A stretch of DNA of 64,000 bases from Spirosoma aureum (GTDB lineage: Bacteria > Bacteroidota > Bacteroidia > Cytophagales > Spirosomataceae): assembly GCF_011604685.1 (NCBI RefSeq), contig NZ_CP050063.1:248001-312000 (forward strand), read 5' to 3'. The position numbers and the translations under genes were made by a program. The notes under the pieces were generated by a model that saw nothing but the letters and a program-made list of their open reading frames with translations, was not told the DNA's origin and did not search any database. This document shows, piece by piece, positions 1-64,000 of the stretch (the first letter of the stretch is position 1; each line of letters opens with the position of its first letter).

Positions 1-1073
1 AGCAAGACAAAGTCAGCCGAAAGGCGTTGGCCATTATCAAGCAAAACCGCATTAACCGCACCGCTACCTTCCAGGCGATCTATTTTGCGTCCTAAATGAA
101 ATCGAATACCTTCTTTTTCGTGCCAGCCCTGCATCAGCCGACCAATTTTTTCGCCTACTATTTTTGCAAATGGCACGTCATCCATACCAACAACGTCTAC
201 ATCACTACCCAGTTTTCGTAAACTCATCGCGCCTTCTAATCCGATAAAGGAACTCCCCACAATAACAACCCGCTTTCCCTGCTGACCCATTTCACGCAGT
301 TTTTGGCTATCGTGCAGGCTACGCAATGTATAAACTCCTTTCAATTCGGGATCTAGCCCTGGCAATGGATTGGGCTTACCGCCCGAGCAAATCAATGCCT
401 TATCATACGTAAGGGTCTCTCCAGAAGCCAGTTCAATTTGCCGGGTGGTGGCATCAAGCGACGTTACGTGTTGATTGGTACGAATATCAATGCCATAATC
501 CTTATAGAACTCATCCGAACGGAGTGGCATCCATTCATCGGGAGCCTTTCCCTGCAAGTAATCTTTTGAGCAATTAGGCCGGTCATAAGGCGCTTCCTGG
601 CTGGCAGTGAGCATCACGATTTTACCGATAAAACCGCCTTCCCGCAAGCCCTCTACCGCAAATGCCCCGGCTCCTCCCCCACCAACGATGACATAGGTTT
701 CTTCAGTAGACGGATCAGGTGCAACCATCGGATTTTCAAGACTTTCCTTATCAGTCGTTAGCCGCACGAACACCTGACCACCCTCAATGCGCACTTCATG
801 CGTAGGTAGACCATTCAGAGCTGGCGCTTCGAGTCGGTGCCCATTTCTGACATCAAAGCAGGCATTATGCCAGGGGCAAATGAGCCGGTGGCCATTGAGT
901 AGCCCTTTCGCCAAAGGAGCCTGATAATGAGCACATTTAGGATGAAGCGCGTAGAATTGTCCATCAGCGCGAGCTAATAACACGTCGGTATCACCAACGC
1001 GAACTTCTTTTAGTTGACCATCGACAAGATCATCAACGCGGCAAACGGCGGCTTCGGTGTAGTCAGCAATCAT
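1..1073 (-). CDS. Rieske/FAD-dependent pyridine nucleotide-disulfide oxidoreductase (AIFM3-like), C-terminus cut by window edge
   Basis: Reading leftward from ATG at 1073 gives about 357 residues with no stop before the window edge, so the C-terminus is missing. Residues 1-105 form a Rieske [2Fe-2S] domain with C47-x-H49 and C66-x2-H69. A linker leads into a class-I FAD/NAD oxidoreductase: the dinucleotide fold begins YVIVGGGGAG near residue 126, and a second one (VVIVGSSFIGLEGA) appears in the second half. The architecture matches the AIFM3/nitrite-reductase-like family, which passes electrons from NAD(P)H through FAD to the iron-sulfur centre. The physiological acceptor cannot be told from sequence. 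It is probably a soluble cytoplasmic protein, as no signal peptide is seen. Confidence 0.88.
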   Translation of the reverse strand, partial: MIADYTEAAVCRVDDLVDGQLKEVRVGDTDVLLARADGQFYALHPKCAHYQAPLAKGLLNGHRLICPWHNACFDVRNGHRLEAPALNGLPTHEVRIEGGQVFVRLTTDKESLENPMVAPDPSTEETYVIVGGGGAGAFAVEGLREGGFIGKIVMLTASQEAPYDRPNCSKDYLQGKAPDEWMPLRSDEFYKDYGIDIRTNQHVTSLDATTRQIELASGETLTYDKALICSGGKPNPLPGLDPELKGVYTLRSLHDSQKLREMGQQGKRVVIVGSSFIGLEGAMSLRKLGSDVDVVGMDDVPFAKIVGEKIGRLMQGWHEKEGIRFHLGRKIDRLEGSGAVNAVLLDNGQRLSADFVL

Positions 1074-1228
1074 AATCAGCAAGGATGAATGAGTTTGTGC
1101 TATAAACTACAAAGCAGGACAGATTGATTGCTGACACTGGGCCAATTTACAAATCAAGCTGTCGGTTAAGTCGTAAAAAGCGTTTAAGCTCGCCCCTTGG
1201 TAGAGAAACTTCCGGCGTTAAGGAATTA

Positions 1229-1298
1229 GGCCTTTGTCTTCGATCCATGCCACGGTTACTGATCCTGTTAACCGTGGCATGGATCGAAGACAAAGGCC
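1229..1298. repeat. Long perfect hairpin, divergent member of the CCRTGCCACGGTT hairpin family
   Basis: Arms 1229-1258 and 1269-1298 are exact reverse complements over 30 bp, with a 10-base loop. The inner part of the stem (CCATGCCACGGTTA) matches the cores of the hairpins at 34908-34986 and 59117-59184, while the outer 18 bp are unrelated to them. No T-run follows on either strand. It lies in the 313-bp spacer between the Rieske oxidoreductase and exbD, apart from the terminator at 1321-1357. Confidence 0.85.
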
Positions 1299-1320
1299 AA
1301 GAATTCGCCTTGACAATCAA

Positions 1321-1357
1321 TTAAAAAGCCGATGTAGCAAGTACATCGGCTTTTTAA
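1321..1357 (-). terminator. Terminator downstream of exbB-exbD
   Basis: A 16-bp perfect stem (1321-1336 with 1342-1357) with a 5-base loop, flanked by A-run and T-run ends, sits 30 bp beyond the exbD stop. It could work in both directions. The rest of the 1074-1386 spacer holds only the hairpin at 1229-1298. Confidence 0.85.
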
Positions 1358-1386
1358 TTGTTATAACCGTTATATATCGTTTCAGA

Positions 1387-1779
1387 CTACTTCGAGGTAG
1401 CCATAACCATCTTAATATTCAGTTTAGCACCCGTTTGGAGCACATCGACTAAATCCTGAACCGTCAATGTTTTATCAAAACGCACAACAACGGTCGGTTC
1501 GGCAATACCGGCCATGATGGTTTTCAGTTCTGTTTCCAGATTGGCCGGATCGACTGGTTTTTTATCGATGTAATATTGCTTTTTCTCGTCTACCGACAGC
1601 GTTACCTGCTTCTTGCTCAACTGCTGCGTCGACGCAGCCTTGGGCAACAGGAGTTTTATAACGTTCGGATTTGCTACCGTCGAAATGATCAGGAAGAACA
1701 ACAACAGGAAAAACATGATGTCGTTCAGCGAAGACGTTGCAACTTCGGCAGCAAACTTAGTTTTTCTTCTGATTTTCAT
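1387..1779 (-). CDS. exbD: ExbD/TolR family biopolymer transport protein
   Basis: A 130-residue protein with a short basic cytoplasmic N-terminus, one transmembrane segment (about residues 18-37) carrying the conserved membrane Asp (D20, in SLNDIMFFLL), and a periplasmic domain of about 90 residues. This is the usual size and layout of ExbD/TolR. With ExbB it forms the proton-driven motor that energises TonB- or Tol-type outer-membrane work. It lies 85 bp after the exbB stop on the same strand, so the two are probably one transcript. No tonB or tolA gene is next to them, so whether the pair serves TonB or another partner is open. Confidence 0.93.
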   Translation of the reverse strand: MKIRRKTKFAAEVATSSLNDIMFFLLLFFLIISTVANPNVIKLLLPKAASTQQLSKKQVTLSVDEKKQYYIDKKPVDPANLETELKTIMAGIAEPTVVVRFDKTLTVQDLVDVLQTGAKLNIKMVMATSK

Positions 1780-1864
1780 AGAAAGAACTGGCTATTAGAC
1801 AGTAGATACGCTAGCAACTGGCCCGGTGACCTATTCACTAACATCCTGAGTCCGGATCAGTATA

Positions 1865-2575
1865 CTAACGCATCCGGGCTGGCTCGGCAGTTGGTTTCTG
1901 AAGCACTTCGATAAACTCAAAGGCGTTTATTTCGAGCGCCAGCGTAAACCGCTCAATCATCATATTCAGCAGGTGGTAGCCGGTGTAGGCAATAACGCCG
2001 ACAATCAGACCCGCGCCAGATGTAATCATTTTTTCGTAAAGACCACCGGCAATGATCCCGACACTGATATTATCGGAAAGGGAGATGTCATAGAAAATAC
2101 GAATGATCCCGGAGATAGTTCCGATAAAGCCCATCATCGGCGCAATACCGGCAATGATTCCCAGATAACCCATATTCCGCTCCAACCGGGACAATTCGAT
2201 CTGCCCAACGGTTTCGACCGTACTTTCAATTTCCTTGATCGGTGAACCAATCCGGCCAATGGCTTTTTCAAAAACACGTCCCATTGCCGTACGTTGATTC
2301 TTGGCAAAGGACTCCGCTGATTTGATATTTCCCTGCGCCACCATATCCCGAATATTGTCGATAAAATTCGGATCTGATTTCGTTTGAGAACGGATCACGA
2401 AATAGCGCTCGAAAATCAGGTAAAGAGCCGAGAAGAACAAAAACGCAATGGGTATCATGACCCAACCGCCTTTGGCTACCAGATCAAACAATTGTAAACT
2501 TTGGGGTTGAGCAGCCGCTGTGGCCGACAGCGATGCGGCCGTAGTGTCAACGGCCGGAACCTGAAGCAAGAGCAT
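1865..2575 (-). CDS. exbB: MotA/TolQ/ExbB proton channel family protein
   Basis: A 236-residue protein with an N-terminal segment of about 25 Ala/Thr/Gln-rich residues, a first transmembrane helix near residues 33-55, a cytoplasmic loop, and two closely spaced helices in the C-terminal half (about 130-152 and 175-205) containing the MMGFIGTISGII and GLIVGVIAYTGY segments typical of ExbB/TolQ. It is the five-fold stator ring of the proton-driven Ton/Tol motor in the inner membrane, partnered by the ExbD downstream. ATG at 2575 is the natural start. The 214-bp spacer upstream has no clear TAnnTTTG box. Confidence 0.93.
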   Translation of the reverse strand: MLLLQVPAVDTTAASLSATAAAQPQSLQLFDLVAKGGWVMIPIAFLFFSALYLIFERYFVIRSQTKSDPNFIDNIRDMVAQGNIKSAESFAKNQRTAMGRVFEKAIGRIGSPIKEIESTVETVGQIELSRLERNMGYLGIIAGIAPMMGFIGTISGIIRIFYDISLSDNISVGIIAGGLYEKMITSGAGLIVGVIAYTGYHLLNMMIERFTLALEINAFEFIEVLQKPTAEPARMR

Positions 2576-2789
2576 ACGAACGAGACGGGTAAGTGGATGA
2601 GTTTGACCAGTAGTTGTTTTGGAACAAACGAGCCGGTTTCCTCGGATATTGTTCCAAAGATAATGAAGCCTGCCTTATGAGAAAGAGAAAGTTAGTGAAT
2701 AGAAGTGCAACTTCGTTCCTGATCATTGCCAAATTAATTACTGGGACTGATTGGCTTATCACTCTAACTCCTACACTAACTCTGAAATC

Positions 2790-3764
2790 TCACGAAGGTT
2801 TCACCAGAATCTTTCCCCATCGCCCGTGCCGCTCCGCATGCTCAACGGCTTCAGTAATCTGGTCAAGTGCATAGGAAGCTTCAACAGGTAGCTGAATTTT
2901 ACCCGATGCCAAGAGACTAATCACATTCTGAGCAACATCCTGCCGGGTCTGGCTATCCACCCTGCGCATCCAGTCAGTCAGCCAGAAACCCTTTAGGGTC
3001 AGTTCCCGAAAAATAAGCAGTCCAGCATTAATGGCTGGGTCCTGTAGACTTAATACGCCATAAATAATCATCGTCCCGCCTTTAGCGAGGCATTTGAGGG
3101 ATTCAGTCGCCGTATGTCCACCTACAGCATCGAGCACGCACGAAACGCCAGCACCATCCGTAATTTGCTTTACACGTGTGGTTAAACTTTCAGTCTCTAT
3201 ATTGATGACCTCTGTCAGACCTAATGCTTTAAGATCATTGTTGAGATCATCGCGCCTAACAGTACCAATTGTATTGATCCCGCGCATTTTGCACAATTGA
3301 ATCACCATTTTTCCGAATGCCGATCCGGCAGCTGTCAGCATTAGCCAACCACCCTCTGGTACACCCGAATCCTGAACCATGGCGTAGGCCGTAAACGGGT
3401 TGACAAACAACTGAGCGGCAACGTCATCGGAGATGGCATCAGGCACAGGAATCAGGCTCCGCTGGTGCGCAATGGCATATTCCGACCAGGTTCCAATGCT
3501 TGTGAAGCTTACCCGCATTCCTGTCCGCATCTGAACTCCTTCGCCCAGGGCATCGACAATCCCCACTCCCTCAAACCCCGCTCCTGACGGCAAATGGGGC
3601 CGGATACCATAAAGATTTTGTACGAATGTAATATCCGACGGATTAATGGGAGAAGCAATGACTTTTATCCGGACCTCGTTCGGACCTGGTTCGGGCATGG
3701 GTATTTCTGTAGCTTTAAGAATATCAGCCGGTTTGCCGGTTTGTTCAAAAATGATGCTTTTCAT
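2790..3764 (-). CDS. Zinc-independent medium-chain dehydrogenase, 2-enoyl thioester reductase/quinone oxidoreductase-like
   Basis: The frame is open to 3797, but the first codon there is a TTG lying inside the -7 box at 3795-3802, so the ATG at 3764 is chosen (324 residues). It has a GroES-like N-terminal domain with the family pattern SPINPSDITF, then a Rossmann fold with LTAAGSAFGKMVIQLC where NADPH binds. No catalytic-zinc cysteines are seen. Length and motifs fit the mitochondrial-type 2-enoyl thioester reductase/quinone oxidoreductase branch. The real substrate is unknown. It stands alone between divergent and unrelated genes. Confidence 0.82.
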   Translation of the reverse strand: MKSIIFEQTGKPADILKATEIPMPEPGPNEVRIKVIASPINPSDITFVQNLYGIRPHLPSGAGFEGVGIVDALGEGVQMRTGMRVSFTSIGTWSEYAIAHQRSLIPVPDAISDDVAAQLFVNPFTAYAMVQDSGVPEGGWLMLTAAGSAFGKMVIQLCKMRGINTIGTVRRDDLNNDLKALGLTEVINIETESLTTRVKQITDGAGVSCVLDAVGGHTATESLKCLAKGGTMIIYGVLSLQDPAINAGLLIFRELTLKGFWLTDWMRRVDSQTRQDVAQNVISLLASGKIQLPVEASYALDQITEAVEHAERHGRWGKILVKPS

Positions 3765-3794
3765 AAGCGATGAAGCCTTCTGTTGTGTATGTGC

Positions 3795-3802
3795 CAAAAA
3801 TA
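3795..3802 (-). promoter_or_regulatory. -7 box (TATTTTTG) for the medium-chain dehydrogenase
   Basis: On the minus strand the box TATTTTTG fits the Bacteroidota -7 consensus TAnnTTTG. A TTTG lies 14 bases further upstream, closer than the usual 19-21, so the -33 element is uncertain. Its position rules out the TTG codon at 3797 as the start of the gene. Confidence 0.55.
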
Positions 3803-3895
3803 TGACTTAATTCGCACAAACTATTCCTAAACCCTGATTACAACGGCTTGTGGCAGGTCCTTCTGCTTATTTGTCGTTAGCCATTAATCTCTTTT

Positions 3896-4621
3896 ATGCA
3901 AACCTCCCCCTTTCTTGGCGAATTAATTGGTACGGCTGTACTACTCCTATTGGGCAACGGTGTGGTGGCCAATGTCGTTCTAAAACAAACTAAAGGCGAA
4001 TCTGCCGGATGGATCGTCATTACGGCAGGTTGGGCATTTGCTGTCACAATGGGCGTTTTCGTAGCCAAAGCCTTTGGAAGTACAGACGCTCATTTGAATC
4101 CGGCGGTTACGGTTGCTTTTGCCGTCGCTACCAATGACTACACGCATGTTGTTCCCTATATCCTTGCCCAACTGATTGGTGGTTTTTTGGGAGCAACGCT
4201 GGTCTGGTTACACTATTACCCACACTGGGCTGCAACGCCCGACCCGGCCTCTAAACTCGCCTGCTTCGCCACTGGCCCCGCTATCCGCAATCCGGGGGCT
4301 AATTTCCTCAGCGAAACACTGGCCACAATTGTCCTTATTGTTGGCTTAGCGGGTATCTCTTCGAAAAATTTAGGTGAATTAGCCATTGGTGTTGGACCCT
4401 ACCTGGTCGGTATTCTGGTCTGGAGTATTGGCCTTTCGCTGGGCGGAACCACCGGCTATGCAATTAATCCCGCCCGCGATTTAAGTCCGCGACTGGCCTA
4501 CACGATCCTTCCGATCCCACAAAAAGGAAATTCTGACTGGGGCTATGCTTGGGTACCTGTGCTTGGGCCACTCGCGGGAGCCGTAATTGGTGGATTATTG
4601 ATTCGTTTTTTCACATTGTAG
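3896..4621 (+). CDS. MIP family aquaglyceroporin (GlpF-like)
   Basis: 241 residues with six hydrophobic helices and the two half-helix signatures of the major intrinsic protein family: N68-P69-A70 and N191-P192-A193. The second is followed by R194-D195, the Asp being typical of glycerol-conducting members rather than strict water channels. The role is therefore facilitated passage of glycerol or similar small polyols through the inner membrane. No glycerol kinase or regulator lies beside it, so the substrate is inferred from the motif only. Confidence 0.93.
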   Translation: MQTSPFLGELIGTAVLLLLGNGVVANVVLKQTKGESAGWIVITAGWAFAVTMGVFVAKAFGSTDAHLNPAVTVAFAVATNDYTHVVPYILAQLIGGFLGATLVWLHYYPHWAATPDPASKLACFATGPAIRNPGANFLSETLATIVLIVGLAGISSKNLGELAIGVGPYLVGILVWSIGLSLGGTTGYAINPARDLSPRLAYTILPIPQKGNSDWGYAWVPVLGPLAGAVIGGLLIRFFTL

Positions 4622-4648
4622 GACAATCGGAGAAGTAAACTATTTTTG
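4617..4648 (+). promoter_or_regulatory. Promoter of the uridine kinase gene
   Basis: TTG at 4617-4619 is followed at 21 bases by TATTTTTG at 4641-4648, a good Bacteroidota promoter. A second perfect -7 box, TATCTTTG at 4658-4665, lies only seven bases before the ATG and would give an almost leaderless mRNA. Both boxes fall upstream of ATG 4673 and show that the longer frame starting at 4646 is not used. Confidence 0.6.
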
Positions 4649-4672
4649 TACGCTCCGTATCTTTGTCTTATT

Positions 4673-5293
4673 ATGACCACCAAACCGTTTATCGTTGGTA
4701 TTACCGGCGGCAGTGCTTCCGGCAAAACATCGTTTCTGAAAGATGTTATCAATGCATTCTCAGAGGACGAGATTTGCCTGATTTCGCAGGATAATTATTA
4801 CAGGACTCTCGATCATATACCGATCGATCAGAATGGCGTTTACAATTTTGACCAGCCAGGTACTATTAATCACGAACTCTTTGCGGAGCATTTAAGCCTG
4901 TTGCATGCCGGGAAAACGGTTGAAACACCCGAATACACGTTTAACAATCCGAATGCGGTGGCCAGAACGCTGATATATCGCCCAACACCCATCATTATTG
5001 TTGAAGGGTTATTTGTGTTTCACTTTCCTGACGTAGCTAGTCAACTCGACCTTAAAGTATATATTACAGCTAAAAATAGAATTAAACTTGATAGGCGGCT
5101 TGTACGGGACCAGGCTGAACGGGGTCTGACCGAAGAGTTGATTCATTATCAGTGGAAGCATCACGTTCGCCCGGCTTACCAGGAGTTTGTTAAACCCCAC
5201 AAAGACGAAGCCGATATTGTCATCCCCAATAATAATCACTACCAGAAAGGGCTGGACGTAGTCATTGCATTTTTGAAGACGAAGGTACGTTAA
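4673..5293 (+). CDS. udk: Uridine kinase
   Basis: 206 residues from ATG 4673. The P-loop GGSASGKT (residues 12-19) opens the protein, followed by the family's SQDNYYR and FDQPGTINHELF segments and IIIVEGLFVF, as in uridine/cytidine kinase. It phosphorylates uridine (and usually cytidine) with ATP or GTP in the pyrimidine salvage pathway. The longer frame from 4646 overlaps its own promoter and is rejected. The last 32 bases overlap the 3' end of the MFS gene on the other strand. Confidence 0.92.
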   Translation: MTTKPFIVGITGGSASGKTSFLKDVINAFSEDEICLISQDNYYRTLDHIPIDQNGVYNFDQPGTINHELFAEHLSLLHAGKTVETPEYTFNNPNAVARTLIYRPTPIIIVEGLFVFHFPDVASQLDLKVYITAKNRIKLDRRLVRDQAERGLTEELIHYQWKHHVRPAYQEFVKPHKDEADIVIPNNNHYQKGLDVVIAFLKTKVR

Positions 5294-6437
5294 CGGCTGG
5301 GCTGGTTCTGATTGGCTGGCTTAGGCCACTAACAATAACGGTACCAATCAATAATAGGACAACGATACCCAGGGCAAATCGTAAGTCCTGCCAGTCGGCC
5401 AGAAAGCCAATGAAAGGCGGGCCAACCAGAAAGCCAAAGTAGCCCACTGTTGTGACCATAGCCAGGCTCACTCCTGGGGCATAATCGGTACGGTGACCAG
5501 CCATGCTGTACACAATGGGCACAAGGGTTGATAAGCCAATACCCACCACCGCCAATCCAGCCAGCGAAACAATATAAAGTGGAATCAGCAGAACTAAAGT
5601 CAATCCGATTGCGCCCAATGCTGCCCCATATCGCAGTAAAAAACGATCCCCCAACCGTTGTCGCGCCCAGTCGCCCATGAGCCGGCCCGCCATCATTGCT
5701 CCCGAAAAGACCGTTAAACCCAAAGGAGCCGCAGCTTCGCTGGCACCAACCACATTTTTGAAGTAGTTCGTACTCCAGTCGGCCATGGCCCCTTCACTCA
5801 GCATAGCACTGAACGCAATCAGGCCAAGGCCCAATAAGGCTGGGCTGGGCAGTTGAAAACTGCTCGTAGCCTGATCATCTACCGGTGTTGGTGCATCTGT
5901 GATAAGCTGCTGAACAGCCCAAACAGATAAAATGGCACAGAAAAGGCTGGCAGCACCAAAATGCACGAATAGCGAAGGCGATAACTCGATAAATAACGAT
6001 CCGGCCAAAGCTCCAATCATCATGCCGACACTAAATGTAGCATGAAAAGTAGACATCAATGGGCGATCTTGCTGTTTCTCTACCAGAACCGCCTGTGCAT
6101 TCATCGAAACATCGAGTGCACCAGTACAAACCCCTACTACCCAAAAGGCCGCGAATAACTCCCAGGTCGTCGTTGCTAACGATAGCAGAAGCAGTGATCC
6201 GCAAAACAACCCAACAGATAGTGTAGTGGCAAAGCGGCTTCCCTGGCGAACGGTGAGCCAGCCCGCGAGCGGCATTGAACACAATGAACCAATGGCCGAA
6301 GCAAGCAGCATCAGGCCAAGGGTTTTATTATCCATATCCAGTAAGTCCTGTAAACGAGGTAATCGGGAACTCCAACTGGTGTAAATGAAGCCGCACACGA
6401 AAAAAATCAGGCTTACAGCCAAACGAGGTTTACTCAT
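5262..6437 (-). CDS. MFS transporter
   Basis: 391 residues from ATG 6437, with about twelve hydrophobic helices. The cytoplasmic loop between helices 2 and 3 (LTVRQGSRFATT) fits the major facilitator pattern. It resembles the FucP/YbjJ-like group of bacterial MFS proteins; substrate unknown. The start overlaps the stop of the DUF1349 gene by 8 bp, so the two are probably translated together. The 3' end runs 32 bp into udk, so convergent transcripts overlap. Confidence 0.85.
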   Translation of the reverse strand: MSKPRLAVSLIFFVCGFIYTSWSSRLPRLQDLLDMDNKTLGLMLLASAIGSLCSMPLAGWLTVRQGSRFATTLSVGLFCGSLLLLSLATTTWELFAAFWVVGVCTGALDVSMNAQAVLVEKQQDRPLMSTFHATFSVGMMIGALAGSLFIELSPSLFVHFGAASLFCAILSVWAVQQLITDAPTPVDDQATSSFQLPSPALLGLGLIAFSAMLSEGAMADWSTNYFKNVVGASEAAAPLGLTVFSGAMMAGRLMGDWARQRLGDRFLLRYGAALGAIGLTLVLLIPLYIVSLAGLAVVGIGLSTLVPIVYSMAGHRTDYAPGVSLAMVTTVGYFGFLVGPPFIGFLADWQDLRFALGIVVLLLIGTVIVSGLSQPIRTSPAVNVPSSSKMQ

Positions 6438-6999
6438 GATTAAGTAATGGCTTTGTATAAAAGTTGGTAAAAAGGACTTCGAAGCCGGTTCCATCGGGGC
6501 TGGCGCACATGGGTCCTACCTGAAGAGGTATATCTGGAGGAAAATATGCCAGCCGTAGCAAGTCGAATGTTTGTCCGTCAGTCGAGATGTTTATCTCGAC
6601 AAAATCACGTTGCCGGGTCAGTTTTAACCAAATTCGTTCAGGCGCCAGCTGGTAAGGCCTGACCGACCAGTCAGAAAACGTCCGGGTCACGACGGCACTG
6701 GCTTGCTGAATTTTATCAACATACTCAATACCTGTTTTAATCCAATGTTGAGCATCGACCCGAACCATTAGCCCGGCCTGATCGTATCGGGACCGATACT
6801 GTCCGGTTATACAGACCCCGGCTTCAAAATCTCCGGCCTGAACCCCATAACAAAAATGACCATTATCCCGGGCAAATCCGTAGTGCGTTATCTGCCAGAA
6901 GTCGGTGCTGGCATCCGTCAAAACATGCAGTGAACCATCGTTAAACGACCAATGGGTGGGCTCGTTTAGCCAATTCATGGCACTCAGATCAATCGACAT
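6430..6999 (-). CDS. DUF1349 domain-containing protein (concanavalin-like fold)
   Basis: 189 residues from ATG 6999; the frame extends upstream only to a TTG. The start MNWLNEPTHWSFNDGSL and the central HFCYGVQAGDFEAGV and WIKTGIEYVD segments are typical of DUF1349, a beta-sandwich family that also contains the yeast 'regulation of enolase 1' protein. No signal peptide is seen, so it is probably cytoplasmic. Biochemical function is not established. It shares an 8-bp overlap with the downstream MFS gene, which suggests a joint role, perhaps with a sugar or its derivative. Confidence 0.85.
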   Translation of the reverse strand: MSIDLSAMNWLNEPTHWSFNDGSLHVLTDASTDFWQITHYGFARDNGHFCYGVQAGDFEAGVCITGQYRSRYDQAGLMVRVDAQHWIKTGIEYVDKIQQASAVVTRTFSDWSVRPYQLAPERIWLKLTRQRDFVEINISTDGQTFDLLRLAYFPPDIPLQVGPMCASPDGTGFEVLFTNFYTKPLLNHE

Positions 7000-7065
7000 A
7001 GATGGCAGCAATAAATGATTGTCAATCTATTCACAAAGTAAAACATAACAAAATCCCCCGCTAGC

Positions 7066-8121
7066 TCATACGTCTAAAACGACATCATCACTTTCGGGAT
7101 AGCCCGTACAGGTAAGGACCCAGCCTTCGCGAAGGTCACGCTCGGTCAGTACATCATTAATGGTCATGTGTACACTTCCCGATAAACTCCGGGCAACGCA
7201 GGTTGAACAACGCCCACCCCGACAACTATAAGGCAGTGCGAGACCTTCATCCAAAGCAGCCTGTAAAATAGATTTGTAGGCCGGAACCTGAATCTCCACT
7301 TTTTGCCCTCGATATTGAATCATTACCGTTCGATCCTGCGCGATTAGAGGAGGTGGCGATAAGACGACCGGCTCGACCACAAAATTTTCCCGCCGAATCT
7401 GGTCGGGCCGAAAGCCACTGAACACGAGCGTAAACTGCACCATACGCATATAATCGCCAGGGCCGCATACGTAAAAATGAAGGGTCTGTGGATCAGATCC
7501 TCCAGCCAGATCGGGAATCAGCCGTTCAAGCATGACATTGTTCAGCCGCCCCCGAAGGCCAGACCAATCTTCGGATGGATTACTCAACAAGTACAGCAAT
7601 CGAAAGCGGTCGGGGAACTGCCGTTGTAAGTCATTCAGCTCCTCCCGGAAAATAATTGTTCGTTCACTGGAATTGCTGTAAAGCAAGGTTATCCGACGGT
7701 GTGGCTCTGTTCGTAACACCTGTTTCGTAATCGCCAATAACGGTGTAATGCCGCTGCCAGCGCCTAAAAGCACCAGATCGCCAGGCAAGTTCTCATCAAC
7801 GGTAAAGCGACCGGCAGGCGGTAAGCTTGTCAATACATCTCCAACCGTTAATGTATCGTGCAGATACCGGGAGATTTCGCCATTCTGAATGCGCTTGATC
7901 GTTAAGCGTAACGGCTCATCCGTTGCCGAACTGAGTGAATAGGATCGGCGTACTTCGTGGATATTCGATCCGCCGGTATGGTGTTGTAAAATAAGCGTCA
8001 GAAATTGTCCTGCACGATGTTGTACCCGTCGTCCGTCCAGGGATTCCAGATAGTAACTTCTGGTATCTGACGTTTCGGAATGAATACGAACAATACGAAG
8101 TTTAAGAAAATCGTCGGTCAT
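7066..8121 (-). CDS. Ferredoxin-NADP reductase-type oxidoreductase with C-terminal 2Fe-2S domain (PaaE/Hmp-like)
   Basis: 351 residues in three parts: an FAD-binding barrel with RRSYSLSSA near residue 57, an NAD(P)-binding domain with LLGAGSGITPLLAI, and a C-terminal plant-type ferredoxin domain with C300-x4-C305-x2-C308 and C338. This order is found in electron-transfer subunits such as PaaE, which feed electrons from NADPH to an oxygenase or desaturase. No oxygenase is adjacent, so the partner is unknown. Transcription is divergent from the region leading to nadA. Confidence 0.9.
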   Translation of the reverse strand: MTDDFLKLRIVRIHSETSDTRSYYLESLDGRRVQHRAGQFLTLILQHHTGGSNIHEVRRSYSLSSATDEPLRLTIKRIQNGEISRYLHDTLTVGDVLTSLPPAGRFTVDENLPGDLVLLGAGSGITPLLAITKQVLRTEPHRRITLLYSNSSERTIIFREELNDLQRQFPDRFRLLYLLSNPSEDWSGLRGRLNNVMLERLIPDLAGGSDPQTLHFYVCGPGDYMRMVQFTLVFSGFRPDQIRRENFVVEPVVLSPPPLIAQDRTVMIQYRGQKVEIQVPAYKSILQAALDEGLALPYSCRGGRCSTCVARSLSGSVHMTINDVLTERDLREGWVLTCTGYPESDDVVLDV

Positions 8122-8136
8122 GAAGAGGTTGACTTT

Positions 8137-8328
8137 ATGCCAAAACTAACCAAATACGGGCCGTTGTTTGAAAGCCCAGACGATTTACTGAAATTCGCCC
8201 CGCCGGTTCGCCTTTGTGGAGGATTATCTATCGCTGAATTGACAGCTTTCCTCGCGCCGGTATTACCTAATTGGCATAAGCTTACCGACGGATGCAGTGA
8301 CATTTTGCTGTTATTCGTTGTTTACTAA
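8137..8328 (+). CDS. Possible small protein, 63 residues, unknown
   Basis: An open frame from ATG 8137 to 8328, just before nadA. It reads as a plausible soluble peptide with a hydrophobic tail, but I recognise no family. It begins 15 bp from the start of the divergent reductase gene, where the reductase promoter would be expected, which speaks against it. It may be only the nadA leader region. Confidence 0.22.
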
Positions 8329-8350
8329 AAAACCACCTGTCATATCATCG

Positions 8351-9340
8351 ATGGAAGCACTGCTGGAAGAAGTTCAACGCGTGGGTTATGTAAACAAACC
8401 CGTTGCGGACGATATAGATTTAGTCGCCGAAATTAATCGGTTGAAAAAAGAAAAAAATGCCGTCATACTGGCACATTATTATGTAGATGGGGCCATTCAG
8501 GATCTCGCTGATTACATTGGTGATAGCCTTGGATTGTCGCAGCAGGCAGCCGCTACACCCGCCGATATGATTGTGTTCTGTGGTGTGCATTTTATGGGCG
8601 AGACGGCGAAAGTGCTGTCTCCTCAAAAGAAAGTTGTCATTCCGGATCTCAACGCGGGCTGTTCACTTGCCGACTCTGCCCCCGCCGACAAGTTTGCTGC
8701 TTTCAAAGCGCAGTATCCCGACCATATCGTTCTGTCATACATCAACTGCTCAGCCGAAATCAAGGCGCTATCCGACATTATTGTTACCTCATCGAATGCG
8801 TTAAAAATTGTCGAAAGTCTACCCAAAGATCAAAAGATCATCTTCGCGCCCGATGCCAACCTGGGCCGCTTCGTTTCGAAAAAAACGGGTCGTGATATGG
8901 TACTCTGGGATGGTGCCTGCATCGTACACATCGACATTTCGCTCGAAAAGCTCCAGAAACTCCGTCAGGAATACCCCGAAGCGAAGTTTATTGCTCACCC
9001 CGAATGTCAGGAACACATTCTGAGCCAAGCCGATTATGTAGGTTCGACAACGGCTTTGCTGAAGTACGTAGTAGATAGCCCCGAACAGACGTTCATTGTG
9101 GGAACGGAAGCGGGTATTCTGCACAAGATGAAGCAGGCCGTTCCGCATAAAAAAATCATTCCGGCCCCGGCCAGTCAGAATAATACCTGCGCCTGCTCAG
9201 AGTGTCCCTACATGAAAATGAACACCCTGGAGAAAGTCTATAATGCTATGGTTTATGAACAGCCAGAAATCATTGTTCCGGAAGATATACGATTGAAAGC
9301 GTATGAATCGGTAGCGCGGATGCTGGAGTTGAGTAAGTAA
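8351..9340 (+). CDS. nadA: Quinolinate synthase A
   Basis: 329 residues from ATG 8351 (the frame opens earlier at 8297, but the family starts here). It condenses iminoaspartate with dihydroxyacetone phosphate to quinolinate, using an oxygen-sensitive [4Fe-4S] cluster. Visible family marks are [20 protein letters not shown], the first cluster cysteine in NAGCSLAD (C104), [10 protein letters not shown] for the second and the C-terminal CACSEC cluster motif. It is followed after 226 bp by nadB, which makes its substrate, and nadC is at 26.2-27.1 kb. Confidence 0.96.
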
Positions 9341-9566
9341 ACGAATTGGCCTATGCACAAGCCGTAAAGCCGTCTAATTATGGCTCTCTGATGTGACGAC
9401 TAAAGACGTGAACACTGCTTTGTGCTGATCTATCTAACTGAAATCAGCCAGCGATATGCTTACATTGAAGTAACAATAGACAAAGTCAAGCAGGTTAATT
9501 GATTGACTAAAAATATATTGAATGTCGGCGACGAAATGCCGACTTATTCTGATTATTCTGACACCA

Positions 9567-11153
9567 ATGCCCCATCAATTCGATTTTCTGGTTATTGGCT
9601 CCGGTATCGCGGGCCTGAGTTACGCCACTAAGCTGGCGATGCACTTTGAAGCCCAACAGCAAACTGTCCGCATTGGCGTTATTACCAAAGTACAGGCCGA
9701 CGAAACCAATACGAAATACGCTCAGGGCGGTATTGCAGCCGTATGGTCAGAAGCCGACTCCTTTGAGAAGCACATTGAAGATACTATGGTTGCCGGTGAT
9801 TTTCTGAGCGACCGTCATATTGTTGAAATTGTTGTTCGTGAAGCGCCGGGGCGCATTCAGGAATTGATCAGTTACGGCACCCGCTTCGATAAAGAACACG
9901 GTGGTAAAGATTACGATCTTGCTAAAGAAGGTGGCCACTCCGACTTCCGGATTCTGCATTTCAAAGACATTACCGGAGCCGAAATAGAGCGCGCTTTGCT
10001 TGAAAAGGCTAATTCGCTGAAATCCATCGAGATTTTCACCCACTTCTACGCCGTTGAGCTTATTACTCGTCACCAGCTTGGCGAAACGGTTCATCGCTAT
10101 GACACCGATAATAAGTGTTTTGGTGCCTATGTGCTAAACACACGAACGGGTGAAGTGGAGCAATTCCTGGCGAAAACAACCTTGTTGGCTACGGGCGGCA
10201 TTGGCAACATCTACCAAAATACGACCAATCCAAATATTGCTACGGGCGATGGTATTGCCATGGCTTACCGTGCGAAAGGCATTGGCAAGGATATGGAGTT
10301 CATTCAGTTCCACCCAACCGCTCTGTATGAACCCGGCAAAAAGCCAAACTTCCTCATTTCTGAAGCCGTACGAGGTTTCGGGGGGATATTGCGTACCCGC
10401 AAAGGAGAGACTTTCATGGAGAATTACGACCCACGCCTGTCGCTGGCCCCGCGCGACATTGTGGCTCGGGCTATCGACTCAGAAATGAAAAAGGCCGGTG
10501 ATCCGCACGTTTATCTGGACGTGACCCACTGCGACTACGATAAATTTATCGAACATTTTCCAAACATTACGGCCTATTGTCGCGACCACCTGGGCCTTGA
10601 CCTCCGGAAAGATTATATTCCGGTCGTTCCTGCACAACACTATCTCTGTGGAGGCATTCGGGTCAATGAATGGGGGCAGACAAATATCCAGTTTCTGTAT
10701 GCCGTCGGTGAGTGTTCCTGCACGGGCCTTCATGGAGCCAATCGATTGGCATCGAATTCATTGCTCGAAGCGGTGGTGTTCGGCCACCGGGCTTACCAAA
10801 AAACCACCGAACTGTTCGGGCAGGCTGTTTTACCCGACAATATTCCAGACTGGAATGATGCCGGCACAACGCATCCGGAAGAACTGGTTTTGGTGACCGA
10901 AATGAAGAAAGAACTGGAATCAATTATGTCCAACTACGTTGGTATCGTACGCTCAAACCGGCGCTTAAAACGGGCAATGGATAGACTTGAGCTGATATAT
11001 CTGGAACATGAAGAACTATATCGACAATCGAAAGTTTCTGTTCCTGTTTGCGAACTACGTAACATGATTGAGGTTGCTTATCTGGTGATTAAAATGGCGA
11101 TGGCCCGGCGCGAAAACCGGGGTCTGCATTTTAATCTTGATAATCTGAAGTAA
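9567..11153 (+). CDS. nadB: L-aspartate oxidase
   Basis: 528 residues from ATG 9567, in frame with an earlier codon at 9522 that is not needed. The N-terminus has the FAD-binding VIGSGIAGLSYA, and the middle the EFIQFHPTAL and LISEAVRGFGG segments of the succinate dehydrogenase/aspartate oxidase flavoproteins; HGANRLASNSLLE closes the FAD domain. It oxidises L-aspartate to iminoaspartate for NadA. The 226-bp spacer after nadA shows no clear terminator or promoter, so a joint transcript is possible. Confidence 0.96.
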   Translation: MPHQFDFLVIGSGIAGLSYATKLAMHFEAQQQTVRIGVITKVQADETNTKYAQGGIAAVWSEADSFEKHIEDTMVAGDFLSDRHIVEIVVREAPGRIQELISYGTRFDKEHGGKDYDLAKEGGHSDFRILHFKDITGAEIERALLEKANSLKSIEIFTHFYAVELITRHQLGETVHRYDTDNKCFGAYVLNTRTGEVEQFLAKTTLLATGGIGNIYQNTTNPNIATGDGIAMAYRAKGIGKDMEFIQFHPTALYEPGKKPNFLISEAVRGFGGILRTRKGETFMENYDPRLSLAPRDIVARAIDSEMKKAGDPHVYLDVTHCDYDKFIEHFPNITAYCRDHLGLDLRKDYIPVVPAQHYLCGGIRVNEWGQTNIQFLYAVGECSCTGLHGANRLASNSLLEAVVFGHRAYQKTTELFGQAVLPDNIPDWNDAGTTHPEELVLVTEMKKELESIMSNYVGIVRSNRRLKRAMDRLELIYLEHEELYRQSKVSVPVCELRNMIEVAYLVIKMAMARRENRGLHFNLDNLK

Positions 11154-11464
11154 CGGGCGGGGCTACCTCGATTTCAGTATCCGAACACGCGTTACCGTTG
11201 CCTCTGTTCAGGAGTAACCGATACTGGTTATTCACTGATGCTGAGACCCAATTCACGATAATAGGCAGAAAAAAGCAGGCCTATTTACACGAATAAGTAA
11301 AGTGTTTAATAGCTGTAAAAGCTGTTTATGACTGTTTAAACAGCGACTCAGGCATTTCTATCCAGTATCAACATGCTTGCCCTGCGAAAGGCCAATCTAT
11401 TGAATATCAATAGTATAATATTATTCCGTCAGCATGGACGAACGTTGTCTGGTTCAAAAAATTG
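11154..11464. other. Spacer between nadB and acpP without a gene
   Basis: About 310 bases without a convincing reading frame, tRNA or strong hairpin. It contains short A/T-rich stretches and repeated gctgttta-like words near 11310-11345. The acpP promoter begins at its right end. Confidence 0.6.
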
Positions 11465-11496
11465 TTTGACAATGCCAAGGTAAATCCTTTTCTTTG
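11465..11496 (+). promoter_or_regulatory. Promoter of acpP-fabF-rnc
   Basis: TTTG at 11465-11468, exactly 20 bases, then TTTCTTTG at 11489-11496. This matches the Bacteroidota promoter (TTTG, N19-21, TAnnTTTG) except for one base in the -7 box. The expected transcript start lies about 25 bases before the acpP ATG. Confidence 0.6.
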
Positions 11497-11527
11497 CGCA
11501 GTTTTTCAACCCCAAAGGACTACTAAA

Positions 11528-11767
11528 ATGTCAGAAATTGCACAAAAGGTCAAGAATATCATTGTCGAGAAACTGGGTGTAGAAGAGTCGGAAGTGACGC
11601 CTGAGGCCAGCTTCACGAACGACCTGGGCGCGGACTCCCTCGACACGGTTGAGCTGATCATGGAATTTGAGAAAGAATTCAACATTTCTATCCCAGACGA
11701 TCAGGCCGAAAATATCGGTACGGTTGGTCAGGCTATTACCTACCTGGAAGAAAACGCCGGTAAATAA
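11528..11767 (+). CDS. acpP: Acyl carrier protein
   Basis: 79 residues from ATG 11528; the upstream extension to 11462 lies in the promoter. The phosphopantetheine attachment site is S37 in [11 protein letters not shown]. The protein is strongly acidic, as usual. It carries growing acyl chains as thioesters for fatty-acid synthesis. It leads the acpP-fabF-rnc group, a gene order found throughout Bacteroidota. Confidence 0.97.
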
Positions 11768-11825
11768 TCCCCGAGGCATAGCGACAAACGCTTTCCTCAT
11801 CTAATTACCCCCGCAGTTAAACTGT

Positions 11826-13076
11826 ATGACGTTAAAACGAGTAGTCGTAACGGGTTTAGGCGCACTTACGCCGATTGGTAATGATGTACCGACCTATTGG
11901 AACAACTTATCAGCCGGCGTAAGCGGTGCCGGCCCGATCACGAAATTTGATGCCTCCAAATTTCGCACGCAGTTCGCTTGTGAAGTAAAAGGGCTCGATG
12001 TCACGCAGTTCATCCCTCGGCAGGATGCCCGCAAAATGGATGCGTTTACCCATTATGCACTCATCGCTACCGACGAGGCCATCCGGGATTCCGGAATGGA
12101 CCTCGAAAAAATTGATCGCAACAAAGTTGGTGTCATCTGGGGGTCGGGTATAGGTGGTCTGAAGTCGTTCGAAGACGAAATGATCGATTATGCCAAAGGC
12201 GATGGCACTCCCCGCATCAATCCATTCTTTATCGTTCGTATGATCGCCGACAGCGCGTCGGGTCAGATTTCCATGCGATACGGTTTCCGTGGTCCTAATT
12301 ACGTTACCGTTTCTGCCTGCGCTTCAACGAACAACGGCATTATCGACGCATTTAATTACATTCGGTTAGGCAGGATGATTATGTGCGTTGTAGGCGGTTC
12401 TGAAGCCGCCGTTACCCGAGCCGGTATTGGTGGGTTCAATGCGAACCGCGCTCTTTCGGAACGAAACAGTTCTCCCGAAACGGCATCAAGACCTTATGAT
12501 AAAGATCGTGATGGTTTTGTGCTGGGCGAAGGGGCTGGATCACTCATTCTGGAGGAATATGAGCACGCTAAAGCAAGAGGAGCCAAGATCTATGCCGAAC
12601 TGATCGGCGGTGGTATGTCGTCAGACGCTTATCACATCACAGCTCCCCATCCAGAAGGACTCGGTGCTTACCTGGCCATGAAAGATGCACTCGACGATGC
12701 GGGTATTGCGCCAACGGAGATTGATTATATCAATACGCATGGTACATCGACCCCTGTTGGTGATCCGCAGGAACTGAAAGCGATTCATCAATTGTTTGGT
12801 GATCATTCGTTTAAGATAAATATCAGCTCCACCAAGTCTATGACGGGCCATTTGCTGGGGGCGGCTGGAGCCGTTGAAGCAATTGCCAGTATTAAGGCTT
12901 TGGAGCATCAGCTTGTACCGCCTACCATTAACTTGTTTAATGTGGACGAGGAGATAGACTCTCGTTTCAACCTGACACCGCTAAAAGCACAGACTCGTTC
13001 ACTGACCACTGTGATGAGTAATGCGTTCGGTTTTGGCGGTCATAATGCCATCGTTATTTTCCGTAAACTAAGTTGA
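11826..13076 (+). CDS. fabF: 3-oxoacyl-[acyl-carrier-protein] synthase II
   Basis: 416 residues. The condensing-enzyme triad is complete: C165 (in VSACASTNN), H305 (in NTHGTSTPVGD) and H342 (in KSMTGHLLGAAG). It elongates acyl-ACP by condensation with malonyl-ACP. It starts 58 bp after acpP and ends three bases before rnc, so the three are one operon. Length and motifs are standard for FabF. Confidence 0.97.
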   Translation: MTLKRVVVTGLGALTPIGNDVPTYWNNLSAGVSGAGPITKFDASKFRTQFACEVKGLDVTQFIPRQDARKMDAFTHYALIATDEAIRDSGMDLEKIDRNKVGVIWGSGIGGLKSFEDEMIDYAKGDGTPRINPFFIVRMIADSASGQISMRYGFRGPNYVTVSACASTNNGIIDAFNYIRLGRMIMCVVGGSEAAVTRAGIGGFNANRALSERNSSPETASRPYDKDRDGFVLGEGAGSLILEEYEHAKARGAKIYAELIGGGMSSDAYHITAPHPEGLGAYLAMKDALDDAGIAPTEIDYINTHGTSTPVGDPQELKAIHQLFGDHSFKINISSTKSMTGHLLGAAGAVEAIASIKALEHQLVPPTINLFNVDEEIDSRFNLTPLKAQTRSLTTVMSNAFGFGGHNAIVIFRKLS

Positions 13077-13079
13077 GTC

Positions 13080-13841
13080 GTGCAACTCGCGCTGCCCCGT
13101 AGTTTGTTCAATCCGTTCGACTGGTTCCGGTCAAGCGATGCTAACCCCCGTAAAAATTTGCGGAGGTCGATCGCTCATATCATTGGGGAACGTCCGTCAA
13201 ACATAGGCCTTTACCAACTGGCATTACGGCATACCTCGGCTTCGAAGGCTACAGCTATTGAGGGCTTTCGTGAATCTAATGAACGGTTAGAATACCTGGG
13301 CGATGCTGTTTTAGGGATGGTTATTGCAGAGTTCCTGTTCAAAAAATATCCTTACAAAGACGAAGGCTTCTTAACCGAGATTCGCTCACGAATTGTCAAT
13401 CGCGAAACGCTGAACGGAATTTCGCGAAAAATAGGTCTCGATCACCTCATTGAGTACGACGGTAGCCGAACACGTAGTCTTCCTGCTCGTACATCCATGT
13501 ACGGTGATGCGCTGGAAGCGTTGGTTGGCGCAGTCTATCTGGACAAAGGCTTTCGGTTTTCACGCCGGTTTATTCTGAAAGAATTGCTTTCTCATTACGA
13601 CATTGATTCGGTCGTTCAGAATAACGTAAACTTTAAAAGCCGCCTGATCGAGTGGGCGCAACGGGCGGGCAAAGAAATCCGTTTCGAAATTTTGTCCGAA
13701 AAAGGCAATAGCCATTTCCGCGAATTCATTGCGCAGGTCACGATCGACGAAGAGCAATTTGCTACTGGTAGCGGCTATAGCAAAAAGAAAGCTGAGCAGG
13801 CAGCCGCCGAGAAAGCCCTTGAGCTTTTAGACGCTAAATAA
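13080..13841 (+). CDS. rnc: Ribonuclease III
   Basis: 253 residues beginning with GTG at 13080, three bases after the fabF stop. The RNase III signature NERLEYLGDAVLG is at residues 67-79 with catalytic E71 and D75, and the second acidic pair lies in YGDALEALVG (D143, E146). A C-terminal double-stranded-RNA-binding domain begins near residue 178 and ends with KKKAEQAAAEKALELL. It cuts structured RNA such as rRNA precursors. Tight coupling to fabF supports the GTG start. Confidence 0.95.
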   Translation: MQLALPRSLFNPFDWFRSSDANPRKNLRRSIAHIIGERPSNIGLYQLALRHTSASKATAIEGFRESNERLEYLGDAVLGMVIAEFLFKKYPYKDEGFLTEIRSRIVNRETLNGISRKIGLDHLIEYDGSRTRSLPARTSMYGDALEALVGAVYLDKGFRFSRRFILKELLSHYDIDSVVQNNVNFKSRLIEWAQRAGKEIRFEILSEKGNSHFREFIAQVTIDEEQFATGSGYSKKKAEQAAAEKALELLDAK

Positions 13842-14018
13842 GTCGTCGTTCTTCCCCATCATCTGTAGACTCTTTACCGCATTAGCTTAATTGTCTCCTT
13901 GCCAGCATTTGCTTTAGGAGCAAATTATGACATGCTCCCGCGCCATTTTGTCAATTTCAAGCCTATAAAAAGTCAGAATAATGACATTATGGCCGTTATT
14001 GCTGAGGAGCTATTGACG

Positions 14019-14033
14019 TGGCACAAAGTTTGA
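14019..14033 (+). promoter_or_regulatory. Candidate sigma-54 promoter of the hsp20 gene
   Basis: TGGCAC, five bases, TTGA at 14019-14033 matches the -24/-12 consensus (TGGCACNNNNNTTGCW) at every key base except the last C. It lies about 60 bases before the ATG of the small heat-shock protein in a 250-bp spacer, the expected place. No TAnnTTTG box is seen there. Confidence 0.55.
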
Positions 14034-14091
14034 AAAATAATGTAGCATAACATGTTAACTTATTTTCTAACACAAAACCCAACAAATAGTC

Positions 14092-14538
14092 ATGAATCCG
14101 TTAATGCGCACGAACAACAACCTACCGTCGTTGATCGAGAACTTTTTCGGTCGCGACGTGAATGACTTGTTTAATGCGAATGCTGCGTCAGTAAGCAACG
14201 TTCCAGCAGTAAATGTAGTCGAGCATCAGGATGGCTTTCGTATTGAAGTGGCAGCCCCTGGTTTGAAAAAAGACGATTTCAAGCTCAACCTGAATCACAA
14301 CAACCTGACCATTTCGGGTTATCAGGAAACAAAGAAGGAAGAGTCAGATAAGAATAATGAAAAGTACACGCGTCGGGAATTTAGCTATTCCTCTTTCCAA
14401 AGGACGTTTACGCTCCCAACATCGGTAGATGCAGATAATATACAGGCATCATACACAGATGGCGTACTTAAAATCGAGATTCCCAAACGTGAGGAGGCCA
14501 AAGTAAAGCCCCCCCGCCAGATCGAAATTGGTGGTTAA
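14092..14538 (+). CDS. Small heat-shock protein, Hsp20/alpha-crystallin family
   Basis: 148 residues: a short N-terminal arm with IENFFGRD, an alpha-crystallin domain from about residue 38 (PAVNVVEHQDGFRIEVAAPG) to 130, containing YTDGVLKIEIPK, and a short tail. It is an ATP-independent holdase that keeps unfolding proteins soluble. It stands as its own unit with a likely sigma-54 promoter upstream and a terminator downstream, next to a DegQ protease gene, so the pair forms a protein-quality-control neighbourhood. Confidence 0.95.
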   Translation: MNPLMRTNNNLPSLIENFFGRDVNDLFNANAASVSNVPAVNVVEHQDGFRIEVAAPGLKKDDFKLNLNHNNLTISGYQETKKEESDKNNEKYTRREFSYSSFQRTFTLPTSVDADNIQASYTDGVLKIEIPKREEAKVKPPRQIEIGG

Positions 14539-14563
14539 TCGGCTGTTTACGTACAGAGACGGC

Positions 14564-14596
14564 AAAAGCCTGTGAGGTAGGTTCTCATGGGCTTTT
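14564..14596 (+). terminator. Terminator of the hsp20 gene
   Basis: A 13-bp stem (14564-14576 with 14584-14596), including two G-U pairs, with A-run and T-run ends, 25 bp after the stop codon. Confidence 0.7.
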
Positions 14597-14757
14597 CATT
14601 GCCAAAAGCCCACCCTAACAAAGCGTTGTTAAAATATGTTAAGGAGGATAAACCCCGAATTTTTCGTTACTAAGTTTCCGTTATATCGACAAGTAGAAGT
14701 AAATTAGTACACGTCTTACACATAAGGACAGCAATTTTAGATTTTCCCAAATTAATC

Positions 14758-16281
14758 ATGAAAAGCAACTGGAAACTATTGGCGTTGATGGCACTCTTAT
14801 CGAGTGTAGTCACGCTGGCTGCTTATAACCTTTTGGGGTTCAATAAGCGGGACGTAATTTTCAATGAATCGTCGCCAACACCGACGATTACGGGGAGGTT
14901 AGCCGCATTAACGGGTAATGGTCCAACGGCCACTCCCGGCGACTTCTCCACCGCAGCCGAAGCCGTAACACCAATGGTTGTTCATATTCGCACAACCATG
15001 ACCAGAACCGTTCGCCAGCAACAGGTACCTGATATTTTCCGGGATTTCTTCGGTGATGATTTTGGTGGAAACCAGCGCCCACGCCGTCAGCAAGGTCAGG
15101 CTTCAGGTTCGGGTGTTATCATCAGCAAAGATGGCTACATCGTAACAAACAACCACGTTGTTCAGGATGCTGACGAAGTGGAAGTAATTATGACTGATAA
15201 ACGTAGCTTTAAAGCTAAAGTTATCGGCACCGACCCACTGACAGACTTAGCCGTTATCAAGGTAGAAGCGAATAACCTGCCTGCTATTACGCTTGGCGAC
15301 TCCGATGCGCTGAAACTGGGCGAATGGGTCTTAGCTGTGGGTTATCCACTCGATCTCGAATCGACCGTTACGGCTGGTATCGTTAGTGCTAAAGGACGTG
15401 GCATTGGTATTCTGAATCAGAATGCCCGTCAGCAAAACGACCCAAAAGCCGATACGCCAATCGAAGCCTTTATTCAAACCGATGCGGCCATCAACCCCGG
15501 TAATTCGGGCGGTGCACTGGTAAACCTTCGTGGTGAGTTAGTGGGAATTAACTCGGCCATTGCATCGGCAACGGGTTACTACAGTGGTTATGGCTTTGCC
15601 GTTCCTGTATCGCTTGTGAAAAAAGTATCGGCCGACCTGCTGAAATATGGTAACGTACAACGCGGCTATCTGGGTATTATACCCATCGAACTGAACAGTA
15701 CGGTTGCCAAAGAAAAAGGTTCTAAAGTTGGCCGTGGTATCTACGTAGAAAGCGTAGTTGATAACGGTGCTGCCAAAACTGCCGGCCTAGAGAAGGGTGA
15801 TGTAATCGTGAAGATGGAAGGTCAGCCCCTTGATTCAGACGCTCAAATGCGTGAAATCATTGGTCGTCGTCGTCCGGGAGATATTCTGAACGTTACCATT
15901 AACCGCAATGGCACCGAACGCGATGTTAAGATTGAGCTTCGTAATCGGAATGGCGGCCGCGATGTCATCAAGAAAGCTGACGTTTCAACGGCAAATGCAG
16001 CTCTTAGCTCATTAGGTGCCGACTTCGAAGAGCTTAGCGCTCAGGATGCCAAGCAATTAGGCGTTACAGGTGGTGTACGGGTAAAGAAAATTGTGGATGG
16101 TAAATTGGCCGAAACCGATGTTGAAGAAGGTTTCATAATCGTTAAGGCCAATGGCAAAAACGTCAAAACGACGAAAGATCTGCAAGCGATTCTGTCTTCT
16201 GTAAAAGAAGGCGAAGGGCTGATGTTGATTGGCATGTACCCCAACAGTTCACGGATGTACTACTACGCTGTTCCTGTTTAA
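14758..16281 (+). CDS. DegQ/HtrA family serine protease with two PDZ domains
   Basis: 507 residues. An N-terminal hydrophobic segment (about 5-27) acts as a signal anchor or signal peptide, followed by a flexible stretch and the trypsin-like domain with the complete triad H133 (TNNHVV), D163 (TDLAVIKV) and S250 (NPGNSGGAL). A first PDZ domain covers about 295-395 and a second, weaker one about 410-505. The family degrades or refolds damaged envelope proteins in the periplasm. It has its own spacer of 160 bp after the hsp20 terminator. Confidence 0.95.
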   Translation: MKSNWKLLALMALLSSVVTLAAYNLLGFNKRDVIFNESSPTPTITGRLAALTGNGPTATPGDFSTAAEAVTPMVVHIRTTMTRTVRQQQVPDIFRDFFGDDFGGNQRPRRQQGQASGSGVIISKDGYIVTNNHVVQDADEVEVIMTDKRSFKAKVIGTDPLTDLAVIKVEANNLPAITLGDSDALKLGEWVLAVGYPLDLESTVTAGIVSAKGRGIGILNQNARQQNDPKADTPIEAFIQTDAAINPGNSGGALVNLRGELVGINSAIASATGYYSGYGFAVPVSLVKKVSADLLKYGNVQRGYLGIIPIELNSTVAKEKGSKVGRGIYVESVVDNGAAKTAGLEKGDVIVKMEGQPLDSDAQMREIIGRRRPGDILNVTINRNGTERDVKIELRNRNGGRDVIKKADVSTANAALSSLGADFEELSAQDAKQLGVTGGVRVKKIVDGKLAETDVEEGFIIVKANGKNVKTTKDLQAILSSVKEGEGLMLIGMYPNSSRMYYYAVPV

Positions 16282-16291
16282 TAAGGGCTAA

Positions 16292-16347
16292 TAGTTATAA
16301 TGCAGAAAGGCCATCCTCAACAGGATGGCCTTTCTGCATTATAACTA
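16292..16347. terminator. Bidirectional terminator between degQ-like gene and gmd
   Basis: A perfect 26-bp stem (16292-16317 with 16322-16347) and a four-base loop fill the gap between two convergent genes. A/T-rich ends on both sides fit use in both directions. Confidence 0.85.
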
Positions 16348-16362
16348 ATTATAGTCTTATGC

Positions 16363-17475
16363 CTATTCGTAATAGTTCAGGACCTGATGGCCGCTCTGAG
16401 CAAGCAATTGATCACGGCGGAACAAGTCAATATCTGCCGTCATCATATCCTTAACAAGTGCTGGCAGATCATACTTGGGTGTCCAGCCTAGCTGAGTCAT
16501 TGCCTTGGTTGGATCGCCAAGAAGCAGGTCAACTTCTGTTGGACGGAAATAGCGAGGGTCAACAGCAACCACTTCTTTGCCGACTTCAACGGGGAAATCT
16601 GCATTGGATGAGCTAACGACTACTGCCGTTTCGGATGCGCCCTCTCCTTTGAATTCAAGCTCTACACCGATTTCAGCAAATGACATACGTACGAAATCAC
16701 GAATACGAGTCGTAACGCCCGTAGCAATAACGAAATCTTCCGGTTTCTCCTGTTGGAGAATCAGATACATAGCTTCAACGTAATCTTTAGCATGGCCCCA
16801 ATCGCGCTGCGCGTCAAGATTACCCAGATAAACTTTATCCTGAAGTCCCAGGCCAATACGGGCTACAGCACGAGTAATTTTGCGAGTCACGAACGTTTCG
16901 CCACGGAGGGGCGATTCGTGATTGAACAAAATACCGTTGCAGGCATACATGTTGTAAGCCTCGCGATAGTTCACTGTAATCCAATAACCGTATTGTTTGG
17001 CTACGGCATAAGGCGAACGTGGATAGAATGGTGTTGTTTCGGATTGCGCATGGCCCTGAACTCCACCATATAACTCTGAAGTCGACGCCTGATAGATACG
17101 GGTTTTCTCCGTCAGACCTAATAAACGAACAGCTTCCAGAATCCGGAGCGTTCCGATTCCATCTACCTGTGCTGTATATTCAGGCTCCTCAAAACTTACC
17201 TGCACGTGCGACATAGCTCCGAGGTTATAAATTTCGTCGGGCTGTACTTCCTGAATGATCCGGATGATATTGGTAGAATCGGACAGATCACCATAATGCA
17301 GTTTGAAGCGCACGTTTTTTTCGTGTGGATCCTCATACATGTGGTCGATCCGCTGTGTGTTGAACAGCGAACTCCGGCGCTTGATGCCGTGTACCTCATA
17401 TCCCTTAGCTAAGAGCAATTCGGTCAAATAGGCTCCATCTTGTCCGGTTATACCGGTTATTAATGCTTTTTTCAT
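16363..17475 (-). CDS. gmd: GDP-mannose 4,6-dehydratase
   Basis: 370 residues. It begins with the NAD(P)-binding [15 protein letters not shown], and has the catalytic T132 in [10 protein letters not shown] plus Y156-x3-K160 in [15 protein letters not shown]. It converts GDP-D-mannose to GDP-4-keto-6-deoxymannose, the first step towards GDP-fucose and related deoxysugars of surface polysaccharides. No fcl or rmd gene lies beside it, so which final sugar is made cannot be told here. Confidence 0.96.
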
Positions 17476-17523
17476 AGTTCGTTACACGGAGAAAAATTGC
17501 CGTCTGAATTGTACAAAACTCAC

Positions 17524-17531
17524 CAAAGCTA
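17524..17531 (-). promoter_or_regulatory. -7 box (TAGCTTTG) of gmd
   Basis: On the minus strand TAGCTTTG fits TAnnTTTG and lies about 50 bases before the gmd ATG. No TTTG is found 20 bases further up, so only the -7 element is supported. Confidence 0.45.
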
Positions 17532-17556
17532 CATTAAAACACGTAAAACATATAAA

Positions 17557-18156
17557 TTATTTTATTGACAGGCTACGCCGAACATCTATTTTGTCTGCTT
17601 GCAGCTGGGCCGATGGCAATAATTGACGAATTGATGAGTAGTAGCGTTCCGCATCAATATGGCGCATAAAGTCTCCTACTTTAAGTTTATAAGTTGGCTG
17701 GTTGTAACTCAAATATGGGCTAAGTTCGGGAAAATTTTGATAAATCAGTAACTTAGCTGCCTCCACTTCTTGTCGTTGATTTCCTACATATACCTGAATA
17801 CGATAACCGGCGGCATAGCGCACAGCACGATTTTTAACGGCAATTGTATCCATTACTGCATCCAGCTTACGATTCACGTGCAACGCTTCTACTGGAGCAG
17901 GTGGCTTAACAGGCTCATTCTTACGAGGGGCGGGGGTCGTTACTGGGGGCGGTGTAGATGTAGTTGGCCGGGTTGTCGTTGATGGTCGGTTAGTAGTGGT
18001 CGAATTATATACTGGCCGAGAAGACGATAGATCTTCGTCGTAGCTATTATAGTCTACAGATGATTTGGTTGACACTGTCGGACGGCTTGCGGCACAACCT
18101 GTCAAAATCAGAAAAGCGATCACAGAAATTCCACTCAGTCCGAAACGCATAGGCAT
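17557..18156 (-). CDS. Lipoprotein with C-terminal SPOR domain
   Basis: 199 residues from ATG 18156 (the frame extends to a TTG at 18174). The signal peptide ends in the lipobox LTGC, so the protein is lipid-anchored. A long Ser/Thr/Pro-rich linker spans about residues 25-90. The C-terminal region from YRIQVYVGN to about residue 190 looks like a SPOR repeat, which in known proteins binds denuded peptidoglycan glycan at division sites. Its specific role is not known. Confidence 0.8.
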   Translation of the reverse strand: MPMRFGLSGISVIAFLILTGCAASRPTVSTKSSVDYNSYDEDLSSSRPVYNSTTTNRPSTTTRPTTSTPPPVTTPAPRKNEPVKPPAPVEALHVNRKLDAVMDTIAVKNRAVRYAAGYRIQVYVGNQRQEVEAAKLLIYQNFPELSPYLSYNQPTYKLKVGDFMRHIDAERYYSSIRQLLPSAQLQADKIDVRRSLSIK

Positions 18157-18505
18157 AGTTGAATTAGGCAACAAAAATATCGTATTGCTTCAATAGATGA
18201 GAAAATTGATGGTGAAATTCTTAAATAAGGTGAGTTAGAGGATTATCATCCGGGCAACAAATTATTCAGTGACTATTTCGAGAATGACCCATTCAAATAT
18301 AAAAAATACATTGCAAAGTGATTAAACGACCTTAAACGCACCTCAATTGAAGGAATCTTTATTTATCAGCTCTTATGATTAAGGAGTGAGAGAGTGTAAT
18401 TGAGGATTAGCAGTTGGTGGACACTGAATAAAGATCCTTCCAGTGCCAGCCCGTTACCACTCCCTCACATTATTTAAACATAGCTCTTGCTTGCAGGGTT
18501 AGTTT
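18157..18505. other. Gene-free spacer between divergent genes
   Basis: About 350 A/T-rich bases between the SPOR lipoprotein and the stress protein. No reading frame or RNA gene is recognised. It holds a 17-base word (18437-18453) that recurs with one change at 19626-19642, and ends just before the leader hairpin at 18506-18536. Confidence 0.5.
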
Positions 18506-18536
18506 GTAACCAACCAGGTTATCTTGGTTGGTTTAC
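18506..18536 (+). promoter_or_regulatory. Leader hairpin before the stress protein gene
   Basis: An 11-bp stem (18506-18516 with 18525-18536, one bulged base) with an 8-base loop lies 22 bases before the ATG, in the position of a 5' untranslated region. It could affect mRNA stability or translation, or be a protein-binding operator. Confidence 0.45.
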
Positions 18537-18558
18537 ACAACAAAACCAAATAAGTGCC

Positions 18559-19101
18559 ATGACAAATCAAACAGACAATACCAGCTTCAATAGCTCATCA
18601 ACTACCGGATCATCTACCCTAATGACGGCTATCTTTACCGATCGTGACGCGGCTGAGACGGCATACAACGCGCTGTTAGCTCATGGCTTTGCGAAAGATG
18701 ATGTGAACATCGTTATGACTGATGAAACCCGTAAACAGCATTTTGACCACAGTGATTCGGATAATTCTGCTCTAACAGATAAAGCAATGGAGGGTGCGGG
18801 CAAAGGTTCTGCCATTGGCGGTACAGTGGGAGCGGTAGCTGCGGCTATAGCTGCCATCGGTACAACGTTGGCCTTACCTGGTTTGGGTTTACTGATTGCT
18901 GGTCCGCTGGCAGCTGGTTTAGCCGGTGCTGGAGCAGGAGGTCTAGCTGGCGGCTTGATAGGGGCTTTAGTAAATTCGGGAATTCCGGAGGAAACAGCCA
19001 AGGCCTATGAATCGGGGCTGAAAAGCGGTGGTATTGTCGTCGGAGTGCATCCTCGGGATGAGGCCGATAAAGTGTACTTGTCGCAGCAGGGATTTCATTG
19101 A
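18559..19101 (+). CDS. General-stress-protein-like protein with glycine-rich membrane segment
   Basis: 180 residues from ATG 18559; the longer frame from 18487 runs through the leader hairpin and is rejected. After about 25 Ser/Thr/Asn-rich residues comes a ferredoxin-like YflT/GS17M-type half-domain (MTAIFTDRDAAETAYNALLAHGF), then a Gly/Ala-rich stretch from about 75 to 145 resembling a glycine-zipper hairpin, and a closing segment with SGGIVVGVHPRDEAD. Similar proteins are annotated as general stress proteins. The molecular function is not known. Confidence 0.7.
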   Translation: MTNQTDNTSFNSSSTTGSSTLMTAIFTDRDAAETAYNALLAHGFAKDDVNIVMTDETRKQHFDHSDSDNSALTDKAMEGAGKGSAIGGTVGAVAAAIAAIGTTLALPGLGLLIAGPLAAGLAGAGAGGLAGGLIGALVNSGIPEETAKAYESGLKSGGIVVGVHPRDEADKVYLSQQGFH

Positions 19102-19169
19102 GGCCAATCCTGACTGAGTGTATGGGATGTCGGTTCTGAATTGAATAAAGCGATAAACATTTTTTCAGC

Positions 19170-19206
19170 AAAAACAGAGCGGCTCAATTAATGCCGCTCT
19201 GTTTTT
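19170..19206 (+). terminator. Terminator of the stress protein gene
   Basis: A 14-bp perfect stem (19170-19183 with 19193-19206) ending in a T-run, 69 bp after the stop. Confidence 0.85.
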
Positions 19207-19675
19207 GTTTAAACGAGGCTGGATTCGCCCTTTTTACAGCTATTTGAACCTAATAGAACAGGAGTGTATAAAAGCGTTATTCTTCATTATTACGGAGGGT
19301 CATTAATGTGCCTGAATGATTATTCTTTACACTCTACAATTATTCGATTTATTGACATTCATCTGTATTTATTTACTTTCCTGTTGTCGTATGACCTAAT
19401 ATCGCTACCGGTCTCTCGTTAGAAACCTTCATGCTATTCGAGCCATCATCGTCAAATGTTTCTCGTCTGGTTCCGGGTGTAATTGTTTAGTAAACATCTG
19501 CGCATGAGCTAAAAAGTGAGCAATGCTCATTTATTGCTTGCTAGAGATAGGCTCTCTCATACGGTCTCGATATGCAGTCATTCGCTTGGAAGGCCGGAGT
19601 AAAGAAAAATAGAACTTTTGTTATTCTTCCAGTGCAAGCCCGGCAACTGTACGCTAACCTGACATATATTTTGGT
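19207..19675. other. About 470 bp without a gene, before murB
   Basis: A/T-rich spacer without a convincing reading frame. A small 6-bp hairpin (near 19520-19546) is the only structure besides the 17-base repeat at 19626-19642. A small RNA cannot be excluded but nothing in the sequence demands one. Confidence 0.45.
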
Positions 19676-19683
19676 TAATTTTG
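19676..19683 (+). promoter_or_regulatory. -7 box (TAATTTTG) of murB
   Basis: A perfect TAnnTTTG box 22 bases before ATG 19705. It overlaps the TTG that opens the longer frame at 19681 and so fixes the ATG as start. No clear -33 element. Confidence 0.5.
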
Positions 19684-19704
19684 GCAGCTTATTACGAACA
19701 ACAC

Positions 19705-20730
19705 ATGCTGACAATAGAAAGCCACGTGTCGCTCAAGCCCCATAATACATTCGGGATTGACGTTTCTGCGCGGTATTGGGTTGAAATTAATCACGAAGAC
19801 GATATTCAGACACTCTTACAATTAACTGATTTCGTTGATACACCTAAATTGATTCTCGGCGGAGGCAGCAATGTCTTACTCTGCCATGATTTCAACGGAT
19901 TAGTTGTCAAAATGAACATTCAGGGTATCAACGTCACTGGCGAAGATGATGCCCATGTTTATCTGAAAGCAGGAGCTGGTGTTACCTGGCATGAGCTGGT
20001 TGTGTTTTGTGTTCAGCAGGGCTATGCAGGGCTAGAGAACCTATCGCTTATTCCGGGTACCGTTGGCGCTGCGCCCATGCAGAATATTGGCGCTTACGGA
20101 GTCGAGCTGGAGCAGGTATTTGAATCACTAACAGCCGTTCACGTCCTGACAGGCCAAAAACGCACCTTCAATCATGCAGATTGTGCGTTCGGCTATCGGG
20201 AAAGTATCTTTAAGAAGGAGCTGAAAGGCCAATATATTATTACGGGCGTAACGTTTCAACTAGACAAGCACCCCACATTTCATACACGGTACGGTGCCAT
20301 TCAGGAAACGCTCACCGAAATGGGCGTTTCTCAAGATAGGCTGACCATCAAGGCCATCAGTGACGCAGTTATCCAGATCCGGCGCAGTAAACTTCCTGAT
20401 CCCGTCCAAATTGGTAATGCTGGTAGTTTTTTTAAAAATCCAGAAATTCCAAAGGAACAATTCGATTCACTTAAACTACGATACCCTACACTCCCAGGTT
20501 ACCCAATTGGCGATACGCTCGTAAAAGTCCCGGCTGGCTGGCTTATTGAACAGGCTGGCTGGAAAGGCTATCGTTCAGGCGATGTGGGCGTACATGCCAA
20601 ACAGGCTCTGGTCCTGGTAAATTACGGCAACGCAACAGGGAATGAGGTTCTGGCCCTTGCCAAACAAATCCAGAAGTCAGTCCTGGACTTGTTTGGTATA
20701 AAAATTTCGCCAGAGGTAAATGTTGTATAG
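19705..20730 (+). CDS. murB: UDP-N-acetylmuramate dehydrogenase
   Basis: 341 residues from ATG 19705. The start LKPHNTFGID, the FAD-binding LILGGGSNVL, LSLIPGTVGAAPMQNIGAYG, and the catalytic GNAGSFFKNP segment are all typical of MurB; the protein ends in KISPEVNVV, as in the type found in E. coli. It reduces UDP-GlcNAc-enolpyruvate to UDP-MurNAc, the second step of peptidoglycan precursor synthesis. Confidence 0.96.
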   Translation: MLTIESHVSLKPHNTFGIDVSARYWVEINHEDDIQTLLQLTDFVDTPKLILGGGSNVLLCHDFNGLVVKMNIQGINVTGEDDAHVYLKAGAGVTWHELVVFCVQQGYAGLENLSLIPGTVGAAPMQNIGAYGVELEQVFESLTAVHVLTGQKRTFNHADCAFGYRESIFKKELKGQYIITGVTFQLDKHPTFHTRYGAIQETLTEMGVSQDRLTIKAISDAVIQIRRSKLPDPVQIGNAGSFFKNPEIPKEQFDSLKLRYPTLPGYPIGDTLVKVPAGWLIEQAGWKGYRSGDVGVHAKQALVLVNYGNATGNEVLALAKQIQKSVLDLFGIKISPEVNVV

Positions 20731-20791
20731 AAAATTACTACATGCACAAGAAGTGGGACTACACTCCATTTTCCTATTTATGCAGTCTTCT

Positions 20792-21706
20792 TTATTCAAA
20801 ACAGAGTGATGCTGCCCCGAGCAACCCGGCATCGTTGCCTAACGTTGCCCGCTTAATGGCCAGCCCGTTTTTGTAGTAATCATTGAGCCAGTAATCAAGT
20901 GTTTTTTCGACAGCAGGGAGGATATAATCAAAGGAAGCCGACAGGCCACCACCGATCAATACCTGTTTAATGTCCAGGATCTTGATAAGAGCTGCGAGGC
21001 CTTCGCCTAAAATCTCGCCTACTTCCGTCCAGATTTGAAGGGCCAGTTCATCACCCTCAGCAGCCGCAGCAACCAATCCAGTCGTAGAAATATCCCCATC
21101 ATCGGGTAGGTGTGTTTCGCCTTTATATTCCTTCCGGCGTTCGATAGCCAGATCGAGCAGTTCTTTCTTTCCAATATTTCGCTCCAGCACCCGCCCATGA
21201 CGCGACGGAATATGACCAGGCTCCATGGCATTACCATCGCCACCGGTAAAGATTTTCTTATTGATAATGGCCGCTCCGCCAACACCCGTACCGAGTGTGA
21301 TGAAAATGTAATTTTCCGTTATTTTTTCTTCTGCGAAGTAATACTCCCCTAAAGCAGCGGCATTCGCATCGTTTTCCAGGAAAAACTGAACGCCCGCAAA
21401 CCGTTTGGATAGCATTTCAACCAGTGGAACTCCATTGATTTCGGGGATGGCCGTAATTTCAAGTGGCACAGTTCTATCCCGACTAAGCATACCCGGCAGA
21501 CCGATTCCAACCTGCTTGACATCCTTGTTAGAGAATAATTGCAGTGCAACTGCATCGCCAAACCGCTCAACGAAGTGGCCAGACTGCCGCCAGCTAATGG
21601 TATCGTGGCTGTAGAAATTGGAGATTTTGCCGGTGTTGGCATCAACAATACCCATTTTGACGTTCGTTCCGCCGACGTCAATACCCAAATATTCAACAGA
21701 AGACAT
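20792..21706 (-). CDS. ROK family protein, probable sugar kinase
   Basis: 304 residues. The N-terminal ATP-binding YLGIDVGGTNVKMGIVD and the catalytic FFLENDANAAALGE are those of ROK kinases, with LGTGVGGAAI in the middle. The zinc site usual for ROK proteins (CxCGxxGCxE) is absent: after EPGHIPSRHGRVLERN no cysteine occurs. This suggests the zinc-free branch, close to polyphosphate/ATP glucokinases. Glucose kinase is the likeliest role but the substrate is inferred. It converges with murB. Confidence 0.85.
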   Translation of the reverse strand: MSSVEYLGIDVGGTNVKMGIVDANTGKISNFYSHDTISWRQSGHFVERFGDAVALQLFSNKDVKQVGIGLPGMLSRDRTVPLEITAIPEINGVPLVEMLSKRFAGVQFFLENDANAAALGEYYFAEEKITENYIFITLGTGVGGAAIINKKIFTGGDGNAMEPGHIPSRHGRVLERNIGKKELLDLAIERRKEYKGETHLPDDGDISTTGLVAAAAEGDELALQIWTEVGEILGEGLAALIKILDIKQVLIGGGLSASFDYILPAVEKTLDYWLNDYYKNGLAIKRATLGNDAGLLGAASLCFE

Positions 21707-21863
21707 TCGTAACAGTAATCGGTTAACAGTGAACAGTTATTGTTTAGGATGGATGAAGTGGGCCGCAAGATACAAAAAAGTCGTTACGGGGACCCGCTCG
21801 TGTGGTCAACACTCGTCCATTAGCAACTGATTAATTCTAATTAGTGGCCTTAAGTGCCGCTTA

Positions 21864-22538
21864 CTAAATATCTCCTAGTTGAGGGCGGATCAGAATTTCT
21901 TCAACTACGGCACTCTTCGACAACGAATATGCGGCCCAGACGCTATTGGCAACATCGTCGGGCTTCATGAAGCGATCTTCTGGCAAGTCGGTTCCTTCCC
22001 AGCTTGCCGTGAACGTTGCACCGGGCAAAATAGCCGTGACTTTAACCCCGTTCGGTTTCAGTTCTTCCCGCAAAACACGGCTCATCCCCAATAAAGCGAA
22101 TTTAGAGATGCAGTAAGAACCCCCGTTGGTGTAGGCTGTAATGCTGGCGGTTGAGCACATCATAAAAATATGCCCCTGACGCCGGGATACCATATTGCCA
22201 ACCAGGCCACGTGTAAGATGGTAGGCGCTACCAACATTTGTATTCATCAGTTGTTCAAACGTACCCTCAGCTTCGTCCTGAATCTGCCCCGGTAGAAACA
22301 ATCCTGTGTTGTTAACTAACACATCGACAGGGCGGTTGAGGGAGTGAATATAGTCCAGCAGAGCATTAACACCCGTGCGGTTTGACAGATCAGCCGTAAA
22401 AGGCAGTAAACCAGGACCATGAAGCCCATCAATTGACCGTGCACACACAACGGCATCGAACCCTTCGGCAACAAATCGATCGACAATAGCGCGGCCTATA
22501 CCTTTAGTGCCACCCGTTACAACAATCAGTGGATTCAT
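21864..22538 (-). CDS. Short-chain dehydrogenase/reductase
   Basis: 224 residues from ATG 22538; the frame continues to 22610 but the cofactor motif VVTGGTKGIGRA should start near the N-terminus. The catalytic Ser (MMCSTASITA), Y-x3-K (SYCISK) and the NNTGLF segment are present. It is a classical NAD(P)-dependent SDR of the SDR/3-ketoacyl reductase type with an unknown substrate. Transcribed away from the MlaE gene, with both starts in a 165-bp divergent region. Confidence 0.88.
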   Translation of the reverse strand: MNPLIVVTGGTKGIGRAIVDRFVAEGFDAVVCARSIDGLHGPGLLPFTADLSNRTGVNALLDYIHSLNRPVDVLVNNTGLFLPGQIQDEAEGTFEQLMNTNVGSAYHLTRGLVGNMVSRRQGHIFMMCSTASITAYTNGGSYCISKFALLGMSRVLREELKPNGVKVTAILPGATFTASWEGTDLPEDRFMKPDDVANSVWAAYSLSKSAVVEEILIRPQLGDI

Positions 22539-22629
22539 AAAAACGGATAAAACTCTTTTATTATAACTCGTATCGGTGTATAAACCCGGTTGGTTTAGGA
22601 TACGGCGCAAGTTACGTTAGAAACCATTC

Positions 22630-22637
22630 TATCTTTG
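22630..22637 (+). promoter_or_regulatory. -7 box (TATCTTTG) of the mlaE-like gene
   Basis: A perfect TAnnTTTG box about 67 bases before ATG 22704. No TTTG is seen at the usual distance upstream. Confidence 0.45.
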
Positions 22638-22703
22638 CCGGGGTTCTCTCGATGTTGTCGCGTCCGGCAGTTGGAGCGGCTAGTTGCTTCGCATCTTGCA
22701 TTT

Positions 22704-23435
22704 ATGTCACGGTTAGGTCAATATTTCATTTTTCTGGGTTCACTCTTCCGTAATCGGGAGAAAATGCGGGTTTATCTGGGGCTTATTCTGAACGAGTGTA
22801 CGTCGATTGGCGTCGGTTCGGTTTTTATTGTGGCGCTTGTTAACTCGTTCATTGGAGCCGTCACCTGCGTTCAAACGGCGTATAACCTCACAAACCCCTT
22901 TGTGCCGCACAACATCATTGCACTCATTGTACGTGATAGTACGATTCTGGAACTGGCTCCCACATTGACCTGCATCGTGCTGGCCGGTAAGGTTGGTTCT
23001 AATATAGCCAGCGAATTAGGCACAATGCGCATAACGGAGCAGATTGACGCTTTAGAGGTAATGGGTATCAATTCAAGCTCTTACCTGGTACTCCCCAAAG
23101 TAATTGCCTCCATACTCATGATTCCGTTGCTGGTTATTATGGCCGGATTCCTGTCGATTCTGGGAGGCTATATTGCCGGGGTTCTGGCGGGCGTTATTTC
23201 TCCTGAAGAATATGTATCCGGATTACGTCTTGAATATAAGCCATTTGGTGTTACGTTCGCCCTGATCAAGACCGTCGTATTTGCGTTTCTGGTATCGACA
23301 ATCTCGGCGTTTCAGGGGTATAATGTACAAGGTGGAGCACTGGAAGTAGGTGCTGCTTCTACAGCCGCCGTAACCAACAGTTGTATTGCTATTGTAGCAG
23401 CTGATTTTATTCTGACACAGGTATTGTTGACCTAA
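22704..23435 (+). CDS. MlaE family ABC transporter permease
   Basis: 243 residues from ATG 22704. It contains the family segments VALVNSFIGAVTCVQTAYNL, LAGKVGSNIASELGTMRITEQIDALEVMGI and a string of hydrophobic helices in the C-terminal half. MlaE-type permeases move phospholipids between the inner and outer membranes together with an MlaF-type ATPase and an MCE-domain protein. The ATPase follows; no MCE gene is in the window. Confidence 0.93.
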   Translation: MSRLGQYFIFLGSLFRNREKMRVYLGLILNECTSIGVGSVFIVALVNSFIGAVTCVQTAYNLTNPFVPHNIIALIVRDSTILELAPTLTCIVLAGKVGSNIASELGTMRITEQIDALEVMGINSSSYLVLPKVIASILMIPLLVIMAGFLSILGGYIAGVLAGVISPEEYVSGLRLEYKPFGVTFALIKTVVFAFLVSTISAFQGYNVQGGALEVGAASTAAVTNSCIAIVAADFILTQVLLT

Positions 23436-23509
23436 TTAGCGAAAGCGTGAATGCGTGTCGCAATAAATCGTTGCGGTCGTTTACGCATTGACGATTTCAC
23501 TCATTGCCC

Positions 23510-24256
23510 ATGATTGAAATCAAAGATATATCGAAGACCTTTGGCGACCGGCAGGTGTTGGCGGGTATTAGTGGCTCGTTTAAACCGGGTGATACTAGCT
23601 TAATTATTGGTGGTAGCGGTACTGGCAAAAGTGTTTTGTTAAAGTGTATGATTGGGCTGATCAAGCCTGATTCGGGTGAGGTTCTTTATGATGGACGCAA
23701 CTTTCTGACCGGCGATCTGGAAGAACAAAAGACGATCCGGCGGGAAATGGGTGTATTATTTCAGGGCTCGGCCTTATTCGACTCCAAGACCGTACTTGAA
23801 AACGTTCGCTTTCCACTCGATATGCTTACCGAACAGTCGGAAAGCGAGAAAGTAGATCGGGCGAAGGAGTGCCTACGGCGCGTAGGGCTGGAAGGAGCGG
23901 GGGATCGGATGCCTTCAGAAATCAGTGGTGGTATGAAAAAACGGGTCGGTATTGCCCGCGCCATTGTCCTTAATCCTAAATATCTGTTCTGCGACGAACC
24001 TAATTCGGGCCTTGATCCGCTTACATCCATCAAGATCGACCAACTCATTTCAGAGATCACGGATGAGTATAAGATCACAACCGTCGTTATTACCCACGAC
24101 ATGAACTCGATGATGGAAATTGGCGAAAAGATTATGTTCCTCTATAAAGGCAAAAAACTTTGGGAAGGAGATAGTAATACAATCACTCAATCTGACGTAG
24201 CCGAATTGAATGAGTTCATTTATGCCAATAAGCTGCTGCGTGAAATGGAAAAATAA
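23510..24256 (+). CDS. MlaF family ABC transporter ATP-binding protein
   Basis: 248 residues from ATG 23510. Walker A GGSGTGKS (34-41), the signature ISGGMKKRVGIARAI and Walker B YLFCDEPNSGLDP are intact; SGGMKKR is the variant seen in lipid-transport MlaF proteins. It powers the MlaE-like permease 74 bp upstream. The spacer between them contains an imperfect inverted repeat around 23446-23492, so the downstream gene may be set separately. Confidence 0.93.
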   Translation: MIEIKDISKTFGDRQVLAGISGSFKPGDTSLIIGGSGTGKSVLLKCMIGLIKPDSGEVLYDGRNFLTGDLEEQKTIRREMGVLFQGSALFDSKTVLENVRFPLDMLTEQSESEKVDRAKECLRRVGLEGAGDRMPSEISGGMKKRVGIARAIVLNPKYLFCDEPNSGLDPLTSIKIDQLISEITDEYKITTVVITHDMNSMMEIGEKIMFLYKGKKLWEGDSNTITQSDVAELNEFIYANKLLREMEK

Positions 24257-24421
24257 ATGCTGCACTTATACGGTGATCACATACTTGTAAAGCGAGTTTT
24301 CGCAGTAGGGTAAATGTAAGCCGATTTGGGAAACCGCACTGCAATTATGCGGGGAAATATAGTTGGGATAATAGACTGCAATCTGGATTATCGCTAAAGC
24401 TTGATTTATACGGGCAAATCA

Positions 24422-26176
24422 ATGAAATACTTTTTATTTAGCCTATTCCTATTCGGAACGATAGCCGCAAACAGCCAATCCAGTACTTCTGATAGTATAC
24501 TATTACCCAAACAACCGGTTTTAATTCTGGGTGGCAATTTAATTGATGTCGAGACGGGCAACGTGCGCGAAAATAGCAGCCTGCTGATCGAGAATGGACT
24601 AATCAAAAAGATTGGTAAGAATCTAAAAGTACCCGACAATACGACGGTCATTGATGCCAAAGGCAAATGGCTGCTTCCTGGACTAATCGATAGCCATATC
24701 CACCTGTTTCAATCGGGAAGCATTTATACCCGGCCCGATGGTATCAATCTGGCCAAATACCGCCCTTACGAAACCGAACGACAATGGCTCCGCGACAATA
24801 TGGGCGACTTGCTCCGTCGGTATCTGGCATGTGGAATCACAACCGTGATCGACATTGGCGGACCGCTTTACCAGTTCCCCTATCGCGACCGTTTCAACAA
24901 ACTCTACACCAGCCCGCAGATTTTGATGACCGGGCCGCTCGTTTCAACCTACCAGCCGGAAGCGTTTAAAGTCGAGGATTCGCCGATCATCAAAGCCAAT
25001 ACCCCCGAAGAAGCCCGCGAGTTAGTACGCCGGCAGCTGGCCTACAAACCTGACTTTATCAAGGTTTGGTTCATCATTCGGGGAATGGGGAAGCCGGGCG
25101 AAGAGATGATCCCAATTGTGCAGGCTGCGATTGATGAAACGCATAAAAACGGACTCAAGCTGGCTATTCATACGCAGGAGTTACTGGCGGCTAAACTAGG
25201 GGTGAAATACGGTGCCGACTTCCTGGTTCATAGTCCTGAAGACGGCATTATCGACGCTGAATTGATCGATCTGATGCGGAAAAACAAGGTAAGTTACGGT
25301 CCAACCATGATTGTAAACCGGGGTATCACAGGTTTCTTCAGCGACGATCGGAAGCTGACTCCTTATGAATTTGCGAATGCCAATCCATACGTCCTGGGTA
25401 CCCTATTTGACTTCAAACATTTACCCGAGCCGGAAATCCGCAAACGATATACCAGCTTACTGGCCAGCCCGGAATTTCAGGCACGTTCGAGCAAAAGGGA
25501 TTCCATTAAGCGGGTTAACTTAAAAAAAGTCTGGAATGCAGGTATCAATGTCGTGGCCGGAACGGATGCCGGTAATCCCGGCACGTTTCATGGTACGTCA
25601 TTTCTGGATGAATTGAAAGCAATGCAGGGTGCCGGTCTTTCAACCGCTGATGTATTGAAATCAGCAACAATCAATGGAGCGAAGATTTTCGGCAAAGAAG
25701 CTCAGATCGGTAGTCTGGCAGAAGGTAAACTGGCCAATGTGCTGATACTGAAACAGAGTCCGCTGGAGAATATTGACGCGCTGACAAGTCTGGAAACGAT
25801 TGTCAATCGGGGTTTCATTACAACACCGGAAAAAATCCTGCCGGACTCGCCCGAAAATCTCGTTCAGAAACAACTTAACGCCTATAACGCCCGCAACATC
25901 GATGCGTTTCTGGAGCCCTACGCAGACGATGTAGAGGTTTATACCTTCCCGGATAAGCTATTGTATAAAGGCAAAGAAGCCATGCGCAAGCAATACAGTG
26001 GCATGTTTGAGAAGACCAGGAACCTGCATTGCGAACTCGTTAACCGGATCGTGGTTGGCAGTACGTTGATTGACCACGAAAGTGTTACGTTCGCTGCTGA
26101 CAAAGATCCCGTAAAAGCTGTAGCGATTTATAAGGTCGAAGCAGGAAAGATTGCGAAAGTTTATTTCACAAGATAA
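24422..26176 (+). CDS. Secreted amidohydrolase with C-terminal SnoaL-like domain
   Basis: 584 residues from ATG 24422. A signal peptide (about 1-18, cleaved near ANSQS) is followed by a metal-dependent amidohydrolase of the imidazolonepropionase type: H92-x-H94 in DSHIHLF, the bridging Lys in FIKVWF, further His in LAIHTQE and FLVHSPED, and Asp in VAGTDAGNPG. From about residue 465 a separate domain begins (QLNAYNARNIDAFLEPYADD) that looks like the SnoaL/NTF2-like fold. Substrate unknown; location periplasmic or outer. Confidence 0.85.
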   Translation: MKYFLFSLFLFGTIAANSQSSTSDSILLPKQPVLILGGNLIDVETGNVRENSSLLIENGLIKKIGKNLKVPDNTTVIDAKGKWLLPGLIDSHIHLFQSGSIYTRPDGINLAKYRPYETERQWLRDNMGDLLRRYLACGITTVIDIGGPLYQFPYRDRFNKLYTSPQILMTGPLVSTYQPEAFKVEDSPIIKANTPEEARELVRRQLAYKPDFIKVWFIIRGMGKPGEEMIPIVQAAIDETHKNGLKLAIHTQELLAAKLGVKYGADFLVHSPEDGIIDAELIDLMRKNKVSYGPTMIVNRGITGFFSDDRKLTPYEFANANPYVLGTLFDFKHLPEPEIRKRYTSLLASPEFQARSSKRDSIKRVNLKKVWNAGINVVAGTDAGNPGTFHGTSFLDELKAMQGAGLSTADVLKSATINGAKIFGKEAQIGSLAEGKLANVLILKQSPLENIDALTSLETIVNRGFITTPEKILPDSPENLVQKQLNAYNARNIDAFLEPYADDVEVYTFPDKLLYKGKEAMRKQYSGMFEKTRNLHCELVNRIVVGSTLIDHESVTFAADKDPVKAVAIYKVEAGKIAKVYFTR

Positions 26177-26180
26177 ACGC

Positions 26181-26214
26181 CTACTCTTCGGGTAGTTAGT
26201 TATCCGAAGAGTAG
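26181..26214. terminator. Bidirectional terminator between amidohydrolase and nadC
   Basis: An 11-bp perfect stem (26181-26191 with 26204-26214) with a 12-base loop sits between two convergent stop codons. No long T-run, so efficiency is uncertain. Confidence 0.6.
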
Positions 26215-26227
26215 TAGCAAATCCTTG

Positions 26228-27061
26228 TCAGTACGCTTTCAGACTCAAATCCAGGCTTTTTACCTGATGCGTCAGCGCTCCGGACGAGATAAAATCAACA
26301 CCGGTTTCAGCATACGCACGCAGGTTCGTTTCATCAATGCCTCCCGAAGCTTCTGTGATAAACCGGCCATTGATAAGCCTTACCATGTCGCGAATACCAT
26401 CCGGCTCAAAGTTGTCCAATAGAATGATATCTACCTGCCCGACCCGTAATACTTCCTCTACTTCAGCCCGATTGCGGGTTTCGATCTCGATCCGCAGTGT
26501 CCGGCCGGTTTCTTTCAAATAAGAAACAGCTTTTGTAATGGCCGCTTCAATACCCCCGGCGTAGTCAACGTGATTATCCTTGATCAGGATCATATCATAT
26601 AAGCCAAACCGATGATTCACGGCTCCACCAATTTTAGTCGCCATTTTTTCGCAGATACGAAAATTGGGCGTGGTTTTGCGGGTATCCAACAGTTTTGCCC
26701 GCGTTCCTTCGAGCAAATCGACGAGCTGACGCGTGTGCGTAGCAATGCCGCTCATACGCTGCATGCAGTTCAGCACTAACCGTTCGGCAGTCAGAATGTT
26801 TCGGGCATTACCGCTCACCGTCAAAACAATATCGCCGGGTTCGATCGTTGTTCCATCCTGCATCAGAACATCAACCTGAAAGGACGGATCGACTTCTGCA
26901 AAAATGGCCTGCGCTACTTCCACTCCTGCCAGAATACCCGCTTCTTTAACCAGTAGCCGGGCGCGTTTCTGCGCATCAGCCGGAATTGTAGATAATGATG
27001 TATGGTCGCCATCGCCGACGTCTTCGGCCAGAGCCAGCCGGATAAATTCGTGCAAATTCAT
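26228..27061 (-). CDS. nadC: Nicotinate-nucleotide pyrophosphorylase (carboxylating)
   Basis: 277 residues. The family segments EDVGDGDHTSL, LNCMQRMSGIATHTR, LLDTRKTTPNFRICEK, INHR-equivalent VNHRFGLYDMILIKDNH and the C-terminal EASGGIDETNL are all present. It makes nicotinate mononucleotide from quinolinate and PRPP, following NadA and NadB, whose genes are at 8.4-11.2 kb. The gene stands alone. A weak TACCTTGC box lies just upstream of the ATG. Confidence 0.96.
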   Translation of the reverse strand: MNLHEFIRLALAEDVGDGDHTSLSTIPADAQKRARLLVKEAGILAGVEVAQAIFAEVDPSFQVDVLMQDGTTIEPGDIVLTVSGNARNILTAERLVLNCMQRMSGIATHTRQLVDLLEGTRAKLLDTRKTTPNFRICEKMATKIGGAVNHRFGLYDMILIKDNHVDYAGGIEAAITKAVSYLKETGRTLRIEIETRNRAEVEEVLRVGQVDIILLDNFEPDGIRDMVRLINGRFITEASGGIDETNLRAYAETGVDFISSGALTHQVKSLDLSLKAY

Positions 27062-27271
27062 GGGCGCAAGGTAGCAAGATTATTTTTTCATCAGGATCGA
27101 AACCATGTCTTTTTCGCTCATTCCTGCGTGGTAGTTTGCCTTTATGTGCCTGGAGTCATTACTTATTTTGCGTTCAGGTAGCTTCTATTCCTGTAAATAC
27201 GGCTAATCCTGTAAGAACCACTTGCATTGTTCCGTAAATGGTACGAAATTTGTCATCCGCTAAGGAAATTT

Positions 27272-27658
27272 ATGAAGCAACCACGCGTCATACAACGTCT
27301 TTCGAGCCTTCTACTGGCTTCATTACTGCTATTCACGGCAGTTTGGGGACGTGGTGGTCTGGTCAATCATCAGACGCTAGCGACAACGAAAGCGATTGCT
27401 CAAGAAAGCAAAGCGGGCAAAACGACTGATTCTCACTCGTCGGATGTCCAACTGAGTGCGGCCCAATTCGAAGCGGTCGTTACCCCAGCCATTACGTTAG
27501 ATGGAGGCAGCCAGACTGCGTTTCTGCTTCCAGCTCCGACGCTCGTGATTTTATTGCTGTTGAGCGTTCCCCTGCTCCGGCATTTTACACTCCCGCATTT
27601 CTATTTTTCTTACTTCAAATTCGTCTTTGGGCATCATATTGCCACAAATGCGCCCTAA
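27272..27658 (+). CDS. Hypothetical membrane protein, 128 residues
   Basis: From ATG 27272, preceded by AAGGA at a normal distance. A signal-like hydrophobic segment covers about residues 9-26, a polar region of about 45 residues follows, and a second hydrophobic segment (LLPAPTLVILLLLSVPLLRHF) comes at about 80-104 before a short aromatic tail. It looks like a small inner-membrane protein. I do not recognise a family. It precedes secDF on the same strand by 152 bp. Confidence 0.6.
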   Translation: MKQPRVIQRLSSLLLASLLLFTAVWGRGGLVNHQTLATTKAIAQESKAGKTTDSHSSDVQLSAAQFEAVVTPAITLDGGSQTAFLLPAPTLVILLLLSVPLLRHFTLPHFYFSYFKFVFGHHIATNAP

Positions 27659-27810
27659 CGTACGGGTGGGCAGGTGCTTTACCCGACTGATTTTTCAGTT
27701 TTAGCCCGCGCGTCTCTACCGTGTTTACTGGATTTCATGCCAGATAACATATTCTTTTTCATCTATCAGTACCACTTATCCTAATCACGGACACTAATCC
27801 GTGGAAATCA

Positions 27811-30800
27811 ATGCAAAACCGAACCGGAATACTCATTCTGACGGGCGTAATTGCAGCTATCTGCGTTTACTTCCTGTCATTTACGTTTGTCTCGCGGGGC
27901 ATCAAAGACGATGCTGAGGCTTACGCAACTAACAAGCAAGGTCAGGTCGACCGTTCTAAAAAGCAGCACTACCTTGATTCGCTCTGGAAAGAACCCGTCT
28001 ATCTGGGTAGCACACTTCAGGAAGTTACCGAACGGGAGCTTGGCCTTGGCCTCGACCTTCAGGGTGGTATGCACGTAGTGCTGGAAGTATCGCCTGCCGA
28101 TATTCTACGTGGGCTGTCGGGAAACAATCGCGATCCGAAATTCAATGAAGCGCTGAAACTAGCGGCTGAAGATAAGAAGACAAGTAATACAAGCTTTGTC
28201 GACTTGTTTGCTGACAACTTCAAGAAGCTTGCTCCAGAAACCAAACTGGCGAGTGTTTTTGCGACGAGTGCAAACCGGAGCAAAATCAACTTCCAGTCGT
28301 CGGATACGGAAGTGCGGAAATTACTGAATGATGAAGTGAATGGCGCTTTCGGGCGAGCATTCCAGATCATTCAGGCGCGGGTCGATAAGTTTGGTGTAGC
28401 CAACCCAAACATTCAACGGTTACCCGGTTCGGGCCGGATTCAGATCGAACTGCCGGGCGTTGATAACCCCGAGCGGATTCGTCGTCTGTTGACGGGTGCT
28501 GCCAAACTCGAATTCACGGAAGTTTACCGCCTGAACGAACTGGCTCCTGCCATCGAAGGAATGGGCGCTTATCTGTTACGCGAAGAGGCCGCCCGTAAAG
28601 CAGCCATAAAAACAACTGCCACAACACCTGCTGCCGGAACGGCCACCAAAGGAAACAGCCTCGAATCGCAATTGGCTCAGGGGTCAAAGAAAGACTCGAC
28701 GGCTAAAAGTGATACTGCGGCTGCAGCTGCTCAGGGAACCGCTCTTACTCAATTGTTCCTGCCAGTTGGCCAGGATCAGCTAGGTGTTTACCTGAAAGAT
28801 ACAGCTCGCGCCAATGCCGTTCTGAATGCTCCTGAAGTGCGCAGCTTGTTCCCAGCCGACGCTATCTTCGCCTGGGATCGTAAGACCTTCAAAGCAACGG
28901 ATGGCAAAGAAATTCTGCCGCTCTACTTCCTGAAAAAACCAGGCGGTCGCGCTCCGCTTGAAGGCGATGTTATTACCGATGCCGCCAACGATTATGATGA
29001 CCGTGGCCGTCCGGAAGTGACGATGAACATGAACGCTGAAGGTGGTCGCAAATGGAAAAATCTGACGGCTGCCAACGTTGGTCGGCCGGTAGCTATTCTG
29101 CTCGACAACCTGGTTTATACGGCGCCAAACGTGCAGAACGAGATCCCAAATGGTCGTTCGAGCATATCAGGCAACTTCACCGTTGAAGAGACCAAAGACA
29201 TGGCCAACGTGCTGAAAGCTGGTAAACTCCCTGCGCCAACCACAATCGTAGAAGAAAATGTTGTCGGAGCGACGCTGGGTTCAGAAGCCGTAAGTGCTGG
29301 TGTGCTTTCGTCGATTGTCGGTATTCTGCTGGTATTGGGCTTCGTGGTGTTCTATTACAACCGGGCCGGATTTATTGCTGACATAGCGCTGATTATTAAC
29401 CTGTTCTTCCTGATGGGCGTAATGGCATCACTGGGTGCGGTGTTAACCATGCCGGGTATTGCGGGTATCGTATTGTCGATTGGTATGGCTGTGGATGCGA
29501 ACGTACTTATTTTCGAGCGTATCAAAGAAGAACTGGCGCTGGGCAAGGGGTTCAAACAGGCTGTTACGGATGGATTCCAGAATGCAATGTCGTCTATTAT
29601 TGATTCGAACGTGACGACATTCCTGACGGGTATTGTCCTGTTCATTTTCGGTACGGGCTTAATCCTGGGTTTTGCGACAACGCTTCTCATCGGTATTCTG
29701 ACCTCATTATTCGCAGCTATTTTCATCACCCGTATCATTCTGGAATATTATATCCGGAATGGACAAACGCTGACGTTTACCTCGTCGTGGGCAAAGAACC
29801 TGTTCAAAGATTCTAACTTCGATTTCGTTTCCCGGCGGAAACTGTACTACACGGTTTCATCCGTTATCATTGCTGCCGGTATCATCTCCGTTATTTTCAA
29901 AGGATTCGGACTGGGTGTCGATTTCAAAGGTGGCCGGTCGTATGTCGTTCGCTTTGAAAAATCGGTAAGTACCGACGACGTTCGTAACTCGCTCGAAGGT
30001 GTATTAGGTTCGTCGCCCGAAGTTAAAACCTATGGTGGCACGGGTATTGGTGCCAATCAGGTAAAAGTAACGACGCCCTATCTGGTTGATGATAATTCGC
30101 AGGGTGCCGACAAACGGGCCGAAGCCGCTATCTACAAAGGCTTAAGCAGCCTGACCGGCAATCCGGCTCGTATCGAAAGCTCGCAAAAAGTCGGACCAAC
30201 TATTGCGTACGATATTCTGACATCGGCATTATGGTCTATCTTATTGGCCGTCGCAGTCGTATTTATTTATATTCTGATCCGATTTAAGCGACTGGCGTTT
30301 GGTTATGGTGCTGTTGTTGCCATGTTCCACGATGTACTGATCATTCTGGCTATCTTCTCGATCTTCAACGGCCTGCTGCCTTTCTCGCTCGATGTTGACC
30401 AGGCATTTGTGGGTGCCTTGCTGACGATTATGGGTTATTCCATGAACGATACTGTTGTTGTATTTGACCGGGTTCGTGAATACCTCAGTGAAAACCGGGG
30501 CAAAAAAGAAAGCATCCCGACCATTATCAACAACGCCCTGAACAGCACATTGAGTCGCACGGCCGTAACTGGTTTCTCAACGATTCTGGTATTACTTGTA
30601 CTCTTCATCTTTGGTGGAGAAACCATTCGGGGTTTCTCGTTCGCTATGCTGATTGGTGTCATTGTCGGTACCTATTCGTCGTTGTTTGTGGCCACCCCGA
30701 TTGTGGTTGATGCGCTGAGCCGAGATCAGGAGAAAGATAACGGAACACCAACTGCCACCATTGAAAAGAAAACCGGATTCGATGCCATTCCGTCTGACTT

Positions 30801-30891
30801 TACGAGCGCAGCACCTGCCACGCCCGAAGAGTTTACGGCAAAAAAAGAAAAGAAAGTAAAAACACCTCTGATTCGTCCATCGCAATCATAA
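27811..30891 (+). CDS. secDF: Fused protein translocase subunit SecDF
   Basis: 1026 residues joining SecD and SecF in one chain, as usual in Bacteroidota. The SecD half has the LGLGLDLQGGMHVVLEV start and a first periplasmic domain with a low-complexity Ala/Thr/Lys-rich insert near residues 267-311; its membrane part contains SIGMAVDANVLIFERIKEEL. The SecF half begins near residue 672 and has DFKGGRSYVVRF and YSMNDTVVVFDRVREYL. It uses the proton gradient to help pull proteins out of the SecYEG channel. The charged tail is typical. Confidence 0.97.
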   Translation: MQNRTGILILTGVIAAICVYFLSFTFVSRGIKDDAEAYATNKQGQVDRSKKQHYLDSLWKEPVYLGSTLQEVTERELGLGLDLQGGMHVVLEVSPADILRGLSGNNRDPKFNEALKLAAEDKKTSNTSFVDLFADNFKKLAPETKLASVFATSANRSKINFQSSDTEVRKLLNDEVNGAFGRAFQIIQARVDKFGVANPNIQRLPGSGRIQIELPGVDNPERIRRLLTGAAKLEFTEVYRLNELAPAIEGMGAYLLREEAARKAAIKTTATTPAAGTATKGNSLESQLAQGSKKDSTAKSDTAAAAAQGTALTQLFLPVGQDQLGVYLKDTARANAVLNAPEVRSLFPADAIFAWDRKTFKATDGKEILPLYFLKKPGGRAPLEGDVITDAANDYDDRGRPEVTMNMNAEGGRKWKNLTAANVGRPVAILLDNLVYTAPNVQNEIPNGRSSISGNFTVEETKDMANVLKAGKLPAPTTIVEENVVGATLGSEAVSAGVLSSIVGILLVLGFVVFYYNRAGFIADIALIINLFFLMGVMASLGAVLTMPGIAGIVLSIGMAVDANVLIFERIKEELALGKGFKQAVTDGFQNAMSSIIDSNVTTFLTGIVLFIFGTGLILGFATTLLIGILTSLFAAIFITRIILEYYIRNGQTLTFTSSWAKNLFKDSNFDFVSRRKLYYTVSSVIIAAGIISVIFKGFGLGVDFKGGRSYVVRFEKSVSTDDVRNSLEGVLGSSPEVKTYGGTGIGANQVKVTTPYLVDDNSQGADKRAEAAIYKGLSSLTGNPARIESSQKVGPTIAYDILTSALWSILLAVAVVFIYILIRFKRLAFGYGAVVAMFHDVLIILAIFSIFNGLLPFSLDVDQAFVGALLTIMGYSMNDTVVVFDRVREYLSENRGKKESIPTIINNALNSTLSRTAVTGFSTILVLLVLFIFGGETIRGFSFAMLIGVIVGTYSSLFVATPIVVDALSRDQEKDNGTPTATIEKKTGFDAIPSDFTSAAPATPEEFTAKKEKKVKTPLIRPSQS

Positions 30892-30897
30892 GGTAAC

Positions 30898-30975
30898 GAG
30901 TGAAACGTAAAAGAGTGAAAGAGCGGAACAATCCAATAGATTTTTTCACTCTTTCACTCTTTTACGCTTTCACTC
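30898..30975 (+). terminator. Long hairpin after secDF
   Basis: Arms 30898-30923 and 30949-30975 pair over about 26 bp with one bulged base, and a T-run follows at 30976-30986. The stem is made of repeated GAGTGAAA-like words, so alternative pairings are possible. Confidence 0.75.
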
Positions 30976-31056
30976 TTTATTTTTTGTATCTTTCCAGACG
31001 TTTTAACCTAAGAATATTTCTCTAAAAGACACAATCACCAAACTCTCTTTTCCTGC

Positions 31057-32556
31057 ATGGAAACCAAACTAAAACCAGTTGATACCAGTGTTTGGCGTAA
31101 GAAGCCCCTTGCGGCTTACGAAGCTGATATGAAAAAAAGTGAACTCAAACGTGTGTTAACCCGCTGGGGGCTAACATCGCTTGGGATCGGAGCCGTTATT
31201 GGAGGTGGAATTTTTGTGCTCACTGGTATTGCCGCTCACGACTGGGCTGGCCCCGCGCTGGCGCTCTCGTTCGTACTGGCCGGTGTCGCCTGTACATTCG
31301 CAGCTCTTTGCTATGCTGAGTTTGCATCCATTCTACCCGTTGAAGGCTCTGCTTATGCTTATTCATATGGCACGGTGGGCGAGATTTTTGCCTGGCTTAT
31401 TGGCTGGAATCTTATTCTGGAATATATGATGGGAGCCACGACAGTTGCCGTAAGCTGGTCTGGTTATTTTGAAAAGTTACTCCATCTGTTTGGAATAACC
31501 CCTCCTATCTATTTAATGAATGACCCTATTACGGCACAGGAAAAAGCCGAAAAACTACGGGCTGCGGGTGAAATTATCCCGGATTTTTCATTTGCTGTAA
31601 ACTTGCCCGCGTTTTTGATCGTACTTGTCGTTACCTATATTTTGGTACGGGGTATCAAAGAAGCCGCCAGCACAAACAACATTATCGTAATTGTAAAGGT
31701 GGCGGTCGTTATTTTCGTCATTATTGTAGGGGCATTTTATATCGATACAACCAACTGGACTCCATTTATTCCACAACCAGTTATCGATAATTCAGGGCAG
31801 CAGCACTATGGCTTTAATGGTATTGTCACAGCTGCCAGTATTGTCTTTTTCGCTTATATCGGGTTCGATGCCGTGTCGACCCAGGCGGGAGAAGCTATCA
31901 ATCCAAAAAAAGACGTACCCTTCGCTATTATTGCCTCGCTTATCATTTGCACAATCCTGTACATTCTCGTTTCGCTCGTACTGACAGGCATGGTGCCTTT
32001 CAAAGATCTTGACCTGAAAGCTCCAGTAGCTCAGGCATTTGCGGATAAGGGATTAACATGGGCCGTTTATATCATCACAATTGCAGCCCTGGGCGGACTT
32101 ACTTCTGTAATGTTGGTGATGATGCTTGGGCAGACTCGTATTTTCCTGGGTATGGCTAAAGATGGGCTATTACCAAAAAACATGTTTGCCTCTATTCACC
32201 CAACCTTCAAAACGCCCTGGAAAAGCACAATCCTGGTCGGTCTGATCGTTGCAACGGTTGCTTCGCTGACACCTATCGATAAAGTTTCCGAACTCTGTAG
32301 CTCTGGTACTCTGCTGGCTTTTGCTATGATTTGCGGAGCGGTCTGGCTACTTCGGGTGCGTGAACCAAATCTGGAGCGCCCCTATCGGACACCCGCTTTG
32401 CCTGTCATTGCCACGTTAGGTATCTGTGCTAATCTGTATTTGATGTATAATCTTCGGACAGATACCAAAATATCTTTCGTCATATGGTGTACATTGGGTC
32501 TGATCGTTTATTTCACCTACAGCCGTCGGAATAGTCATCTGAATCATCAGGACTAA
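31057..32556 (+). CDS. APC-superfamily amino-acid permease (cationic amino-acid transporter-like)
   Basis: 499 residues with about twelve to fourteen hydrophobic helices. The helix-1 motif IGAVIGGGIFVLTG is that of the APC family, and the segment AYIGFDAVSTQAGEAINPKKDVPFAI is typical of the cationic amino-acid transporter branch. A proton- or exchange-driven uptake system for an amino acid in the inner membrane is expected; the exact substrate is not visible. Its leader lies after the secDF hairpin. Confidence 0.92.
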   Translation: METKLKPVDTSVWRKKPLAAYEADMKKSELKRVLTRWGLTSLGIGAVIGGGIFVLTGIAAHDWAGPALALSFVLAGVACTFAALCYAEFASILPVEGSAYAYSYGTVGEIFAWLIGWNLILEYMMGATTVAVSWSGYFEKLLHLFGITPPIYLMNDPITAQEKAEKLRAAGEIIPDFSFAVNLPAFLIVLVVTYILVRGIKEAASTNNIIVIVKVAVVIFVIIVGAFYIDTTNWTPFIPQPVIDNSGQQHYGFNGIVTAASIVFFAYIGFDAVSTQAGEAINPKKDVPFAIIASLIICTILYILVSLVLTGMVPFKDLDLKAPVAQAFADKGLTWAVYIITIAALGGLTSVMLVMMLGQTRIFLGMAKDGLLPKNMFASIHPTFKTPWKSTILVGLIVATVASLTPIDKVSELCSSGTLLAFAMICGAVWLLRVREPNLERPYRTPALPVIATLGICANLYLMYNLRTDTKISFVIWCTLGLIVYFTYSRRNSHLNHQD

Positions 32557-32578
32557 TTTCTTCGCTGTAATACTCCTC

Positions 32579-32614
32579 AAAAAGTCCCTTGGTAACGCTG
32601 CCAAGGGACTTTTT
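32579..32614 (+). terminator. Terminator of the permease gene
   Basis: A 14-bp perfect stem (32579-32592 with 32601-32614), 8-base loop and T-run, 22 bp after the stop. Confidence 0.9.
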
Positions 32615-32650
32615 CATTAGTCTATAGACTATACATCTCAACAGGACGCG

Positions 32651-32658
32651 TACCTTTG
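32651..32658 (+). promoter_or_regulatory. -7 box (TACCTTTG) immediately before the TauE-like gene
   Basis: A perfect TAnnTTTG box ends seven bases before ATG 32666. With a start site five to seven bases downstream the mRNA would have almost no leader. A -33 TTTG is not seen. Confidence 0.5.
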
Positions 32659-32665
32659 CCCTGAA

Positions 32666-33469
32666 ATGAGTGGACAGGAGTTTATTGGATACGCATCGGC
32701 ACTGCTGGTTGGACTGGTTATTGGACTGGCCGGCGGTGGAGGTTCTATTCTGACAGTACCAATCTTTGTATACGTATTCGGCATTCCAACGGTGCTGGCA
32801 ACCACTTACTCGCTATTCGTGGTTGGAGCAACATCGCTGGTTGGATCGCTAAATCACATTTGGCAAAAAAAGGTTGATTTGCGCGTAACGGCCACATTTG
32901 CCCTTCCTTCGTTTGTTTCAATCTATTTAAGTCGTCGCTTTTTAGTCCCTGCCCTACCCGATCCGCTGTTTCAGTTCAACACCTTTGTATTGCCTAAAAG
33001 TGACGCCATTTTATACTTTTTTGCAACGGTAATGATTCTGGCGGCCCGTGCCATGATTCAAAGCGCCCGGCCCGAACAGGGTGAAGCAGCCGACGGAAAT
33101 CCACGCTATGGGGCGCTGGCCCTCGATGGATTAGCCGTTGGTTTACTAACCGGAACGATCGGCGCCGGGGGTGGTTTTCTAATTGTACCGATGCTGGTAC
33201 TGATGGCAGGCCTACCCATTCATCGGGCAGTGGCCACCTCAGTGCTGATTATTGCCGTTAATTCCTTTGTCGGGTTTATGGGCGATATTCATCATACCGA
33301 CCTGGACTGGAATTTTCTACTACCATTTACGGGTTTATCCATTGTTGGGATTTTCGTCGGAATGTACTTAGCCCGTTTTGTTGCGCCCGACCGACTCAAA
33401 AAAGGCTTTGGTTGGTTCGTACTGTTGGTAGCCTGCTATATGATTCTGAAAGAATTATCTACACTCTGA
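32666..33469 (+). CDS. TauE/SafE family sulfite exporter-like membrane protein
   Basis: 267 residues, seven or eight hydrophobic helices in two repeats. Each repeat opens with a glycine-rich motif ([15 protein letters not shown] and [15 protein letters not shown]), the sign of the TauE/SafE family, which exports sulfite and similar organosulfur anions. The next gene, 31 bp downstream, encodes a persulfide-dioxygenase-like protein that would produce sulfite, so an export role for sulfur oxidation products fits well. Confidence 0.93.
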
Positions 33470-33500
33470 ATAGCCTATAAGCCTGGATAAAATTGTGGCC

Positions 33501-34901
33501 ATGATTATTGAACAACTCTATACGGGCTGCCTGGCCCAGGGAGCCTATTATATCGAGAGCAATGGCGAAGCAGCCATCATTGACCCGCTTCGTGAAACCT
33601 CTCCTTACATTCGAAAAGCGGAAAAAGCGGGCGCGAAAATAAAGTACGTTTTCGAAACCCACTTTCATGCTGATTTTGTGTCGGGTCATCTTGATCTGGC
33701 AAAAAAAACGGGGGCTGCCATTGTGTATGGCCCTAATGCCAATACGAGTTATAACGCTTATCATGCCAAGGATGGTGAAACATTTACGCTTGGTAATGTG
33801 CGTATCAAGGTACTCCATACTCCTGGCCATACGCCCGAATCGACTACCTATTTGCTTATCGATGAAGCCGGGAAAGATCATGCCATCTTCACGGGTGATA
33901 CGCTGTTCATTGGCGATGTAGGTCGGCCAGACCTCGCGATTAAAGGTGAATTAAGCGAACGAGACCTTGCGGGCATGCTTTACGACAGCCTGCAAACCAA
34001 GATCATACCACTTGCCGATGATGTTATCGTTTATCCGGCTCATGGAGCCGGATCGGCCTGCGGTAAGAATATGAGTAAGGAAACGACGGACTCCCTTGGC
34101 AACCAAAAACGATTCAATTACGCGCTTCGGGCTAAGTCCAGAAATGAATTTATTGAGCAGGTTCTCGATGGCCTGACAACGGCTCCGGCTTATTTTGCGG
34201 AGAATGCCAGGCTCAACAAAGAAGGTTACGAAAGCCTCGATCGAGTACTCAAGCGTGGTAGTCATGCACTTTCTGCCGATGCCTTTGAGACAGCAGTCAA
34301 TGAAACAGGGGCTTTGGTTCTTGATGTTCGCGACGCCGTTGACTTTGCGAAAGGATTTATTCCGAACGCTATCAATATTGGCTTAAATGGGCAATTCGCC
34401 CCCTGGGTTGGCGCTTTAATTCCCGACCTGGTGCAGCCTATCGCGCTTGTAACACCCGCAGGCCTCGAACAGGAAACAATTCTCCGATTAGCTCGTGTAG
34501 GGTATGACCATTGTATTGGCTACCTCAACGGCGGATTCGATACCTGGGAACAGTCAGGGAAAGAAGTTGATACGATCAACTCAATCTCAGCGGAAGCGTT
34601 TGCGGCTGAATGGCAGGCCAATCAAACACATGTTGTGGATGTACGCAAGTCAAGTGAGTTTACCAGTGAACATGTCGATGGTGCCGAAAACCTCCCACTT
34701 GATAACCTGAATGACTACCTGGCTGAACTTAGTCGTGACCAACCAGTCTACATTCATTGCGCCGGTGGTTATCGATCAATGGTAGCCAATTCAATCCTGA
34801 AAGCCCGCGGCTTTGATAATGTCGTTAATGTAGAAGGTGGGCTGGCAGCGATTAAAAAGACAACTGTTCCGGTTGTCAGTGAGCAACCCGTTGGAAAGTA
34901 A
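33501..34901 (+). CDS. Persulfide-dioxygenase-like MBL protein with two rhodanese domains
   Basis: 466 residues from ATG 33501. Residues 1-235 are a metallo-beta-lactamase fold with the ETHFHADFVSGH and HTPGHTPEST motifs of the ETHE1-like persulfide dioxygenases. Two rhodanese domains follow. The last has the active cysteine (VYIHCAGGYRS); the first lacks one at the equivalent place (LVTPAGLEQ) and is probably structural. The protein likely oxidises glutathione or similar persulfide to sulfite, with rhodanese handling sulfane sulfur. It pairs with the TauE-like exporter upstream. Confidence 0.92.
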   Translation: MIIEQLYTGCLAQGAYYIESNGEAAIIDPLRETSPYIRKAEKAGAKIKYVFETHFHADFVSGHLDLAKKTGAAIVYGPNANTSYNAYHAKDGETFTLGNVRIKVLHTPGHTPESTTYLLIDEAGKDHAIFTGDTLFIGDVGRPDLAIKGELSERDLAGMLYDSLQTKIIPLADDVIVYPAHGAGSACGKNMSKETTDSLGNQKRFNYALRAKSRNEFIEQVLDGLTTAPAYFAENARLNKEGYESLDRVLKRGSHALSADAFETAVNETGALVLDVRDAVDFAKGFIPNAINIGLNGQFAPWVGALIPDLVQPIALVTPAGLEQETILRLARVGYDHCIGYLNGGFDTWEQSGKEVDTINSISAEAFAAEWQANQTHVVDVRKSSEFTSEHVDGAENLPLDNLNDYLAELSRDQPVYIHCAGGYRSMVANSILKARGFDNVVNVEGGLAAIKKTTVPVVSEQPVGK

Positions 34902-34907
34902 TATAAA

Positions 34908-34986
34908 CAGGGATTTTGCGAAAGCCGTGCCACGGTTTGCTTTCACTTCATTAGTAACCGTGGCACGGGCTTTCGCAAAATCCCTG
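34908..34986. repeat. Hairpin family member with 18-base conserved loop (reverse orientation)
   Basis: Arms 34908-34937 and 34956-34986 pair over 30 bp with one bulged base. The 18-base loop is, on the minus strand, ACTAATGAAGTGAAAGCA, two bases different from the loop at 59142-59159. The inner stem AGCCGTGCCACGGTT is shared with that copy; the outer arms are not. It lies between two convergent genes and could also act as a terminator. Confidence 0.88.
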
Positions 34987-35060
34987 ATAAAGACACAATT
35001 CATCGTGGCCTTCTTTTCTGAAGCCGTGTCAATATTGGGCACGGCTTTAGGCACAAGAAA

Positions 35061-35420
35061 TCATTTAGTTGGATTGTCATCGATTCCCAATCGTGGTAGG
35101 GCCGGATTTAACACGCGGGCTACTACTTTAATGCGAAACACACGTGTTCCTGCCACATCAAAGTCGCAGCTGTAAAACTCCCGCTGCTTAATTCCCCTAT
35201 AGACTGCGGTATAATTGATCCGGGGTGGCCAATTCGTAAGCGCCAACTCAGCGGTAATGGCATCAACCGCTTTACGTAAATTCGAAAAGAAGATAACCTT
35301 CGACTCTCGCTGTCGAAGCGCATTCAATGAACCAACATGCTGAATGGTAACTTCGTAGATAATTCGTCCTGTCGGGCGAATTCTAGGCACTTTTTCTACT
35401 TTTTCCTGCATCTCCTTCAT
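35061..35420 (-). CDS. Hypothetical protein, 119 residues
   Basis: Starts at ATG 35420. It appears to be a soluble alpha/beta protein with a charged N-terminus (MKEMQEKVEKVPRIRPTGR). Codon use and base composition look like the neighbours. I do not recognise a family. A second ATG three codons in directly follows AAGGAG, too close for use. It converges with the persulfide-dioxygenase gene, with the conserved hairpin between them. Confidence 0.65.
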   Translation of the reverse strand: MKEMQEKVEKVPRIRPTGRIIYEVTIQHVGSLNALRQRESKVIFFSNLRKAVDAITAELALTNWPPRINYTAVYRGIKQREFYSCDFDVAGTRVFRIKVVARVLNPALPRLGIDDNPTK

Positions 35421-35548
35421 TGATACGAATATTACGAAAAATTATTTAACTATTTTTCGTAGCCTAAACTAATTGCCAGGTAAGGTCGTTATAACAACAA
35501 CTACGCCAATACAGACGCTCCCCCAAAATACGGTCGGGCTTTTTTTAT

Positions 35549-35595
35549 AGGCATAAAAAAGCATCGGCCCGAACGACCGATGCTTTTTTATGCCT
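35549..35595 (-). terminator. Terminator of pdhB
   Basis: A 19-bp perfect stem (35549-35567 with 35577-35595), 9-base loop and T/A-rich arms, 22 bp after the pdhB stop. A competing stem using 35531-35539 and 35566-35579 is also possible. Confidence 0.88.
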
Positions 35596-35616
35596 CCCTG
35601 CCATCAGGGAGTTGCT

Positions 35617-36597
35617 CTATTTTTTATACATCACTGTCTCCACCGCTTGCAACGTCCGTTTAACGTTCGGCAGAATCGCTTCGATCAGTGTTGGTGCGTA
35701 TGGCAACGGTAAGTCCATGCTGTTGACCCGAACGACGGGTGCATCCAGATAATCGAATGCATTCCGCTGAATATTGTACGTCAACTCCGACGAAATAGCG
35801 GCCAGCGGCCATGCTTCTTCAACGATGACGCAGCGGTTTGTTTTCTTCACCGAGTTAATAATCGTTGCATAATCGATCGGACGAACGGAGCGCAGGTCAA
35901 TTACTTCGGCAGAAATACCATTTTTTGCCAACTCTTCAGCCGCAGCCAACGCAACCTTCATAATTTTACCGAAGGATACAATCGTTACATCATTGCCCTC
36001 ACGAACAATGTTAGCTAGCCCAATTGGAATCAGGTACTCTTCTTCCGGCACTTGCCCCTTATCGCCATACATAAGCTCCGATTCCATGAAAATGACCGGG
36101 TCATTATCACGAATGCAGGACTTGAGTAATCCTTTGGCATCATAAGGATTTGACGGAACAACAACTTTCAGGCCCGATGTATTGGCAAACCAGTTCTCGA
36201 AGTTTTGCGAGTGCTGGCTCGACAGCATCCCGGCATTGCCCGTGGGGCCCCGAAACACAATCGGGCAGGAATATTGCCCGCCCGACATTGACATTACTTT
36301 AGCTGCTGAATTAATGACCTGATCAATCGCCACCAGCGAGAAGTTAAAGGTCATAAATTCAATAATCGGCCGAAGGCCGTTGATCGCGGAACCAACGCCA
36401 ATACCGGCGAAACCTAATTCGGCGATAGGCGTATCAATCACCCGTTCCGGGCCAAATTCATCCAGCATTCCCTGACTGACTTTGTAGGCTCCGTTGTATT
36501 CGGCGACTTCTTCGCCCATCAGATAGACTTTCGGGTCCCGGCGCATTTCTTCCGACATGGCCTCCCGCAGGGCTTCGCGGAACTGTATTTCTCTCAT
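35617..36597 (-). CDS. pdhB: Pyruvate dehydrogenase E1 component, beta subunit
   Basis: 326 residues. The N-terminal REALREAMSEEM, GEEVAEYNGAYKVSQGM, PIAELGFAGIGVGSAINGLRP-type stretch and FRGPTGNAGMLSSQHSQ are those of the PdhB/branched-chain E1-beta family; SFGKIMKVALAAAEEL marks the C-terminal transketolase domain. With E1-alpha and thiamine diphosphate it decarboxylates pyruvate. The E1-alpha and E2 genes are not adjacent, so pdhB is expressed from its own promoter here. Confidence 0.93.
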   Translation of the reverse strand: MREIQFREALREAMSEEMRRDPKVYLMGEEVAEYNGAYKVSQGMLDEFGPERVIDTPIAELGFAGIGVGSAINGLRPIIEFMTFNFSLVAIDQVINSAAKVMSMSGGQYSCPIVFRGPTGNAGMLSSQHSQNFENWFANTSGLKVVVPSNPYDAKGLLKSCIRDNDPVIFMESELMYGDKGQVPEEEYLIPIGLANIVREGNDVTIVSFGKIMKVALAAAEELAKNGISAEVIDLRSVRPIDYATIINSVKKTNRCVIVEEAWPLAAISSELTYNIQRNAFDYLDAPVVRVNSMDLPLPYAPTLIEAILPNVKRTLQAVETVMYKK

Positions 36598-36674
36598 CCT
36601 GAATCGGTTGATTTCGTTTTATGTCACTTCGATCAATCGTACGACTAATCGATGACATTGGCTAAAAAACTGAT

Positions 36675-36706
36675 CAAAATTAGGCAAAATGCCCTGATTC
36701 GTCAAA
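36675..36706 (-). promoter_or_regulatory. Consensus promoter of pdhB
   Basis: Read on the minus strand: TTTG at 36706-36703, exactly 20 bases, then TAATTTTG at 36682-36675. Both boxes are perfect Bacteroidota consensus. The transcript would carry a leader of about 70 bases before ATG 36597. Confidence 0.75.
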
Positions 36707-36916
36707 TGATCGTTTACGGCTTCTTTCAATATTAATCAGATGCCCTCTTACACCCATGTTAAATAGGCATAAGAGGGCAACCTGCTTCCCGTTTCCGGCA
36801 TCATCGTATTGAATCGATGACTCCATATGCACGCTTTTACTGCTGGCCTTTTTCATTGTAGTGTTAGTCGAGAGAAATCGGGCGTTGGTCGAAATGTTAA
36901 ATTTCCATAACGGCAT
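36680..36916 (-). CDS. Possible small protein, 78 residues, unknown
   Basis: An open frame on the minus strand in the pdhB upstream region, with AGAAGG at a good distance before ATG 36916 and codons resembling the neighbours. It contains a 10-bp inverted repeat (36743-36752 with 36772-36781) and its end overlaps the pdhB promoter. No family recognised; may be a chance frame. Confidence 0.28.
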   Translation of the reverse strand: MPLWKFNISTNARFLSTNTTMKKASSKSVHMESSIQYDDAGNGKQVALLCLFNMGVRGHLINIERSRKRSFDESGHFA

Positions 36917-36938
36917 GTAACCTTCTTTTGTGACGACT

Positions 36939-36946
36939 TAGCTTTG
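36939..36946 (+). promoter_or_regulatory. -7 box (TAGCTTTG) of the outer-membrane receptor gene
   Basis: A perfect TAnnTTTG box 48 bases before ATG 36994. The -33 region shows no TTTG at the usual spacing. Confidence 0.45.
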
Positions 36947-36993
36947 CCCTACTACTCCCACAACAAACCAGTGATCTTTCCTTTCCCTTCGTT

Positions 36994-39423
36994 ATGAAAA
37001 ACCTTTTCCTGGTCTTATTCTTAACTTTTCCATTAATAGCCTTCGGTCAATCAAATTCAGGACGCATTACCGGTTTCCTTACCGACTCTGTTACAACGAA
37101 ACCAATCCCCTTTGCAACGGTCGCTTTACAAACGGCCGACAGTAAACTCATCACTGGTGTAACAACTGACGAGAACGGAGCTTTTACTATTGATAAAGTG
37201 GCTATAGGCGCCTATAAGCTCGTTTTCTCATTTGTTGGCTATCGAACGAGTGTGCTCAATAATGTAGCGATCACAAACGAAAAGCCAGTTACAGATGTAG
37301 GAAAAGTCGTTGTATCACCCGACAGCCACAATCTGAAGGAAGTAAATGTAGTTGGGCAAAAAGCGCTGGTTGAGGATAAAGGCGATCGTCTTGTTTATAA
37401 TGCGGAAAAAGATGTGTCGAATACCGGCGGAACAGCCGTAGATGTACTACGCAAAGTGCCGATGCTAACGGTCGATTTAGATGGTAATCTGAAGATGCGT
37501 GGTAGTGGCAACATTAAAGTACTGGTCAACGGGAAGCCGTCGTCAATAATGGCGCGAAATCTGGCCGATGCCCTCAAACAGATGCCAGCCAATATCATTA
37601 AATCGGTGGAAGTAATCACCAGCCCCGGCGCGAAATATGATGCTGAAGGCTCAGCCGGTGTTATAAATATCATTACAAAAAAAGGAGTGCAGGGCACAAA
37701 TGGAACGGTGAATGCAACGGGTGGTAACATGAACCGTTCATTGGGCGGCAATCTGAACGTAAAAGGCAAAAAGCTTGGGCTGGCCATTTCTCTGAATGGT
37801 TATCAGTACCGAAACATTGGCGAAAATAGCAGTACGCGTACGGCCTTAACAGATGGGAAGCCTACGAGTATTTTGCGTCAGCGTACAAGCCGCGATAACA
37901 CCGGTACGGGAGGTTTTGGCGAGATGAGTCTTGATTATGACCCGGATTCAACGAACCGGATCAATTTTTCGGGTAATGCCTGGGGCGGTAATTTCCCGAT
38001 GAATAGCACGCTCGACAGTCGCCTGGTTGATATGCAGGGTAACGTATCGCAGAACTATCACCGTGACATCAGGTTCCGAAATCCATACGGGAATACGGAG
38101 TTTAACCTCGGCTGGACCAAATCATTCAAAAAACCAGGACAGGAGCTGGCTGTTCTGACTCAATATGCGCGAATGCCCGATAACTACTATTACACCATTA
38201 CGCAAACGGATATGACGTCGGAAGTGCCGACGTATCTGGAACGCAGCACTAACCTGAGTCGAAATAACGAATATACCTTCCAGACGGATTATTCCCACCC
38301 GTTCACAGCTCGAACAAAGCGGGACACACTGACATTTAAGGCAGAGGCTGGTGCAAAAGCGATCCTGCGTGATATTGGCAGTGAGTTTGTTATTGAGCAG
38401 GCATTGACCGGTCTGGAAGGCGATTATGCCGTTGACCCTGGTCGATCTAATGAGTTTACCTACAACCAGCGGGTGGTGGCTGGTTACGCATCTCTGAAAA
38501 TAGACACCAAACGCAAATGGAACCTAACCGCCGGAACACGGCTGGAACACACCCGTATCGAAGGTGATTTTGTGACAAACCAAAGTCGATTCACCAATCA
38601 ATACCAGAATCTGATTCCCAGCTTTACGCTTGCCAAAACGCTTTGGAAGAAGCACACGTTTAAAGTCAGCTATACCCAACGGATTTCACGACCGCTCATC
38701 TGGTATCTGAATCCATATAAGAATTACAGTGATCCGAAGAACGTTCAGACAGGTAATCCATTTCTAAATCCAGAGCTAACTCACGCGACAGAGCTGTCGT
38801 ACAGTACCTTTGGCAAAGAAGGTTCATCGTTCAACGCGGCCGTTTTCTGGCGGCAGACTAACAATTCCATTGAATGGCTCGCCGTGGTCGACGGACAGGG
38901 CGCGGCACTCTCGTCACCGCAAAACATTGGCCGCAATGCCAGCTATGGGGCCAATCTCAATCTAACGCTTCAGCCCAACAAAAATCTCAATTTTAGCATT
39001 GGCTCCGATTTAACCTACGTCGATCTCACAAGCGTTGCTCTCAATCAGCGCACGAGTGGTTGGGTATGGAGTACAAGCCCAAATATCTCCTATAAATTAC
39101 CCAAAGATTTAACACTACAGGCCAATGGTTACGTTGGATCAGGCTGGATATCGCTCCAGAGCAGAAATTCCGGCTGGTATTATTATGGTCTATCGGCCAA
39201 AAAGGAATTTATGGACAAGAAAGTCAGCCTGACCATGAACCTCAACAACCCATTTAACCGAACAGTTAAAATAACGGGGGATCAGTTTGCGCCTTCATTC
39301 ACTGCCCAGAATACATCGTTATTCGTAAACCGTTCTATCCGACTGACACTCAGCTACAAATTCGGGCAAATGAGTTCGGGAGGAAAACAAAGCCGTAAAA
39401 TTAGTAATGATGACAAGAAGTGA
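36994..39423 (+). CDS. Outer-membrane beta-barrel receptor, TonB-dependent-receptor-like, with carboxypeptidase-regulatory-like N-domain
   Basis: 809 residues. Signal peptide 1-18, then a CarboxypepD_reg-like beta-sandwich (about 22-105; RITGFLTDSVTTKPIPFATV), a plug domain (about 125-225; GTAVDVLRKVPMLTVDLDG and GSAGVINIITKKG), and a long beta-barrel to the C-terminus. The barrel is of the 'outer membrane protein beta-barrel family' found in Bacteroidota. The ligand is unknown. No SusD partner follows, so it is not a standard glycan-uptake pair. Confidence 0.88.
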   Translation: MKNLFLVLFLTFPLIAFGQSNSGRITGFLTDSVTTKPIPFATVALQTADSKLITGVTTDENGAFTIDKVAIGAYKLVFSFVGYRTSVLNNVAITNEKPVTDVGKVVVSPDSHNLKEVNVVGQKALVEDKGDRLVYNAEKDVSNTGGTAVDVLRKVPMLTVDLDGNLKMRGSGNIKVLVNGKPSSIMARNLADALKQMPANIIKSVEVITSPGAKYDAEGSAGVINIITKKGVQGTNGTVNATGGNMNRSLGGNLNVKGKKLGLAISLNGYQYRNIGENSSTRTALTDGKPTSILRQRTSRDNTGTGGFGEMSLDYDPDSTNRINFSGNAWGGNFPMNSTLDSRLVDMQGNVSQNYHRDIRFRNPYGNTEFNLGWTKSFKKPGQELAVLTQYARMPDNYYYTITQTDMTSEVPTYLERSTNLSRNNEYTFQTDYSHPFTARTKRDTLTFKAEAGAKAILRDIGSEFVIEQALTGLEGDYAVDPGRSNEFTYNQRVVAGYASLKIDTKRKWNLTAGTRLEHTRIEGDFVTNQSRFTNQYQNLIPSFTLAKTLWKKHTFKVSYTQRISRPLIWYLNPYKNYSDPKNVQTGNPFLNPELTHATELSYSTFGKEGSSFNAAVFWRQTNNSIEWLAVVDGQGAALSSPQNIGRNASYGANLNLTLQPNKNLNFSIGSDLTYVDLTSVALNQRTSGWVWSTSPNISYKLPKDLTLQANGYVGSGWISLQSRNSGWYYYGLSAKKEFMDKKVSLTMNLNNPFNRTVKITGDQFAPSFTAQNTSLFVNRSIRLTLSYKFGQMSSGGKQSRKISNDDKK

Positions 39424-39465
39424 TACCGACGGTTACTGATCAACTAGAGAAACCAGGAAAACGCA

Positions 39466-40422
39466 TTAGCTCCGGTTCTTCAACGATGCCTGCTTTAAAT
39501 CTTCGATTACAATTTCCTCAAAGCCGGGCAGCGTTTTATAAGCGTAGATCGCCCGCCAGTTCGTGTCGTTGTAATCGTAAGAAACTTCTAAATAAGGTTT
39601 CGTTCCGGTAGGCTCCGTATCACTTTGGCGGACGTTGATCCGAACCGGGATGTCGTGATAATACTTGAAGTAATTCGGATGAGTCAGGTAACCGAGCGGG
39701 GTGGTATCCCACGGAACGAATCCATCTACGCCGAAGAGTTCTTCATTAAATTGCTGCCAGGGACGTAGTTGATCATAAACCCATTGGTCATCTGCGGAAC
39801 CATTAGCCAGAAAATCGATGTCTGTTTTGCCCAGAAACGTATAAATGCTACACTCATAACCCGACAATACCATTCTAACGCCCGCATTGAACAAAATCCG
39901 GAAGGACTCCGGGTCCATTTCGAAATTATAGTCCCCGACTGAAAGCTTCTCTAAGCCCGGCTTGAAGGGTAGCCCCGGCGTCCGGCCTGCACACACGACG
40001 ACTTCTTCAATCTGAGGGATCAGTTCCGGATGATTTTTGATCAACGTTGCCACATTCGTGACCGGCCCAATGGCCAGAATGGGCATTTTTTCCTTTCGTA
40101 GTGCATTAGCCAGCGCACGCGTAGCATCATTTTCCACCCCAACATCGTTGGCTGTATCAGAGCCCCGGTATACCGGAATCGTCCGACCCGTTTTGTTATA
40201 CCAACCCAGAATTTTCTGTGTTACCTCATAGGCATAATTGGCGTAGGTAATCGTACTAATTCCAACGATCTCCACTTTATCGGGATGTTCAAGCGCCATA
40301 ATGAGCGCGATGGCATCATCGACCTCGCGGGGCGTTTTATCTTTCATACCGATCATAATATCAGTATCAAGCCAGATCCGGCGGGGCTTAGTAAGGGGTT
40401 GAGCAAAATCAGCAGATAACAT
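39466..40422 (-). CDS. Inosine/uridine-preferring nucleoside hydrolase family protein
   Basis: 318 residues. The calcium-binding N-terminus DTD...DD is present but split: DTDIMIG is followed by an insertion of about seven residues before EVDDAIALIMAL, where the usual family has DTDPGIDDA. AIGPVTNVATLIKNHPEL and the later EMDPESFRILFNAG-type segment confirm the fold. The enzyme should cut the N-glycosidic bond of a nucleoside. It sits downstream of a methylthioribose-kinase-like gene on the same strand. Confidence 0.88.
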   Translation of the reverse strand: MLSADFAQPLTKPRRIWLDTDIMIGMKDKTPREVDDAIALIMALEHPDKVEIVGISTITYANYAYEVTQKILGWYNKTGRTIPVYRGSDTANDVGVENDATRALANALRKEKMPILAIGPVTNVATLIKNHPELIPQIEEVVVCAGRTPGLPFKPGLEKLSVGDYNFEMDPESFRILFNAGVRMVLSGYECSIYTFLGKTDIDFLANGSADDQWVYDQLRPWQQFNEELFGVDGFVPWDTTPLGYLTHPNYFKYYHDIPVRINVRQSDTEPTGTKPYLEVSYDYNDTNWRAIYAYKTLPGFEEIVIEDLKQASLKNRS

Positions 40423-40454
40423 TAGAAACTAAAGAAAAAGACGACTATTTTGAT

Positions 40455-40485
40455 TTCATGCATTTATTTGAAACAAATGCATGAA
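40455..40485. promoter_or_regulatory. 11-bp perfect inverted repeat before the nucleoside hydrolase gene
   Basis: Arms 40455-40465 and 40475-40485 around a 9-base spacer lie between the kinase stop and the nucleoside hydrolase start. Without a T-run it looks more like an operator or RNA-processing site than a terminator. Confidence 0.45.
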
Positions 40486-40536
40486 GGTTACTAAGAACAA
40501 GAACAGATAAGTAGCCTTGCCGTTTCTGTATTCAGT

Positions 40537-41565
40537 TTATTGAAGCATATGCCGGGCTTCAGTGAGCAGTGACTGTTTTTGCTCCAGCGATAAACTCAGT
40601 GGCAATTGTGCCAGCCCAATCAGTCGTCGCATAATTTCAACGCCGGTGAATTGCTGACGCAGCGTATCGTCAAACCCAGCTGGTTTTTCGTAATCCGACA
40701 GAATGGCATTCAAGGTGGATAATGGCTGCTGGGCCATCATCAGGTGGGCGATCATTACGCCTAAATCAAACTCGGGGGGGCCGTAGAAGCAGAATTCAGG
40801 ATCAATTATTTTTATACTGGATTCCTGATTGACTGTTGTTTGTAGCCAGCTTCCTGGATAATAGTCGCCATGCAACAGCGTTTTGGGTGCAGCCACTCCT
40901 CCTCTGTAGAGCTGACTTTCTGATAAATAAATCTCACCAAGCTGCTCAACGATCATTTTCAACTTAGCATCCTGCTTATATGGCATAGCTAATTTCTGTA
41001 AACCTGGCTGAATCGTATTCAGATCGAATCCGTTATCTTCCAGAAATGGATAGTTGAAAATGTGCTCGTGATTGAGCGCCCGCATGTCATGATTAGCAAA
41101 GATCGGGTCGGGGGCTTCAACCGAAAACTGGTGGTGCAGTTCGGATAAATACTCTGTGAGGGCCAGCGTATCGGACTCATTCAGGAGCTGGCCGGGCTGG
41201 TACAAAAATGTGTAGTCGCTGGAATCGCCTAAATCCTGAAGGACAAGAATATTATTTTCGTCGTCGGCACCCAGAAGCTGTGGCATATAACTTGCCAGCA
41301 TTGGGATTGGCTGCGTTTTCTGATAGAACCGTCCTTCAATAACCGCCCGGTTAGCCGGAGCCGGAATCGTTGGATACTTCTCCACATAATCCCGTGACTG
41401 CTTGACAATCAGCGTCCGATTGGGTGTTGTAACACGCAGCGTATAGTTCATATTCCCTTCGCCTGGTTTTTCGACTGATGAGATTATTTCTTCAGTATCG
41501 AGCCAGCCACGTCGACGGAGGTAATCTTGTAGAATATCAATTTTTTGAGCGTCAAGGTGCAGCAT
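40537..41565 (-). CDS. Aminoglycoside-phosphotransferase-fold kinase, methylthioribose-kinase-like
   Basis: 342 residues. The nucleotide-binding lobe has GEGNMNYTLRV and LIVKQSRDYV; the catalytic motif is HGDYYPGSWL and the metal motif IDPEFCFYGPPEFDLG. The last two resemble S-methyl-5-thioribose kinase more than antibiotic kinases. It probably phosphorylates a pentose or thiopentose. The neighbouring nucleoside hydrolase could release such a sugar from a nucleoside. The exact substrate is an inference. Confidence 0.8.
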   Translation of the reverse strand: MLHLDAQKIDILQDYLRRRGWLDTEEIISSVEKPGEGNMNYTLRVTTPNRTLIVKQSRDYVEKYPTIPAPANRAVIEGRFYQKTQPIPMLASYMPQLLGADDENNILVLQDLGDSSDYTFLYQPGQLLNESDTLALTEYLSELHHQFSVEAPDPIFANHDMRALNHEHIFNYPFLEDNGFDLNTIQPGLQKLAMPYKQDAKLKMIVEQLGEIYLSESQLYRGGVAAPKTLLHGDYYPGSWLQTTVNQESSIKIIDPEFCFYGPPEFDLGVMIAHLMMAQQPLSTLNAILSDYEKPAGFDDTLRQQFTGVEIMRRLIGLAQLPLSLSLEQKQSLLTEARHMLQ

Positions 41566-41645
41566 ATCTGATCGGTTAAGGAATAAACTATACGTTATCT
41601 ACAGGCAAATAGATTGACAACTTATTCCCGATCAATCTGTTCAGG

Positions 41646-43904
41646 CTATCGGACAACAGCCAATTTCCCGGCCAGACTTTCGGTTCCATCGGCCGTAACG
41701 ACGACGACCAGATAGATACCCGTTTGCGCCGACCGGCCCCGATAATCGCGCAGATTCCAGGTAGCGGTTCCTCCCTGCGAACGGGTCTCATAGACCAATT
41801 GCCCGCCCGCATCCAAAATTTTAACGGTCGAGTTTTCAGTCAGCCCATTCATACCAACCGTTCCTGTAAAATCAGGCCGGACAGGGTTGGGAAAAATAGT
41901 GAGGCTATTCAATACGCTGGCAGGTTCGGTGGCCGGGCCCCGATAAGAGATTATACCCGTAGACTGGCTAGGCATTCCGGTTTCAATAAATACAGTTCCG
42001 CTTATCGGCTCAATAGCCAGTGCCTGAACGTAATTAGCCGGTAATGGGCTTGTATCAGCCGTAAAAGTGTCGAGCAATTGAGACCCGTCAGGCGCAACGT
42101 GGTAAAGTCCATCACGTGTTCCGATCCATTTACGATTACCCCCATCGACTGCAATGGCCGTAATGGGCACATTCGCCAGCAACCGGCGTCGGTTAAGCAG
42201 GGGTGGCTGCGCATCGATACTGACATCAAAGGCGCCGTATGGGTTATCGAAGACCGTAGGGCCAAGATCGGTTCCTACCCATATGGCACCATTACGATCC
42301 TTTACCAATGTTTGTATTGAGTTTGTCAATAATCCACCCTGACCGGTCAACGTTGTCAAATATCGGCTCCGATTCGCCTGTGGATCAAAAACCAGAATGC
42401 CCCCAGAGCTTAACCGAAGCCATAAAAAGCCATTATCGTCCGGAACAACCTGCGCAATGCCAGGGTGATTAACTGTCGAAAACGACTGAAATTGCCCATC
42501 CGGCCGCCGAACATGTAAGGTAGCCTGCTGGGCATTAGGTCCAGCCGTTGCTATCCATAGATTACCATCGACGTCAGTTGCCAGACTGCTGATATAGGCA
42601 CCAATAGTGGCTGGCAACGTAACAGCGTTAAGCGTCTGATCATCAGAACGGCTCCACAATCCACCACCGTAGCTACCCATAAATAACTTCTGCTCAGTTG
42701 ACAGATAAACCGCCGAATTAAATCCCTGAGCGGGGCCACTGGTCGAATTCGTCAGCCACCGCTCATTAGGTATAGACAATAGTTCAGCCGGGGGCTGACT
42801 GGGATTTAATTGGGTGGCATCCTGCGGCCCATTAGGTAAAGCAACAAGCGTTTGTGAATAGGCATACAGCGCGGCAAACAGATCCTGAGTTGGCCCTTCG
42901 GGAGAAACCCGTTGCAATACGCCTGCACTTCCAGATAGTAACCCACTCTGTGTATCGGCAATCCAGATAGTACTCCCATCCAGCATAATTTCGCGTGGAT
43001 TAGCCAGTAAAGCGCTGGTAACTGAACCAGAACCAGGTAATGTTACGGCCTTATCCGTTGCCAGAATAAGGCCAGCTGCAGCCGGAAACTGTCGAATAAG
43101 TGGATTCGAAAGCGATTGCGTGAGTACCCACCGACCGGTTTGCCGTTCGTAAATGCCCTGTCCGTTAACCGTTACGGATAACCGCCCCTGATTGGTAACG
43201 ATGGATTCGAGTTGAGACCCAGGTTCTGGAACAATTTTCCAGTTGGCCGGATCAGCAATATTGACATTTGCCGCAAAACGCACAGCCCGGATTCGTCGCC
43301 CGGATTCGGCAGAGAGTAAAGGGGCCGTTAGGGCATAGAGACTATCAGCGGTCGTAGTGGTCTGATAAATAGGTAGCGCTGAGCCATCGGACCGTTGGCT
43401 AAAGTATGTATCCCGGATTTCGTTCTTAACCACATCCAGCAAGACAAGACCAAAATCAGTGCTGAGGTAAGCATTTGTACCAACACGGTTAATGTGGTTG
43501 ATCGTACGGGAGATGGGTAGATTCGTAGCCGTAAGAATCGTGTTTACGTTTACGACACCAACCGGCTCACCAGCGTCTGATAATGACAGAAAATCCAGAT
43601 TACCATTCTGATAAGCGATCAACAGCCGTTTCTGATCCGCCAGATAGAATAAACGACTGATACCAACATCGCTGAGTCCATCTTTCTTCGACAGCGTGAC
43701 CGTTTGATTCGTGGCTTTATCGACGTAGAAAAACCCATTCTTAGTGGCCGCATAAACCGTATTGGCCGTTATGGCAACGGTCTGACCCGACCGATAACTG
43801 GCGTGCGACTGCCAGCTGCCGATCTGAGAAAATGATGAATGATGAATAATAAATGATACGACTATGCTAAGCAACCACAGCCGCCCAGTTTTTGTCCTAT
43901 ACAT
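41646..43904 (-). CDS. porZ: Type IX secretion system component PorZ-like, beta-propeller with C-terminal sorting domain
   Basis: 752 residues from ATG 43904; an ATG at 43922 overlapping tdk is an alternative. A signal peptide ends near HHSSFS, followed by a beta-propeller beginning IGSWQSHASYRSGQTVA and TKNGFFYVDKATN-type blades as in PorZ, further two-component-regulator-type propeller repeats, and a C-terminal T9SS type A sorting domain (FPNPVRPDFTG to LAGKLAVVR). PorZ works at the cell surface in the complex that attaches T9SS cargo to its sugar anchor. It starts 10 bp after tdk. Confidence 0.82.
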   Translation of the reverse strand: MYRTKTGRLWLLSIVVSFIIHHSSFSQIGSWQSHASYRSGQTVAITANTVYAATKNGFFYVDKATNQTVTLSKKDGLSDVGISRLFYLADQKRLLIAYQNGNLDFLSLSDAGEPVGVVNVNTILTATNLPISRTINHINRVGTNAYLSTDFGLVLLDVVKNEIRDTYFSQRSDGSALPIYQTTTTADSLYALTAPLLSAESGRRIRAVRFAANVNIADPANWKIVPEPGSQLESIVTNQGRLSVTVNGQGIYERQTGRWVLTQSLSNPLIRQFPAAAGLILATDKAVTLPGSGSVTSALLANPREIMLDGSTIWIADTQSGLLSGSAGVLQRVSPEGPTQDLFAALYAYSQTLVALPNGPQDATQLNPSQPPAELLSIPNERWLTNSTSGPAQGFNSAVYLSTEQKLFMGSYGGGLWSRSDDQTLNAVTLPATIGAYISSLATDVDGNLWIATAGPNAQQATLHVRRPDGQFQSFSTVNHPGIAQVVPDDNGFLWLRLSSGGILVFDPQANRSRYLTTLTGQGGLLTNSIQTLVKDRNGAIWVGTDLGPTVFDNPYGAFDVSIDAQPPLLNRRRLLANVPITAIAVDGGNRKWIGTRDGLYHVAPDGSQLLDTFTADTSPLPANYVQALAIEPISGTVFIETGMPSQSTGIISYRGPATEPASVLNSLTIFPNPVRPDFTGTVGMNGLTENSTVKILDAGGQLVYETRSQGGTATWNLRDYRGRSAQTGIYLVVVVTADGTESLAGKLAVVR

Positions 43905-43914
43905 GAATTGTTCA

Positions 43915-44544
43915 TCACTCATCATTATGAGCATCTTCGTAAGCCCATTCTTTCTGGCCAGCGTCCTCGCCCAGGTTGTAACAACGACGGCAACGGGCTT
44001 CGTAACTATCCGTTTCACCTAGTAATACACGCTCCTGCGAAGGCACAAGCCGATACGAATATTGGGCAATATCGCCACAAACAACACAAATGGCGTGAAC
44101 TTTGGTTACGTATTCGGCGGTAGACATCAACTGAGGCATACAACCAAAAGGCTGACCCGAAAAATCCATATCCAGGCCTGCCACGACCACCCGTTGGCCC
44201 TGGTCGGCCAGGGCGCGGCACACGTCTATGATTTCTTTGTCGAAAAACTGAGCTTCATCGATACCAACTACATCGCAATCGCCCGCCAGCGCTAAAATCT
44301 GGCCCGCTGTTTGCACAGGTGTTGAGTGAATTGTCAGAGCCGAATGCGAAACAATATTTACCTCGTCATAGCGCGTGTCGAGAGCCGGTTTAAATATCCG
44401 GACATTTAGTTTAGCAATGCGGGCACGAGTCAGCCGCCGGATCAGTTCTTCGGTTTTTCCGGAAAACATTGAGCCACAAATCACCTCGATCCAGCCGGTT
44501 CGGAGATGGGGTGGTTCACGTCGTCGAGTGGGTTCAATAAACAT
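43915..44544 (-). CDS. tdk: Thymidine kinase
   Basis: 209 residues. Walker A GSMFSGKT (24-31), GIDEAQFFD as Walker B, and two zinc-binding pairs (CVVC and CRRC) make it a type II thymidine kinase. It phosphorylates thymidine in pyrimidine salvage. It is the first gene of a minus-strand run (tdk, porZ, kinase, nucleoside hydrolase), so two nucleoside-related enzymes bracket porZ. Confidence 0.96.
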
Positions 44545-44710
44545 TTGGTGTCGGTCGTTGTAGAAGCCGATAGATAATTATTGATCGAACAAGTCGAGTT
44601 TTCGATCGTTGGCTTAATTTAGGACATAAACCACTTTTTTTAAATTATTTACGGGCCAAAAGCGGTTTGTGTCCGAAAACTTTATCTTTACAAAACAAAG
44701 GCTTTTCCCG

Positions 44711-46006
44711 ATGTCGAACAAGTTTAACGCCAACGCGCTCACTGAATATAGCAAGTCCTACGCCCGTCGGACAGCCTCCGACTTTTACCAGCATCACTCA
44801 ACCATCACCGGTCAGCAAATTCTGTCGCTGACGCCCATCAGCCAGATTAACCTGTTCGTCATCAGCAGCTTGTCGGATAAATGGCAGGCCGACGCCGAGA
44901 AGTTTCGCAGTCCGTATTTTGATTTCTCAAGCGCTGACGTACAGGAAGCCCTGCAGAATTTCATGAATGTTGTGTCACAATATATTTCTGTTCGGCGCGA
45001 ACACCTGGAACCGCTGCTTGCCGATGCCACTCGCCGGACGATTACCATGATTTTCGACCCGAGGGCTTATTTTGACGATATCCTGCGCAGTCAGCCTGAA
45101 TTTACCCTTACGGCTCCGGCCTTAAAGCAAATTACACGCTACACAAAAATTAATCAGTTCATTCCGGCTCATATTACCCAACGGATGAATGGGAAACCTT
45201 TTGTGTACGTCAATCAGGCCCTGGGGTATCTGGATGAAGCCCTAACGCAACGGGGTCATGAGCTGGAACATTACGACAAGTTTGTTACTTTGTTTTCGGA
45301 AAAAGTGCCGATGAATGTATCGGCTCTATTGCGCAGCCACGTACCCGACACTATTCCTGTAGCACCGGGCCGGTCATTTTTCGATACCGCGATAGAATCA
45401 TCGGTTCCACCTGCCCCGTTAGTACCGATAGATAATACGGCACCAATCGGCACTGCAGACGCAAATTTATCAGCTTCTACAGTTCCGCCAGCGTCACCAC
45501 CCGAGCCGGACCCGGTACCCAAACCGGAATTAGTGGATGATTCTGATACAGGCGGGCCAATGTTTCTCGACGGTAGCTCTGCTGGCCCAGAACCTGTTGA
45601 TCCAATTAGCCAGCCATCGCAAGTACAGACCGACACTATTTCGCAGCCTTCTATGGTTCAGACCAACTCGCCGATTCGATCCGACGAAACAGTGCCTACT
45701 CTGAACGAAACATTACGCGGAGCCTCTCCGGCCGAGCCAGCTACGGTTGCCGAAACATTCCATCGGGCACCCATCGAGAGTATTTCGCGCAGCATTTCGC
45801 TCAATCAAAAATTTCGTTTCATTAACCAGCTCTTTAACGGTAACTCTAGTGCTTATAATCAAGCTATCGAGGAAATCGATACGCTGAACAATTACGGGCA
45901 GGCGCTCGATCTCATTTCGTATCGGTATGCGTCACAGTATCTTTGGGATATGAGCAGCGATGAGGTTAGTGAACTGGTTGAAATTCTAAAACGCCGATTC
46001 TCCTAA
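44711..46006 (+). CDS. Hypothetical protein with N- and C-terminal conserved parts joined by a Pro-rich linker
   Basis: 431 residues from ATG 44711. Residues 1-235 are helical and charged, beginning MSNKFNANALTEYSKSYARR. About 236-355 is a low-complexity linker rich in Pro, Ser, Thr and Asp. The last 75 residues (ISLNQKFRFINQLFNGNSSA to EILKRRFS) resemble a short C-terminal motif I recall from many uncharacterised Bacteroidota proteins. No signal peptide or membrane helix. Function unknown. TATCTTTA at about 44687 is a possible -7 box. Confidence 0.75.
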   Translation: MSNKFNANALTEYSKSYARRTASDFYQHHSTITGQQILSLTPISQINLFVISSLSDKWQADAEKFRSPYFDFSSADVQEALQNFMNVVSQYISVRREHLEPLLADATRRTITMIFDPRAYFDDILRSQPEFTLTAPALKQITRYTKINQFIPAHITQRMNGKPFVYVNQALGYLDEALTQRGHELEHYDKFVTLFSEKVPMNVSALLRSHVPDTIPVAPGRSFFDTAIESSVPPAPLVPIDNTAPIGTADANLSASTVPPASPPEPDPVPKPELVDDSDTGGPMFLDGSSAGPEPVDPISQPSQVQTDTISQPSMVQTNSPIRSDETVPTLNETLRGASPAEPATVAETFHRAPIESISRSISLNQKFRFINQLFNGNSSAYNQAIEEIDTLNNYGQALDLISYRYASQYLWDMSSDEVSELVEILKRRFS

Positions 46007-46136
46007 TGGCTGAACAGTAGGTGCGCCATTGTATTTATACGAATCCATTTGGTTACTTACCTTAAGGAGTCACGTCCAATAAAGTAACCTGATTAGGTTC
46101 TATAAGTGCATAAGTTATCCAACTGTTCAGACAATT

Positions 46137-48230
46137 GTGCGTTCTATCTACCTGTTCATTATAGGCAGTTGGCTTATCACTGTCTCCGCTGTTGCCCAAC
46201 AGAATCAGCCAAATCGGGATGCCGACAGCTCCGATGTAGTGACCCGCTCTTTGCAGGACTTGTTTTCTGTGCAAGCCGAAGGAATTGATTATCAATCAAT
46301 TTATGAAGCACTTACCCAACTCTATGCCAATCCACTCGACCTGAATACGGCTACCCGCGACGAGTTGGAAACTACTTATCTGCTTACCGAACGTCAGCTA
46401 AGTAGTCTGGAAGCTTATCGCATGGCTTTCGGTGATTTGTTGTCTATCTATGAACTTCAGGCCGTCCCCGACTTCGATCTGCTAACGATCCGACGGTTAA
46501 TTCCGTTTGTAACGGTGACTGGTAATCCCCGGCTATTGGGCACTTTACCTACGCCAACTGACAATTACCTAGTCGTACGCTATGAGCAAACTCTGGAGCA
46601 ACAGAAAGGCTTTTCAGAGTCCGTGCCTGACAAAAACGGTAAACTCTCCGCCCGTTATCTCGGTAATTCTCAACAATGGTATGCCCGCTATCGGTATAGT
46701 CGACCGCGAGCTTTTAGCATTGGCCTGACGATAGAGAAAGACCCTGGTGAAACAATGGGCTGGCAACCGTCGGCCCGGCGGTATGGGTTCGATTATGTTT
46801 CGTTTCATGCACAGCTACAAAACCGCGGTCGATGGCGGAACATCCTGCTTGGGGATTATCAGTTGCAGATTGGGCAGGGGTTAGTGCTATCGGCAGGATT
46901 TGTCCTGGGCAAAAACGCGGAGACCGTACAAACCGTCCGACGTCCAACTTTAGGAGCACGGCCGTACACTTCATTAACCGAGTATGGCTACTTTCGAGGT
47001 GGAACGGCTACCTATGCAATATGCCCCAAACTTGACCTTACGCTGTTAGTTTCCAGTTTCCCGCGTGACGCCAACACGGCAATAGATCCCACAGGTCAAG
47101 AATCTATAGCTACATCCTTACAAACATCAGGCTTACATCGTACCCAATCGGAACTAGACGATCAGGGAAGCTTACTTGAAACAACGATTGGAACACATTT
47201 GCTTTATCACAACAAAAAAAGTTTACAGTTGGGATTAACAGCGCTAAGAACATCGTTCGATAAATTTTATCAGCGACGTAATTTGCCTTACAATCGGTAC
47301 GAATTTTCTGGTAATCAAAACCTTGTTGTTGGTTTTCATGGTGGTTATGTCTGGCATAACTGGAATTTTTTCGGCGAAATAGCCCGTAGCAGTGGTTCAG
47401 AAAATAATTCGGGTGGTATTGGGGCAGTGGCTGGCACATTGGCCAGTTTGACAAAAAAGCTGGACGTAGCTGTTGTGCTCCGGCACTACGACCGAAATTT
47501 TCATAGCTTTTATGGCAATGCTTTCAGTGAAAGTAGCCGTAATAGTAATGAATCAGGTGCGTATCTGGGTTTGAAATACACCCTTTACAGAAAGCTAACG
47601 CTAGGAGGTTTTGTAGATTATTTTCGTTTCCCATGGCTTAAATTTCTGGTCGATAAACCATCCCACGGTTTTGACTATTTAGTACAGGCCCGATACACGC
47701 CAAATCGAAAAACGGCTTTCTATCTCGTTGTTCATGAAGAGCACAAAGAGAATAACCTGCCTGATAGCGATCCTAAAGTCACGGTCGGCACAATACGCAG
47801 GAACCTAGCTTTGAATGCGGAGTATATACCTACGCGTGGATTATCCTTACGATCGCGCATACAATGGGGGAGTTTTGTTTATGCAGGACGATCGCCTTCA
47901 ACTGGTTTTGTTCTGGTGCAGGATGCTACGTGGGTTATTCGTCGGCTAAGTTTAAGCAGCCGGGTGGCTCTATTCGGAACGGACACTAACGACAGCCGTC
48001 AATACGTCTATGAGCGTGATGTTCTGTATGCATTCTCTTTCCCGGCCTATTTCAACCACGGTGTGCGGCATTACCTGATGGCACACTATAACCTCACCAG
48101 ACATGTCGCGATTTGGGTTCGTTGGGCTCGTACCGACTTTACCGATCAAACTACAGTTGGCTCAGACCTCGACCAGATCAATGCTTCCCACAAATCGGAA
48201 CTGAAAATCCAGGCGCGGTGGCAATTCTAA
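46137..48230 (+). CDS. Helix-hairpin-helix protein with predicted outer-membrane beta-barrel
   Basis: 697 residues starting with GTG 46137, with a signal peptide ending near VAQQ. Residues about 45-130 contain helix-hairpin-helix-like segments (LNTATRDELETTYLLTERQL and LLSIYELQAVPDFD) as in ComEA-type proteins. The remainder has alternating aromatic beta-strands and ends in IQARWQF, a typical terminal strand of an outer-membrane barrel. This combination recurs in Bacteroidota. A role in contact with DNA at the surface is possible but unproven. Confidence 0.75.
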   Translation: MRSIYLFIIGSWLITVSAVAQQNQPNRDADSSDVVTRSLQDLFSVQAEGIDYQSIYEALTQLYANPLDLNTATRDELETTYLLTERQLSSLEAYRMAFGDLLSIYELQAVPDFDLLTIRRLIPFVTVTGNPRLLGTLPTPTDNYLVVRYEQTLEQQKGFSESVPDKNGKLSARYLGNSQQWYARYRYSRPRAFSIGLTIEKDPGETMGWQPSARRYGFDYVSFHAQLQNRGRWRNILLGDYQLQIGQGLVLSAGFVLGKNAETVQTVRRPTLGARPYTSLTEYGYFRGGTATYAICPKLDLTLLVSSFPRDANTAIDPTGQESIATSLQTSGLHRTQSELDDQGSLLETTIGTHLLYHNKKSLQLGLTALRTSFDKFYQRRNLPYNRYEFSGNQNLVVGFHGGYVWHNWNFFGEIARSSGSENNSGGIGAVAGTLASLTKKLDVAVVLRHYDRNFHSFYGNAFSESSRNSNESGAYLGLKYTLYRKLTLGGFVDYFRFPWLKFLVDKPSHGFDYLVQARYTPNRKTAFYLVVHEEHKENNLPDSDPKVTVGTIRRNLALNAEYIPTRGLSLRSRIQWGSFVYAGRSPSTGFVLVQDATWVIRRLSLSSRVALFGTDTNDSRQYVYERDVLYAFSFPAYFNHGVRHYLMAHYNLTRHVAIWVRWARTDFTDQTTVGSDLDQINASHKSELKIQARWQF

Positions 48231-48278
48231 TCAGATCAACATTTTTAGTAACCATTTCTGTTAGAATCTTTTCGATAA

Positions 48279-50531
48279 TTACTCGATTAACAACCATGTA
48301 TAATTCTCCGGCTCAATTTCTACCCGTAACTCCACCTCATACTTCCTGTTTAAGCTATAAACTTTACCCTTTCCGCCATCCTGTTTAATCGTGGCCACTT
48401 TATCAAGGCCGGTGTAATAAAGCGGCAGTTTTATGATCCGGGTAATTTTTGTTTTCAATGGGTTGAAAAGCATCACTAATCCTTTTTCCTTTAGAGAAGG
48501 ATCGACGTGCATAATTCCATCCCAGTCACGCCCATCCGGTCGCCGAAGATGAATAAGATCGGCGTTTAAAAGCTGGCGGTACTTTTTGTACCAACCAATG
48601 ACCCGTTTAACCGTCTGCTTCGTTTGTTCGGTATCGTAAAGCCGTGGTCCCCGGTAACAGGCCTGTACACCAGATCCATAATACTGCATCATAAGCTGTT
48701 CGTAGTCGGTCAGGTGTTCACTAAGTGGTTCGAATACAGCTTCTGGACCGCCCCCCTGGTATTTTGTCAATGGGACAAATCCCCAGCCCATCGCGGGTGT
48801 TTTTTCCCAGGTTCCATCAAAGATATTTTGCCGGTTCAGGATTTTCTGCTGCTCCCGTGATAACGAAAAATTCACCTCCCGGTAACCCAAGGCAATCTTG
48901 TTGGTACCATCCATAAAATACCAGTCAGGCGCGTTGATGTAAACCCCTTTCTCGTTTAGAAATCGGTAGAACCCTTTCTGCATCTCCATTTGCACCCACT
49001 GTGAATCATCGAGCCCTTTATGACCAGGGTGTTTTGTCGAAGCACAGACATCGCCAGGATAAGGACCGTCATGCTCCAGTAGGTCAAAGCCTGTTTCTAT
49101 AATAAATCGCTTCAGACTGTTGAGGTAATTGATTCCCCAGCGACTAGCCAGGCAGGGCGCGTGGCCAAAAAATGCTCCTTTATCTGGCAAACCAGTTTTA
49201 GGATCAATTACATCGGTGTCATCATCGATCCGGCGGCTACTGAACAGCGAATAGCCGCCCAATAAAATACCTTTAGCATGGGCGTAATCAGCTAACTCTT
49301 TAAACTTTCGGATGTTAGTGGCACTTGTATCTTCCATATTCAGGCCACTGCCGAAACTAAGAATAATCATCTCGTATCCCGTTTCGACACATTGGTCAAC
49401 GGCACGCTTTACTGCTTCCGGATCGGTGCTGATGAGGTGCATAAATATTGGATTCTGCGTCGTCCAGGGCGCTACGGTTCGGTAAAACCGTCTGCGGGCA
49501 AGACCATTTCGCTCCCGATCATACGAATCGAGCAATAGTTCATGTGTACGGATCGACGTATATGTCTGCTGAGGTTCCAGATCAATGCCAACCCCAACAG
49601 TGGGGTATACTTCCAGCACGCAGGGCGTTTCGTAGTTGTAGTTTACCTGCGATGTGTAGAGTGAGTCGGTCTTCCAATGCGTTGCCTGATCGGACAGGTC
49701 ATAGCGCATCGAATTATTGAACGCATAGTTATTTTCAATGTAAATCCGTTGTGGTTTCTTCATCTGTTCGGGTTTCCCGACCACAGCCGACTCCTCCTCG
49801 GGCATCGCCAGATTCTCACTGATAACCTGGTTGATATGTACTTTTTTCGGGCTCTTATTTTGAACCGTTACCCATTTGCACAGGGCTGGAATACCGTCAT
49901 AAATTGTATAATGCACTGCAACGTCAATACCTTGTAGCTCAGGCTGATTAGTAGCGAATAAGAGTGTTAATTCCTGGCCTGTTGACTGATTGCGGGTAGA
50001 AGCCCAGGTCCGGGATTGCCAGTTAATGACTGGTTTTATAGGAGAAACAGTAAAGGATTTGAACTGAAAATCATCTGGGCCAGCGGTAAAGTGGTCAATC
50101 CATTCTTCACGCAGGTAGGCATGTTCCTTCTGACCGTATAAACCGCCAACCCGGTATGTTTTCCCATCGAGTACCAACATGGCTTCCGGGCGGATTGATC
50201 GGACAAACTGCTCGCCCGTTGTCAGATTCTGGAAATCGACCGTTGCCAGATTTGGGCTGATTCGAAATCGTCTGGTTATCAGCCCATTTGACATAACCAG
50301 ATCCTTACCACCATTTGCCTGATAGATAGCGGCCTTTTGCGCAACAGGCGTAATAAGCCAGTCGCCATTGAAAGTCATTGGCTGGTAAACGGGCAATGTT
50401 TGGATCTGTGCGAACCCAGTATAGCCCAGTAGTAAATTACGGCTAATGATCAGGGCGAAAAGGCCGTATCTTTTTCCCTCCACGATTAGATGACTAAGCC
50501 GGGCCAGCATATTTTGACGAGTCATAGGCAT
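48279..50531 (-). CDS. Secreted glycoside-hydrolase-like protein (clan-D/alpha-galactosidase-like), family uncertain
   Basis: 750 residues from ATG 50531; the frame extends to a TTG at 50600 inside the upstream stop. An N-terminal signal-like segment (ALIISRNLLLGYTGFAQ) precedes a beta-sandwich (MSNGLITRRFRISPNLATVDF, as in GH36-type N-domains) and a TIM-barrel-like part with MIILSFGSGLN, GGYSLFSSRR and DLLEHDGPYPGD, where the acidic residues may be catalytic. Closest look is to GH36/GH27-type alpha-galactosidases. It is the last gene of a four-gene run. Confidence 0.65.
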   Translation of the reverse strand: MPMTRQNMLARLSHLIVEGKRYGLFALIISRNLLLGYTGFAQIQTLPVYQPMTFNGDWLITPVAQKAAIYQANGGKDLVMSNGLITRRFRISPNLATVDFQNLTTGEQFVRSIRPEAMLVLDGKTYRVGGLYGQKEHAYLREEWIDHFTAGPDDFQFKSFTVSPIKPVINWQSRTWASTRNQSTGQELTLLFATNQPELQGIDVAVHYTIYDGIPALCKWVTVQNKSPKKVHINQVISENLAMPEEESAVVGKPEQMKKPQRIYIENNYAFNNSMRYDLSDQATHWKTDSLYTSQVNYNYETPCVLEVYPTVGVGIDLEPQQTYTSIRTHELLLDSYDRERNGLARRRFYRTVAPWTTQNPIFMHLISTDPEAVKRAVDQCVETGYEMIILSFGSGLNMEDTSATNIRKFKELADYAHAKGILLGGYSLFSSRRIDDDTDVIDPKTGLPDKGAFFGHAPCLASRWGINYLNSLKRFIIETGFDLLEHDGPYPGDVCASTKHPGHKGLDDSQWVQMEMQKGFYRFLNEKGVYINAPDWYFMDGTNKIALGYREVNFSLSREQQKILNRQNIFDGTWEKTPAMGWGFVPLTKYQGGGPEAVFEPLSEHLTDYEQLMMQYYGSGVQACYRGPRLYDTEQTKQTVKRVIGWYKKYRQLLNADLIHLRRPDGRDWDGIMHVDPSLKEKGLVMLFNPLKTKITRIIKLPLYYTGLDKVATIKQDGGKGKVYSLNRKYEVELRVEIEPENYTWLLIE

Positions 50532-50596
50532 GAAAGCCAATGATCGGTAACGATTTACCCAACCGTTGCATCGTCCACAAAAAATTGTCGCCCGAC

Positions 50597-51898
50597 TCAA
50601 TTATCAACATCCTTCACCGGGGGTCGATTATCGTTATTTCGTTTTTCATAGGTAAGCCGAAACGGGCTCAAATCAGGAGTATACTGCCGCTTGCGCTTTA
50701 ATTCATAGCTGTAAATCGTCTGGCCGAGCTGATACATGAATGGATGCCCAACACTATTATATTCATACTTATCATCGTTCAATATACCGTCGCGGTTGAC
50801 GTAGATCGTCGCCGTCAGCATATACTCGACCTTATTTTTAAAGTCTGCTACGTAGGATGCATCGGTCAGAAAACCATAGGCCCAGCCAACCTTATTGAAT
50901 ACCCTCACCCCTTCGGGCATCTGATGGTGGAGACTATCCATAAAAAAGAACTTTACGTAGCTGTCGTAATACTGTTTCGCATCGTATTTGGGATAATTGG
51001 TTTCGCCGGGATATTGCGACAGATATTGATATAAAAATCTATAATCATCGGCCGTCAGGTTGAACCGCTGTTTGGCCGGAACAGATAACGGAAACAACAC
51101 GGATTGCAAAACCTGCTGGAATGCTTCAAGTGGGAATTTGTTTCGCTCGGTGAAATCAAATGGCTGATTAACCAGGCTATCTTTCAGGTAGAATCCTTTC
51201 CCATGTTTCGCAACCCGCCGAAAATCGAATGGATCGGTATTGTTAGCAGCGGGTTGTGCGTAGATCAACGTACCGTTTTTCTGAATAAATCGGATGGGGT
51301 TTGTATGGCGATTTTCGTCGGCGGTCATGCGAACGAACCGGTGCGTGATACGGGTATCCAGATATCCTTTTGCGTGCAACGTACGATTGATCGCGCTTTG
51401 ACCCACAAACTCATACATGCGGCTATAAGCATCGTTATCGCTGACCAGAAATGCTTTTTTGATGAAATGGGCAATAGATGGATATCCAGTTTCGGAGGTT
51501 TCATCCCGCCATTCTTTCGTTTGCTTGCTATAGGCGCTATCAAACTGCATGGCAGTAAACTTTGTCACCTGCTGAGCTTTAAGGCCGTTCAGTTTTTCCA
51601 GCGAGAGCAGGGCAAGTGGCAGTTTTACTGTCGACGCAGGGTTGAAGTAGTTTGTACTATCTACGTTGAAATAATAATTTTTAAACGTAGGGTTATTGTT
51701 CTTATCTCGATTGATCTGGGTGTAAATAATCTGGAGCCGGCAGGTGTCCGGATTTCGAATAACTTCCAGAAAAATAGGACTTTGATTGGTCGCAAACAGA
51801 TTCATCAGTACAGCATCTGTTCGTGGCTGGGCGTAGCTGACGGATATCGGCAAACAAAAGAGTAGAACCCTGATGAAGGCTTTCATTGATTGTTTCAT
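50597..51898 (-). CDS. Class A beta-lactamase-like serine hydrolase
   Basis: 433 residues from ATG 51898; a further ATG at 51886 also precedes the signal peptide (AFIRVLLFCLPISVSYA). The active-site tetrad S89-x-x-K92 (ASTVK), S153-D154-N155 and a late KVG in place of KTG (FNKVGWAYG) match the beta-lactamase2/class A fold. The protein is longer than true class A lactamases (about 290), so a peptidase or esterase is as likely as drug resistance. It starts 16 bp after the DUF3037 gene. Confidence 0.8.
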   Translation of the reverse strand: MKQSMKAFIRVLLFCLPISVSYAQPRTDAVLMNLFATNQSPIFLEVIRNPDTCRLQIIYTQINRDKNNNPTFKNYYFNVDSTNYFNPASTVKLPLALLSLEKLNGLKAQQVTKFTAMQFDSAYSKQTKEWRDETSETGYPSIAHFIKKAFLVSDNDAYSRMYEFVGQSAINRTLHAKGYLDTRITHRFVRMTADENRHTNPIRFIQKNGTLIYAQPAANNTDPFDFRRVAKHGKGFYLKDSLVNQPFDFTERNKFPLEAFQQVLQSVLFPLSVPAKQRFNLTADDYRFLYQYLSQYPGETNYPKYDAKQYYDSYVKFFFMDSLHHQMPEGVRVFNKVGWAYGFLTDASYVADFKNKVEYMLTATIYVNRDGILNDDKYEYNSVGHPFMYQLGQTIYSYELKRKRQYTPDLSPFRLTYEKRNNDNRPPVKDVDN

Positions 51899-51914
51899 AT
51901 GTATGTCTACTAGT

Positions 51915-52289
51915 CTACAGAACCTGCTGAGCGAATAAGCGGGCGAGTGTTTCAGCCGCATCGGCACACAAACCGGGATGAACCGGCGAGGTTTGCACAA
52001 CCGTACTGCGCGTGGCCGTCAGCCACCGAAACCGTTCAGCAATCGGAAGATTACCAATTGTTCCACCTTCGGCACGACCAGCACAAATTCGTTGAAAGGC
52101 GCGAAGCCGTTCGTCAAGCTCCTGTAGATCCAGCTCGGTTGAAAAAGCGCGAAGCCGCTCACCATTCAGTTCAAACATCGTTTGCAGGAAACCCTGCCCG
52201 CGACAATATAAAATAACACCGACGTTGAGAAACTCATCGCGGTCAACCCGCGGCATCACCCGGATTACGGCGTACTCATACACGTGCAT
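51915..52289 (-). CDS. DUF3037 domain-containing protein
   Basis: 124 residues from ATG 52289. The N-terminus YEYAVIRVMPRVDRDEFLNVGVILYCR is the mark of DUF3037. Its start lies inside the last 14 bases of the HipA-like kinase gene, so the two are translationally linked. The two families are commonly neighbours, which suggests that the DUF3037 protein is a partner or target of the kinase. Biochemical function is not known to me. Confidence 0.9.
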   Translation of the reverse strand: MHVYEYAVIRVMPRVDRDEFLNVGVILYCRGQGFLQTMFELNGERLRAFSTELDLQELDERLRAFQRICAGRAEGGTIGNLPIAERFRWLTATRSTVVQTSPVHPGLCADAAETLARLFAQQVL

Positions 52290-53073
52290 TTCGGGCCTCC
52301 TTTGCTGCGTTGACAAAAATTTCTGATCGGGCGACCCGCGTCTCCAAAAATTGGGCATAAACCTCCCGCTGCTCATCGGCCGATTCGGTTATCGACTGGT
52401 TCGTCAGCCATTCATCGGGAATTAACGCAACAATTGACCGAATACGATCAGCGGTCAGAATCTGCTTAAAATCGACATCGACCGCATCGAGGTCTGTAGC
52501 CTGGGGTAGTAAGACGTGGTCCTTGATCTGCAAAAACGGACGCAGGCTCTGCTCAGGCCAATTGGGCCCTGTGTGATGAACATATAAGGCTGCTCCGTGA
52601 TCAATCAGCCACAGTTCCTTATGCCACATCAACATATTGGTATTTCGGGCGGTGCGATCTACATTCATCACAAACGCATCGAGCCAGACAATCTGCGAAG
52701 CTAAACGCGCATCGACCACATTCAGAATGGGGTCAAATGTGATAGAGCCAGAAAGGTAGTGAAGTGCCAGATTAAGACCTTCACTGGCACGGAGCAGATC
52801 CTGAATTTCTTCGTCTGGTTCCGTACGGCCAAAAGCCGAATCAAGGTTGGCGAACACAATTTCCGGCACGCGCAAGCCAAGGGTTCTGGCAATCTCCCCA
52901 GCTACCAGTTCGGCAATGAGGGCATTAGTGCCCTGACCAGCCCCACGAAATTTCAATACATACAAAAAATCATCATCGGCCTCAACAAGGGCAGGCAGGG
53001 AGCCTCCCTCACGCAACGGTTTGCCGTAACGTGTCACATTGACGGTTCGGAGCTCAGGTTTCGTATCACTCAC
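52276..53073 (-). CDS. HipA-like kinase (HipA_2 family)
   Basis: 265 residues from GTG 53073; the frame is open to a TTG at 53181, but the family begins with LRTVNVTRYGKPLREGGSLP. Kinase marks are the ATP-lysine K41 (YVLKFRG), the catalytic loop D139-R-T-A-R-N144-T-N146 and the metal motif D158-H159-G160. HipA is a Ser/Thr kinase of bacterial toxin-antitoxin modules, but this short form has no HipB-type DNA-binding gene next to it. It pairs instead with DUF3037. Target unknown. Confidence 0.88.
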   Translation of the reverse strand: MSDTKPELRTVNVTRYGKPLREGGSLPALVEADDDFLYVLKFRGAGQGTNALIAELVAGEIARTLGLRVPEIVFANLDSAFGRTEPDEEIQDLLRASEGLNLALHYLSGSITFDPILNVVDARLASQIVWLDAFVMNVDRTARNTNMLMWHKELWLIDHGAALYVHHTGPNWPEQSLRPFLQIKDHVLLPQATDLDAVDVDFKQILTADRIRSIVALIPDEWLTNQSITESADEQREVYAQFLETRVARSEIFVNAAKEARNARV

Positions 53074-53375
53074 TAGTACAAAGTTCAATTTTGAATCAAC
53101 ATTCACGCTACAGAGCCCACACCTAAATTCAGCAGAAATCTCCGGGAAATTTAAGCCGTTTTTTACACATATCAGGTTCAAACGGCTTAATAGACCGAAT
53201 TAACAGGATATTTCACTCTTGGTTGGCTTGATGCACTTATCAACCTCTCGAAAACGGTTCAGCTATTTTTCAGCGACTGCGCAGGAAAGTTTCCGATTTT
53301 ATCTGCTACATTCGTTTAGATTTATTCTAAATAAATACCATTTGGCATACCGTTCTCTTTAACATAACTTAGATC

Positions 53376-54200
53376 ATGAATACAAGACCACGTCGGTCGA
53401 TCATACTTGAGTTGGTGCAAGTTGTTCAGTTTACGGACATAACCCCGCATATGCGCCGAATTATTGTCAGGAGCGACGAGTTGATTGGGGTAGAAGGTCT
53501 AATGCCTGGAATTCATCTTAAACTTTTGCTGCCCCAGCCTGGTCAGGAGAAACCCATTTTGCCTACATTCGACGCAAATGGGCAGCCTCTACCACCACCC
53601 GAAGAAGGACTTCCAGCAGTGCGAACCTATACGGTCCGTTCGTTCGAACCGATAACTGGCGAATTAGCGATCGATTTTGTACTTCACGGCGACGAAGGGC
53701 CTGCCTCAGCCTGGGCAACTCAGGTAGCAGTTGGTAACTATCTGGGCGTTGCCCTGCGGCCAGGCATCTCCTATCGTGAAGCTGACTGGTATCTGCTGGC
53801 GGGTGACCAAACCGCTCTCCCGGCGATCAGTGCCATTCTTGAGCTTTTACCAGCTACGGCTAAAGGTCTGGCCTTTATTGAGATTCCTGATGAATCGGAG
53901 GAACAAGAGCTTGAATTTGACGCTGACATTCAGGTCCGCTGGCTACATAGAAACGGTGTTGAAGCGGGAAAAAGTGAGGTTTTGCATGAGGCCATACACA
54001 CGGCAACCATACCAAATGGCCGTACTGAAACACGCTTTATCTGGGTCGCAACCGAAGTATTGGCGGCCAAACAAATCCGCGATTATCTACGCATCAAACA
54101 CCAGCTTGCCAACCATGAATTACACGTAGCGGCTTACTGGAAACTCGGCATGAGCGAAGAAGCCTATCACGAACTGCGCCACCGGGAGGCAGAACAATAG
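53376..54200 (+). CDS. Siderophore-interacting protein (ferric-siderophore reductase family)
   Basis: 274 residues. The FAD-binding domain (HMRRIIVRSDEL, and R-x-Y-T-x-R in VRTYTVRSF) is followed by a SIP-type NAD(P) domain with WYLLAGDQTALPAISAILE and a C-terminal AAYWKLGMSEEAYHE. The family reduces iron in imported ferric siderophores in the cytoplasm. No siderophore receptor is beside it. The gene stands alone between unrelated units. Confidence 0.93.
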   Translation: MNTRPRRSIILELVQVVQFTDITPHMRRIIVRSDELIGVEGLMPGIHLKLLLPQPGQEKPILPTFDANGQPLPPPEEGLPAVRTYTVRSFEPITGELAIDFVLHGDEGPASAWATQVAVGNYLGVALRPGISYREADWYLLAGDQTALPAISAILELLPATAKGLAFIEIPDESEEQELEFDADIQVRWLHRNGVEAGKSEVLHEAIHTATIPNGRTETRFIWVATEVLAAKQIRDYLRIKHQLANHELHVAAYWKLGMSEEAYHELRHREAEQ

Positions 54201-54333
54201 TCCACAATTTGGTGTACATCTTCTATTTGTACAAGGTAGTTTTGTTTGTATTGGCCTTTTATCCTTCATAAGATCCCTATAAGTGGATAACTTGAGGGAG
54301 AAGTTACGGCGTCGAACAAACCCACCTGGCTTT

Positions 54334-56277
54334 ATGAAAAAGATTGCTTGCCTGAGTATACTGCTGACTTGTCTGACTACTTCCCTCATACAGGCGCAAC
54401 AGTGGTATAAAGGAAATTTACACACCCACTCACTATGGAGCGATGGCGATGATTATCCGGAAATGATTATGGATTGGTATAAAGCCAATGGTTATCAATT
54501 TGTTGGCTTATCGGATCATAACATTTTGCAGGAGGTCGAAAAGTGGATTAACGTACCCCATCAGAGAGACAGGCGTCGAACATTTGATCGCTACCTGCGC
54601 ACCTTCGGCCCCGATTGGGTTATCTACCGCAAAGGCTCAAATGATTCGCTTAAGGTTCGTCTTAAAAAACTGGACGAGTATCGAAGCTATTTTGAAGAAT
54701 CAGGGAAATTTCTGATTATCAAAAGCGAAGAACTCTCGACTGGGTATCAGGGCAAACCCATTCATATCAATGTTACGAATGTACAGAACCTGATCAGGCC
54801 GCTACCGGGTAACAGCGTAGCCGAGGTAATGCAAAACAATATTGATATGGTGGTTGCCCAACGACGGCTGACAGGCAAGCCTATGTTTCCGCACATTAAC
54901 CACCCTAACTTTTATAATGCCATTACGGCTCAGGATCTGATGAAGCTCCGGCACGAGCGATTTTTTGAGGTGTTCAATGGCCATCCATTAGTGAACAATT
55001 ACGGCGATAGTACCCGCGAAGGCACCGAGTCGATGTGGGATAAAATTAACCTCCATTTTCTTCAGCAGGGACGACCACTGATGTATGGATTAGGCACCGA
55101 CGATAGCCATCATTATTACTTTTTCGGGCCGGAATTTAGCAATTCAGGACGGGGATGGGTCATGGTCAATGCGCCAGAATTAACTCCTAAAGCCTTAATC
55201 GATGCAATGGAGGCAGGTCGATTCTATGCAAGTTCAGGCGTTACACTGAAGCAGTTGCCTCAGGCTGGCAATAGGCTGACGATACAGGTCAAAACCGAAC
55301 CTAATGTAACGTATCGAATCCAGTTTTTCGGCGTTCGAAAGGGTAATCAACAGGCTGAACTACTCCGCGAAGTGGCCGATACCGTAGCAACCTATTCACT
55401 GACGGATGATATCTTACTGGCTCGGGCTAAGGTCATCTCCAACAAACCCAAATACAACCCTTTTATGCCGGGCGACGTCGAAACCGCCTGGACCCAACCC
55501 ATTGCCCAATGGCAGGCACCACAGCCCCTTACTGGTGTGGTGGCCTTGCCCAACGCACACGCCCATAATGATTATGAGCAATCACGACCACTTTGGGATG
55601 CGCTGGATAATGGGTTTACCAGTGTCGAAGCGGATGTCCATCTGATTGACGATACTCTATATGTGGCTCATGACCGGCCTAGCATTAAAACCGCGGCCTC
55701 TACTCTCGAAAATCTATACCTCAAACCATTGACGGAGCGAATACGCCAGAACAATGGTCAGGTATTAACCGGTTATCAGGGACCTTTTTACCTGATGATT
55801 GACGCTAAAACACAAGCTGACAGCACATACCAGGCTTTGGATAAATTACTGCAACGCTATCGCTCGATATTGGCCAATGGTAACCGGCCCAAAAACCCGG
55901 CAGGCGTCATAACCATTGTCTTGTCGGGCAATAGACCCATACAGACAATAGTCAACGCCAAAGGACGCCTGCTATCGGTCGATGGTCGCCCAGCTGATCT
56001 GGGCAAGGGATATAACCAGGCCGTAATGCCGATCATCAGCGATGCTTATCCAAATCAGCTAACCTGGCGTGGTAAGGGCGATATGCCATCGGAAGATTTC
56101 CAGAAACTGCGTCAACTGGCTGATCGGGCTCATCGGGAAGGGAAAAAACTACGGCTTTGGGCCAGTCCGGAAGACCCCATAGTCTGGACTAAGCTTCGCG
56201 AAGCAGGCGTAGATTTTCTCAGTACCGACCAACTGGAGCTGGTACGGGATTTTCGGTTGAAGCCTGGTAGCAAATGA
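54334..56277 (+). CDS. Secreted PHP-domain protein fused to a glycerophosphodiester-phosphodiesterase-like domain
   Basis: 647 residues from ATG 54334 with a signal peptide ending near IQAQQ. The first half is a PHP metal-dependent hydrolase: GNLHTHSLWSDG (H30, H32, D37) and LSDHN (D61, H62), with further His in HINHPNF and GTDDSHHYYF. From about residue 405 a second enzyme-like domain begins: HAHNDYEQSRPLWDAL, SVEADVH and YVAHDRP, as in the AIM6/GDPD phosphodiesterase superfamily. Both halves appear to keep their catalytic residues. Confidence 0.85.
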   Translation: MKKIACLSILLTCLTTSLIQAQQWYKGNLHTHSLWSDGDDYPEMIMDWYKANGYQFVGLSDHNILQEVEKWINVPHQRDRRRTFDRYLRTFGPDWVIYRKGSNDSLKVRLKKLDEYRSYFEESGKFLIIKSEELSTGYQGKPIHINVTNVQNLIRPLPGNSVAEVMQNNIDMVVAQRRLTGKPMFPHINHPNFYNAITAQDLMKLRHERFFEVFNGHPLVNNYGDSTREGTESMWDKINLHFLQQGRPLMYGLGTDDSHHYYFFGPEFSNSGRGWVMVNAPELTPKALIDAMEAGRFYASSGVTLKQLPQAGNRLTIQVKTEPNVTYRIQFFGVRKGNQQAELLREVADTVATYSLTDDILLARAKVISNKPKYNPFMPGDVETAWTQPIAQWQAPQPLTGVVALPNAHAHNDYEQSRPLWDALDNGFTSVEADVHLIDDTLYVAHDRPSIKTAASTLENLYLKPLTERIRQNNGQVLTGYQGPFYLMIDAKTQADSTYQALDKLLQRYRSILANGNRPKNPAGVITIVLSGNRPIQTIVNAKGRLLSVDGRPADLGKGYNQAVMPIISDAYPNQLTWRGKGDMPSEDFQKLRQLADRAHREGKKLRLWASPEDPIVWTKLREAGVDFLSTDQLELVRDFRLKPGSK

Positions 56278-56393
56278 ATGACAGGATCTGGATATTCTAC
56301 AACAATTGTGAAGGCAAGTAGCTTACTGCAGACGAAAAACCGGAACAATCACGCCGAATAGCCCCATAGAAATTACATCAACCAGGAATCCGC

Positions 56394-56993
56394 TTACTGC
56401 GGGCGCTTAAACAACCCGACATACGCAGCCTTTCCCAACACATGTCCTTCTATTGCTTTTAATACGTTCACCCGCGTTGCTGAGCCTTCCGAACTGGGTT
56501 TCACGTCCAGTTTAGTATCTAAGGCATAAATTTCGAATACGTAATGATGCAGAGGTCCCGAAGCTGCCGCGCCGGGGCCGCGATAGGCGGGTGTGAATAC
56601 ATTCATTTGGTAGCTGCCATCGGCGAGTTGTGCACCGGCTGGAACTCCTTCGGGCAAGCTCGTGAGCGTGGGTGGAATGTTCCAGACCAGCCAATGCAGG
56701 TTATCGTCTGTGCTTTTGTTACGACTTACATCGACATCATGCATATGAAGAACAAAACTTTGCGTACCTGCCGGTACATTGGTCCAGCTTAACGCTGGCG
56801 AAGTGCCACCACCGGGAGCGGCTCCGGGAGCCGCCTGGCTAAACTTGATCGGGATTATCCCTCCATCCGGGAATGCGGTGGTTGTCAGACGCATAGCTGG
56901 AGCTGTCGACGATGCCGGAGCTGAAGGCTGCTGAGCGAAGGTTACTGTAATGGCGCTGATCAGAAGTGTAAAGGCAATGGATAATCGTTTCAT
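56394..56993 (-). CDS. Secreted YbhB/YbcL (PEBP/Raf-kinase-inhibitor-like) protein
   Basis: 199 residues from ATG 56993. A signal peptide (LSIAFTLLISAITVTFAQQ) and an Ala/Pro/Ser linker precede a PEBP domain with SPALSWTNVPAGTQSFVLHMHDVDV, HWLVWNIPP and GPLHHYVFEIYALD. PEBP proteins bind anionic ligands such as phosphorylated head groups; the bacterial role is unclear. Its convergent neighbour is the PHP fusion gene, with a 116-bp spacer. Confidence 0.92.
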   Translation of the reverse strand: MKRLSIAFTLLISAITVTFAQQPSAPASSTAPAMRLTTTAFPDGGIIPIKFSQAAPGAAPGGGTSPALSWTNVPAGTQSFVLHMHDVDVSRNKSTDDNLHWLVWNIPPTLTSLPEGVPAGAQLADGSYQMNVFTPAYRGPGAAASGPLHHYVFEIYALDTKLDVKPSSEGSATRVNVLKAIEGHVLGKAAYVGLFKRPQ

Positions 56994-57255
56994 TTTATCT
57001 CTACGTTTGGTTAAAAAGCCCAATTGTACCCTTCTGTTACTGTAATCGGTCAGAGTGCCGCTAATTGGTCAACTGAAAAAACTGTATTGTGCTCTGTCGT
57101 GAACAGAATCATCTTACATTTCGACACGGTCAGATTTCAATAACGCCCTGAAAAATTTGTATATTAAAGGCTTCGGGCCGTGTTACGATTTGATTACGCA
57201 TATTAGTAACCGCAGCATGGCTCGAAGCGAAATCCCTAGATAGAAACAACAGATA

Positions 57256-57606
57256 ATGATTGGCCTGGATCTGATTCGAAAAGTAGCCTTATCGTTTCCC
57301 GAAACGACAGAACAACCTCATTTTGAAAAGCCTTCATTTAAAATCGGCAAAAAGATATTTGCTACCTACAACGGTCCGCATAATCGAGTTTGTGTTAAGT
57401 TATCCGAAATAGATCAGGATGTTTTTTCGTCATTCGACTCCTCCATTATTTATCCCGTTCCGAACAAGTGGGGCAAACAAGGTTGGACACTTATCAACTT
57501 AAATAAAGTTCTTGAAGAGACATTAGTCGACGCATTAACAATGGCCTATTGTGAGGTAGCACCCAAAAAACTGGCATTCATGGTCAAACAAAGCCGGTAT
57601 GAATAA
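57256..57606 (+). CDS. MmcQ/YjbR family protein
   Basis: 116 residues matching the whole CyaY-like fold of the MmcQ/YjbR family: RKVALSFPETTEQPHFEKPSFKIGKKIFA, and C-terminal WTLINLNKVLEETLVDALTMAYCEVAPK. Members bind DNA with a winged-helix-like surface, but the cell role is not known. It is a single gene with no partner. Confidence 0.92.
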   Translation: MIGLDLIRKVALSFPETTEQPHFEKPSFKIGKKIFATYNGPHNRVCVKLSEIDQDVFSSFDSSIIYPVPNKWGKQGWTLINLNKVLEETLVDALTMAYCEVAPKKLAFMVKQSRYE

Positions 57607-57661
57607 ACCCAGCCTAAGTGCAATAGGCCTGCAATTCCGGCCGAATGGTCTGATCAATGAC

Positions 57662-58663
57662 TTAACCTGCAGCTTCTTCATCGGTAGCTAGCTTCTTTTT
57701 TACAACGTCAGCCGGGTATTTCAGGGCTAGCCGACGAATGTCGTAGCTGAACTCTTCATACGTTTCCTTCCAGAGTTTAGCTTCTTCGGGGGTGTAGTCA
57801 TAAAATCCCTGTGCGTTCAAAACCCCTTTACCGCCTGCTTTCACAATATCGTCGATCAATTTGGGAACTTCCGTTTGATTGCTCAGGGTCGGGAATAAAT
57901 CCTTCATAACGGTATGATAGGCAGGCACTCCCGTTAAGTCCATCCACCGAAAAACGCCCACCAGTGTCATCCAGTAGCCTGCATTGTTCCGACAGGCCCG
58001 ATCAACGTCCTCGACTGTCGCATAACCGTTTTCGACCAGATTAAAGGCTTCCCGATACATAGCATACATCAGGCGGTTGGTTATAAACCCTCGAATATCT
58101 TTACGGACTAATGTCGGTTCTTTCCCCCACAGATGCGATAGTTCGTAGAGCCACTCAGCGGCAGCTATATCGCTCAGGTCTCCACAAATGATTTCCAGAA
58201 AGCGGGTTGTATGCGATGGTTCGGACCAGTGCAATCCCACAAACCGCGCGGGCAACTGAACTTCGCGCTGGAGAATACTGATCGGAATGGCAGAGGTATT
58301 GCTGGTAATCAGTGCGTCCTCGGCAACAACGGCTTCAATTCGATCATAGACCGATTTTTTAATCGCGATGTTTTCTAACGTGCATTCCATGACAACCCTG
58401 CTGTTTTTCAGCAAGTTGTAATCTTCCGTAATCAGGAGTTGCTGAAGGTAAGAATCCGGGCTTTTGGTGAGCATACCTTCCTGAAACGCTTTTGCCAAGT
58501 GCTCCCGAATCCGGGTTTCGGCGGTTTCCATATCGACCGATAGTGGAGCAACGGCCACTACCGGATGCCCCGATAGCAGGAGGCAGGTTGTGATGCTGCA
58601 TCCCATTAGCCCCAAACCGACTACGCCCACGGGTATTTTTTCTGGATTCATTGGCTGGTTCAT
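57662..58663 (-). CDS. 3-hydroxyacyl-CoA dehydrogenase family protein
   Basis: 333 residues. The Rossmann motif VGVVGLGLMGCSITTCLL is at the N-terminus, followed by VVMECTLENIAIKKSVY and LITSNTSAIPIS, and the C-terminal domain with GFITNRLMYAMYREAFNLVE. It oxidises 3-hydroxyacyl-CoA or a related hydroxyacid with NAD+. It is monofunctional (no crotonase part). Substrate unknown; no beta-oxidation genes adjoin. Confidence 0.9.
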   Translation of the reverse strand: MNQPMNPEKIPVGVVGLGLMGCSITTCLLLSGHPVVAVAPLSVDMETAETRIREHLAKAFQEGMLTKSPDSYLQQLLITEDYNLLKNSRVVMECTLENIAIKKSVYDRIEAVVAEDALITSNTSAIPISILQREVQLPARFVGLHWSEPSHTTRFLEIICGDLSDIAAAEWLYELSHLWGKEPTLVRKDIRGFITNRLMYAMYREAFNLVENGYATVEDVDRACRNNAGYWMTLVGVFRWMDLTGVPAYHTVMKDLFPTLSNQTEVPKLIDDIVKAGGKGVLNAQGFYDYTPEEAKLWKETYEEFSYDIRRLALKYPADVVKKKLATDEEAAG

Positions 58664-58787
58664 GGTAGTTTACGCCTATCTACTGGCTAATTCTATTCTG
58701 GCAACTACGATAAGAACCACATGACTGACTTTTAATGTTGTCTGCCCGATTTTTATATATTTAGGTCCTTTTAGATGCAGAAGCAAC

Positions 58788-58994
58788 ATGTCTTTTCAAG
58801 CATATATCGACAACATCAGAGCTAAGACCGGCAAAGGGCCGGACGATTTCAAACAACTGGCCGAAGCAAAAGGCTTACTGAAAACTGGCACAAAAGCAGG
58901 GGCCATTGTAGCCTGGCTCAAAGAAGACTTTGACCTGGGGCACGGACATTCAATGGCTATCTATAAAGTATTTAAGGACTCAGGTCTGCTCTAG
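58788..58994 (+). CDS. DUF4287 domain-containing protein
   Basis: 68 residues covering the whole DUF4287 domain: SFQAYIDNIRAKTGKGPDDF, VAWLKEDFDLGHGHSMAIY. It appears cytoplasmic. The domain is often found in stress-related small proteins, but a function is not established. A TATATTTA at about 58757 is a weak -7 box. Confidence 0.92.
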   Translation: MSFQAYIDNIRAKTGKGPDDFKQLAEAKGLLKTGTKAGAIVAWLKEDFDLGHGHSMAIYKVFKDSGLL

Positions 58995-59458
58995 ATCATT
59001 ACGCTATGCTTTTAAGTAGCCACAAAGCCCTGGTTATCATACCATATACCACATACATAGAGACATTTGGCAAGCCAGCCATTTTCGCACAAAAAACTGA
59101 TTTACAACAGTAGGGCATTCACGTCGAGCCGTGCCACGGTTACTAATGGAGAGAAAGCAAACCGTGGCACGGCTCGACGTGAATTTACAACACTTATGAT
59201 TCAACTCATTTGTCAATAATTCTTCGCGCTTCTTTTTATAGTAGTATGACAAATTACCTTTAACTAATAAACATGATACTCGGACTATGATAAAGAGTAT
59301 CTTCAATCTAAAGTTTGTACAACATACAGATTACCAGAGCATTTACAAATAAAACTCTTGCAGGTAGGCATGTAGAGGTTACCAATGGAATTTATCTTAA
59401 TCTGGTTCTTTGGGAATTCTATGAATTAATAGTAGTCATTTTCATTAATTCACCAGGT
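58995..59458. other. 464-bp spacer, A/T-rich, with the third conserved hairpin
   Basis: No convincing reading frame. The only structure is the hairpin at 59117-59184. A long frame before the MBL gene (from 59315) runs through without a good start and is not used. Confidence 0.6.
59117..59184. repeat. Hairpin family member with 18-base conserved loop (forward orientation)
   Basis: Arms 59117-59141 and 59160-59184 pair perfectly over 25 bp around the loop ACTAATGGAGAGAAAGCA. Inner stem and loop match the copy at 34908-34986 in reverse orientation with two loop differences; the outer 10 bp of each arm do not match. Confidence 0.9.
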
Positions 59459-60415
59459 ATGTCAAGTAGCCGTAGAGAATTCATTCGAAAATCATTTTTA
59501 CTTACTGGCACAGTAGGACTAACTGGATCATCGGGTTTAAATGACAACAATTCCATTAGCCAGAGCGGTGACCGGTTAGTTCTTTTAGGGACTCAGGGCG
59601 GCCCCTTCATTCGTTCCTACAAACAGACCCCTTCGGCTAATCTTATCGTTTATAAAAATATACTCTTCGTTATTGATACGGGTTATGGCGTGACATTCAA
59701 GCTATTAGAAGCGGGTATCAAGCTATCATCCCTGAAATATATTTTTATTACCCATCACCACTCCGACCATAACCTCGAACTCGGCCCACTATTGTATAAT
59801 GCGTGGCTATCTGGCTTGGCAGAGCCAATTCATGTATATGCACCGGCTGGGCTAAAATCACTTCTAAGCGCTTATTGGGAATCGAATCGTTTTGATATTG
59901 ACACACGTATTAAAGACGAAGGTCGGCCTGATATACGACTCCTTGTCGTAAGCCACGAATATTCGGAAGGAACACTCGTATCAAATTCAGATTTTGACGT
60001 TAAATCGCTGAGAAATCGCCATCCACCCATTGAAGAGAGCTATGCCTTAAAATTTAAACTTGGGGAAAAGGTTGTCGTTTTTTCAGGGGATACGACTTAT
60101 TTTCCCGCTCTTGCCACATTTGCGTCGGGTGCCGACTATCTTATTCATGAAGTTATGTATGGCCCAGCGGTTGATGAGATGGTGAAAAGGCGTCCAAATG
60201 CAACTAAATTAAAAGCAAGTATACTGTCGCATCACACTTTAGCCGAAGACGTAGGAAAGATTGCGAAAGCCGCCAATGCCAAAAATCTCATTTTAAATCA
60301 TTTTGTGCCTCCTGATGACAAGAGCCTGACCGACGAGGTATGGACAAAGGCTGTAGGCAGTACGTTTTCAGGAACTATTATAGTTGGAAAGGATTTGCTT
60401 CAATTTGCCTTATAA
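59459..60415 (+). CDS. Tat-exported MBL-fold hydrolase
   Basis: 318 residues from ATG 59459. The N-terminus SSSRREFIRKSFLLTG is a twin-arginine-like signal. The metallo-beta-lactamase motifs are THHHSDHNLELG, FSGDTTY and ILSHHT plus LILNHF. The two-metal pattern and layout resemble RNase Z/arylsulfatase-type MBL enzymes, but a periplasmic location makes a small-molecule ester or sulfate the likelier substrate. Confidence 0.88.
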   Translation: MSSSRREFIRKSFLLTGTVGLTGSSGLNDNNSISQSGDRLVLLGTQGGPFIRSYKQTPSANLIVYKNILFVIDTGYGVTFKLLEAGIKLSSLKYIFITHHHSDHNLELGPLLYNAWLSGLAEPIHVYAPAGLKSLLSAYWESNRFDIDTRIKDEGRPDIRLLVVSHEYSEGTLVSNSDFDVKSLRNRHPPIEESYALKFKLGEKVVVFSGDTTYFPALATFASGADYLIHEVMYGPAVDEMVKRRPNATKLKASILSHHTLAEDVGKIAKAANAKNLILNHFVPPDDKSLTDEVWTKAVGSTFSGTIIVGKDLLQFAL

Positions 60416-60530
60416 ACTTCAGTTTTAGGACCTGTCCTCTTGCGGATTATACTCCTGCAATTGTATAGATTTTGAACATAAACCATCGACATACTTGTTG
60501 AGCAATGCCTTTTATTTATGCTACTTTCAT

Positions 60531-60603
60531 TGGCAAAAATTGAACCGTGTTGCCTGACAGATTAACACAAAGCCTGCCAGGCAACACGGTTCAATTTTTG
60601 CCA
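60531..60603. terminator. Long perfect hairpin between convergent genes
   Basis: Arms 60531-60556 and 60578-60603 pair perfectly over 26 bp with a 21-base loop. It is placed between the MBL and PNPOx genes, both transcribed towards it. The outer ends are A- and T-rich. It lacks the conserved GTGCCACGGTT core. Confidence 0.75.
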
Positions 60604-60649
60604 TCGGATTCGCTCTATCTGCATTGCAGATCCGCGCCAGAGCCACTCA

Positions 60650-61186
60650 TTATACGGTTAGCTTACCCTCGATGGAATCATCTAAGGTTTTGCCCATGAG
60701 AGCACCGGCGGCCATCTTTACAAACGCCACGGCATTACCGTGTTTATTGTCCCAGTAATAGCCCTCCTGAGATTCTACTTTTATCACCGTAATACGCGGA
60801 TCATCAATACCTTCGGTAAACCACGTTTTAAGGATTGGCTCCCAAAGTTCTTTGATGAGCACTTTGTCTTTAGATAGCGATGCGGCCCCGTATACGCTTA
60901 AAAAATCGGAATAATCAGAGCCCTGAAATAAGAGATGGACCTGACTATCGGCCTGTATATCCGCATTTTTGTGGCTATCGCTGGCACTTAAAAACCAGAA
61001 GTTACCTTCGTCGTCTACCTTCTGTACCGACATGGGCCTTGTTTTCAACGGCTCTCCGGTCGTAATCTTTGTGCAGAAATAACACGTACTGCTTTTACCA
61101 ACGAGTTCTTTGATTTTTTTCCCGGCTTCAATACCCGTCAGATCTTTGTGATTTTCTTCGGGTTGCTGTTGATTGATACTGTCCAT
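60650..61186 (-). CDS. Pyridoxamine 5'-phosphate oxidase family protein (general-stress-protein-26-like)
   Basis: 178 residues. The split-barrel pattern TCYFCTKITTGEPLKTRPMSVQKVDDEGNFWF and VHLLFQGSDYSDFLSVYGAAS, with the following WEPILKTWFTEGIDDPRITVIKV, is that of the PNPOx-like general stress proteins, which bind flavin but have no proven reaction here. No operon partner. Confidence 0.9.
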   Translation of the reverse strand: MDSINQQQPEENHKDLTGIEAGKKIKELVGKSSTCYFCTKITTGEPLKTRPMSVQKVDDEGNFWFLSASDSHKNADIQADSQVHLLFQGSDYSDFLSVYGAASLSKDKVLIKELWEPILKTWFTEGIDDPRITVIKVESQEGYYWDNKHGNAVAFVKMAAGALMGKTLDDSIEGKLTV

Positions 61187-61372
61187 AACGTTTTGTTGAT
61201 TACGACATAAATACTCTTTTGATAATCAACAAAAAATTTGGGCAACCCTCTTTTATCGAATCGAAGAGATGTCATTTCGTTAGGTTACGGTATATCCTGG
61301 CATTGCCAAATGCTCGCTCATCTACAATACTTTCTATTGGCAAACTCGATTGACGAAAGATCGCATGAAAAC

Positions 61373-62215
61373 CTAGGTCTCTGTAACGCCAAATACCCGT
61401 TCCGGCGATTTGGTATCGGCGTCTAAAAAAGCATTGGGCGTCAGCTGGGTAAATTCTTTAAAGTCCCGAACCAGATGCTGATAATCGTAATATCCCAACT
61501 CAACGGCCACGCTCAGCCAGTCGAGAGAAGGCCGTGCGTTTTTTAGTTTCATGGCGTTCTCGAAACGGGCAATACGGGTGTACAATTTGGGGCTAACTCC
61601 TTCTCGTTCTACAAATTGCCGATAAAATTGCCGTTGCGATAAACACGCCTGATCGGCCAGCCAATCCAGCGAAACGACCGACTGATGTTGCAGCAGAAAC
61701 CGACTCACTTTGTCAATCGGGCGTATATGTCTTGCCTTTGCCCTATTGATCAGGTAAAGCAGAAAATTTTCAACAATCGGAATCATCTCGGTATAATGCT
61801 TCGTATAGCTCAACCGTTCATTTACCCGACTAATTTCGGTAGAGAATACAGCTTCAGCATCCAAAAACGTATTGGTGAGTTCGTTGATCGGAATACCTGT
61901 TAGCTGAAATAAGGCACCCGGCTGAAACTGAACCTGAAAAACCATGAAATCGCGCCCAACGTGTCGGTTAGTCACAATCGAATATTGACCATTGAGTGTG
62001 GAACATGGCTTTCCAAGCACGTTTCCGTTAAAACCGTATTCATGCTTTTCGGGATCTTTCGGATAAAATGCCAGCGTGTTTTCAGCCCGAGGCCAGTAGG
62101 ATTTAACGGGCAAAACTGCCATCGATGACGGGAATGAACAGCCCACAATCTGTAATGTCCTCACGTAGTCGCGAAGGGCAGGACTGGGGAGTCGGTAGTC
62201 GAAAATGGCGTCCAT
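61373..62215 (-). CDS. AraC family transcriptional regulator
   Basis: 280 residues from ATG 62215. The N-terminal two thirds are a sensor domain of unknown ligand (DUF6597-like). The C-terminal AraC domain has two helix-turn-helix motifs: LDWLADQACLSQRQFYRQFV and LSVAVELGYYDYQHLVRDFK. It lies 78 bp after the cupin gene on the same strand; regulation of that gene is possible but unproven. Confidence 0.92.
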   Translation of the reverse strand: MDAIFDYRLPSPALRDYVRTLQIVGCSFPSSMAVLPVKSYWPRAENTLAFYPKDPEKHEYGFNGNVLGKPCSTLNGQYSIVTNRHVGRDFMVFQVQFQPGALFQLTGIPINELTNTFLDAEAVFSTEISRVNERLSYTKHYTEMIPIVENFLLYLINRAKARHIRPIDKVSRFLLQHQSVVSLDWLADQACLSQRQFYRQFVEREGVSPKLYTRIARFENAMKLKNARPSLDWLSVAVELGYYDYQHLVRDFKEFTQLTPNAFLDADTKSPERVFGVTET

Positions 62216-62293
62216 TCCAGTAGGCAATATGGCTAATAAATGGCAAAAAAATATTGATTATCAGATACTTAACGCCTTACATTTTACATCATT

Positions 62294-62890
62294 TTATTTC
62301 AACGCCAGCGGTGGACCCACAACGGCCATTCCATGCGACTGATGTATTTTCTGAATCAATTCCTCTGTAGGTGGTCCTTTTAATTCGGTGAATTTCAGAA
62401 AAAAATCTTCCAACTGACCCGCAGGTTGTACCATATAGATCTGCTTGCCATGATCTGACAATTGAATCCAGGTGTGCGGTATGCCGCGTGGAGCAAATAC
62501 AGTATCACCCGCTTTTACCGTAAATTTCTCATCACCAACCTGAAAGAGGTACTCTCCTTCGATAATGGAAAATAGTTCATCCTGGTCATGATGGACGTGC
62601 AGTACAGGCCCAATCTTTTCTTTACCAATGTACTCAAAAACAGCCAATTGACCGTTTGTATCTTTACCTGATATTTTCACATCGTTGACATTTATGCCTC
62701 GATAAGGCGTATGTACTCCAAAGCGGGCATCGCCTGTTTTCACCACGAAAGGCTTCGGAGTATCAGTGATGGTGCCCAATTCAGGCGGAGCAGCCAGGGC
62801 CGAAGCCGACAAAGAGGATGCGGCCACCGTGGATGCGGCCACCGTGGATGCGGCCGTCATGGCATGGGTTAAAAACTTCCTACGTTGCAT
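62294..62890 (-). CDS. Cupin-domain protein with Tat-like signal
   Basis: 198 residues. The N-terminus MQRRKFLTH is twin-arginine-like, followed by an Ala/Ser-rich export region that contains a short tandem repeat (ASTVA). The cupin barrel has VLHVHHDQDELFSIIEGEYLF and GDTVFAPRGIPHTW. Such single cupins act as metal-dependent oxygenases, isomerases or sensors. Substrate unknown. Confidence 0.88.
   Translation of the reverse strand: MQRRKFLTHAMTAASTVAASTVAASSLSASALAAPPELGTITDTPKPFVVKTGDARFGVHTPYRGINVNDVKISGKDTNGQLAVFEYIGKEKIGPVLHVHHDQDELFSIIEGEYLFQVGDEKFTVKAGDTVFAPRGIPHTWIQLSDHGKQIYMVQPAGQLEDFFLKFTELKGPPTEELIQKIHQSHGMAVVGPPLALK
62818..62857 (-). repeat. 15-bp tandem repeat in the cupin signal region
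   Basis: The unit GATGCGGCCACCGTG occurs twice in tandem with a third partial copy, coding on the minus strand for ASTVA repeats in the signal peptide. A multiple of three keeps the frame, so copy number could vary without breaking the gene. Confidence 0.8.
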
Positions 62891-62945
62891 AACTCATTCT
62901 GTTTAAAATCGTCATGCAAAGTTTTAGTGCGGATCAGATTGTTTG

Positions 62946-63062
62946 GTGGTAAAAATCGGCCATTTTCAGAATGCATATTTGGTGTATGATGAGCAACTAA
63001 AACAGATTAAGCAAGAGCTGAAGCGGAATAAGTCGGCTAAAAAGATTGCAGATATGGAGTAG
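62946..63062 (+). CDS. Possible small charged peptide, 38 residues
   Basis: From GTG 62946 (TTG 62943 is also possible) the frame gives a Lys/Glu/Gln-rich helix-forming peptide (YDEQLKQIKQELKRNKSAKK) ending at TAG 63062. The stop lies inside the left arm of the hairpin at 63055-63108. It could be a real small protein, or the tail of a lost gene. Confidence 0.3.
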   Translation: MVKIGHFQNAYLVYDEQLKQIKQELKRNKSAKKIADME

Positions 63063-63108
63063 GATTAGCCATTGAGACAAGTATGTCTCAATGGCTAATC
63101 CTACTCCA
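63055..63108 (+). terminator. Perfect 25-bp hairpin with 4-base loop
   Basis: Arms 63055-63079 and 63084-63108 are exact reverse complements. No T-run follows directly. It begins at the stop of the small frame at 62946-63062. Confidence 0.75.
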
Positions 63109-63636
63109 CAACATGTTGAAGACAGTTTACTTCCAACTATTGACTCTCCTTTCCAAATGCCTACTAAATGATAATGTTTCTTACCTAAAAGCTCAAGAAA
63201 AAATGGTTACGACTATTGGAATAGCTCAACATAGTCGATTTAATCTGCAAAATACTATGAAAGCTAGATTGAGTTAATGAGAGAAGGGATGAGGACCCTC
63301 AAGCCGAAGTTAGTCCCTGATGAAAGATTACCATCAGAAACAGTCATAGAACGTAACGAAAATTTAAAAACTCAATTAGTTTTCATGCCCGAATGACAGA
63401 AGAGCATGTAAGCTTGATAACTAAATTAAGTGAACCTTCAAATGAATGGAAGAACGTTCGCACGAGGAAAAGACTTACCTACTTATTTTTTTTAGCTACT
63501 GATCGCAGCACTAGATGCCCTTCATACTATATTAAGAACCTGTTTGGGAATGGAGAAAGGTGGAGAATCGTGCCAACTTGTAGTCGCCAAACTACAGAGT
63601 CATGACCGCCCGGCGGCCCGGCAAACACTGGTAGCC
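63109..63636. other. Gene-poor A/T-rich stretch, likely decayed mobile DNA
   Basis: No intact gene. A frame from 63393 (MTEEHVSLITKLSEPSNEWK, then RTRKRLTYLFFLATDRSTR) loosely resembles the helix-turn-helix N-terminus of IS630-type transposases before it loses the pattern. I do not annotate it as a gene. Confidence 0.4.
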
Positions 63637-63830
63637 ACGGACCGACCCGCAATGGATCGCAACTTCTCATTTTTTCAATCTTAAACGAAAACATGATCTG
63701 CGGCAAATGCTTAATATCCTGCTGTGGCTGTTACGAACCGGTTGTCAATTTGGTCTGTCGTTGCGGTATCATCTTCGGTTAACTGGCTTTATTTAGCCAC
63801 CATTCAGATCATGCTACAATGGCATTAACT
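63637..63830 (+). pseudogene. Decayed IS5-family (DUF4096-type) transposase fragment
   Basis: In the frame from about 63638 the translation includes TDPQW, then LKRKHDLRQMLNILLWLLRT and GCQ, matching the N-terminal part of IS5-type transposases (TD-QW, KRKxDLR, ILWLLRTGCQW). The Trp after GCQ is replaced and the frame then degenerates, with a stop at 63795-63797 in the region where the family has a YYYF motif. No C-terminal catalytic part remains. Confidence 0.7.
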
Positions 63831-63875
63831 CGTTCATCAAACATAACTCCCAAACGTGTTCCAAGGGTAAAAACA

Positions 63876-63908
63876 ATAAAGCGGCTTGATAGTATCAGAC
63901 CGCTTTAT
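63876..63908. terminator. Weak terminator-like hairpin
   Basis: A 9-bp stem (63876-63884 with 63900-63908) and a 15-base loop with A/T ends. It belongs to no intact gene in the window; a gene beyond the edge may use it. Confidence 0.45.
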
Positions 63909-64000
63909 AACCCTAAAACCTATTCCTGAACTTATGAAGAAACTAGGAATACTATAAAGATAGAATCTTACTCGCCTAGCATTATTCATAATAGACCGTT

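Follow-up and report, generated by a model that had tools for sequence, protein, structure and literature searches.

The hairpin at 59117-59184 of the DNA analysed here, a stretch of 64,000 nucleotides from Spirosoma aureum (the window), very probably belongs to a family of non-autonomous, MITE-like mobile palindromes, each about 80 bp long, whose arms would have been re-matched after insertion by template switching during replication. Typically, the element consists of two inverted arms of about 31 bp and an 18-nt loop, and it is flanked by a 5-bp target duplication. Family size, ends, target duplication, two empty sites and the matching of the arms within each copy, despite the divergence between orthologs, were observed directly. 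Below, G000 is the genome of S. aureum and G021 a sister genome. The features of the window are:

59111..59190, + strand: element copy behind the finding; it has TAGGGCATTCACG at its left end and is eroded on the right past CGTGAAT, so that the extent of 80 bp follows the usual length in the family
59117..59141, + strand: left arm of this copy, 25 bp, perfectly paired
59142..59159, + strand: its 18-nt loop, in the ACTAAT... orientation
59160..59184, + strand: its right arm
34908..34986, - strand: second copy, CAGGG...CCCTG, with the loop in opposite orientation and a 1-nt bulge in the stem
34903..34907, no strand: left 5-bp target duplication ATAAA of the second copy, exact (entry 282914)
34987..34991, no strand: right 5-bp target duplication ATAAA of the second copy, exact
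1227..1300 (approximate), + strand: third copy, with perfect 30-bp arms at 1229-1258 and 1269-1298
57166..57232, - strand: decayed copy, whose ortholog in G021 is likewise decayed
53335..53339, no strand: empty site ATACC; G021 has a copy of about 80 bp between ATGCC and ATACC

Re-reading of the sequence placed both hairpins of the first-pass annotation at 59117-59184 and 34908-34986. As claimed there, the inner stem AGCCGTGCCACGGTT is present in each, and the 18-base loops (ACTAATGGAGAGAAAGCA and ACTAATGAAGTGAAAGCA) agree in 16 of 18 positions after reverse-complementing one of them. The outer arms do pair at each locus, but they are not unrelated between copies, as had been thought: a family-wide arm consensus exists, and the arms of these two copies (the right arm at 34908 is CACGGGCTTTCG) look unrelated because both are diverged members of the family. 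Altogether, the window has 11 core-like matches against 1.47 expected. A 10-bp direct repeat (ATTTACAACA, at 59100-59109 and 59183-59192) lies on either side of the 59117 copy and is absent from the aligned ortholog in G021. The window also has two perfect hairpins outside the family, with arms of 26 bp (16292-16347) and 25 bp (63055-63108) and 4-nt loops.

The half-core AGCCGTGCCACGGTT has 69 exact matches on the 8.9-Mb contig of G000, and the reversed control has none. Thus, the core is not rare; neither of the outcomes that were to have undone the first-pass idea, a core occurring only three times and the ordinary decay of one terminator, was found. A covariance model built from 13 copies gave at least 150 matches in G000, both strands counted. 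Exact half-core matches and covariance matches were pooled into 106 distinct sites, leaving out five weak covariance-model sites and one exact half-core site (8250363), and the family has at least 106 sites. In its consensus, TAGGACTTTCGCTCAGAGCCGTGCCACGGTT and its reverse complement enclose an 18-nt loop, which is either ACTAATGATGCGCAAACA or of a second type. The whole is about 80 bp long and has the ends YAGGACTTTCG...CGAAAGTCCTR, from which 83 of the 104 copies that could be assessed show no more than four differences at each end. The copies are mostly intergenic (102 intergenic sites were classified). The core is nearly invariant in the 13 aligned copies, which were chosen by core. Around the arm consensus, mean pairwise identity is 52% over the outer 14 nt (74 arms), and some copies are perfect over at least 30 bp though arms vary widely between copies.

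There are variants with a 3-nt loop, with a lengthened mid-arm, or with an additional mini-hairpin, some 16 nt long and next to the core (on both arms in L329). Mini-versions of 42-47 bp (L324, L330, L339) have the family ends and lack the core; from its flanks, compared by eye, the 42-bp one seems to be the same insertion in G000 and G021. One hairpin of G021 (L213:9873-9966) corresponds to two degraded half hairpins that lie 31 kb apart in G000 (C1:7583697, L246, and 7615025, L245), which is a rearrangement through the hairpin.

Matches at E <= 1e-7 are present in 12 of 36 genomes of the genus, G000 included, and in none of the other 24. Long-armed hairpins with an identical core were also seen in S. 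arboris, S. endophyticum and S. fluviale, and two loci of S. arboris (L147, L154) align to loci of G000 at 77-81%. In named genomes, 49 stretches contain the exact core pair; we take their genera to be Bacteroidota, or they are MAGs so labelled. Outside Spirosoma, these are core-only palindromes with arms of 13-20 bp and unrelated flanks. The core-only palindromes L130-L178 (Niastella, Telluribacter, Persicitalea, Longitalea and others) mostly have a 3-nt loop, and no target duplication was seen by eye. Of 26 copies with a 3-nt loop that could be placed, two of them long-armed and from Spirosoma, 19 lie at most 34 bp from the 3' end of a called gene and 1 lies between divergent genes. The core may derive from a separate REP-like or 3'-end element.

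Mobility is recorded in the flanks. In the 83 of 104 assessable copies with both ends recognisable, a 5-bp target duplication is exact in 24 (shuffled mean 0.44, maximum 3) and has at most one mismatch in 45 (shuffled mean 3.1, maximum 8), with an agreement per position of 53-63 of 83. Other duplication lengths at the same boundary are near chance. Such a 5-bp pattern is the expected footprint of DDE-type transposition. Two sites are occupied in G021 and empty in G000, where the whole unit of about 80 bp is missing, arms included: at window 53335-53339, G021 has the element between ATGCC and ATACC where G000 has ATACC, and at 7623401 of G000, G021 has it between two copies of TATAC where G000 has TGTAC. 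One target copy at the empty site and two at the occupied site indicate insertion. The junction of a third site occupied in G021 (L211 vs L018) is unclear and was left out of this count. Short, non-coding, with inverted ends, target duplication, many copies and empty sites, the element is a MITE-like mobile element. The earlier argument that the flanks of each hairpin match only themselves, rather than being a mobile element's own ends, fails here, since the outer arms are these ends and have a family consensus. Whether the palindrome grows outwards into the duplicated target was also considered, but pairing across the junction in 6 of 16 imperfect duplications (with identical middle) against 3 of 24 perfect ones is too weak a signal.

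The element would be moved in trans by a transposase that makes 5-bp duplications. RAYTs are Y1 transposases associated with REP elements, and a search for them had been proposed; it was run, and the Y1_Tnp profile (PF01797) has 0 matches in G000, with 5 of 14 controls matched. REP/BIME elements (PMC3733652) resemble the family as dispersed intergenic palindromes. A REP/RAYT identity was rejected: no Y1_Tnp was found in G000, the length is about 80 bp and not 20-40 bp as in REP palindromes, which are tagged GTAG or CGTC, and a target duplication is present. Apart from pairs of two hairpins, no inverted ends 0.8-5 kb apart, as expected of an autonomous partner, were seen by eye among the places listed in G000 and, in part, in G021. 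DDE_Tnp_1 has 13 matches in G000 and G021 together, of which one locus (L354, in G021) has element-like inverted ends, CAGGGCTTTC, and two (L344, L351) are partly masked. L354 (G021:C1:10251047) contains two insertion sequences, presumably ISAs1-like, with the ends CAGGGCTTTCTTATAAAA and about 10 nt in common with the ends of the element. The target duplication of ISAs1 is 8-10 bp, which would conflict with the 5 bp of the element; the flanks of L354 itself are masked.

The second part of the finding, the re-matching of the arms, is based on the comparison of orthologs. Within G000, 2660 of 2774 pairs (96%) are Watson-Crick in the 88 of 106 copies in which a hairpin with a loop of at most 30 nt was found; the mismatches are 45 AC, 40 GT and 29 others. 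Among the G021 loci compared, orthologs were found for 35 of the 106 elements, drawn from well-scoring copies, so that decayed copies are under-sampled; the matched flanks are about 89-95% identical (92.95% over a block of 33.8 kb). Arms were scored in 31 of the 35, the other four having no detectable hairpin in one species. Of the 974 pairs, 819 are the same, 64 have changed on both sides and are Watson-Crick, 3 have changed on both sides otherwise, 85 show a single-sided change, and 3 have a mismatch that is alike in both species; the 67 both-changed pairs compare with 12.3 expected if the arms were independent. In the outer arms (519 pairs beyond the core) 57 pairs are both-changed in register, 55 of them Watson-Crick, as opposed to 8-15 both-changed and 0-1 Watson-Crick after a shift of the register by 1-4. 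The test that had been asked for, whether arm differences are compensated on the other side, is thus answered in the affirmative. There are 50 single-sided changes in the outer arms, of which 38 are a mismatch in G000.

In total, 107 of 519 outer pairs (20.6%) have changed, compared with 16.5% computed from a flank divergence of 8.6% per site, a rough comparison because the flanks include coding sequence and their rate may be too low as a neutral rate. Since the outer arms change no slower than the flanks, it is apparently the match that is kept and not the sequence of the stem. Transversions outnumber transitions in the both-changed pairs (40 to 24), as opposed to 25 : 60 in the single changes and 294 : 451 in the flanks. 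Indels of 8, 5 and 5-6 bp (3214474, 3500990, 2253001) are found in both arms of one species and in neither arm of the other. At 1856686, an off-consensus segment of the left arm is common to both species and is on the right arm in G000 only; 3125600 is half-rewritten in the same way with the roles of the species swapped. Judged from the two genomes, these loci look like snapshots in which the newer sequence would be on both arms in one species and on one arm in the other. Hairpins outside the family have a weaker tendency, with 17 both-changed Watson-Crick pairs and 51 single changes in 24 rows, six hairpins being counted twice and one row (L018) being a decayed family member; counted once per hairpin, there are ten both-changed pairs in 5 of 18 hairpins. 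In an unrelated 30-bp hairpin of the window (60531-60603, GAACCGTGTTGCC...), the arm changes between G000 and G021 are largely compensated.

The loops have changed as well. They are comparable at 26 of the 35 orthologous loci (9 are not), with 14 direct, 8 inverted and 4 ambiguous. Hence, 8 of 22 callable loops are inverted between orthologs, from which a two-state formula gives an estimate of about 0.65 inversions per element over the divergence. At 6399906 the loops are identical in 18 of 18 positions, solely after inversion.

How could this come about? After insertion, a mutation in one arm would be either lost or copied to the other arm, by a conversion within the hairpin. For the copying, the DNA polymerase would change templates across the hairpin while replicating it, and with switch points in both arms the loop would come out inverted. 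Template switching was one of three options in the first-pass annotation; it is supported by the compensation of arm changes, by indels common to the two arms and by inverted loops at orthologous loci, but the stem is not lengthened at each place, as proposed: it is the element's own and is re-matched. We infer the process from its footprint, and RecA-dependent conversion from arm to arm would leave a similar one. Two observations are less comfortable: if point mutations were simply copied, this would not account for the excess of transversions in the both-changed pairs, and pairing is slightly lower between divergent than between tandem genes (94.2% vs 96.2%), which we count against template switching.

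Both arms would also change together if another member of the family overwrote the whole copy by ectopic gene conversion. Exchange does occur, as at 386823, 2844823, 5753551 and 6221638 the two orthologs have loops of different type, and the extra mini-hairpin differs between some orthologs too; we read the exchange of loop types as occasional recombination. In 29 of the 55 compensated outer pairs, one or both of the variant 11-mers recur in another copy, and for those 29 ectopic exchange is an alternative. However, neither variant of the remaining 26 is present in any other of the 106 copies and 96 further sampled copies, at 3500990, 6298302 and 6583424 the changed bases are still surrounded by outer sequence specific to the locus, and the half-rewritten copies at 1856686 and 3125600 match their own other arm. 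As a general explanation, ectopic conversion is therefore unlikely.

Somewhat less likely still is a function as RNA or DNA site, another of the first-pass options, in which pairing of the stem is under selection and compensatory mutations become fixed in succession. The high degree of Watson-Crick pairing and the near-invariant core (in copies picked by core) would fit, as would a modest closeness to gene 3' ends (median 40 bp, compared with 100 bp to 5' ends, by crude ORF calls). An RNA stem should tolerate G-U pairs, but GT and AC mismatches are about equally rare, also when 60 tandem sites are read on the transcribed strand (31 AC, 29 GT, 12 others), and most both-changed pairs are transversions, which cannot pass through G-U. 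A terminator is not expected between divergent genes, where 17 of 102 intergenic sites lie, and there the arms pair nearly as well (94.2%) as between tandem (96.2%) or convergent genes (96.5%). By eye, no run of more than three T follows the 59117 or the 34908 hairpin, as it would an intrinsic terminator, and a search of the window against Rfam at gathering thresholds gave no match. Change in the outer arms is no slower than in the flanks, and indels in both arms as well as loop inversions are left unexplained by selection. A host function is not needed to explain the element.

The third option, a small core element inserting into the apex of pre-existing hairpins, is very unlikely. It could draw on the core-only palindromes of Niastella, Telluribacter, Persicitalea and others, in which long arms are missing and the loop is mostly of 3 nt, and on the coreless 42-47 bp hairpins with family ends (L324, L330). 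Against it, the target duplication sits outside the outer arms, which are the element's own ends and have a family consensus, and a relative with the outer palindrome and no core, as had been suggested for a search, was not what the empty sites revealed: both resolved ones, of typical copies, lack arms and core together. That the arms were complementary only at birth, by fold-back copying during transposition, and have decayed since is the least credible explanation; it would account for copies that are perfect over at least 30 bp despite wide differences between copies, but not for insertions shared by G000 and G021, with conserved flanks, in which both arms have come to differ; only repeated replacement of elements at the identical base could save it.

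Returning to template switching after insertion, one may speculate that the rewriting of the arms is near a steady state and that this is self-correcting DNA, whose sequence drifts neutrally while its structure is inherited; in a bold version, the element depends on arm matching, and a lineage-specific repair background drives the rate. We regard this as a rather doubtful extension. In the outer stem there is about one both-arm change per single-arm change (55 to 50), together with the loop inversions of about 0.65 per element, at the flank divergence of 8.6%. If true, arm matching would keep a non-coding palindrome competent for transposition without selection on its sequence. Quasipalindrome template switching arises in replication, is independent of RecA and is suppressed by exonucleases. 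ExoI (PF08411) was found in none of the 36 genomes of the genus, the large subunit of ExoVII in 35 and SbcD (TIGR00619) in 30 (26 above the cut-off), with no match in G000 or G024. Loss of a hairpin nuclease was considered as the cause, but SbcD is found in G021, G020, G022 and G025, all carriers of the family; with carriers both with and without an SbcD match there is no simple link.

Correia/NEMIS, ERIC and RUP are examples of prokaryotic MITEs. Such elements (reviewed in PMC10969869) are likewise short and non-coding, with terminal inverted repeats, target duplication, many intergenic copies and presence or absence between relatives. Unlike them, our element is almost wholly one hairpin, its arms diverge between copies while being matched within a copy, and a partner transposase was not found. 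Template switching between arms is itself a known process; here it would act on a high-copy bacterial element. Quasipalindrome mutation in E. coli was attributed to it (PMC7202029). In yeast, it homogenises the arms of inverted repeats and inverts the spacer, in 39 protein-coding genes (PMC8604942); these are the same two footprints, but here in one dispersed bacterial family with many replicate hairpins at comparable loci. Template switching also creates and maintains RNA hairpins, with multi-base compensated changes of the stem from one copying event (PMC8794818), by which our multi-base changes can likewise be explained; the stems there are RNA genes, whereas here no RNA function is indicated and mismatches of the G-U type are not favoured. 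In mitochondrial genomes of nematomorphs, long inverted repeats stay perfect through substitutions that come in pairs, one in each arm, a concerted evolution of arms (PMC6649704), but these are coding sequences of an organelle and not a mobile element family. Neither a description of this hairpin family nor a high-copy bacterial mobile hairpin shaped this far by template switching, with dozens of replicate loci, was found in the open-licence literature.

When base changes in a stem are compensated, this is ordinarily taken to mark a functional RNA. The mobile hairpins described here are probably functionless, and still compensated changes are abundant in them, along with indels common to the two arms and flipped loops. 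As the compensated changes apparently arise at the DNA level, covariation alone could miscall such hairpins as RNA genes. The family offers dozens of replicate hairpins at comparable insertion sites, and the target duplications could serve as an internal clock of decay; together, these would make the rate of arm-to-arm copying in bacteria directly measurable.
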